A stretch of DNA of 38,476 bases from Actinomycetota bacterium. GTDB taxonomy: Bacteria > Actinomycetota > Acidimicrobiia > Actinomarinales > Actinomarinaceae. The translations under genes and the position numbers were made by a program. Of this stretch, positions 1 to 38,476 are shown piece by piece; the stretch's first letter is position 1, and every line of letters starts with the position of its first letter. The stretch lies in NCBI GenBank assembly GCA_027729925.1, contig JAQCEB010000005.1, positions 1 to 38,476 on the forward strand, given 5' to 3'. The notes under the pieces are model-generated. The model was not told the DNA's origin, searched no databases, and saw only the letters and a program-made list of their open reading frames with translations.

Positions 1-62
1 TCTTTAAATTTACATTAGATAATAATCTTATGCAAGAAAATAGCTAATCTATTTTTCGCGAA

Positions 63-1151
63 CTAAAAATCTACTTTTTGTTCCCAATTTCTATCAGAAT
101 GTCCAAAATGAGAAAATAAAGTATCTTTTGTATAATCAACATCAAGTAAATTTAATCTTTCAATAATTGATCCTGGTTTCATATCAAACTTACTTACAAA
201 ATCTTGCAAAACTTTATCCTCAACTTTTTGAGTATCGAATAAGTTGATGCTTAATTCGTAAGGATCTGATTTACCAATTGCATAACTAACTCTAACTTGA
301 CATTTATCTGCTAATTCATGCATAACTATATTTTTTGCCAAATGTCTTGCTGCATAAGCAGCGGATCTATCAACCTTACTAGGATCCTTACCAGAAAACG
401 CACCACCGCCAACTGGAACTGTTGGACCGTATGCATCAACGACAATTTTTCTTCCGGTTAATCCTGTATCTCCTGCAGGCCCACCTTTAACAAATGATCC
501 AGAAGGATTTAAGTCTAATTTGTAATTAAACTCAATTACTTGACTAACAAGATTTGAAACAGTTTCTTCTAACTCACTAATATTTATGTTTGGTTGATGT
601 TGAGTTGAAACAACAACTTTTATTACTTCTCCACCAGTTGTTACTTGTACTTTTGAATCCAAATCTAAGTTCTCATCCGAATTTTGAACTGCCCATAATT
701 TCTGCTGAATTTGACGAGAATATTCAAAAGTTTTAGGCATAAAATTACTTGTTTCATTACTAGCAAATCCAACCATGATACCTTGGTCTCCAGCTCCTAA
801 ATCTTGATCATCTTCTACTGCTGAGCGAATCTCTTCAGATTGTGGAGTCAGTACATTTAAAATAGAAAGTTTGTTTAAATCAAAATCAAAAAAGCTGGTT
901 TTAATTGTTTTACTAAGAGCTAACTTAACAATGCTGTTAATTTTTTCGTCATCCATTCCAGCTATTTCACTAATTTCTCCTCCAACGACAACAAGTCCAC
1001 CTTCATGGGTTCCTGTCAGAAAAGTCTCAACAGCAACTTTTGATTTTTTATTTGTCTTTAAAGCTTCAGTTAAGACAGAATCCGAAATAAAATCTGCAAT
1101 TTTATCAGGATGTCCTGGCGAAACAGTTTCAGCGGTTGCAATTTTTTCCAT
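63..1151 (-). CDS. metK: S-adenosylmethionine synthetase
   Basis: 362 aa; motifs EKIATAETVSPGHPDKIADFISDSVL, GAGDQGIMVGFA, GGGAFSGKDPSKVDRSAAYAARHLAKN; start abuts the metE stop. Confidence 0.97.
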   Translation of the reverse strand: MEKIATAETVSPGHPDKIADFISDSVLTEALKTNKKSKVAVETFLTGTHEGGLVVVGGEISEIAGMDDEKINSIVKLALSKTIKTSFFDFDLNKLSILNVLTPQSEEIRSAVEDDQDLGAGDQGIMVGFASNETSNFMPKTFEYSRQIQQKLWAVQNSDENLDLDSKVQVTTGGEVIKVVVSTQHQPNINISELEETVSNLVSQVIEFNYKLDLNPSGSFVKGGPAGDTGLTGRKIVVDAYGPTVPVGGGAFSGKDPSKVDRSAAYAARHLAKNIVMHELADKCQVRVSYAIGKSDPYELSINLFDTQKVEDKVLQDFVSKFDMKPGSIIERLNLLDVDYTKDTLFSHFGHSDRNWEQKVDF

Positions 1152-3407
1152 TTATAATTTCTCCTTAGCTTTATTCGTTGCATCAACCATATTAGTTAAG
1201 CTTTCTTTAACTTCTGGCCAGCCTCTTGTTTTAAGACCACAATCTGGGTTAATCCAAATTTTATTCAAGTCTAAGCTATTTATGAGTTCTCCAACCCTAT
1301 TTTCCGCATCAACGCCTTGAAGTACAAGTGGTGAGTGAATGTCGTAAACTCCTGGACCGATAGCTCCTCTGTATTTTTCTTTTAAATTAGGATTTACAAG
1401 TTCCATACCGCTTCTTGAAGCTTCTATTGAAAGCACGTCAACATCTAATGCATTGATTGCATCTAAAATTTCATCAAATTCTGAGTAGCACATGTGTGAA
1501 TGAATTTGAGTAGTAGTTTCAACTCCCGAGGATGCAAGTTTGAAAGAATTTACTGCCCAATCTAAATATTCATCTTTATATTTTGAATTAAGTGGCAAGC
1601 CTTCTCTAATTGCTGGTTCATCGATTTGAATTATTTTTATATTATTTTTTTCAAGGTCAATTACTTCGTCTCTTAAAGCTAATCCAATTTGATAAGCAAC
1701 ATCTTTTTTAGAGATATCATCTCTATAAAAACTCCATTGTAGAATCGTTACTGGACCAGTTAACATTCCTTTCATATTCTTTTTAGTTAAGCTCTGAGCA
1801 AAAACTGACCAATCAACAGTCATTGATTTAGGTCTATGAACATCGCCAAATATAATCGGAGGTTTTACGCACCTACTGCCATAACTTTGGACCCAACCAA
1901 ATTTTGAAAATGCAAAGCCTTCTAGTAGTTCTCCAAAATATTCAACCATGTCATTTCTTTCAGCTTCACCATGAACTAAGACATCGATTCCTAAATTTTC
2001 TTGAAACTCAATAGTTTCAGAAATAATTTGTTTTAAGCCATCATTGTATTCATCAATAGAAATTTCTCCGGATTTAAATTGCTTTCTCAAATTTCTTGTT
2101 TTGAGAGTTTGAGGAAAAGATCCAATAGTTGTTGTTGGTAGCAAAGGTATATTTAACGCTTTGGATTGTTTTTCTAATCTAACTTCTCTATCTTCACTTC
2201 TAATAAAATCTTCATCGGATAATTCAGAAACTCTACTCCTAACACTACTTACAACTCTTCCAACTAGTGCTTTGTCGGCAGTTAATCTTTTGCTTTCATA
2301 TTCCATAATTTCTTTTAAATCATTATTATTTGTTAAAGATGAATTGAGGATTCTTAATTCATCTAGTTTTTCTTCAGCGAAAGATAAAATATTTTTTAAA
2401 TTGATATCAAGACCATCTTCATTTTCAAGACTATACGGTGTATGCAACATTGAACACGAACTAGAAATTGAAAAGTTATCAATTCCTAACCCAATTAAAT
2501 TAGAAATCTTCTCATCAAGATTACTTTTCCATATTGTTCTACCGTTTATTAGTCCTATCACAACGTGTTTTTTTAAGGAAATATTAACTATTTCATCTTG
2601 TGAGAAACCTTCATAACAAAGATCTAGATGTATAGACTCAATATTTGAATCTAATATTTCATCTAAAAAACCTTCATACTTTCCAAAATAACCTAAAAGA
2701 TGTATTTTCAAATTAGATTTTTGAATCAATAATTTAAGAGAACTAAAAGCATCATCATTTACCATATGATTTCCGACACCTACACAACCTTCGTCTAGTA
2801 AGACTTCTTTGAATCCAATTTCTTCAAGCATTCTAAATAACTCAAGATAGGCATTAACAATTTTTTGTAGTTTGTTATCGTCTATTCCTTTTTCTTTAGC
2901 TAGCGTAAGTAAAGTTGCTGGACCAATAATCTTAGGTCTGCAATTAAAATTCTTAGATTTTGCTAAATCTAATTCATATTTAAATCTATAAATAGTAGGT
3001 TGAAAATCAAGAGACCAATCAATTTCTGGGACTAGATAGTGATAATTTGTATCAAACCATTTGGTCATATCAAGTGGGGGTTCGTCTTTTTCATTAACCT
3101 TTCCACCTCTTGATGCTTTAAAATATGTTTCTAGATTTTCATGATTTGTATAACCAAATCGTTTTTGGGGAATTCCAAGATGAGTTACAGTGTCAAGAAC
3201 TTGATCATAAAATGAAAAATCTCCAGCTAAAACAGTATCTGCACCATTCTTAGATTGAGTTTCCCAATTATTAGTGATCAGATTGTCAGATACCTCAAAA
3301 ACATCTTTGAGCGTTGAATCCCCTCTCCAATACTTTTCTACAATCCACTTGTATTCTCTATTCTTTCCAACTCTTGGGTATCCAATAATATTTATTTTAT
3401 TCGTCAT
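1152..3407 (-). CDS. metE: Cobalamin-independent methionine synthase (5-methyltetrahydropteroyltriglutamate-homocysteine methyltransferase)
   Basis: 751 aa; N-terminal IIGYPRVGKNREYKW; Zn-site motifs HSHMCYSEF and NPDCGLKTRGW. Confidence 0.97.
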   Translation of the reverse strand: MTNKINIIGYPRVGKNREYKWIVEKYWRGDSTLKDVFEVSDNLITNNWETQSKNGADTVLAGDFSFYDQVLDTVTHLGIPQKRFGYTNHENLETYFKASRGGKVNEKDEPPLDMTKWFDTNYHYLVPEIDWSLDFQPTIYRFKYELDLAKSKNFNCRPKIIGPATLLTLAKEKGIDDNKLQKIVNAYLELFRMLEEIGFKEVLLDEGCVGVGNHMVNDDAFSSLKLLIQKSNLKIHLLGYFGKYEGFLDEILDSNIESIHLDLCYEGFSQDEIVNISLKKHVVIGLINGRTIWKSNLDEKISNLIGLGIDNFSISSSCSMLHTPYSLENEDGLDINLKNILSFAEEKLDELRILNSSLTNNNDLKEIMEYESKRLTADKALVGRVVSSVRSRVSELSDEDFIRSEDREVRLEKQSKALNIPLLPTTTIGSFPQTLKTRNLRKQFKSGEISIDEYNDGLKQIISETIEFQENLGIDVLVHGEAERNDMVEYFGELLEGFAFSKFGWVQSYGSRCVKPPIIFGDVHRPKSMTVDWSVFAQSLTKKNMKGMLTGPVTILQWSFYRDDISKKDVAYQIGLALRDEVIDLEKNNIKIIQIDEPAIREGLPLNSKYKDEYLDWAVNSFKLASSGVETTTQIHSHMCYSEFDEILDAINALDVDVLSIEASRSGMELVNPNLKEKYRGAIGPGVYDIHSPLVLQGVDAENRVGELINSLDLNKIWINPDCGLKTRGWPEVKESLTNMVDATNKAKEKL

Positions 3408-3418
3408 TTAGCCTTCTT

Positions 3419-4288
3419 TCATTTTTTAAATTTTTCATCTAGATTTTTATAAATTTCTTTAAAGGCTTTATATCTATTAAGTGTATAAAAATGAAGTCCA
3501 TCTACATTTTCTTCAATGAGTTCATTACACATTTCTGTTATATATTTAATTCCAAAAGATCTTTCTTGATCTTTTGAATTACATTGTTGAAAACCTTCAT
3601 GTAGCTTTTTAGGTAGTTTTATATCGCAAATTTTTGCAAATCTGATAGCTTGCTCATAACTTATTAAGGGCATAATGCCTGCATAGGTTGGAACGTAATT
3701 ATCAAGAACTTGTATTTTCTTTCTAAAATTTAAATATTCTTGAGAGTCAAAAAATAATTGAGTTGCTGAAAACAAACCTCCTTGGTCGACTTTTATTTTA
3801 TATGTTGAAATCGTTTGATAAATATCATCATCTTCAGGATGGCCTGTGGGAAAAGTTCCAAAACCTATTTTATCAATATTATTTTGTTTTAAATATGCAA
3901 TTAAATCACTTGCATATTCAAATTCACTATTCGTGCTTTCTAAATCATCAATATCCATTAAAAATTCATCTCTCGGACAATCTCCCCTTACAACCAAAAA
4001 TGAATCAATTCTATTTTCTAAATATGTATTAATAATTTTATCTACATCAGTTTTGTCTTTATCGCAACTAGTAATGTGAGCAACTATCTCTGAACGAGAA
4101 AATTTCCTAAAAATTTCAACAGCCCTAATTATTTCTCTATTCTTAGAAAATCCTGCACCATCAGTAAAGGATACAAATGCGGGATCAAAATCTGATAATT
4201 CTATTACTGATTTTTCAAATGATTCATACTCCCTCTCATTTCTAGGAGGGAAAAACTCAAATGATAACTCTAAATTTCTTCCAAACAT
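3419..4288 (-). CDS. metF: Methylenetetrahydrofolate reductase
   Basis: 289 aa; EFFPP, VRGDCPRDE, FPTGHPE and ATQLFFD motifs; first gene of the metF-metE-metK run. Confidence 0.9.
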   Translation of the reverse strand: MFGRNLELSFEFFPPRNEREYESFEKSVIELSDFDPAFVSFTDGAGFSKNREIIRAVEIFRKFSRSEIVAHITSCDKDKTDVDKIINTYLENRIDSFLVVRGDCPRDEFLMDIDDLESTNSEFEYASDLIAYLKQNNIDKIGFGTFPTGHPEDDDIYQTISTYKIKVDQGGLFSATQLFFDSQEYLNFRKKIQVLDNYVPTYAGIMPLISYEQAIRFAKICDIKLPKKLHEGFQQCNSKDQERSFGIKYITEMCNELIEENVDGLHFYTLNRYKAFKEIYKNLDEKFKK

Positions 4289-4299
4289 AATTTAAACTC

Positions 4300-4393
4300 A
4301 TTTTGAAGAAAGGCTATTTTTTGCAGAATGCCACATTAACTTAGCACCTTGGATAGCCTTCCAGGTTGCTGAGGACTTAACCTCTCAAAATGT
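4300..4393 (-). promoter_or_regulatory. SAM riboswitch, SAM-I/SAM-IV superfamily-like, upstream of metF
   Basis: Reverse-complement core CAGCAACCTGGAAGGCTATCCAAGGTGCTAA matches the conserved GCAACCU...AGGUGCUAA core. P1 ATTTTGA(4392-4386)/TCAAAAT(4306-4300); P2 GAGG-TTAAGT-CCTC (4384-4371); the P3 loop AGGCTAT (4359-4353) is perfectly complementary to downstream ATAGCCT (4317-4311), giving a pseudoknot. Confidence 0.85.
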
Positions 4394-4459
4394 AATTTAA
4401 TATTAGTTACCTAAATTAATTATTCAATTTACATAAATAATTATTTCTTTTACTAATCT

Positions 4460-5641
4460 TTGTTTGTGATTAAAGAAATTAAAAACATTTCAAGTCTCTT
4501 AATTTCAGTTGGATTTTCGTCAATAGGTTTTATTGCTGCAGTTACTGTAACCGCTTTAGCTGCTCGAGAAGTTTCAGATAATCCACTATTTGTTGGCTTT
4601 CCTAATGCTCTAGGTGTAGGTGGTGGCGTACTTGGGACTCAAATTTATTATTTTTTATCAAAGAAATACTCTCGTTATGTTGCATTATCAATAACTTTTT
4701 TTGTTGGGGGGTTAGGAGGCTTGATTTCACTTTACAGTCTAATATTAGACTCATTCCTTCTACTTCTGGTAGGTGCTTTCATATTAGGTATTGGTCATTC
4801 GGCTACTTTACAAACTAGATACGCAGCATCATTTGTTTCAAGCGAAAAATTTAAAGCCACATCTCTAGCTTTAGCAGTTTGGTTTTCAGTTTTTGGATCG
4901 GTTTTTGGTCCAAGATTAGTTGGTACTTACTCAGATTTTTTTGATAGCCTTTATGGATCAGATTTGATTGTTGGATATATAATTGCAATGTTTGGAATGT
5001 CACTAGCTGGATTAGCAATAATGTCATTTACCTCTAAAAAAAGCATACTTAGACAAGTTCAAATAAAAGAGACATTCAAACCAGAAGACTCTTCTAGTCA
5101 TAAAGAAGGAAATTTGTTGACCTTACTCCTAGTACTTAACCACTTTGTAATGGTTGTTGTTATGTCGGCAACTCCACTGCATATCAAAGACATAGGAGAA
5201 AGTGTTCAGTTGGTCGGAGTAATTATAAGTTACCACACGCTTGGAATGTTTCTATTATCTCCTATTTTAGGAAAGCTCGTTGATAGAAATGGTTATAGAA
5301 ATTTTACTTTTATTGGTTCGGGAATATTACTTTTGAGTTGCTGTTTAACTTTTTTGAACTCAAGTCCTCTATTTTTAAAAATAGGCCTATATCTGTTAGG
5401 TTTAGGTTGGAATTTTAATTATGTAGCTTTAAGCGATGCTATTTCTAAATTTACAATTAAATATAAAACACCCCTTAATATAAAAAGCGATTCTTTTGTT
5501 TTCGTTGGGAGCTTTGTTGCGCACTCCACCCTTGGCTTAAGTTATATAGTAATTGGATATAAAGGATTGTCTCTTATAGGAATAATCGTAAGTATATATT
5601 TATTACTTAATTTAAAAAAGCTCTCAAAAATTGCTATCTAA
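4460..5641 (+). CDS. MFS transporter
   Basis: 393 aa polytopic protein, TTG start; MFS-like LVDRNGYR loop in the second half. Confidence 0.8.
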   Translation: MFVIKEIKNISSLLISVGFSSIGFIAAVTVTALAAREVSDNPLFVGFPNALGVGGGVLGTQIYYFLSKKYSRYVALSITFFVGGLGGLISLYSLILDSFLLLLVGAFILGIGHSATLQTRYAASFVSSEKFKATSLALAVWFSVFGSVFGPRLVGTYSDFFDSLYGSDLIVGYIIAMFGMSLAGLAIMSFTSKKSILRQVQIKETFKPEDSSSHKEGNLLTLLLVLNHFVMVVVMSATPLHIKDIGESVQLVGVIISYHTLGMFLLSPILGKLVDRNGYRNFTFIGSGILLLSCCLTFLNSSPLFLKIGLYLLGLGWNFNYVALSDAISKFTIKYKTPLNIKSDSFVFVGSFVAHSTLGLSYIVIGYKGLSLIGIIVSIYLLLNLKKLSKIAI

Positions 5642-6246
5642 TGAACACAAAACCTTTTACAAAAAAAGAACTTTATTTAATTTCGAAAGATAAAAATTTA
5701 GCAAAAATTATAAGAAAAAACGGATCAATAAGTTTTTCAAGAAAAAAACAAGACCCTTTTAATAATTTGATAGGGATAATAATTTCACAATTTATTTCAA
5801 CCAAGGCAGCAGATGGCATTAAAAATAATATCTTAAATTTATTTAATAAAAAGCAGTTTGAAATAAATTCATTTAAGAATTTGAACGTAAACGAAATAAA
5901 AGCACTTGGATTGAGCACAAATAAAGCGAGATCTGTTAAAGAAGTTACGAATTATTTTTTGCATCATAAAGTTATAGAAAGAATCTATACACTTGATCAA
6001 AAAGAAAGAGAGGCTGAATTATTAAAACTATTTGGTATAGGTAGATGGAGTGTAGAAATGTTCGAAATGTTTGCTGTTAGAAATATAAATGTTTTTTCTT
6101 CAGGTGATGCTGCTCTTAGGTCAGTAATGATTGAAACTAATATGGTTCAAAAAAACGCAAATTTAAATGATTTTGAAAATTATTCAAAAATCTGGAGTCC
6201 ATTTAAAACAATCGCTTCTTTACACTTGTGGAAGTCTATTGACTAA
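5641..6246 (+). CDS. HhH-GPD superfamily DNA glycosylase (AlkA/3-methyladenine glycosylase-like)
   Basis: 201 aa; LFGIGRWSVEMFEMF helix-hairpin-helix followed by VFSSGDAALR with the catalytic Asp; QFISTKAA. Confidence 0.8.
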   Translation: MNTKPFTKKELYLISKDKNLAKIIRKNGSISFSRKKQDPFNNLIGIIISQFISTKAADGIKNNILNLFNKKQFEINSFKNLNVNEIKALGLSTNKARSVKEVTNYFLHHKVIERIYTLDQKEREAELLKLFGIGRWSVEMFEMFAVRNINVFSSGDAALRSVMIETNMVQKNANLNDFENYSKIWSPFKTIASLHLWKSID

Positions 6247-7517
6247 TTTTTTATTTTTAGGAGTACATCTTTAACAGGGTGTGGAATTGGTGTAGGTCTA
6301 ATATTCAATTCACTTTCAATTTCAAAATTTGGATATGTTTGCACAAATTTATAAACTACATTTTTGAATATATAACTTGCAAGAAATTTACCTAAACATG
6401 TGTGCGCACCTCCAGCAAAAGGAAAATATGATTCATTGTTTTGTTCAACATCAATAAATCTTTTTGGGTCAAATTTCTCAGGATTACTCCAATATCTTTC
6501 ATCGTGATGAAGAAGTAAAGGACTAACTGCAATATATTGATCTTTAAGTACTGAGTAATTTTCAACAGTAGTTTCTTCAACAGCACAACGAAGTGAAAAT
6601 GGAACTGGTGGGTATAACCTAATTGATTCTTTAAAAATAGATTCAGCAAATAGTCCATTCTTAAGGTCAGCAATTTTTAACACATCAGTGTTCTGTGCTT
6701 CATTTCTTAATTCTTCAACAAGAAAACTTTCCTTAGCAAGGTTATATATTGAGTTAGTTAAAGTAATAGTAGTTGTATCGTGAGCAGCTAATAATAAAAA
6801 AATCATGTGCTCTGCAATTTCAAAATTTGATAAACCGGAGACTTCTTTATTTGTTAATACAAGTTCTTCAAAAATTGTATTTTTTTCTTTTTGTACAACC
6901 TCCATTGCTTTTTTTTCAAAATAATTAAGTAAATATTTTCTTGCCTTTAAGCCTTTTTTTAATTTTGTAAATGGTAAAGGTGATCTAACAACTGAAGTAG
7001 CAGAAGAAATAGAATCGCTAAACATTTTATTTAATAAATGTGAATCTTCATTGTTAACATTTTGAAAAAATAAATCTAAAGAGATATCGAACATTAGCTG
7101 TTTGATAGAAGAGTATAAATATAATTCTTTCCGAGTTTTTAAGTTTTCTAACCAGTCATCAATCGAGTCTTGAATTATATATAAATAATTTTCTATAGCA
7201 TCATGTCGAAATGACTCTTGTAGTAAAGATCTATGATATTTATGATCTTCAAAATCACGAAGCATTACTCCGTTTTCAAATGTTTTACCTAACGAAAACT
7301 CCCAACCTTTTTTAGAAGAAAAAATATTGTTTTTGTCTAAGAAAATTTCCTTGGTGGAATTTGGGGTTAAAAAAGTCAATACTCTTTCATTTAGCAAAGA
7401 TATTTGAAAAACATCGCCATATTTTTTTTGAACTTTTTTAGTTAATTTAAGAGCATTATTTTGAAACTGAACTGAGTGACCAATATAAGGCAAGCTAGGT
7501 ACAACTGGTGCTTTCAT
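6243..7517 (-). CDS. Cytochrome P450
   Basis: 424 aa; I-helix AAHDTTT, ExxR (KESIRLYPP), heme loop FPFAGGAHTCLGKFLA. Confidence 0.95.
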   Translation of the reverse strand: MKAPVVPSLPYIGHSVQFQNNALKLTKKVQKKYGDVFQISLLNERVLTFLTPNSTKEIFLDKNNIFSSKKGWEFSLGKTFENGVMLRDFEDHKYHRSLLQESFRHDAIENYLYIIQDSIDDWLENLKTRKELYLYSSIKQLMFDISLDLFFQNVNNEDSHLLNKMFSDSISSATSVVRSPLPFTKLKKGLKARKYLLNYFEKKAMEVVQKEKNTIFEELVLTNKEVSGLSNFEIAEHMIFLLLAAHDTTTITLTNSIYNLAKESFLVEELRNEAQNTDVLKIADLKNGLFAESIFKESIRLYPPVPFSLRCAVEETTVENYSVLKDQYIAVSPLLLHHDERYWSNPEKFDPKRFIDVEQNNESYFPFAGGAHTCLGKFLASYIFKNVVYKFVQTYPNFEIESELNIRPTPIPHPVKDVLLKIKN

Positions 7518-7562
7518 ATTTTAATAATACATAATTGATGAACCGGATAAAACTTAATTTAT

Positions 7563-8390
7563 TTATAGCTCTATCTTTAATAAATCTGTGCCAAGAGTAA
7601 CTTCACCCTTATAGAATTCTTGGATTTTATTTAAAACTACTTTTTCATCAAATACTGGTGGAACAAAGTGATTTAAAATAAGTTTTTTTACACTAGCTTT
7701 ACTGGCTAACTTTCCCACTTGTTCAGGGGTTGAATGATACGCTTTAACATTCTCTAATGTTTCTTTAGACATTCTTTCTGGATGAAAAGTTAATCCCGCA
7801 TAAAGTTCATGAATTAATAAATCTACATTGTTAGATGCATCTTCCAAATTTTTTGAATATGAAGTGTCTCCCGAATAAACAAAAGTTTTTGTTTTATTAA
7901 TTGTTATTTTATAACCAAAAGCTGGCTCTACAGGTAAGTGATTAACTTCAATTGGTGTTATCTCAATGTCATTTATATAAATTAAAGATTTTGTATCTAT
8001 TTCAAAAATCTCATATGTAAGACCGTCCATATTTGGTCTTGCCTCCCAATCTTTTCTTAAATTTAGCTCCTGCTTATATGCCTCTAAAATTGTTTCGAAA
8101 TATTTTTTAATACCTTTAGGACCATATATTTTAAATGGAATATCTCTTCCTGTGTGCCATCCAGATATAAACAATTGGTAAAGATCAACAATATGATCAG
8201 AGTGCAAATGTGTTATAAGTATAAAATCAATTTCAGATGGTAAAATAGAGCACTCACTAAGCCTTTGCGTAACACCTGATCCTGCATCTATTAAAAAATT
8301 TAAATTTTCTGAACTAATCAAAGTGCTGGGGCCAAATCTTTCATGACTTGGTGCTGGACACCCTGTACCAAGTAATATAATCTCGCTCAA
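7563..8390 (-). CDS. MBL-fold metallohydrolase (RNase Z/arylsulfatase-like)
   Basis: 275 aa; LITHLHSDHIVDLYQL, YSGDTSYS, ILNHFVPP. Confidence 0.85.
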   Translation of the reverse strand: MSEIILLGTGCPAPSHERFGPSTLISSENLNFLIDAGSGVTQRLSECSILPSEIDFILITHLHSDHIVDLYQLFISGWHTGRDIPFKIYGPKGIKKYFETILEAYKQELNLRKDWEARPNMDGLTYEIFEIDTKSLIYINDIEITPIEVNHLPVEPAFGYKITINKTKTFVYSGDTSYSKNLEDASNNVDLLIHELYAGLTFHPERMSKETLENVKAYHSTPEQVGKLASKASVKKLILNHFVPPVFDEKVVLNKIQEFYKGEVTLGTDLLKIEL

Positions 8391-9250
8391 TTTATTTCTC
8401 CAACTGATAATGAAGACAGCACAATTAATGGTCTTGCTCCAAGGCTTATTTGCTTTATACTATCTTCAATATTTTCTATATATCTAAATAGTTTTTTATC
8501 AAATTTTTTATTTTCCATAAGAGCAAATGAAAAATATTTAAGAGTTTGCACTATCAAAAAGTTTAAAGAAATATTTTCCTCTTCCGGTAATTTCTTAATA
8601 ATATCTTTACAAATTTCAATTAACCTAACAAAACAAGCCAATTGAACATAGTGATCATCTAATTCATCATTAAGTTGTTGAAGTAAATTTTTTAACTCCT
8701 TTAATTCTTCATTTAAATTCTTTTTAGTAAATATTTCATTGTCATAAAAAGTTAAAAGATCATCTTCTGAAAAATCATATTTTATTTCTATATCCGAATT
8801 TAAAAATAAAGTCCTACACCGACTTTTTATAGTCGTTAAGATAAAATTTTCAGTTTCTGCTTTTCCGTGAGACCAAAAATTTCCGGAGGATAAAATAATA
8901 AAAATACTTGAACTAGATGGCTCTTCAATAGTTTTTAGAAGAGCATTGGAGGCTTCCTCTGTAAGAGATTTAAATGGAGGAATAATAATTATTTTGTACT
9001 TTCCTTCTATCGGAACTAAAGAATCATTACTTATAATATCTCTTATGTCCTCTATTCCAATAGTATTCAAATTTTCTGATTCAATTAACCTAATATCTGG
9101 ATGTTGAATTTTTTCTAAATTCTGAAACAAAATTAAACTAGAAAATTTCTGTGCTTGGTCAATTAAATAATTTGCTGAGTTGGAATAGAGTAAATAGGCA
9201 TGGAAAGGTTTTTTTGCCTCTTGCAATAATTGATTATTAAGAATTGTCAA
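8387..9250 (-). CDS. holB: DNA polymerase III delta' subunit
   Basis: 287 aa; EEASNALLKTIEEPSSSSIFIILSS, TTIKSRCRTL; adjacent to tmk. Confidence 0.85.
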   Translation of the reverse strand: MTILNNQLLQEAKKPFHAYLLYSNSANYLIDQAQKFSSLILFQNLEKIQHPDIRLIESENLNTIGIEDIRDIISNDSLVPIEGKYKIIIIPPFKSLTEEASNALLKTIEEPSSSSIFIILSSGNFWSHGKAETENFILTTIKSRCRTLFLNSDIEIKYDFSEDDLLTFYDNEIFTKKNLNEELKELKNLLQQLNDELDDHYVQLACFVRLIEICKDIIKKLPEEENISLNFLIVQTLKYFSFALMENKKFDKKLFRYIENIEDSIKQISLGARPLIVLSSLSVGEIN

Positions 9251-9848
9251 AATTTAACCAGAAATTAATTTCAGATAAATTATGTTCAATTGAAGATTCG
9301 CCATTAAGAATAAGAAAATTATCACTATTTTTGTTTGCTATTTCAAGATAACCTTCTCTTACTTTTTCAAAAAATTCAAGTCTATCTGAACCAATTCTGT
9401 CCGCTAAAGATTGTCTTTTTAGTGCAATCTCTGGGTTAATATCCAACAAAATAACTTTATGTGGCCAAAATGAATTTATTGCTAAGTCATTTAATTGAAA
9501 AATCTTTTCAAAGCCGAGTCCTCTACCAACACCTTGGTATGCAACAGAAGAATATGCTGATCTATCAGAAATAATTTTTATATTTTTATTAATACTTGGT
9601 TGAACAACTTCATTTATTAACTGCGATCTTTGAGCTGCAAACAATAAAGCTTCTGTAAATTCAGAGACTACATAATCATGGCTTAATAATAAATTTCTTA
9701 TACCTTCACCAACTTTAGTTCCCCCTGGTTCTCGTACTAAAATATTCTCAACACCAGACTCACTTAGTTGTACAGAAAGTTTTTCAGCAAGAGTGGATTT
9801 ACCACAACCGTCAATTCCTTCAAAAGCTATGTAATCATTTTTCATCAT
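9237..9848 (-). CDS. tmk: Thymidylate kinase
   Basis: 203 aa; FEGIDGCGKSTLAEKL P-loop, REPGGT, DRSAYSSVAYQG. Confidence 0.96.
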   Translation of the reverse strand: MMKNDYIAFEGIDGCGKSTLAEKLSVQLSESGVENILVREPGGTKVGEGIRNLLLSHDYVVSEFTEALLFAAQRSQLINEVVQPSINKNIKIISDRSAYSSVAYQGVGRGLGFEKIFQLNDLAINSFWPHKVILLDINPEIALKRQSLADRIGSDRLEFFEKVREGYLEIANKNSDNFLILNGESSIEHNLSEINFWLNFDNS

Positions 9849-11173
9849 GGCTGATCCTCTTCATTATTAAGATTTAATCTTAACTTGTTAAAATTAGAAT
9901 TTTCAAATCCAAATTCTTGTACTAAATTTTTGTATCCATTAAAAAATGTATAAATTCCTGTAACTAATATAAGCAATGCACTTGCCCTTAAAACAAATAG
10001 TACTCCATCAAATTTAAAAATATCTTTTGCAATGTTTGCTAAAAATCCTGATAAAAATACGGAGATTAATAATGAGATTCTTGCAATAGAATAAAAATTT
10101 CCAAACACTCTCCCTCTAAGCTCTTGCGAGGTAGTGCTTTGTAAGTAACTTAAAGTTAAAATATAAATTGTTCCTGAACCTATACCCGCAATAAAAATAA
10201 AAAATAAAATTGTTGAAAATTCATATGACGAAAAACTAAATATCAAAGATAAACCAGTTATTGTCATACTAATACCAATAAAAAACGGCACCCTGCTGAA
10301 ACTTGTTACGAAATAACTTAAAATTACCATCGTAAAAACTACTCCAAAACCAAAGGAAGCAATCATAAAACCATAGGAACTTTGAGTAAATTGTAAAGTT
10401 TGAGTTAAGTAAGAATTGCCAAGAACAAACAAAGCCCCTGCTCCTAATAGGCTGATTGATATTGATGTAGATACTGTTTTTAACTCTGAATTATTCAAAA
10501 AATATTTTATACCAATAGTTAAGCCTTTTAATACTGGTTGATTTTTCTTACTTTGAAATTTGTTTTGTGAACTTTTTAAAAATAATAACAAAATAATTGA
10601 TAACAGAAAAGTTAAAGCATCAATCAAGAAAATAATTGAACCATTCCAATTATTTCCTATCTTAATTAAAGATTGGAAGTAAAAAGAATCTGATAAAAAA
10701 CCAAATAGTAAAGATGCTAAAGGCAATGTAGCATAAGTTCCAATTGCAAAAAATGAGTTTGCCTTGACTAAATATTCATCTTTTACAACTTCTGGAACTA
10801 CAGCTTCTCTTGATGGTTGTCTTATTAATGAAAATATCTCTGAAACAAAATTTATTATGAAAAGTTGTAATAGTGATTCCGCAAAAAATAATAGAACAAC
10901 GACCAACATTCGTACACTATCGCATAAAAGCATTATGTTTTTTTTATTAAATCGATCTGCTAGTAAACCAGCAAAAGTTGAAAGTAAAGCTGGAATTATA
11001 CGAGCTATTACAGGGATTACTGCAGTAATTTCTGAGTTTCCATTTTTTGAACCAAAGTAACTTGCCAGAGCAACTGAAGCAAATAAAGTTCCCCAATCTC
11101 CAAAACTTGAAAGTGTGCCAGACCACCAAAGAATCGAAAATTGTGATTTTGAAAATATTTTTACTGAATTCAT
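9845..11173 (-). CDS. MFS transporter (MFS_3/enterobactin-exporter-like)
   Basis: Polytopic protein; LADRFNKKNIMLLCD loop, RGRVFGNFYSIAR. The ORF track start is 11209; the internal ATG at 11173 (MNSVKIFSKSQ) is a plausible alternative start. Confidence 0.8.
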   Translation of the reverse strand: MNSVKIFSKSQFSILWWSGTLSSFGDWGTLFASVALASYFGSKNGNSEITAVIPVIARIIPALLSTFAGLLADRFNKKNIMLLCDSVRMLVVVLLFFAESLLQLFIINFVSEIFSLIRQPSREAVVPEVVKDEYLVKANSFFAIGTYATLPLASLLFGFLSDSFYFQSLIKIGNNWNGSIIFLIDALTFLLSIILLLFLKSSQNKFQSKKNQPVLKGLTIGIKYFLNNSELKTVSTSISISLLGAGALFVLGNSYLTQTLQFTQSSYGFMIASFGFGVVFTMVILSYFVTSFSRVPFFIGISMTITGLSLIFSFSSYEFSTILFFIFIAGIGSGTIYILTLSYLQSTTSQELRGRVFGNFYSIARISLLISVFLSGFLANIAKDIFKFDGVLFVLRASALLILVTGIYTFFNGYKNLVQEFGFENSNFNKLRLNLNNEEDQP

Positions 11174-11263
11174 TCCTACAATAATCCTAATAACTCTTAC
11201 AAATGACAAGACTTTTTTTTTAAATACTGTACATTTAACAAAAATAATGTTATCAATAAAGAC

Positions 11264-13951
11264 ATGTCAAAACCATTAGTTATTGTTGAGTCCCCAACAA
11301 AGGTAAAAACTATTTCTAAAATTTTAGGGACTGAATATAATGTCAAGTCAAGTGTTGGTCATATAAGGGATTTACCAAGAAATTCTAAATCAATCCCTAA
11401 TCAATATATGAATGGGAATATTTTGTGGGGTGCAGTGAAACCTGGAAATTTTGAAAATATTTACGTAGTACCTGAAGATAGAAGAAAAATTGTTAATGAA
11501 CTAAAAAAATTAGCAAAAGATGCGCCGGATGTTTATTTAGCAACTGATGACGACAGAGAAGGTGAGGCTATTGCATATCATCTAAAAGAAATTTTAAATC
11601 TTAAATTTGAACCAAAAAGAATTAAATTCAATGAAATAACAGAATCTGCAGTAAAGAAAGCAATTGATAATCCTGAAACTATTAACATAGGAAAGTTTAA
11701 ATCTTATGAAGCTAGAAGAACACTAGATCGAATGATAGGGTACGAGATTTCACCAAAAGTTAGAGACTTGGGTGGAGCATTTATCTCTACGGGGAGAGTG
11801 CAGGGTCCAGCAATAAGACTAATTGTTGAAAGAGAAGAAGAAAGAATAAAGTTTGTAAAATCAAGATACTTTGACATATCTTCAATTTGTAATAGTGGTG
11901 GGTATCAATTCGAAGCAACAGTAAAAAAAATTAACAGTTTAAAAGTTGCTTCCTCTTCTGATTTTAATAATAAAGGAGAAAGAATAAGTGCAGAAAGATA
12001 CTATTTAGAGCAGAGCCAAATTGATAATTTAAAATCAAAGCTCAGCAATTTAGATTCTAAAGTTTCAAAAATTAAAAGTACTCCAAGAACTTCTCGCCCG
12101 CCAAAACCATTTAAGACAACCACTTTACAATCAGCAGCAAGAAGCGCTCTAGGTTTTCAGCCTGGAAAGACAATGGGTATAGCTCAAAAACTTTATCAAG
12201 AAGGTTTAATTACATACATGAGAACCGATTCAATTAGACTTTCAGATGTAGCAATAAATGCCTCAAGAAAGTATATAGCTGAAAACTTTTCTGATCAATA
12301 TCTTCCAGAAAACCCAAACTTATATGGAGATAATCAAAATGCTCAAGCTGCTCATGAAGCAATTAGACCTTCAGGTGAAATATTTACTACTCCTCAACAA
12401 CTTGAAAATAAATATAATAGTGATACTGACGAATTTAAACTATATTCATTAATTTTTAACACTACAATCGCTTCCCAAATGTCTGATGCTAATGGTTATA
12501 CCAAAACTATTGAAATTCAAATTTCTGACGAAGAGTTTGGATTAATAATATTAGGAATTTCAGGTACTACCTGGGAGTTTGGAGGATATAGAGATCAATT
12601 AAAATATGATAACGATTTAAGTCAAGAACTACCTGACCTAATTGAAGGTCAAAATCTAACTATAGAAAGATGTGAAATCGAAGAAAAATTTACTTCACCC
12701 CCAAACAGGTATTCTTCAACTTCACTTATTAATAAGATGGAAGAACTCGGTATAGGTCGTCCATCAACATATGTCTCGATTATTGACAGCATCACCTCAG
12801 TATTTATTAATTCCGAATCAAACTTAAAACCTAGAGCATTGGCTATGGCATTAATTAATAATTTTATGAAGCCTTTCTTTAACCAATATATTGATTTTGA
12901 ATTTTCAAAAGAAATGGAAGATGAATTAGACAAAATCCTAGATAGTTCAAATCCAGAAGATTCAAAAATTAATTTCTTAGAAAAATCTTATGAGTCAATA
13001 ACATACCATATTAACGAATACGGAACTCAGGACCCTGCTGTTTTAACAACTGTCAATCTTCCTTTTGAGTCAAGGTATGTAATCAAAACAGGGAGGATAG
13101 TTGAAAAAACACCATATCCATACTTGCTAAGAGATGATGGCTTTAAGGTTGGGCTGCCACCTGACATTACTATTGAAGAATTAACAAAAAATTATATTGA
13201 TGAATTAGAAGTGCAGCAAGAAAAAAGTTTAAAAAAAGAGAGATCTGTTGGCGATTGTCCTGAATGCAAAACTGAAATTTATATTAAATTAGGTCCCAAT
13301 GGAAGCTTCTATTTGCAACACGGTGAAAAAACTAAAGGAATTAAGCAATCAAAGTGTAAATATAAAAACTTAATTGGTCCTATTTTTGAAGATGAAGATC
13401 CTAATAATTTAAGTATTGAAGATTCTATAAATAGATTTTCACTTTCTACTAAGAATCCAAGACTAGTAACTACATCTGGAGAATGGTCATATTTAACTGC
13501 TGTAGGACCTTATGGTGGGTATGCAATAAAACAAAGAGATAGAAAAGTTTTTAATTTAGAACATCTAAATTCTTTAAACAAAGAGGAGTTGATAGAAATT
13601 TTAGATGATGAAAAGTACAAAAATATATCAAATTACCTAGGTGGAGAAAATTTAAAAATATCTAAAACTCAATCTAAAGATGAAATTATAAATTCAATAG
13701 CAGAACATTATAAATTAGAAGAAAAGCGAATTAAAACATTGAATAAAGAAACTTTGGTCTTGCTTTCTAAAGCCTTGGAAATAGTTTTCTATAGAGGTAG
13801 ATTTAGAATGAAAGCTGAGGACGCGACAAAACAAAATTTAATTAACAAGATATTGATAGACAAGAAAAACAAACCTTTAGAAACTCCAAGGCATGCTTTA
13901 ACTATTACTAGTGAGGAAATTTTAAATTTATTCGGTGATCTGGAAAATTAA
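11264..13951 (+). CDS. topA: DNA topoisomerase I
   Basis: 895 aa; TOPRIM LVIVESPTKVKTISKIL and TDDDREGEAIA; active-site LITYMRTDS; C-terminal Cys motif CPECK...CKYKN. Confidence 0.97.
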   Translation: MSKPLVIVESPTKVKTISKILGTEYNVKSSVGHIRDLPRNSKSIPNQYMNGNILWGAVKPGNFENIYVVPEDRRKIVNELKKLAKDAPDVYLATDDDREGEAIAYHLKEILNLKFEPKRIKFNEITESAVKKAIDNPETINIGKFKSYEARRTLDRMIGYEISPKVRDLGGAFISTGRVQGPAIRLIVEREEERIKFVKSRYFDISSICNSGGYQFEATVKKINSLKVASSSDFNNKGERISAERYYLEQSQIDNLKSKLSNLDSKVSKIKSTPRTSRPPKPFKTTTLQSAARSALGFQPGKTMGIAQKLYQEGLITYMRTDSIRLSDVAINASRKYIAENFSDQYLPENPNLYGDNQNAQAAHEAIRPSGEIFTTPQQLENKYNSDTDEFKLYSLIFNTTIASQMSDANGYTKTIEIQISDEEFGLIILGISGTTWEFGGYRDQLKYDNDLSQELPDLIEGQNLTIERCEIEEKFTSPPNRYSSTSLINKMEELGIGRPSTYVSIIDSITSVFINSESNLKPRALAMALINNFMKPFFNQYIDFEFSKEMEDELDKILDSSNPEDSKINFLEKSYESITYHINEYGTQDPAVLTTVNLPFESRYVIKTGRIVEKTPYPYLLRDDGFKVGLPPDITIEELTKNYIDELEVQQEKSLKKERSVGDCPECKTEIYIKLGPNGSFYLQHGEKTKGIKQSKCKYKNLIGPIFEDEDPNNLSIEDSINRFSLSTKNPRLVTTSGEWSYLTAVGPYGGYAIKQRDRKVFNLEHLNSLNKEELIEILDDEKYKNISNYLGGENLKISKTQSKDEIINSIAEHYKLEEKRIKTLNKETLVLLSKALEIVFYRGRFRMKAEDATKQNLINKILIDKKNKPLETPRHALTITSEEILNLFGDLEN

Positions 13952-15000
13952 TTTTTAAGATTCAAAACTTTCTCAATTGATTCTGAAACTCTATCCCAAC
14001 TAAATTCTCTTTTAACGAATTCCTTTGAAGCATTGCCAAATTCTTTTATTTTTTCAGGATTATCGATGAAAAAATTAAGTGCATCAGAGATATCTTTTCT
14101 TGAAGAAACTATAAATCCTGTTTTCCCAGGTATTATAGTTTCGAATGAACCGCCTGATGAACCTACTAAAACAGGAAGGCCATAACTAGCAGCTTCCAAA
14201 TAAACTAATCCTAAACCTTCAAATTCTCTTCCAAAGTATCGTGATTTTGAAGGCATAACAAAAACATCTAGGGATTTATAAAATTCTTCCAAAGAGTCAT
14301 GATTCTTATCTGAATAAAAACTAATTTTTGCTGATGAAAGCTTTGCTAATTTCCTTAAAAAACTTTCTTGTTTTCCAAAACCAAATATCTTTAATTCTAC
14401 TCTCCTGCCTTCATCAACTAAATCTGATACTGAGTCGATAACCCAGTCAATTTTTTTTCTAGGTACAAATCTACTACTCACTCCTACGGTCAACACGTCT
14501 TTTTGTTTGTAATCTTTTTCAAAATCAATTTTGTCTATGCCAGCTTTAACTATTTCAATTTCAGAATCTACAATAGTTCTTAACTTCCTTGCCGTGTAGT
14601 AACTTACAGTAAATATTTTTTCTAAATCATTCAGATTATTTTTTAAAACTCTATTTAAAAATGGAATACTTCTAACAATGTTAAATTCCGCACCGTGAAC
14701 AATCATATATTGTGGTAAATTGTAAATTTTTAATTTCTTAATCATTAAAAACTGTGGATTGCTAGAAGCATGAAGAATAACATTTATATTCTTTGTATTA
14801 ATTATTTTATTTATCTCATTGTATGTTTTTTTATTCGGATAAATAAATCCTTTTGATGATTTTGTTTCAGGATTATTGTCTGCCCATTTTGGAGAATATA
14901 TAATAACTTCACTTTTCATATTTTCTATTAGTGAATTTATATATGTTGATATACCTCCTTTTTTTGGAGTTATATCATTTGTTATAAGTAAAATTCTCAT
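13948..15000 (-). CDS. GT4-family glycosyltransferase (PimB'-like)
   Basis: GVSSRFVPRKKIDWVIDSV, FVMPSKSRYFGREFEGLGLVYLEAASYGLPVLVGSSGGSFE. Start revised to the ATG at 15000, preceded by GGAG; the ORF track used an upstream TTG at 15006. Confidence 0.88.
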   Translation of the reverse strand: MRILLITNDITPKKGGISTYINSLIENMKSEVIIYSPKWADNNPETKSSKGFIYPNKKTYNEINKIINTKNINVILHASSNPQFLMIKKLKIYNLPQYMIVHGAEFNIVRSIPFLNRVLKNNLNDLEKIFTVSYYTARKLRTIVDSEIEIVKAGIDKIDFEKDYKQKDVLTVGVSSRFVPRKKIDWVIDSVSDLVDEGRRVELKIFGFGKQESFLRKLAKLSSAKISFYSDKNHDSLEEFYKSLDVFVMPSKSRYFGREFEGLGLVYLEAASYGLPVLVGSSGGSFETIIPGKTGFIVSSRKDISDALNFFIDNPEKIKEFGNASKEFVKREFSWDRVSESIEKVLNLKN

Positions 15001-16195
15001 ATCCAATTTCTCCTACATTATAGGACCATAGTTGGTATTGATTATTTTGATTTATCAAAGTTGAGATACCTAAATTATTGGGAATAGTAAATCCAGATGC
15101 TGCTTTATCGTTAGGAAGTTTTAATAGCTTTGTTATACCAGCTTTTATAGTCCCACCATGCGATGAGATAAACACATTTTTATTTTTAAACTGATTAAGT
15201 AATTTTTCAACTCTAACCCCGACTTGATATAAAGATTCTCCATTTTCCCCATATTTTGATTTATGGTTCAAAAAAAGTGCATTAATAAATTCATCTTTAT
15301 TGTTCTCGAGTATTTGTGATGTAGTCATCCCTTCCCAATTACCTAAATCAATCTCGACCAGTGAACTAGATAATTGAAAATTATTTTTTGTTACTAAATT
15401 TAATGTTTGCTGAGTTCTTTTAAGTGGAGATGAGATATATTCATCATAAATTGATATTTTTTTGTTTAATTTATTTGCCTCTCTTATTCCAAAATTATTT
15501 ATTGGATTATCAATTTTACCTTGCCAAATTCCTTTAGTGTTTGAATCAGTTTGTGCATGCCTCATAAACGTTAATTGAGAGTTAAATAAATGAATTGGAA
15601 AATCATACAAATTATCGAGATGGATAGCATCATTAAATTTATTAACTTGCCTAAGACCATCTCTTTCAATAATTGTAGAAATAGAAGTATTTCTAATATT
15701 TCCGACTGGATATGGGAACTCTTTAAAGCCTAAAGTTAAACCAATTGCAGTACCAATAAAAAAACCATGAGTTACAGCTAATGAAATTTCGTTTTCTTTT
15801 GTTTTTGAAAATAAATAATCTAGTTCAAGATGAACTCTTTCTCTAAAATTTTTCATTGATTCTCCATTTGGAAAAACAAATGAATCATCCGCTAAAGAAT
15901 CAAAAATGGACCGATTGTTAGTATAAGTTTCTGAAACTTTCTCGCCCGCAAAATTTCCAACATCAACTTCTCTCAATTGTTTTCTTTTCTCAATGCTGTT
16001 TGAGAATTTATGGGCCGTATCTAAAGCTCTTTTAAGATCTGAACTAAAAACTTTGGAGAAGTTGTTTAGTCTATTAGATGATTGAACTGCTTGTTTTAAA
16101 CCAGTTGAATCTAAAGAAGTTTCACTATGACCTTGCCAAATTTTTTGTAAATTTTCTTTTGTTTGACCATGTCTAATTAAGTGAAGAGTCTTCAC
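14975..16195 (-). CDS. Tandem (two-domain) histidine phosphatase / phosphoglycerate-mutase family protein
   Basis: Two complete HP domains: domain 1 LHLIRHGQT...AVTHGFF; domain 2 LTFMRHAQT...ISSHGGT. Confidence 0.88.
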   Translation of the reverse strand: MKTLHLIRHGQTKENLQKIWQGHSETSLDSTGLKQAVQSSNRLNNFSKVFSSDLKRALDTAHKFSNSIEKRKQLREVDVGNFAGEKVSETYTNNRSIFDSLADDSFVFPNGESMKNFRERVHLELDYLFSKTKENEISLAVTHGFFIGTAIGLTLGFKEFPYPVGNIRNTSISTIIERDGLRQVNKFNDAIHLDNLYDFPIHLFNSQLTFMRHAQTDSNTKGIWQGKIDNPINNFGIREANKLNKKISIYDEYISSPLKRTQQTLNLVTKNNFQLSSSLVEIDLGNWEGMTTSQILENNKDEFINALFLNHKSKYGENGESLYQVGVRVEKLLNQFKNKNVFISSHGGTIKAGITKLLKLPNDKAASGFTIPNNLGISTLINQNNQYQLWSYNVGEIGYENFTYNK

Positions 16196-16201
16196 TAATA
16201 C

Positions 16202-18250
16202 TTAAAAAGCAGAGGCAAAAATTAAACTGACTATTGTCATAACCTTTATAACGATATTCATTGCTGGACCAGATGTGTCTTTAAATGGGTCTCCAATTGT
16301 ATCACCTATAACAGCAGCTTTGTGCTCATCAGAGCCTTTACCTGCGCCACCTCCAGCTTCAATATATTTTTTGGCGTTATCCCATGCTCCACCTGAGTTA
16401 GCCATAAAGATCGCTAATAAAAATCCAGTTACTAGAGCTCCAGCTAGAAATCCACCTAATGCCTCTTTATTCCAAAAACCAATTACTAATGGAAGGACAA
16501 TTGCTAATCCACCAGGTAATAACATTTCTTTTAAAGCTGCAGTAGTAGCAATATCTACACACTCTTCGTATTCAGGGACTACTCCTTCTTTTCCTTCTCT
16601 TAATCCAGGAATTTCTCTGAACTGTCTTCTAACTTCTTCAATCATTTTAAAAGCTGCCCGACCAACTGCATTAATTGTCATAGCAGCAAATAAAAATGGA
16701 AACATACCCCCTAGAAAAAGTCCAGCAGTAACTTCAACTTTAGTTAAATTTAATCCAATTTCACTCAAACCTGCACTTTGAACAAATGCAGAAAATAGGG
16801 CTAAAGAAGTAACTGCTGCTGATCCAATTGCAAAACCTTTTGCAATAGCAGCAGTAGTATTTCCTAACGAATCTAATTCGTCAGTAGCTTTACGTACTTC
16901 AGGGGCAAGATGGGCCATTTCAGCAATTCCGCCTGCATTATCAGCAATTGGACCGTAGGCATCAACAGCAACCGTGATACCTAGTGTTGCAAGAACTCCG
17001 ATAGCAGCAATAGCCACGCCATAAATTCCTCCACCTTCACCTAATGCCCAATCTCCAGAAGCATACGCGCCACCTACACCTAATACGACAACTACTACTG
17101 AAAAAGCTGCTGACCTCATACCTTCTGCTATTCCAGAAAGAACAACAGTTGCAGGGCCAGTTTTAGCTTGATCTGCAATATTCTTTACAATTGAATAATG
17201 ATCGGATGTAAACCACTCTGATATTTGTCCAACGAGGATACCAACTAAAAGTCCAACTATAACTGAAATAAATAAACCTACAGAATTTTCTGTGTAGTCA
17301 GAAAACATGGCAGAAGAAAGAAAATATACTCCAACGGCTGTTAAAAAAGCCGCAGAATAAGTTCCTCTATGTAAAGCTTGAGCTAACTTACCTTCTTTAG
17401 GAACTACTAAAAATGATGAAACAATGGATGCAAGCATTCCAATTGTGCCCACGGCCATTGGAAAAAATAATAAAGATGGAAGTACTTCTTGATTGCTAAA
17501 TACAATTGCTGCATATGCTAGAGGAGCGACTAAAGAACCAACATAGCTTTCAAATAAGTCTGCACCCATTCCAGCTACATCGCCAACATTATCACCTACA
17601 TTATCAGCAATTGTTGCTGGGTTTCTTGGATCATCCTCAGGAATTCCTGCTTCAACTTTACCTACTAAGTCAGCACCTACATCAGCTGCTTTAGTGTAAA
17701 TTCCGCCACCTACCCTTGCAAATAATGCAATTGAGGAACCTCCAAGACCTATTGCAGCCAAAATATCATATCCATTTTTTAGGTCCATAACATCAATGAA
17801 TATCCAATAGCCGAGTGCAACTCCTAAAAGTCCTAATCCAGCTACTGAAAATCCCATGACAGCTCCGCCCCTAAATGCTACTGGAAGAGCTTTTAATGTA
17901 CCTCCGTCTCTAGCAGCTTCAGTAGTTCTCCCATTTGCTGCGGTAGCTATTCTCATTCCGATAAAACCTGCTAAAGAAGAAAAAAGCGCTCCACCAACAA
18001 ATGCTACGGATCCCCAGGGATAACCCCAATCAGTTAAAGTAGAAATTAAAACTGCTAGAACAACTACAAAAACACTGACCCAAGAATATTGCCGTTTAAG
18101 AAATGCCATTGAACCTTTTCTGATTGCATCAGATAAACTTTTTACTTTTTCGTCTGTTACTTCTATAGATAAAATCTTTTTTGCAAAATATGCTGCTAAA
18201 GCAAGTCCTAAAAATGCAGCAATAATTGATCCTCGAAAGTTAAATAACAT
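16202..18250 (-). CDS. hppA: Membrane-bound (cation-translocating) inorganic pyrophosphatase
   Basis: 682 aa; VGGGIYTKAADVGADLVGKVEAGIPEDDPRNPATIADNVGDNVGDVAGMGADLFESYVGS; LGNTTAAIAKGFAIGSAA. Confidence 0.97.
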   Translation of the reverse strand: MLFNFRGSIIAAFLGLALAAYFAKKILSIEVTDEKVKSLSDAIRKGSMAFLKRQYSWVSVFVVVLAVLISTLTDWGYPWGSVAFVGGALFSSLAGFIGMRIATAANGRTTEAARDGGTLKALPVAFRGGAVMGFSVAGLGLLGVALGYWIFIDVMDLKNGYDILAAIGLGGSSIALFARVGGGIYTKAADVGADLVGKVEAGIPEDDPRNPATIADNVGDNVGDVAGMGADLFESYVGSLVAPLAYAAIVFSNQEVLPSLLFFPMAVGTIGMLASIVSSFLVVPKEGKLAQALHRGTYSAAFLTAVGVYFLSSAMFSDYTENSVGLFISVIVGLLVGILVGQISEWFTSDHYSIVKNIADQAKTGPATVVLSGIAEGMRSAAFSVVVVVLGVGGAYASGDWALGEGGGIYGVAIAAIGVLATLGITVAVDAYGPIADNAGGIAEMAHLAPEVRKATDELDSLGNTTAAIAKGFAIGSAAVTSLALFSAFVQSAGLSEIGLNLTKVEVTAGLFLGGMFPFLFAAMTINAVGRAAFKMIEEVRRQFREIPGLREGKEGVVPEYEECVDIATTAALKEMLLPGGLAIVLPLVIGFWNKEALGGFLAGALVTGFLLAIFMANSGGAWDNAKKYIEAGGGAGKGSDEHKAAVIGDTIGDPFKDTSGPAMNIVIKVMTIVSLIFASAF

Positions 18251-18310
18251 TAATTTTTCCCCTTTTTCAACAAATTAATAATAATAAAAAAAATGACTTT
18301 TGTATTGAAT

Positions 18311-19537
18311 TTACTCAACTACCGGACTATTAAAACGTTCGTCATTATCACGTTGATCAAGAGGAACTTTTTTAAGAATTCTGTTTAGTAAAATTGGAGC
18401 GATAACAGTTGTATTTATAACCATCCATATAATTATAGAAATTATTTCCTCAGATATAACTGATGAAAGTGTAGTTGCAGCAACAGCCACAAAAATTAAT
18501 CCAACTTCACCTCTGGGTACCATTCCTATACCAATAATTGATGTGTTCATTCCTTTTCCTAGAGCTCCTAATGCGGATAAGTATTTTCCTACAAATGCTA
18601 ACAAGCTAACCACTGCTCCGTATAAAAATATGTCTAGTGAGGCAAGTACTTTTATATTCACTTCAGAACCTATATAAACAAAAAATATTGGAACTAATAA
18701 ATAATTAAGTGGTTTCAACTCTTCTCTTATTCTGTGAGTCATTCCAGATTCACCTGCCACAACTCCGCCTGCAAATGCTCCAACTATAGGATGTAATCCT
18801 ACAAAGTGTGCAGCAGCTCCAAGTAATGTTGCAAAAATAAAACTGCCTGTTACGAAAGTGCCTGCCGAAGGTATTTTGACAAAAGCATTAAATATTTTTG
18901 GAGAGAGCTTCCTACCTAGTAAAACAACTACTAATAAAAAGCCAATAGCCTTACCACTTATAAATAGTAAATCAATACCTGATAAAGCACCTCCGCTACC
19001 TAATAAACCAGCTACAACCGTTAAGATTAATAATCCAAGTATGTCATCAACCACAGCTGCTCCAATGATTGTTTTAGCTTCTTTAGATTTTAATGCTCCA
19101 AGGTCTCCAAAAACTCTAGCGGTTATACCTACTGAGGTAGCCGTCATTGCAGCACCTACGAACAAAGCTACTTCAAACTGATATTCATTGCCAAGGTTTA
19201 AAGCGTAAATTGCTCCAAAACCAAAAGCAAATGGAGCTATAACTCCAATTAACGCAACAAAAATAGAAGTTGAACCTAGCTGAATAAACTCATCTAATTT
19301 TGTTTCTAAGCCAACTTCAAAAAGTAATAAAACTACACCAATTTCAGCAAGTGTTGAAAACACATCGCCCGGTTGTGCATGAGGTAGTAAACCAAGACCA
19401 TAATATCCTATAATTACTCCAGCAAACAATTCTCCTATAACAGCAGGCTGATGTATTCTTCTCATAATCTCAGCACCAACTTTTGCAGCTACTAAAATTA
19501 CAGAAATTTCAAGAAAATTTTCAATTATTGTTTCCAT
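18311..19537 (-). CDS. CPA2-family Na+(K+)/H+ antiporter (NapA-like)
   Basis: 408 aa polytopic protein; TATSVGITARVFGDLGAL, GAAVVDDILGLLIL (DD motif), FFVYIGSEVN. Confidence 0.88.
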   Translation of the reverse strand: METIIENFLEISVILVAAKVGAEIMRRIHQPAVIGELFAGVIIGYYGLGLLPHAQPGDVFSTLAEIGVVLLLFEVGLETKLDEFIQLGSTSIFVALIGVIAPFAFGFGAIYALNLGNEYQFEVALFVGAAMTATSVGITARVFGDLGALKSKEAKTIIGAAVVDDILGLLILTVVAGLLGSGGALSGIDLLFISGKAIGFLLVVVLLGRKLSPKIFNAFVKIPSAGTFVTGSFIFATLLGAAAHFVGLHPIVGAFAGGVVAGESGMTHRIREELKPLNYLLVPIFFVYIGSEVNIKVLASLDIFLYGAVVSLLAFVGKYLSALGALGKGMNTSIIGIGMVPRGEVGLIFVAVAATTLSSVISEEIISIIIWMVINTTVIAPILLNRILKKVPLDQRDNDERFNSPVVE

Positions 19538-19583
19538 AAGAATTTATTTTATATCTAGATAATATAAATGATAAGTTATATAA

Positions 19584-20900
19584 ATGAATGAAAAATCAAA
19601 ATCAAATTTCAATTTTCTTATTTCTGCTTCTGCATTTAGTAATCTTGCAGACGGAATAGCAGGTTTTGCTTATCCTTGGTTGTTTTCACTAATCACTAGA
19701 GACCCTCAGCTTATTTCATTTATCATCGTATGTAGTACATTACCTCATTTAATATTTGTACTATTTGCTGGAGTAATAGCCGATAGATTTAATAGAAAAT
19801 CAATTTTAATTTTTACTCGAGTTGCTCAAATAGTTTTATCAGGTTTTTACATTTTAGTAATATATTTAAATCTTGATTTAATCCCAAAATCAGTACAGAT
19901 TGTAGAACCTGAGTTTAAATCTAAGTTTTTGATAATTACAATTTCTTACATTTTAGCTTTAATATTTGGAGTATTAGAGGTTACTAGAGACAATGCTGCA
20001 CAATCTTTTCTTCCTCAAATTGTAGATAAAGAGAACTTACAAAAAGCAAATGGTAGATTGTTTGGAATAGAATTAGTAAGTAATAATTTTTTGGGTGCAC
20101 CTATTGCAGGTTTTTTAATTGGAATATCTCTAATTACCCCTTTTGTTGCAGATACGATTCTACTAATATTTTCTTCATTTTTTATTTTTAAAATTAAAGG
20201 AAATTTTAAAAGGGAAGATCTTACTAATTCTGAACAGAAAACAATTCCAATGATTAAAGATGGTATTAAGTGGTTAAAATCTCAAACTCTTCTAAAACGA
20301 TTAGCAGCTTATACTGGTTTAGCTAATTTTCTTGGAGCAATGCAGTATCCAATTATGGTTTTATTTGCCCAAGAAATTCTTAATTTAAATTCTGTTCAAT
20401 ATGCATTTTTAGCTTACGGGTCTGCATTAGGTGGGGTATTGGGAAGCTACTTTGCCGATAAAATTAATAATCAACTAAAGGAATCGAAAACTTTATTAAT
20501 TGGAATGTTTTTGTTTTCTATTGGAATGTTTTTACCTTATACAACAAAAAATGCTTTTCTAGTTGCATTTGCTTTTGGGTTAACAAGTTTTGGGTCGATC
20601 ATTTGGAATGTTCAAGCGGTATCAATAAGACAATCCATAATTCCTGATATTTTATTAGGAAGGGTTAATAGTGTTTACAGATTGCTTGCATTGGGCCTAA
20701 CGCCAATTGGTGCTTTTGTCGGTGGTACAATTGTCAAGTTAACAGAATCTAACTTCAGCAGAGAATTTGCACTTAGAATTCCTTTTTTATTAGCAGGTAT
20801 TTTTATGCTGGTTATTTTCTTGACTGCATTAAAACTTCTTTCACAAAATCTGATTGATAAAACGAAAAATAATGCTTTAAATCAAATTTCTGAAGATTAA
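19584..20900 (+). CDS. MFS transporter (MFS_3-like)
   Basis: 438 aa polytopic protein; GVIADRFNRKSILIFTR loop; LLGRVNSVYRLLALGLTPIGAFVGG. Confidence 0.85.
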   Translation: MNEKSKSNFNFLISASAFSNLADGIAGFAYPWLFSLITRDPQLISFIIVCSTLPHLIFVLFAGVIADRFNRKSILIFTRVAQIVLSGFYILVIYLNLDLIPKSVQIVEPEFKSKFLIITISYILALIFGVLEVTRDNAAQSFLPQIVDKENLQKANGRLFGIELVSNNFLGAPIAGFLIGISLITPFVADTILLIFSSFFIFKIKGNFKREDLTNSEQKTIPMIKDGIKWLKSQTLLKRLAAYTGLANFLGAMQYPIMVLFAQEILNLNSVQYAFLAYGSALGGVLGSYFADKINNQLKESKTLLIGMFLFSIGMFLPYTTKNAFLVAFAFGLTSFGSIIWNVQAVSIRQSIIPDILLGRVNSVYRLLALGLTPIGAFVGGTIVKLTESNFSREFALRIPFLLAGIFMLVIFLTALKLLSQNLIDKTKNNALNQISED

Positions 20901-20915
20901 GATAGAAATTTAGAG

Positions 20916-22313
20916 ATGTCAAAAACACTTTTTGAAAAAATTTGGGAAAATCATTTAGTTGCTTCTGTAGATGAAAGTACAAATTTAGTATTTATAGATT
21001 TACATTTAGTTCATGAAGTAACATCACCTCAAGCTTTTGATAGCTTAAGAATTGCTGGTAGAAAAGTTAAGCATCCTGAATTAACCCTTGCAACTGTAGA
21101 CCATGGTGTACCTACTTCAAATAGAGTTTTAGGAATCAAAGATCCGCTCTCAAAAATTCAGATTGATGCTTTAGATAATAATTGCAAAGAATTTGGGGTA
21201 ACACTTTTTGGTATTAATGACCCTAGACAAGGAATTGTCCATGTGATTGGTCCGGAACAAGGATTAACACAACCTGGAATGACAATAGTCTGTGGAGATA
21301 GTCATACAGCTACCCATGGTGCGTTTGGTGCACTTGCATTTGGTATAGGAACTTCTGAAGTGGAGCATGTTCTTGCAACCCAAACTCTTGCTATGGAAAA
21401 ACCAAAAACGATGAAAGTCGAAGTTACTGGAATGTTATCCAAAGGAGTTGGTCCTAAGGATTTAATACTTGGAATTATAAGAAAAATTGGTACTGGAGGT
21501 GGTGCGGGTCATGTAATCGAATACACGGGTGAAGCAATAAAAAATATGAGTATGGAAAATCGAATGACTATATGCAATATGAGTATAGAAGGCGGAGCGA
21601 GAGCTGGAATGATTGCACCAGACGAAATTACTTTTAATTATCTTAAAAACAAAAACTACGCTCCTAAATATGAGGATTGGGATGATGCAATATCTGAATG
21701 GTCAGAATTATATTCAGATATAGATGCAATTTTTGATAAAACAATAATTATTGATGCGTCAGAGATAGAACCTTCTATATCTTGGGGTACTAATCCATCA
21801 CAAATTATTTTTGTAAATGATGTAATTCCAAAACCTGATGATTTTGAAAATGAAAGTGAGCAAGAAGCAGCTAAGAGAGCTCTAGAATATATGGATTTAA
21901 AACCTGGTCAAAAAATAAATGAAATTTCTTTAGACAGAGTGTTTATAGGTAGCTGTACAAATGGCAGAATAGAAGATTTAAGAGCAGCTGCTGAGATTGT
22001 AAAAGGAAAGAAGGTTTTTCAAAACATAAATGCTATGGTCGTGCCCGGCTCTACAGTAGTTAAAAAACAGGCTGAAGATGAAGGATTAGACAAGATTTTT
22101 ATTGATGCTGGTTTTGATTGGAGAGAGGCGGGATGCTCAATGTGTCTTGGTATGAATCCTGATATTCTTTTGCCTGGAGAAAGATGTGCTTCAACATCTA
22201 ATCGAAATTATGAAGGAAGACAAGGTGTCGGTGGCAGAACTCACTTAGTAAGCCCTGTTATGGCTGCTGCAGCTGCGATACATGGACATTTTATTGACAT
22301 AAGAAATATTTAA
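20916..22313 (+). CDS. leuC: 3-isopropylmalate dehydratase large subunit
   Basis: 465 aa; [59 protein letters not shown]. Confidence 0.97.
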
Positions 22314-22901
22314 ATGAAAAAAATCAATACTTTTAAATCAACAATGCTTCCTCTAGCCATGTCAAATGTTGATACAGATCAAATTATGCCAAAACAATTT
22401 TTAAAAAGAGTTGAAAGGACTGGATATGGTGAATTTTTATTTTTTGACTGGAAAAAAGATCCTTCATTTGTATTAAACAATGAAAAATATCGAGATGCAA
22501 AAGTTTTGATAGCAGGAGATAATTTTGGGACAGGATCTTCAAGAGAACATGCACCATGGGGTTTACAAGATTGGGGTTTCGATGCAATTATATCAACAAA
22601 ATTTGCAGACATATTTAGGTTAAATTCTATAAATATAGGTTTAATCCCTATTGAAACTACAAAGCAAAATGTTGATTATTTGTTTGAACAAATCGAAGAA
22701 GATCCTAAATGTAATATTGAAATTTCAGTAGAAAACAAATCTGTTAGGTGCAAAAATTTAGAGTTTAATTTTCAATTAGATGAATTTTCACAAAACAGAA
22801 TTTTGAATGGTTTAGACAAGATTGATTTCAGCCTCAAATATTCAGAAGAGATCCAGAAATTTTTTAACAATCGTAAGCCTTGGAAGCCTAAATTAACTTA
22901 G
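22314..22901 (+). CDS. leuD: 3-isopropylmalate dehydratase small subunit
   Basis: 195 aa; NVDTDQIMPKQFLK, GDNFGTGSSREHAPWGLQDWGFDAIIS; directly follows leuC. Confidence 0.96.
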   Translation: MKKINTFKSTMLPLAMSNVDTDQIMPKQFLKRVERTGYGEFLFFDWKKDPSFVLNNEKYRDAKVLIAGDNFGTGSSREHAPWGLQDWGFDAIISTKFADIFRLNSINIGLIPIETTKQNVDYLFEQIEEDPKCNIEISVENKSVRCKNLEFNFQLDEFSQNRILNGLDKIDFSLKYSEEIQKFFNNRKPWKPKLT

Positions 22902-23991
22902 ATAAAGTAAGACTTAAACTTTCAGCAACTTCCTCAGAAAGTAATAATCCATTGTAAAGTTGTAGTGAACTATTTAAATTTGGATTATTTCTATACTTCT
23001 CAAACCAATCTTCTTCAAGCAAATGCCCCACATAATTCTGTAATGAATTAGAAAGTTCAATTGAAGATGTTTTAGGAACAGCTCCAGGGAGATTGGCAAT
23101 AGCTGATAATATAATTCCATTTCTATTTTCATATGGTTCAGAATGTGAGTTTGAAGCAACACCTTCGACACAGCCTCCTTGGTCAATTGCAACATCAATA
23201 ACAACTGACCCTTTTTGCATATGAGAAAGATCTTCATTTGTTATAACAACTGGAGGTCTTTTACCTGGAACTAATACGGCACCGATTAATAAATCTGCAT
23301 CTCTTATTGCTTTAGTGGCTTCTTGGGTATTACTCAGGTAAGTATTTATTTTATCACCATAGGTTTTTTTAAGACTTTCTAAAGTTTCACCCTTAATATC
23401 AATAGCATTTACTTTTGCTCCAATTTGTATTGATTTTTTAATTGAACTTTGACCTACTATTCCACAACCTACTACAGTCACAGTTCCATTTTGTTTACTA
23501 CTTATCGAAGATAGAAGTAATCCTTTACCCCCAGAATTAAATTCTAAAAATTGCATACCTTTTTGAACTGCAAGATTTCCTGCAATTTTAGACATTGGAA
23601 TTAATAATGGATATTCATCTTCCTCTTTAATCATCTCAGTGGCAATACCAGTTACTTTCAGCTCTAAAAGTTTTTTAGTTAGCATTAGATTTGAAGCTAA
23701 ATGTAAATAGCCAAATAAAACATGATCGGATTTAATTCTGTTGAACTCCTCTTCTTGAGGTTCTTTAACTTTACAAATTATCTCAGAAATTTCGTATAAC
23801 TCATCTGCTGTATTTACGATTTTTGCTCCCGCTTTTACATATTCTTCATCAGTAAATCCTGAACTAAGACCCGCATTAGATTCTACGAAAATATCGGCTT
23901 GACCAGTAAATTGTGTTATATGTTCGGGTATTAAGCTAACCCTTCCTTCGTCTTTTTTAACTTCTTTAGGAATGCCTAGTTTTTTAATCAT
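22888..23991 (-). CDS. ald: Alanine dehydrogenase
   Basis: 367 aa; GIPKEVKKDEGRVSLIPEH, GYLHLA, LIGAVLVPGKRPPVVI, VIDVAIDQGGCVEG. Confidence 0.94.
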   Translation of the reverse strand: MIKKLGIPKEVKKDEGRVSLIPEHITQFTGQADIFVESNAGLSSGFTDEEYVKAGAKIVNTADELYEISEIICKVKEPQEEEFNRIKSDHVLFGYLHLASNLMLTKKLLELKVTGIATEMIKEEDEYPLLIPMSKIAGNLAVQKGMQFLEFNSGGKGLLLSSISSKQNGTVTVVGCGIVGQSSIKKSIQIGAKVNAIDIKGETLESLKKTYGDKINTYLSNTQEATKAIRDADLLIGAVLVPGKRPPVVITNEDLSHMQKGSVVIDVAIDQGGCVEGVASNSHSEPYENRNGIILSAIANLPGAVPKTSSIELSNSLQNYVGHLLEEDWFEKYRNNPNLNSSLQLYNGLLLSEEVAESLSLTLSKLI

Positions 23992-25105
23992 TACTTGGAA
24001 CAGTTTCTTGTAAATGCTTATCTAAGTATTTCATAAATGGTGTTCCGCCGGTACCTACAATATTTGAATTAGAGTTGTTTGTTAAAGATTGTTCAAATAT
24101 ATAAACTCTTGCATACTCAAGATGCTTGTTACGAAAGATATGTACTTGTTCAATTATTGAATTCAATATTTCAACATGAGAGTGGTCCAAATTTTTTACA
24201 ATTTCTTTCCTATTATTCATAGACCACTGATCTAATTCATTCAATAAGACTCTGTGCTCTTTTGGCATGTAGGTTCTCATTTCATCTAGATACTCTCTCA
24301 GTGGGTCGTTAGAGTGTGTTACCCCTAACAACGCATCTAGCATTGGCACAATAGAACTTTGTGCTCCTGTTTCACCTCTAAATGAAACAGGTTTGTTTCC
24401 GTACTCTTCAACTCCTTCATAAATTACTCCATTAGGAGTAGCTGGATTATTTTTCCAACCGAAAATATAAGGTCGAACTCTGTTGTAGTAGATGAAAGGA
24501 TCGCATTTTTCAGGCATTCTATTCATAATTTCATTTATTTTTTTTATACTATTTAAAGCAATTTGTAATTTTTCAATTTCAAATGAACCGTTAAAAAAAT
24601 AATCCTTCAAACTTCCTAGAATATGCTTTGCTTCATGTTCTATCGCTACATGAATCATGATGAACCAATCTTCGTCAACACCTCCTAAAAAATTTTGCAA
24701 AATTTCAATATTTTCAAGTTCAAAAGGTTTTTCTTTATTTAACAATCGCCAATTATTCAATGCATATGAAGCATATGAGAGGATTGGAGGCCTATCAAGT
24801 TGTTGAGCTATTTTATGCCAAGTTAACGCTATTTGTTCTGGAATAATATTTTCTTCATTTTTCTTACCCCACATATAAGCGTGGCCAATATAAGAATAAA
24901 GAAGCATAGCCCTTTCAAGTTGGCTAGAGTTTAAATTTGATATATCTTTATGAATTTCAAGTTTTAAAACACTTTCTTCTATCTGCTCATTGCCAAGTAC
25001 CTTAGGTAATTGATTAGCCAAATTTTCAACGTCTTCAAAGCCTTCAGGAAGATTTTCTGAAATTTCTTTTGGTATAAATCCCATATCTAAAATTTCTAGG
25101 TTCAT
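23984..25105 (-). CDS. Indoleamine 2,3-dioxygenase-family heme dioxygenase
   Basis: 373 aa; RPPILSYASYALNNW, SFRGETGAQSSIVPMLDALLGVTHSND, LREYLDEMRTYMPKEHRVLL, FRNKHLEYARVYI (candidate proximal His), GTGGTPFMKYL, all colinear with human IDO1 motifs as recalled. Confidence 0.92.
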   Translation of the reverse strand: MNLEILDMGFIPKEISENLPEGFEDVENLANQLPKVLGNEQIEESVLKLEIHKDISNLNSSQLERAMLLYSYIGHAYMWGKKNEENIIPEQIALTWHKIAQQLDRPPILSYASYALNNWRLLNKEKPFELENIEILQNFLGGVDEDWFIMIHVAIEHEAKHILGSLKDYFFNGSFEIEKLQIALNSIKKINEIMNRMPEKCDPFIYYNRVRPYIFGWKNNPATPNGVIYEGVEEYGNKPVSFRGETGAQSSIVPMLDALLGVTHSNDPLREYLDEMRTYMPKEHRVLLNELDQWSMNNRKEIVKNLDHSHVEILNSIIEQVHIFRNKHLEYARVYIFEQSLTNNSNSNIVGTGGTPFMKYLDKHLQETVPSND

Positions 25106-25166
25106 TTCATCTCCAGTTTACAAAATTTTTACTATCAGATTCAATGGTAAACTATCTTTAAATAAG

Positions 25167-26660
25167 ATGGGAAAAAAATTTTTTTTAATATTAGGTAATC
25201 AATTATTTAATCCTTCAATCCTAAAAAAACTAAATTGTGATGAGGTATTTATGGCTGAAGATGAAGGTTTGTGTACTTATGTAAAACATCATAAATTAAA
25301 ATTATTGTTTTTTCTTACTGCAATGAGGGATTATAAAAACGAACTTGAAAATAATAATATTAAAGTTAACTACTTCAAGTTAGATGAAAGATCAGATTTT
25401 AAAAATTATGTTGATTTTTTTGTAAGTTATCTGAATAAAAGAAAAATTGATAAAATTCATATGTTTCATATTGAGGATAAATTTCTTGAAATTGAAATAA
25501 TAAATAAACTTCAAAAAAATAATATTTCTTTTCAAATTGAAAAAAACCCTAATTTTATATTTACCCCTGAGGAGTTCAACAGCTTTACTAAATCTACAAA
25601 AGTTTATCGTATGGTTTCTTTTTACAAACAATCAAGAACAAAATTAAATATACTTTTAGACGAAAATATGAATCCACTTGGTGGGAAATGGTCGTTTGAT
25701 GAAGAAAACAGAAAAAAAATTCCAAAAAATAAATTACTTCCCACAGAAATACAACATAAACCTAGTGTAAATTTGAAAGAAGTTAAAAACTTAATTTCAA
25801 AAAGGTTTAGTAAACATCCTGGAGAATTAGAAAATGTTTGGTTTCCTACAACTAGAAAACAATCCGAGCAACATTTAGATTTCTTTCTAGAAAAAAAATA
25901 TTTGCACTTCGGAGACTATGAAGATGCCGTAGTAGAAAATACAAATTTTTTATTTCATAGTTCAATAAGTCCAATGTTAAATGTAGGGCTTTTAGACCCA
26001 AATAAAGTGGTGAAAAAAGCCTTACGGTTTGGTAAAGAAAATAATATTCCTATCAATTCTATTGAAGGTTTTATAAGACAAATTATTGGTTGGCGAGAAT
26101 TTGTTAGAGGAATTTATCAAGCAAAAGGAGAACTCCAATATAATTCAAATTTTTGGAATCATAACAATAAACTAAGTGAATCTTGGTATAAAGGAACTAC
26201 TGGATTAGAACCTCTTGACGACATAATAAAATCTGTTAACAAAGATGGTTATACACACCATATCCCTCGGTTGATGATTTTAAGTAATATTATGAATCTT
26301 TCGAGAATTCACCCAAAAGAAATCTATAAATGGTTTATGGAGATGTTTATTGATTCATCTGATTGGGTTATGGTACCCAATGTTTTTGGAATGGCAACAT
26401 ATTCGGACGGTGGTTTAATGTCAACAAAACCCTACACATGTGGTTCAAACTATATCTTAAAAATGAGTAATTATTCGAGAGGTGATTGGTGTGATGTTGT
26501 TGATGGTCTTTATTGGAAATTTACTGAAGACAATTTAGAATTTTATAAATCTAATCCACGACTTTCTGTATTGTCTAAAAATTTAGAAAGGATGAATCCC
26601 GAGAGAAAAAAAGATATCTTTCAAAAAGCTGAAAATTTTATTTCAAATAATACTAAATAG
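25167..26660 (+). CDS. Photolyase/cryptochrome, PhrB/FeS-BCP (CryPro, 'deoxyribodipyrimidine photolyase-related') family, lacking canonical Fe-S cysteines
   Basis: 497 aa; LILGNQLF, EGFIRQIIGWREFVRGIYQAKG, YTHHIPRLMILSN, DWVMVPNVFGMATYSDGGLMSTKPY, LYWKF. The cluster region reads MSNYSRGDWCDVVDGLYWKF. Confidence 0.92.
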   Translation: MGKKFFLILGNQLFNPSILKKLNCDEVFMAEDEGLCTYVKHHKLKLLFFLTAMRDYKNELENNNIKVNYFKLDERSDFKNYVDFFVSYLNKRKIDKIHMFHIEDKFLEIEIINKLQKNNISFQIEKNPNFIFTPEEFNSFTKSTKVYRMVSFYKQSRTKLNILLDENMNPLGGKWSFDEENRKKIPKNKLLPTEIQHKPSVNLKEVKNLISKRFSKHPGELENVWFPTTRKQSEQHLDFFLEKKYLHFGDYEDAVVENTNFLFHSSISPMLNVGLLDPNKVVKKALRFGKENNIPINSIEGFIRQIIGWREFVRGIYQAKGELQYNSNFWNHNNKLSESWYKGTTGLEPLDDIIKSVNKDGYTHHIPRLMILSNIMNLSRIHPKEIYKWFMEMFIDSSDWVMVPNVFGMATYSDGGLMSTKPYTCGSNYILKMSNYSRGDWCDVVDGLYWKFTEDNLEFYKSNPRLSVLSKNLERMNPERKKDIFQKAENFISNNTK

Positions 26661-27435
26661 TTTTAGCTATATGGTTTCTAAAAATAATTGGGTCATCGGT
26701 TATTACACCATCACATCCAGTATTCAAAACTTCATCAAACTCTTGAATTGTATTAACCGCCCAAACATGGAGTTGTAATTTATTCAATGTACAAAAATTA
26801 ACTAATTTTTTTGAATACACTTTTAACCCCCTCCATATGTAAGGAGCTTGTAGTGCAGCAATACCTAAATCTCTTTTTTTAATTCTTGTAAACTTAGCTA
26901 TAAAATTTTCTCTAAAACTACCTGAAGTTAACACCTGTCCTTTAGAAACTTTTCTAAACTCATCTAATCGCTTAGGACTAAATGAAGAAACTAAAACTCG
27001 GTTTAAGGAATTCGTTTTTTTTAGTATTTTAAAAAGCTTTTCAGCCATTCCAGCTTGTTTTAAATCTAGATTAAATTTTAAATTTGAATAATTTACTAAA
27101 GCGTCTTCTAATCTTACAAATTCTGTTGACTTTTCTGGTTGATTATTTGATTGATAGAACTTATATCCAGCATTAATTTTTTGGACCTCATGCCAAGTAA
27201 ATTCGTTTACTTTGCCTGTTACATTAGTAGTTCTATCAAAAGTATCATCATGGTGTAAAAATATGACACCGTCTTTAGACATTCTTAAATCAGTTTCAAA
27301 ATGAGAAAATTTTTCAGCACTTATAAAGTTGAGTCCGTCCAAAGTATTCTCTGGTACAACTTTAGCTCCACCTCTGTGTGGAATGATAAGTGGTTTATCA
27401 CCTGAAAAATATTGGTGATTAACCTGCAACTCCAC
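26653..27435 (-). CDS. Glycerophosphodiester phosphodiesterase
   Basis: 260 aa; PLIIPHRGGAKVVPENTLDG, FETDLRMSKDGVIFLHHDDTFDRTTN. Confidence 0.93.
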   Translation of the reverse strand: MELQVNHQYFSGDKPLIIPHRGGAKVVPENTLDGLNFISAEKFSHFETDLRMSKDGVIFLHHDDTFDRTTNVTGKVNEFTWHEVQKINAGYKFYQSNNQPEKSTEFVRLEDALVNYSNLKFNLDLKQAGMAEKLFKILKKTNSLNRVLVSSFSPKRLDEFRKVSKGQVLTSGSFRENFIAKFTRIKKRDLGIAALQAPYIWRGLKVYSKKLVNFCTLNKLQLHVWAVNTIQEFDEVLNTGCDGVITDDPIIFRNHIAKTI

Positions 27436-28744
27436 CAGTAAAATTAAACTCTTTTAGATGAAGAGCTGGTACGTTTAATATACCTTCGCCAAATTCAGAG
27501 TCCGCATATCTAGAATTATTACCAACACCCAATACATTTCCTTTTGACAATGAAGATATAAAACTTTGTGTAAATCTTAATCTTCCAATTGGCTTTATAA
27601 TTTTTCCATTTTCAATTAAAAAAGAGCCATTTCTATTCAATCCAGTAACAACTTGGGTTATAGGATCTAAAACTCTGCAATACCAAAACTCGTTAATGTA
27701 AATTCCATTTTTTACTTCAGAAATCATTTCTTCTAGGCTTTTAGAGCCAGCCTTAAGTTTTAGATTGGTACCTATCCCCCCAAAACTTTCTCCCCATCCA
27801 AAAAGTTCATGAAAAGTGTTCTGTGCATTCAATTCTTTAGAAGTTCTCCTGGTATGAAAATAATTGCTTGATACTCCGTTTTTAATTATTTCTAAGTTGT
27901 TTTTCTTAGACCCAGATGCATCGATTTTAAATCCTATTGAATCAAAATCTTCAGGTGTATCAAGTAAAGTAATTTTTTCGTCAAATTGTTGTTCATTTAA
28001 TACAATTGGACTCATACCGTCAACTTTACTTTTTGCATTGAAACCATATACTGCAAGAAATACAAGAATGGTACTTACAGCTTCATTACCAAGTATTACT
28101 TCATATTTTCCTGGATTAATATCTTCAGGATTTTGGCCTTCCCTTGCAAGTTTTGAGGCTTCGTTACCGGCTTTTTTAGAATCTAATTCATTTAAACTCT
28201 TCGCACCACGGTGTGATGATCCAGCAGAATTCTCGGTTCTAAAAATCCCGTCAATAAATGCACTTGAACTTGAATCACTCGAACTTAATCCATTTGAGTT
28301 CCAAACAAAAAAATTATCTACACTAGTTGAGCAGTATCCAGCAGAATTTAATTCACTTCCGCTACTTATAAACTCTTTTACTTTTAGAGCTCTCTCATCT
28401 GGGCTTGATTCTTCAATTTTTGTTAAATTATTATAAGAATTATCTTTATTAGCTAAACCAGCCCAGCCTTTATCAACAGGTGAGTTTTCAAGAGATTTTT
28501 CTGCTTTTTCAATAAAACTTTTAACTTCTTTAATAGCAGTTATATTGCTTGAAATAGTTGTAGTCTTCATGTTTCTATGAAGTGTTAAGTAAACTTCTGC
28601 TGATTCTTCATCAACATTTTGATGTATATGAGAATTGGCAAATCTAGTTAATGCACTTTTTGAGTGCATCATTTTTATTTCATATTCTGTATTGCTAGAA
28701 AGATAGTCTTTTGCTTCACTTAAAAATTCTTCCCAAATTTTCAT
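27419..28744 (-). CDS. tldE: TldE/PmbA-family metalloprotease-associated subunit
   Basis: 441 aa; lacks HExxxH; overlaps tldD; HTRRTSKELNAQNT and C-terminal GGVAG. Confidence 0.85.
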   Translation of the reverse strand: MKIWEEFLSEAKDYLSSNTEYEIKMMHSKSALTRFANSHIHQNVDEESAEVYLTLHRNMKTTTISSNITAIKEVKSFIEKAEKSLENSPVDKGWAGLANKDNSYNNLTKIEESSPDERALKVKEFISSGSELNSAGYCSTSVDNFFVWNSNGLSSSDSSSSAFIDGIFRTENSAGSSHRGAKSLNELDSKKAGNEASKLAREGQNPEDINPGKYEVILGNEAVSTILVFLAVYGFNAKSKVDGMSPIVLNEQQFDEKITLLDTPEDFDSIGFKIDASGSKKNNLEIIKNGVSSNYFHTRRTSKELNAQNTFHELFGWGESFGGIGTNLKLKAGSKSLEEMISEVKNGIYINEFWYCRVLDPITQVVTGLNRNGSFLIENGKIIKPIGRLRFTQSFISSLSKGNVLGVGNNSRYADSEFGEGILNVPALHLKEFNFTGGVAG

Positions 28745-30183
28745 CCTCTAACCCCTACTCTGGTGTCTTTGAATCTGGCAGGAGAAGCTGGATGGCCTGT
28801 ATGTCCAATTTGGCTTGGTTGTCCTTTACCACAATTTGGTGTACCCCAAAAAACCCACTCTTCCTCTCCGGCTAGCATATCTAAATTTGCCCAAAACTTA
28901 GGTGTTATTCCTGTATAAGTAGGGTTTTTAACCATATCAATAACTTTTCCATTTTTTACAAGCCAACCAACTTCACAACCAAATTGAAAATTTAACCTTA
29001 AATCATCTATAGACCATGATCTATTTGTCTCCATATAAATGCCATTATCTGTTGATTCAATAATTTCTTGTAGTGATGAATCTCCTGGCAGTAAACCAAC
29101 GTTTGTCATTCTAACCATTGGCAATCTGCCAAATCCATCTGCCCTAACCATACCTCCTGGCTTTACTCCAGCTACAGCAGCGCTATCTCTGCCGGATAAA
29201 ACTCCAGTCCAAATACCTTCTTTTACAATGTCTACCCTTTGCGCAGGAGTTCCCTCATCATCATATTTAAATGTTGCTAATGCACCAGGCAATGTTGCAT
29301 CTGCAACAATATTCATTAATTTTGAACCATACTTATGAGAATTTAATTTTTTTAAATCTAAATGAGAAGTTCCTGCATATGCTGCTTCCCAACCTAGTAT
29401 TCTATCTAATTCAATTGCGTGTCCAACTGATTCATGAATCTGTAAAGCTAATTGACTACCTTCAAGTATTAAATCCATAGTTCCTTCGGGACATTGAGGA
29501 GCTACTAACAATCTTTGAGATTCTTCCGATAGCCTGTCTAAATGCTTTTCAAATTCAAAACTTTTTACTACTTCCCATCCACCAGTCCTATACTCCCCAA
29601 AAGATTGTGGATATGATCTAATTTGTGTTTCGCCGTCACCTATTGACAACGAAGATAATCCACCTCCAGTTTCAATAATATTTTGAAAAATTTTATGTCC
29701 TTGACTTGAAGCAAACCATTTCTGTGTATCCCAAAAATCTAAACGACCAAAAGCCCTTGAACTCCCTTGCTTCTTCATATGTTCCGTCGAACTTAAAAGT
29801 AGATTTATTTGTTCATCGCTAGAGATATTAAAAGGATTAATTTCATGTGGCGTAGTATAAGTGTCTTCTACTACAGGCACGTCAGCAAATGGCATTTCTT
29901 TCCCAGCAACTAATGAAGATGCTTTCGCAATATCAAATGCTTTTTTACCAGCAGCTTGTAATGAGCTATTACTTAAATCATATGTAGAGTAAAAACCCCA
30001 TGAAGACCCAACTAATGCTCTTACACCAATTCCTATTTTTTCTGATTCATTGAAATTTTCTACTTCTCCGTTTTTAGCAGAAATATTTCTTGTTTTAGAG
30101 AATAAAATTCTTGCATCAGAATATTTAGAACCGTTTTTTATTGCTGAATCAATAGCTATATCTAAATATTCGAACATACTCAT
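28741..30183 (-). CDS. tldD: TldD metalloprotease
   Basis: 480 aa; HESVGHAIELDRILGWEAAYAGTSH (HExxxH), TPNCGKGQPSQIGHTGHPASPARF. Confidence 0.94.
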   Translation of the reverse strand: MSMFEYLDIAIDSAIKNGSKYSDARILFSKTRNISAKNGEVENFNESEKIGIGVRALVGSSWGFYSTYDLSNSSLQAAGKKAFDIAKASSLVAGKEMPFADVPVVEDTYTTPHEINPFNISSDEQINLLLSSTEHMKKQGSSRAFGRLDFWDTQKWFASSQGHKIFQNIIETGGGLSSLSIGDGETQIRSYPQSFGEYRTGGWEVVKSFEFEKHLDRLSEESQRLLVAPQCPEGTMDLILEGSQLALQIHESVGHAIELDRILGWEAAYAGTSHLDLKKLNSHKYGSKLMNIVADATLPGALATFKYDDEGTPAQRVDIVKEGIWTGVLSGRDSAAVAGVKPGGMVRADGFGRLPMVRMTNVGLLPGDSSLQEIIESTDNGIYMETNRSWSIDDLRLNFQFGCEVGWLVKNGKVIDMVKNPTYTGITPKFWANLDMLAGEEEWVFWGTPNCGKGQPSQIGHTGHPASPARFKDTRVGVRG

Positions 30184-30222
30184 AGCTTAACAATACAAAA
30201 AAAAGTACGTAATCTTATAATT

Positions 30223-31278
30223 TTAAACTAAATCTTGTTCTCTAATGCCGAATGAAGGATGTCTTAGCCGACAAAGAGCTAATTTTTCTAGCTGACGAAT
30301 TCTTTCTCTAGTTAGATCAAACTCTTCACCAATTTCTTCTAGTGTTCTAGGTACACCATCATAAAATCCATATCTTAAAGCAAGAATTCTTCCTTCTCTA
30401 TCGGGTAGTCTGCTAATACTTTCTCTTAAACTTTCTGCTACGTCTAAATCTTGGACAATTAATGAAGGGTCGCTGGCATCTTCGTCTTGAATAAAATCAC
30501 CCAATTGGGCACCATCTTCACCGACTGGTTGCTCAAGAGAAACTGTATCAGCAACACTTAAAGCTAATTCAACTTTATCAACTCCGACTCCTGCTTCTTT
30601 AGCAATTTCTTGAGGTTTAGGATCTCTCCCTAATTCAGCTTTCAATTGTGCTTGTGCTGCTCTAACAGCCGCCATTGTATCATGTAAATGAACAGGGATT
30701 CTTACAGTTCTAGATTTATCTGCAATAGCTCTAGTGATAGCTTGTCTTATCCACCAAGTAGCATATGTTGAAAATTTAAATCCTTTTCTCCAGTCAAATT
30801 TTTCAACTGCTCTAATTAATCCTAAGTTTCCTTCTTGAATTAAGTCTAAAAAATCTATACCTGATGTGTTAGCGTACCTTCTAGCGTTAGCAACAACCAA
30901 CCTAAGGTTTGCAGTCAAAAAAGCATCTTTGGCTTCTGCGCCTTTTTTTCTATCCCTTTTTAACCTAATTTCACCTTTTTTATCTTTAAATTGTTTTTTT
31001 TGAAGCTTAATCGCAGCCTTTTCACCAGATTCAATCCTTTGAGCTAATTCAACTTCTTGCTCTGCAGTTAAGAGATCAAAGTTTCCTATTGCTGTTAAGT
31101 ATTGGCTAACTAAATCAGTTGTTAATTTACCTCTATCATCTGCAAGTTTTTTTGTTAAAGATTTTGCTTTTTCACGAGCAACTTTTTCTTGTTCAGGAGT
31201 TAGAGTTGTGTCCTCATTAGAAAAATCTATTTCTTTTTTTGCAGGCTTAGGCTTTGAGGGGATTGTTTTTGTTACCAT
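30223..31278 (-). CDS. RNA polymerase sigma-70 factor (RpoD/HrdB/SigB-type, no region 1.1)
   Basis: 351 aa; [58 protein letters not shown]; region 4.2 [19 protein letters not shown]. Confidence 0.95.
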
Positions 31279-31347
31279 TAATTATTTGACCTTTTTGTTT
31301 AGAATCTAGTTACAAATGTGAATAATATACCAAATTAAAATATAAAG

Positions 31348-32232
31348 CTAATTAATTGGGTTAATTATTTTTAACTTTTTGAGGTATACATATATATATG
31401 TAATCCATAAAATATCTGCGGTTGCTAAATGTAGGATGCTGAGTGGAAGCACAATATTAGATAATACATTTAATATTCCTAAAGAAACTGAAAATAATAC
31501 TAAGTAAAATAATGGTTTTGTATTGATTCCAAAAGTTTTATGGATTTTTTTGCTCTGAACTACAAGTACATATGATAAAAACATTGAAAAAATTGGATGC
31601 AAAATTCTAAGTCTTGTGAGAAGTTCTGATGAACGATCAAAATCAGCAACTAGACCTTGAGTGAAAGACTCACTTGGATACAATACATCAGATAGTGCTG
31701 CGATTGAACCTGTTGCACCAGTCAAAAAAAACAAAATTCCTACAAGTTTAAAATTTAAATCAAAAAATCCATCTAAATTTTTTAAATCGAACTTTAAAAC
31801 AGCAAATAGAGTTGCATAACAGCCAAGTAAACCAAATGTGTTAACCAGATGTATTGGAACAGCTATAATCCTAGGGACTGAGCTGTTCATGCCGACCCAT
31901 TCATATAAAACAATTACTGCACCAATAGCAGCTTCTAGTAAAACAAAAAATGTTAATAGAACAATAATTTTTCTAATTAAATTTTGTTTAGGTAGATTAA
32001 AAGTTTTAGTAAATAAAATTAGTGTAATGATAAGTAGAAACCCGCTTATTGATCTATGTAGAAACTCAATAATCTCTGAAGTATCTTGAAGATTAGGAAT
32101 AATTTTTCCATTACATTTTGGCCAAGTTGAACCACAACCATCTCCAGAGCCAGTTGCACGAACAAATGCTCCAGCCAAAATTGAAACTATTGAAACAAAT
32201 AACCCTAATTTAACTAAAAAATAATTTTTCAA
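31348..32232 (-). CDS. ctaA: Heme A synthase (COX15/CtaA family)
   Basis: 294 aa; GAFVRATGSGDGCGSTWPKCNGKIIP, EFLHRSISG, later His-containing TM segments. Confidence 0.9.
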   Translation of the reverse strand: MKNYFLVKLGLFVSIVSILAGAFVRATGSGDGCGSTWPKCNGKIIPNLQDTSEIIEFLHRSISGFLLIITLILFTKTFNLPKQNLIRKIIVLLTFFVLLEAAIGAVIVLYEWVGMNSSVPRIIAVPIHLVNTFGLLGCYATLFAVLKFDLKNLDGFFDLNFKLVGILFFLTGATGSIAALSDVLYPSESFTQGLVADFDRSSELLTRLRILHPIFSMFLSYVLVVQSKKIHKTFGINTKPLFYLVLFSVSLGILNVLSNIVLPLSILHLATADILWITYIYVYLKKLKIINPIN

Positions 32233-32819
32233 AATAAAGCATCAATAATAAATACGACTGAATCCCAAAATAAGCTAAAAGATGTAACTATTATTACTAA
32301 AAACAAACCTAGCATTGCAAAAGTCTTAATATTTCTTGTAAAATAAAAGCCAATTTGGTTAGTGTCATATATATAGGGCATTTCTTTGTCTTTTAAACGC
32401 ATAATTTCTGATGGTTGACTTTGTTCCAAAGAAATAAATGTATCATCAATTTGATTTTCATAATTTTCACTTGATTTATTTAAGGTAGGGTTTTTTCTTT
32501 TAAACGAAGTTCTTACTCGGTCAAGTTTTGTATTTTTTAGATCAATTTTTTCTTTATTAACTTTAAATATGCTTTCCTCATAATTTCTATTTTGAACTTT
32601 ATTTTCAAAATTATTTTCGAAATTTTTTAATGATTTTGATATTTCTGTTCCTAAAAGACCTTCAAGAGCATTCAATACTTTGGAATCAGTAGGAAAACTA
32701 AGACCCGATTCCCATTTTTTAACTTCTTTTTGGTTAACTCCAGTAAATGAAGCTATTTGCTTATTAGACAAACCACGTTCATTTTTTAAATTGGTAAAAA
32801 TTTTACTAAAGTTATTCAT
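32229..32819 (-). CDS. XRE-type HTH protein with a C-terminal transmembrane segment
   Basis: 196 aa; LKNERGLSNKQIASFTGVNQKEVKKWESGLSFPTDSKVLNALEGLLG HTH; C-terminal hydrophobic helix AMLGLFLVIIVTSFSLFW. Confidence 0.7.
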   Translation of the reverse strand: MNNFSKIFTNLKNERGLSNKQIASFTGVNQKEVKKWESGLSFPTDSKVLNALEGLLGTEISKSLKNFENNFENKVQNRNYEESIFKVNKEKIDLKNTKLDRVRTSFKRKNPTLNKSSENYENQIDDTFISLEQSQPSEIMRLKDKEMPYIYDTNQIGFYFTRNIKTFAMLGLFLVIIVTSFSLFWDSVVFIIDALF

Positions 32820-32870
32820 AATTAGTAATTCTATTCAATTAAAAATTTATTATGTAACTACTCTTACATT

Positions 32871-32962
32871 GGAGGTGAATGAGCGCCTGGTGGGCTCCAC
32901 AGTCTTCAAAACTGTAGAAAGGTGTAATAATCTTTGGCAGGTTCGATTCCTGTCCACCTCCG
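32871..32962 (+). tRNA. selC: tRNA-Sec (anticodon TCA)
   Basis: GGAGGTGA...CCACCTCC acceptor arm (7 pairs plus an A-C at position 8); anticodon stem-loop ACAGT-CTTCAAA-ACTGT (TCA anticodon); extended D stem with TGGT loop; long variable arm AAAG-GTGTAATAAT-CTTT; T arm GCAGG-TTCGATT-CCTGT; 92 nt without CCA, same layout as E. coli selC. Confidence 0.93.
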
Positions 32963-32997
32963 CTACTATATACTTTTTTAATGATTAATATTAAAAA

Positions 32998-33318
32998 ATG
33001 GACTCAAAAAAAGATATTCTTGAAAAAATAAATTTTGCACCAGCAGGTTTCAAAGTTTCACCAGGATGGCGTGTTGGACATTTGAAAGAAGAAACTATAA
33101 CAAAATCGGGTTTACTTGTTCCAGCAGGTAGTGAAAAAACTTCAGAAGCATTACCACTTATAGACGTAGATAGTGGTAAACAGTTCTGGGCGGTTGCAAG
33201 CGGTGCTTGGAAATTTATTTGGCCACCAAGTGGGAAAGTTGTATTGGCTGTTAGAGAATCTCAAATCATTGCTGAAGAAGAAGTTATTTCATCTCCTGAT
33301 AACGGAAACTATTTATAA
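32998..33318 (+). CDS. Small protein of unknown function with weak GroES-like features
   Basis: 106 aa; ITKSGLLVPAGSEKTSEA and terminal GKVVLAVRESQIIAEEE resemble GroES segments; the middle is divergent. In line between selC and hflX. Confidence 0.55.
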   Translation: MDSKKDILEKINFAPAGFKVSPGWRVGHLKEETITKSGLLVPAGSEKTSEALPLIDVDSGKQFWAVASGAWKFIWPPSGKVVLAVRESQIIAEEEVISSPDNGNYL

Positions 33319-33327
33319 AATTTATCT

Positions 33328-34644
33328 TTGAATCAACGAATTAACCCCAATCAGATCGATAGAAAATTATTAACTGTCTCAGATAGAGATATTTTTGTTA
33401 CAACTCAAAAAGCTCTATTGATTGGAATAATTTTAAAAAATGAAACTAGAGCTGATAAAGAAGAGTCTTTAAAAGAACTAGTTAACTTAGTCAAGACAGC
33501 TGGCTCAAACCCAACAATAATTCAAACAAAAAGAGTTGAGAGCATTGATCCAAAGACTTTTATTGGAAAAGGTTCAATAGCTGAATTGACTGATATTTCA
33601 GATGCTAATGATATAGATGTCGTCATTTTTGATTGTGAACTAAGTCCTAATCAACAAAAAGAGCTTCGTTCTATGTTTAAATGTGATGTTGTTGATAGAA
33701 CTGGTTTAATCTTAGATATTTTTGCTTTACATGCTCAATCTAAAGAAGCTCGCTTACAAGTAGAACTTGCTTTATCTATTTATCTTAAACCTCGTCTAGC
33801 TGGCCTTGGAAAAACATTGAATCAACAAGGCGGAGGAATTGGAACAAGGGGTCCAGGAGAAACAAAGTTGGAAACTGACAGCCGATTAATTGACAATAGA
33901 ATAAATAAATTAAAAAAAGATTTAAAAAAGATTTCAAAACAGAGAGAAGTTCAGTCAAGTTTGAGAAAAAAGAATAATACTCCATTAGTTTCTATCGTTG
34001 GATATACAAATGCAGGAAAATCTACCCTCTTAGAAAAAATAACCTCTTCAAAAACCTACGTTGCTAATGAGCTGTTTGCAACTGTGGATTCGTTACAAAG
34101 AGAATTAAAAATTGACGGTTTAAACGAACCAATAATTATTTCAGATACAGTTGGTTTTATACAAAACTTGCCAACCACACTTATTGAGTCTTTTAAATCT
34201 ACACTTACTGTAGTTAATGAAGCTAGCTTGTTAATTCATGTAGTAGATGCAGCTTCAGCACTACCAAGTATGCATATACAAACTGTGCATAGTATTTTGA
34301 AACAAATTAATAATCAAGTACCAGAAATATTAGTCTTTAATAAGATTGATAAAATTGATCAGGCATCCAAAAATTTTTTACTTGAAAAATTTAAAGATGC
34401 AATCTTTGTTTCTGCAATAGAAAATATAAATATTGATACCCTGATTCAAGAGATTACCGACAAAATTTTTGGAGATTTATTAAATGTAGTTGTATTAGTT
34501 GAACCTCATAATTTAGATAAAATTTACAAATTTGCTTCAATTTCTGATGTAAAAAACTCTGAAGGATTCTTAAAAGTAAATATTACAATTAGAAATCATT
34601 ATTTAGAAAAATTGATAACTAAAGACATTGTTAAACTTTTATAA
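33328..34644 (+). CDS. hflX: GTPase HflX
   Basis: 438 aa; GGGIGTRGPGETKLETDSRLI, VGYTNAGKSTLL, DTVGFIQNLPTTLIESFKSTL. Confidence 0.95.
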   Translation: MNQRINPNQIDRKLLTVSDRDIFVTTQKALLIGIILKNETRADKEESLKELVNLVKTAGSNPTIIQTKRVESIDPKTFIGKGSIAELTDISDANDIDVVIFDCELSPNQQKELRSMFKCDVVDRTGLILDIFALHAQSKEARLQVELALSIYLKPRLAGLGKTLNQQGGGIGTRGPGETKLETDSRLIDNRINKLKKDLKKISKQREVQSSLRKKNNTPLVSIVGYTNAGKSTLLEKITSSKTYVANELFATVDSLQRELKIDGLNEPIIISDTVGFIQNLPTTLIESFKSTLTVVNEASLLIHVVDAASALPSMHIQTVHSILKQINNQVPEILVFNKIDKIDQASKNFLLEKFKDAIFVSAIENINIDTLIQEITDKIFGDLLNVVVLVEPHNLDKIYKFASISDVKNSEGFLKVNITIRNHYLEKLITKDIVKLL

Positions 34645-35996
34645 TGATGAATCAAATAGGATTAATAGGAATAGGTGTTATGGGAAGCAACCTAGCACTA
34701 AATCTTTCTGATAAAAATTTCAAAGTTAAAGTATTTAATAATTCTGATGAAAAAATTCAAAATTTAATCCAAAAAGACAAAAACAATAATATTGAAGGTT
34801 TTAATACAATTAAAGAATTAATTAAAAACCTAGAAAAACCAAGAAATTTACTTTTACTAGTTCCCTCTGGCGCTCCAACTTTTGAAGTCTCAAAAACACT
34901 TTTGGAGTTAATGGAGAAAGGTGATTTTCTAATTGATGCAGGGAATTCATATTTTGAAGACAGCATAACATTAGGAAAGCTTTGTAAAGATAAAGACGTA
35001 TCCTTCATAGGAATGGGTGTTTCTGGTGGTGAAGTTGGCGCTAGAACTGGACCAGCTCTCATGATCGGTTCAGAAAATCAAATACCAGATGAGTTAAAAT
35101 TTTTATTTGATTCAATTGCAGCAAAAAAAGATAGTGTACCTTGTTCTGGATACTATAAAGGAGCAGGTACTGGGCATTTTATTAAAATGATTCATAATGG
35201 AATTGAGTATGCAGAAATGCAAATTTTAGCTGAAGCATATTCAATTTTAAAATTTTCTAATTTTTCCAATTTTGAAGCATCTGAATTTTTTAGCAATCTT
35301 TCGAACAACAATCAGTCATCATATTTGATAGAAATTACCTCAAAAATTCTAAAAAAGGAAGTTAAGGAAAATTATATAATCGACAAAATAGATTCCGTAG
35401 CTAATCATAAAGGGACAGGAAAACTCACAATTGAAACTTCACTTGAACATGGTTTTCCGGTTCCATCTATTTATTCTGCTTTCAATGCAAGGGTTGAAAG
35501 TCATTATCAAAAACTATTTTCACTTGACGTTGATAAATTAGATAATCAAATAGACATTAGTAAGCTGAATAGTGCTATTTATTTTTCAAGATTGTCTTCA
35601 TTATTACAAGGATTGCTGTTTATAGAATTTTTAAGTGAACGCAATTCTTATAAAATAATGACAAAAAATATTCTAAGCAATTGGGCTGCAGGATGCATAA
35701 TACGATCTGAACTTTTAGCTGAATTATCTAATAACTGTGATAAAAAAGGTATGCTTGATAAAAACAAAGTTCAGAATTTATTAAATCTGTATTTAGAAGA
35801 CACTAAAGATGTTATTCGCCAAGCAATAAATTCAAATATACCTTTACATGTAATTACGTCATCGCTTAATTGGTATTTAAATTTATCTTCTAACACCAAT
35901 CCATCGAACTTAATACAAGCACAAAGAGATTATTTCGGTGCACACAAAGTTAAGTTAATTGGAAGTGAAGATTTTTTACACATTGACTGGGATTGA
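34644..35996 (+). CDS. gnd: 6-phosphogluconate dehydrogenase
   Basis: 450 aa; IGLIGIGVMGSNLALNLS, GAGTGHFIKMIHNGIEYAEMQ, KGTGKLT. Start overlaps the hflX stop (TAATG). Confidence 0.93.
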   Translation: MMNQIGLIGIGVMGSNLALNLSDKNFKVKVFNNSDEKIQNLIQKDKNNNIEGFNTIKELIKNLEKPRNLLLLVPSGAPTFEVSKTLLELMEKGDFLIDAGNSYFEDSITLGKLCKDKDVSFIGMGVSGGEVGARTGPALMIGSENQIPDELKFLFDSIAAKKDSVPCSGYYKGAGTGHFIKMIHNGIEYAEMQILAEAYSILKFSNFSNFEASEFFSNLSNNNQSSYLIEITSKILKKEVKENYIIDKIDSVANHKGTGKLTIETSLEHGFPVPSIYSAFNARVESHYQKLFSLDVDKLDNQIDISKLNSAIYFSRLSSLLQGLLFIEFLSERNSYKIMTKNILSNWAAGCIIRSELLAELSNNCDKKGMLDKNKVQNLLNLYLEDTKDVIRQAINSNIPLHVITSSLNWYLNLSSNTNPSNLIQAQRDYFGAHKVKLIGSEDFLHIDWD

Positions 35997-36021
35997 AATA
36001 ATTTATTACTAATATCTGCTG

Positions 36022-38476
36022 ATGACCAAAAAAAATAGACTTCCTAAAATTGCAATACCTAACAGATACGAGATAAATCTTGATGTCGACATTGATAATT
36101 TTAAATATAAAGGTGACGAGGTAGTTTATCTAGAAATAGTTGAAGATACAGTTGAATTCGAACTCAACTCTGTAGGAATCGACATTCATAATGCATTCGT
36201 AGAGAACGACAACAATATGCACCATGAAGCTTCAGTAAATTACGTTAAAGAAGATGAAAAAATAATTTTAACTTTCGAAGAAACTGTGAAAGCTGGCGAC
36301 TGGAAACTTTATATTAGCTTTGATGCAGAAATTGTAGATGACTTGCGTGGATTTTATAGAAGTAGTTTCAAAGATTCAAATGGTATACAAAAGTGGATTG
36401 CAACAACACAATTTGAACCAACAGCTGCAAGAATGGCTTTTCCATGTTGGGATGAGCCTGAATATAAATCAGTATTCTCTGTATCTTTAACATCTAACTC
36501 AAATCTTGTAAGAATTAGTAATGAAAAAGTCCTAAGTGAAAATACAGAAAATGGCAAAACAACAACCAAATTTGTTGATTCCATGAGAATGTCTACCTAC
36601 CTTGTGGCATTTGTCGTTGGTGATCTTGAAATTACTGATATAGGTGAAGTTAATGGAACTTTTGTTAGAGTAGTTCACCGTCCGGGCTTTTCGAATCAAA
36701 CTGCTTTTGCTGGCCAAGCAGCAATAAAGATTTTGGAATTCTTTGAAAATTATTATGAAATAGATTATCCAGGTTCAAAACTAGATTTGATTTCAATTCC
36801 AGATTTTGCAATGGGAGCTATGGAAAATATTGGAGCAATTACATTTAGGGAGACTTTACTACTGATTGATGTAAAAAAAGCTACAAGAGCTGAGCTATCA
36901 AGATCTGTCGAGGTTATTGCGCACGAATTGGCACACATGTGGTTCGGTGACCTAGTAACAATGAAATGGTGGGATGGAATATGGCTAAATGAAGCATTTG
37001 CAAGCCTAATGGAAGTAATTGCATCAGAAGGTACCTATCCTGAATTTAAATTATGGAATGAATTAAATCTTGCTAGAACGCAAGGATTTAATGTTGATTC
37101 TCTTAAAACTTCACGACCAGTTGAGTTTGAAGTTGAAACCCCTGAGCAAGCCGAAGAAATGTTTGACGTCTTAACATATCAAAAAGGATCTACGGTATTA
37201 AGAATGTTTGAAACATTTGTTGGAGAAGAAAATTTTAGATTAGGTGTAGTTAACTACTTAAATAAATTTAAATACAAAAATACTCATTCTACGGATCTTT
37301 GGAATGAACTCTCTAAAACTAGTGATTACCGACTTGAAGAAATTTTGCCTACTTGGATACATCAAGAAGGGTACCCTATAATTTCAGTACATTTAGAAGA
37401 CAACAAAATATTTGTTTCGCAAGAAAGATTTTTAATTTCTGGTGACAGTGATGAAACAATTTGGAAAGTTCCACTAAATATTAGATATCTTGATTCAGAT
37501 TCTATAGATAAAATACTTTTTTCAGAAAAACAATCTTCATTTCAGCAAAATGGGAGTGTTCCTTTTGTAAATAATGGAGGTTGGTCGTTTTTTCATACAT
37601 CATATAGTGAGGATTTACTAAAAGAAATAATTAAAAATTTCAATCAATTAGATACAAACGAGAAGTATAGATTTTTAGAAGATGCTTGGATGAGTCTTAG
37701 AGTTGGGAAGTTATCATATGAAAACTTTTTAGAAATATTAAAACTTTACTCAAAATTCGAAGAAGTAAACACTTGGTCACTTATCTCAGGAATCATTTCG
37801 ACCCTAAATAAAATAATGCAAAATAATTCTATAAAAGAATTTACAAAAGAATTTTGTACACCTTTATTAAACAAGCTTGGGAAAGAATATGTTGAGAATA
37901 TTGAAAAAGAACTGGCACAGTTAAAATCTCAAGTTTGTAATTTATACGCAAATGTTTGTAGAGATGAAGAATTTATTAGTTACTTTTCAGATCAATTTAA
38001 GTCTGGAAAATATGAAGAATATGCAGAGGGTAGTTATTACAACTTGGTACTTTCAATTTCTTCGTTAGACAAGTCGATTTCAAGTAAGATTTATATAGAA
38101 AAGTTCAACAACTCTGAATCACCTCAACTACAAGCAAGATATCGTAATGTCCTAGGCTTAGTCGAAAACGAAGACTCTCCTGCCAATATAATAGACTCAA
38201 TTTTAAGTGAAGCAATAAGAGGTGCTGATGCTCCTTATGTCTTATCTTCACTAATTGCTAACTCAAATAATGGGCACGCTGCTTGGAAGATGATAACAAA
38301 ACATTGGAGTGAACTACTAAATATGATGCCTGAATGGACATCATCAAGAATCTTAGACTATTTGCCATCAATTTACGATAAAGAACTTGGTACTGAGATC
38401 GAAAAATTCTTACTTGCTAATCCATTACCTGCTGCTGAAAAAATAACAAAACAAAAATTGGAAAGACTTCAAGCAA
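36022..38476 (+). CDS. pepN: M1-family aminopeptidase (aminopeptidase N), truncated by the window edge
   Basis: Manual translation from the ATG at 36022: GAMENIGAITFRE and VIAHELAHMWFGDLVTMKWWDGIWLNEAFASLMEV are in frame. The same frame fits the sequence at the window end; no stop was noticed. Confidence 0.93.
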   Translation, partial: MTKKNRLPKIAIPNRYEINLDVDIDNFKYKGDEVVYLEIVEDTVEFELNSVGIDIHNAFVENDNNMHHEASVNYVKEDEKIILTFEETVKAGDWKLYISFDAEIVDDLRGFYRSSFKDSNGIQKWIATTQFEPTAARMAFPCWDEPEYKSVFSVSLTSNSNLVRISNEKVLSENTENGKTTTKFVDSMRMSTYLVAFVVGDLEITDIGEVNGTFVRVVHRPGFSNQTAFAGQAAIKILEFFENYYEIDYPGSKLDLISIPDFAMGAMENIGAITFRETLLLIDVKKATRAELSRSVEVIAHELAHMWFGDLVTMKWWDGIWLNEAFASLMEVIASEGTYPEFKLWNELNLARTQGFNVDSLKTSRPVEFEVETPEQAEEMFDVLTYQKGSTVLRMFETFVGEENFRLGVVNYLNKFKYKNTHSTDLWNELSKTSDYRLEEILPTWIHQEGYPIISVHLEDNKIFVSQERFLISGDSDETIWKVPLNIRYLDSDSIDKILFSEKQSSFQQNGSVPFVNNGGWSFFHTSYSEDLLKEIIKNFNQLDTNEKYRFLEDAWMSLRVGKLSYENFLEILKLYSKFEEVNTWSLISGIISTLNKIMQNNSIKEFTKEFCTPLLNKLGKEYVENIEKELAQLKSQVCNLYANVCRDEEFISYFSDQFKSGKYEEYAEGSYYNLVLSISSLDKSISSKIYIEKFNNSESPQLQARYRNVLGLVENEDSPANIIDSILSEAIRGADAPYVLSSLIANSNNGHAAWKMITKHWSELLNMMPEWTSSRILDYLPSIYDKELGTEIEKFLLANPLPAAEKITKQKLERLQA

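Follow-up and report, generated by a model that had tools for sequence, protein, structure and literature searches.

The selC locus and its neighbourhood

The window, meaning the whole stretch of 38,476 nucleotides that was analysed, has a GC content of 31% and belongs to a draft genome (G000) of 915,422 bases (0.92 Mb) in 54 contigs, estimated to be 88% complete with 0.34% contamination. Members of 'Ca. Actinomarinales' are described with ~32.5% GC and genomes of ~1.1 Mb (PMC7771536), and class, GC, size and gene content make 'Candidatus Actinomarina' the most likely lineage. ARAGORN reports a tRNA-SeC(tca) at 32871-32963 as the sole tRNA gene of the window. The locus is composed of the following features:

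32229..32819, minus strand: helix-turn-helix protein (Pfam HTH_3/HTH_19), divergent from selC
32871..32962, plus strand: tRNA-Sec gene (selC), from ARAGORN, Rfam RF01852 and the minimum free energy (MFE) cloverleaf; 91 nt plus the discriminator G
32871..32877, plus strand: 5' strand of the acceptor stem, 7 bp with 32955-32961 in the fold; A32878 lies opposite C32954
32881..32897, plus strand: D arm, 4+2 bp with a bulged G at 32885 (about position 13a) and a UGGU loop, from the fold
32906..32908, plus strand: anticodon TCA (UCA) within CTTCAAA, reading UGA, from the sequence and ARAGORN
32918..32935, plus strand: long variable arm with a 6-bp stem, from the fold
32936..32954, plus strand: T arm, with a 6-bp stem if G32936 pairs with C32954, from the MFE fold
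32998..33318, plus strand: 106-aa protein, between selC and hflX

The first-pass annotation was right to call a bacterial tRNA-Sec at 32871-32962: the element is a genuine one. It matches RF01852 over 32871-32961 with 73.5 bits (E 2e-13) against a gathering threshold of 47, where a low model score had been named as the outcome that would speak against the call, and this is the single match over the cut-off in the whole draft genome. The MFE fold is a cloverleaf of -36.4 kcal/mol (z -4.0), and none of 200 shuffled sequences was equally stable. The UCA anticodon, the discriminator G73 (G32962) and the long variable arm by which a tRNA-Sec is recognized are all there, along with a D stem of 6 bp closed by a 4-nt UGGU loop and carrying one bulged G, and an acceptor plus T branch of 13 bp in total, best formed as 7/6 since 8/5 requires an A-C mismatch. 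The 3' CCA is absent from the gene. The anticodon, the variable arm and the D stem (GAGC-g-CC/GG-GCTC, with the bulge now placed at 32885) had been described correctly from the letters alone.

The helix-turn-helix gene is a conserved neighbour of selC in the genus by synteny, and no evidence for a role in the Sec system was found for it. The 106-aa protein has no Pfam or NCBIfam match and resembles a GroES-type protein by eye only; as a candidate Sec-linked gene it was rejected, and we place it outside the Sec system because only a subset of the genus carries it. Elsewhere in the window, a SAM-I/IV riboswitch (RF01725, 64.4 bits) lies at 4307-4398 on the minus strand, upstream of a methionine/SAM operon on the same strand that encodes MTHFR (3419-4288), a cobalamin-independent methionine synthase (1152-3407) and SAM synthetase (63-1151).

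Structure of the tRNA-Sec among relatives

The panel of relatives comprises 42 sampled genomes of the genus (drafts of 0.6-1.1 Mb) and other genomes of the class. The D-arm sequence GAGCGCCTGGTGGGCTC, bulge included, is identical in every genus member read, and the bulge occupies the same place in most members of the class outside the genus. One of the latter, G090, has the same D arm, which suggests that the tRNA-Sec may have been inherited vertically; outside the genus its presence is patchy (33 of 57 other class genomes). A bulge of this kind has a precedent, since one at position 13a was reported for Clostridiales in passages of the Secmarker authors' paper (PMC5330540).

As for the branch, none of the 27 distinct relatives has lost any of the 7 acceptor pairs, and 25 of these 27 tRNA-Sec sequences have A or U opposite a C at position 8. 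The G directly 5' of the T stem can form an outer sixth pair with a C in all 27; where the 3' side has 13 nt (21 sequences), this C is the very one of the position-8 mismatch. Since the MFE fold picks the G32936-C32954 pair and thereby removes the A8-C mismatch, the 13-bp branch is probably retained as 7/6 rather than 8/5 in this folding model. The A-C eighth acceptor position of the first-pass annotation is right, with A32878 standing opposite C32954; the one refinement is that C32954 pairs better with G32936. Of the "lineage quirks" suspected there, the bulge and the position-8 feature are indeed lineage-wide, while the mismatch itself vanishes in the 7/6 fold. Judged by comparison of sequences, both are genus-wide features of the lineage and not defects.

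Passages of PMC5330540 contain no 7/6 tRNA-Sec, which is no proof of novelty in the literature. Compared with the bulged tRNA-Sec of Clostridiales and the 7/5 types, including Rubrobacter, in those passages, the gene shares a bulge after the fourth D-stem pair and a 7-bp acceptor stem, whereas its T loop and discriminator are separated by 13 nt (7/6), against 12 in the 7/5 types. Six other class members (L057, L058, L059, L062, L063 and L064) have 12 nt there and fit the 7/5 type of Rubrobacter and others, as far as passages of that source describe it; other tRNA-Sec genes of the class have 13 nt (7/6 or a mismatched 8/5), so that the branch architecture switches within one class.

Sec machinery, UGA-containing genes and SECIS hairpins

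A selC gene implies selA, selB and selD, which the first-pass annotation had expected elsewhere in the genome together with at least one gene with an in-frame UGA; all three and, in fact, three such genes were found. In profile searches, selA on contig C15 scored 366.8 bits and selD on contig C37 362.6 bits, both above the curated cut-offs. selB directly follows selA in tandem; its best match, TIGR00475, reaches 219.6 bits, 23 below the curated NCBIfam cut-off of 242.25. We read this low score as divergence and not as failure, because the place beside selA and the domains fit: the 555-aa SelB combines a GTPase domain of the EF-Tu type with a SelB-wing_3 winged helix at its C terminus, the latter over its cut-off. 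A WhiB-like actinobacterial protein adjoins selB (by eye). At the gene level, the genome holds what marks the Sec-decoding trait: selA and selD over cut-off, a selB with the C-terminal winged helix although below its own TIGR00475 cut-off, and at least one in-frame UGA gene with a SECIS hairpin. The selenouridine synthase selU/ybbB (TIGR03167) had zero matches in this 88%-complete genome, so Sec appears to be the sole use of selenophosphate. A search for SelA in named genomes returned only a distant Lachnospiraceae locus (40% identity), which is uninformative for kinship.

Two of the UGA-containing genes share contig C37, separated by about 30 kb, an arrangement also seen in many siblings:

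G000:C37:20270-21181: selD, one in-frame TGA
G000:C37:50290-50505: selW-like gene, one in-frame TGA, CxxU

The TGA of selD falls at the catalytic position (SHGSG-U-ACKLS here, SHGAG-C-ACKLS in class relatives), and the second gene encodes a SelT/SelW/SelH-family protein with the CxxU motif EFCVV-U-NYTPRAV. The third, a thioredoxin-like protein of 166 aa on contig C16 with a UxxC motif (WADY-U-SIC), was found de novo by a read-through scan; its N terminus is hydrophobic and contains Cys, and from this signal-like sequence the protein looks like an exported one. If UGA is read as a stop, only 10 codons remain of SelW, 12 of SelD and 76 of the thioredoxin-like protein, in line with the earlier remark on standard ORF callers; default gene calling would truncate all three.

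The scan covered ~41% of the genome and scored candidates by codon usage, so the three genes are a lower bound for the selenoproteome. Its top-scoring candidate, a nitroreductase at L141:9814, was rejected: at L141:9740-10434 (G000:C37) frame 2 reads MDVFEALYTTRAMR before the break and frame 0 follows, a frameshift due to a sequencing error or a pseudogene, and a trap for read-through scans. Most remaining top candidates resemble upstream in-frame extensions of ordinary starts. Sec peroxiredoxins were sought with PF00578, and none of the three matches carries a UGA; this search was not exhaustive, having missed the thioredoxin-like protein.

Downstream of the UGA codons lie compact hairpins. 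Bacterial SECIS elements lie 16-37 nt away from the UGA, and their loop has a G with G/U after it (PMC13188914), a pattern that the SelW, thioredoxin-like and SelD hairpins fit. The SelW element has a 6-bp stem and an AGUUA loop 17 nt after the UGA; that of the thioredoxin-like gene has a 6-bp stem and an AGUUA or AGUUG loop 16 nt after it. The two proteins and their stem sequences are unrelated, yet hairpin geometry and loop (AGUUR) are identical. In a joint alignment of both, 150 of 150 cells are paired and 44 are changed on both sides, and the covariation score exceeds that of 500 out of 500 shuffles and of all slides. A covariance model built from these hairpins matches just those two places genome-wide, the next match having E ~4; since the model was trained on both, their E-values hold by construction, and the informative part is the absence of others. 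A loose hairpin rule was passed by 14 of 14 SelW and 23 of 25 thioredoxin-like sequences, compared with 13 of 59 true TGA stops; the two exceptions (L170 and L173) were mis-anchored, and the correct site shows the AGGAGUUGCCU hairpin top in both. In SelD, a GUU/GUC hairpin at +33 occurs in genus and class and has undergone a compensatory change from UCAG/CUGA to UCAA/UUGA (G-C to A-U). The SelW hairpins range from -6.6 to -9.0 kcal/mol, straddling the published limit of -7.5, and their conservation may partly reflect protein constraint because they lie within conserved codons.

These hairpins also bear on whether the tRNA could be a general UGA suppressor, or UGA reassigned genome-wide, either of which would go along with a UCA anticodon and three conserved frames interrupted by UGA. 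Yet UGA ends 53 of the 221 ORFs of at least 250 codons in the 41% genome sample and hence remains a stop codon; the sites read through sit at redox or catalytic Cys positions; those of SelW and the thioredoxin-like gene are followed by a specific hairpin with just two places in the genome; and selA, selB and selD are present. We consider such a suppressor or reassignment exceedingly improbable.

The set of genes found here corresponds to the bacterial Sec system of the E. coli type: the same four genes selA, selB, selC and selD, a C-terminal winged helix in SelB, SECIS elements within the coding region just 3' of the UGA, and a tRNA with UCA anticodon, G73 and 13-bp acceptor plus T branch. It differs from it in that selC is unlinked from selAB and selD, in the D-stem bulge and the probable 7/6 instead of 8/5 branch, and in the very short SECIS (6-bp stem, AGUUR loop).

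Conservation and Sec decoding in a streamlined marine genus

Throughout the genus, the tRNA-Sec is present in 40 of 42 genomes, and the UGA is kept in every genome with a match: 40/40 for SelD, 37/37 for SelW and 29/29 for the thioredoxin-like gene (35 searched). Where a match is missing, the genome is mostly a clearly incomplete one. Between species, changes concentrate at third codon positions, both upstream and downstream of the UGA, which is what translation through it would predict. Among class relatives, G068 (L121, L078; 95% complete) combines a TGA-interrupted SelW frame with a SelD of the Cys type and, under strict filters, yields no tRNA-Sec match, and G072 has a SelD-TGA and no tRNA match; both could be cases of a missed tRNA or of loss in progress.

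Sec decoding is costly and frequently lost. It could be argued, then, that this selC is a relict, a tRNA that has outlived Sec decoding or belongs to a decaying pathway. Genome streamlining removes expensive traits; a 2026 review (PMC13188914) states that selenoproteins are seldom kept by aerobic bacteria; and the tRNA itself shows both a bulge and a mismatch. The test that the first-pass annotation had set for such a relict, a selC without selA, selB and selD, came out negative, since the full set is present together with three UGA genes; moreover, the UGA is kept in every genus copy, and neither the bulge nor the position-8 feature varies among the genus members. A relict has, in our view, a negligible probability. 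The same holds for a binning contamination of the window or of the selAB contig that would make the co-occurrence accidental. The fragmented state of the draft (54 contigs) and the small size of C15 (5.6 kb) would allow it, but the neighbours of the tRNA-Sec are the same in about 30 sibling loci, each of tRNA-Sec, SelD-UGA and SelW-UGA recurs in 37-40 of the 42 genus genomes, the estimated contamination is only 0.34%, and the protein adjoining selB is WhiB-like and actinobacterial.

With the tRNA, selA, selB, selD, three UGA-bearing genes, genus-wide UGA conservation and covarying SECIS hairpins all documented at the sequence level, we consider it nearly certain (probability about 0.97) that the element serves as selC in an intact, functioning bacterial Sec system, whose host is a streamlined marine actinobacterium and most likely a 'Candidatus Actinomarina'. 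By established knowledge of such systems, SerRS would charge the tRNA-Sec with serine, SelA would turn the seryl-tRNA to Sec using selenophosphate made by SelD, and SelB, binding the hairpin, would bring Sec-tRNA to UGA codons with a hairpin downstream, where Sec would be inserted. The predicted products are SelD itself, the SelW-like protein and the exported-looking thioredoxin-like protein (WADYUxxC).

Sec decoding as such is well known; the finding here is that an aerobic, extremely streamlined genus of the surface ocean has it fixed, alongside compact SECIS elements and a tRNA-Sec that is probably of the 7/6 form. PMC7771536, the principal genome study of the presumed lineage, contains neither "seleno-" nor selenium, and a search confined to literature outside subscription found no paper that has 'Actinomarina' and 'selenocysteine' together. 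Because Sec is fixed in nearly every sampled genome of a very reduced, free-living aerobic ocean lineage, we argue that selenium gives it a steady advantage.

Tentatively, and with more doubt than confidence, we suggest that the genus could be a major cell source of the selenoproteins seen in surface-ocean metagenomes for two decades. It would have kept a minimal selenoproteome (SelD, SelW-like, Trx-like UxxC and possibly a few others), together with a tRNA-Sec of the 7/6 form and a SECIS reduced to 6 bp and an AGUUR loop, despite extreme streamlining, because Sec would repay its cost in the redox chemistry of aerobic life in sunlit water. The three largest selenoprotein families of the Global Ocean Sampling survey were SelW-like (427 sequences), SelD (357) and the family named Trx-like 1 (321). 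The text of the survey is without any 'actino', and the link of its sequences to the genus is a hypothetical one; the three families identified here have the same motifs as those three, and the cells of this genus are candidate hosts of the selenoproteins that dominate in the sea.
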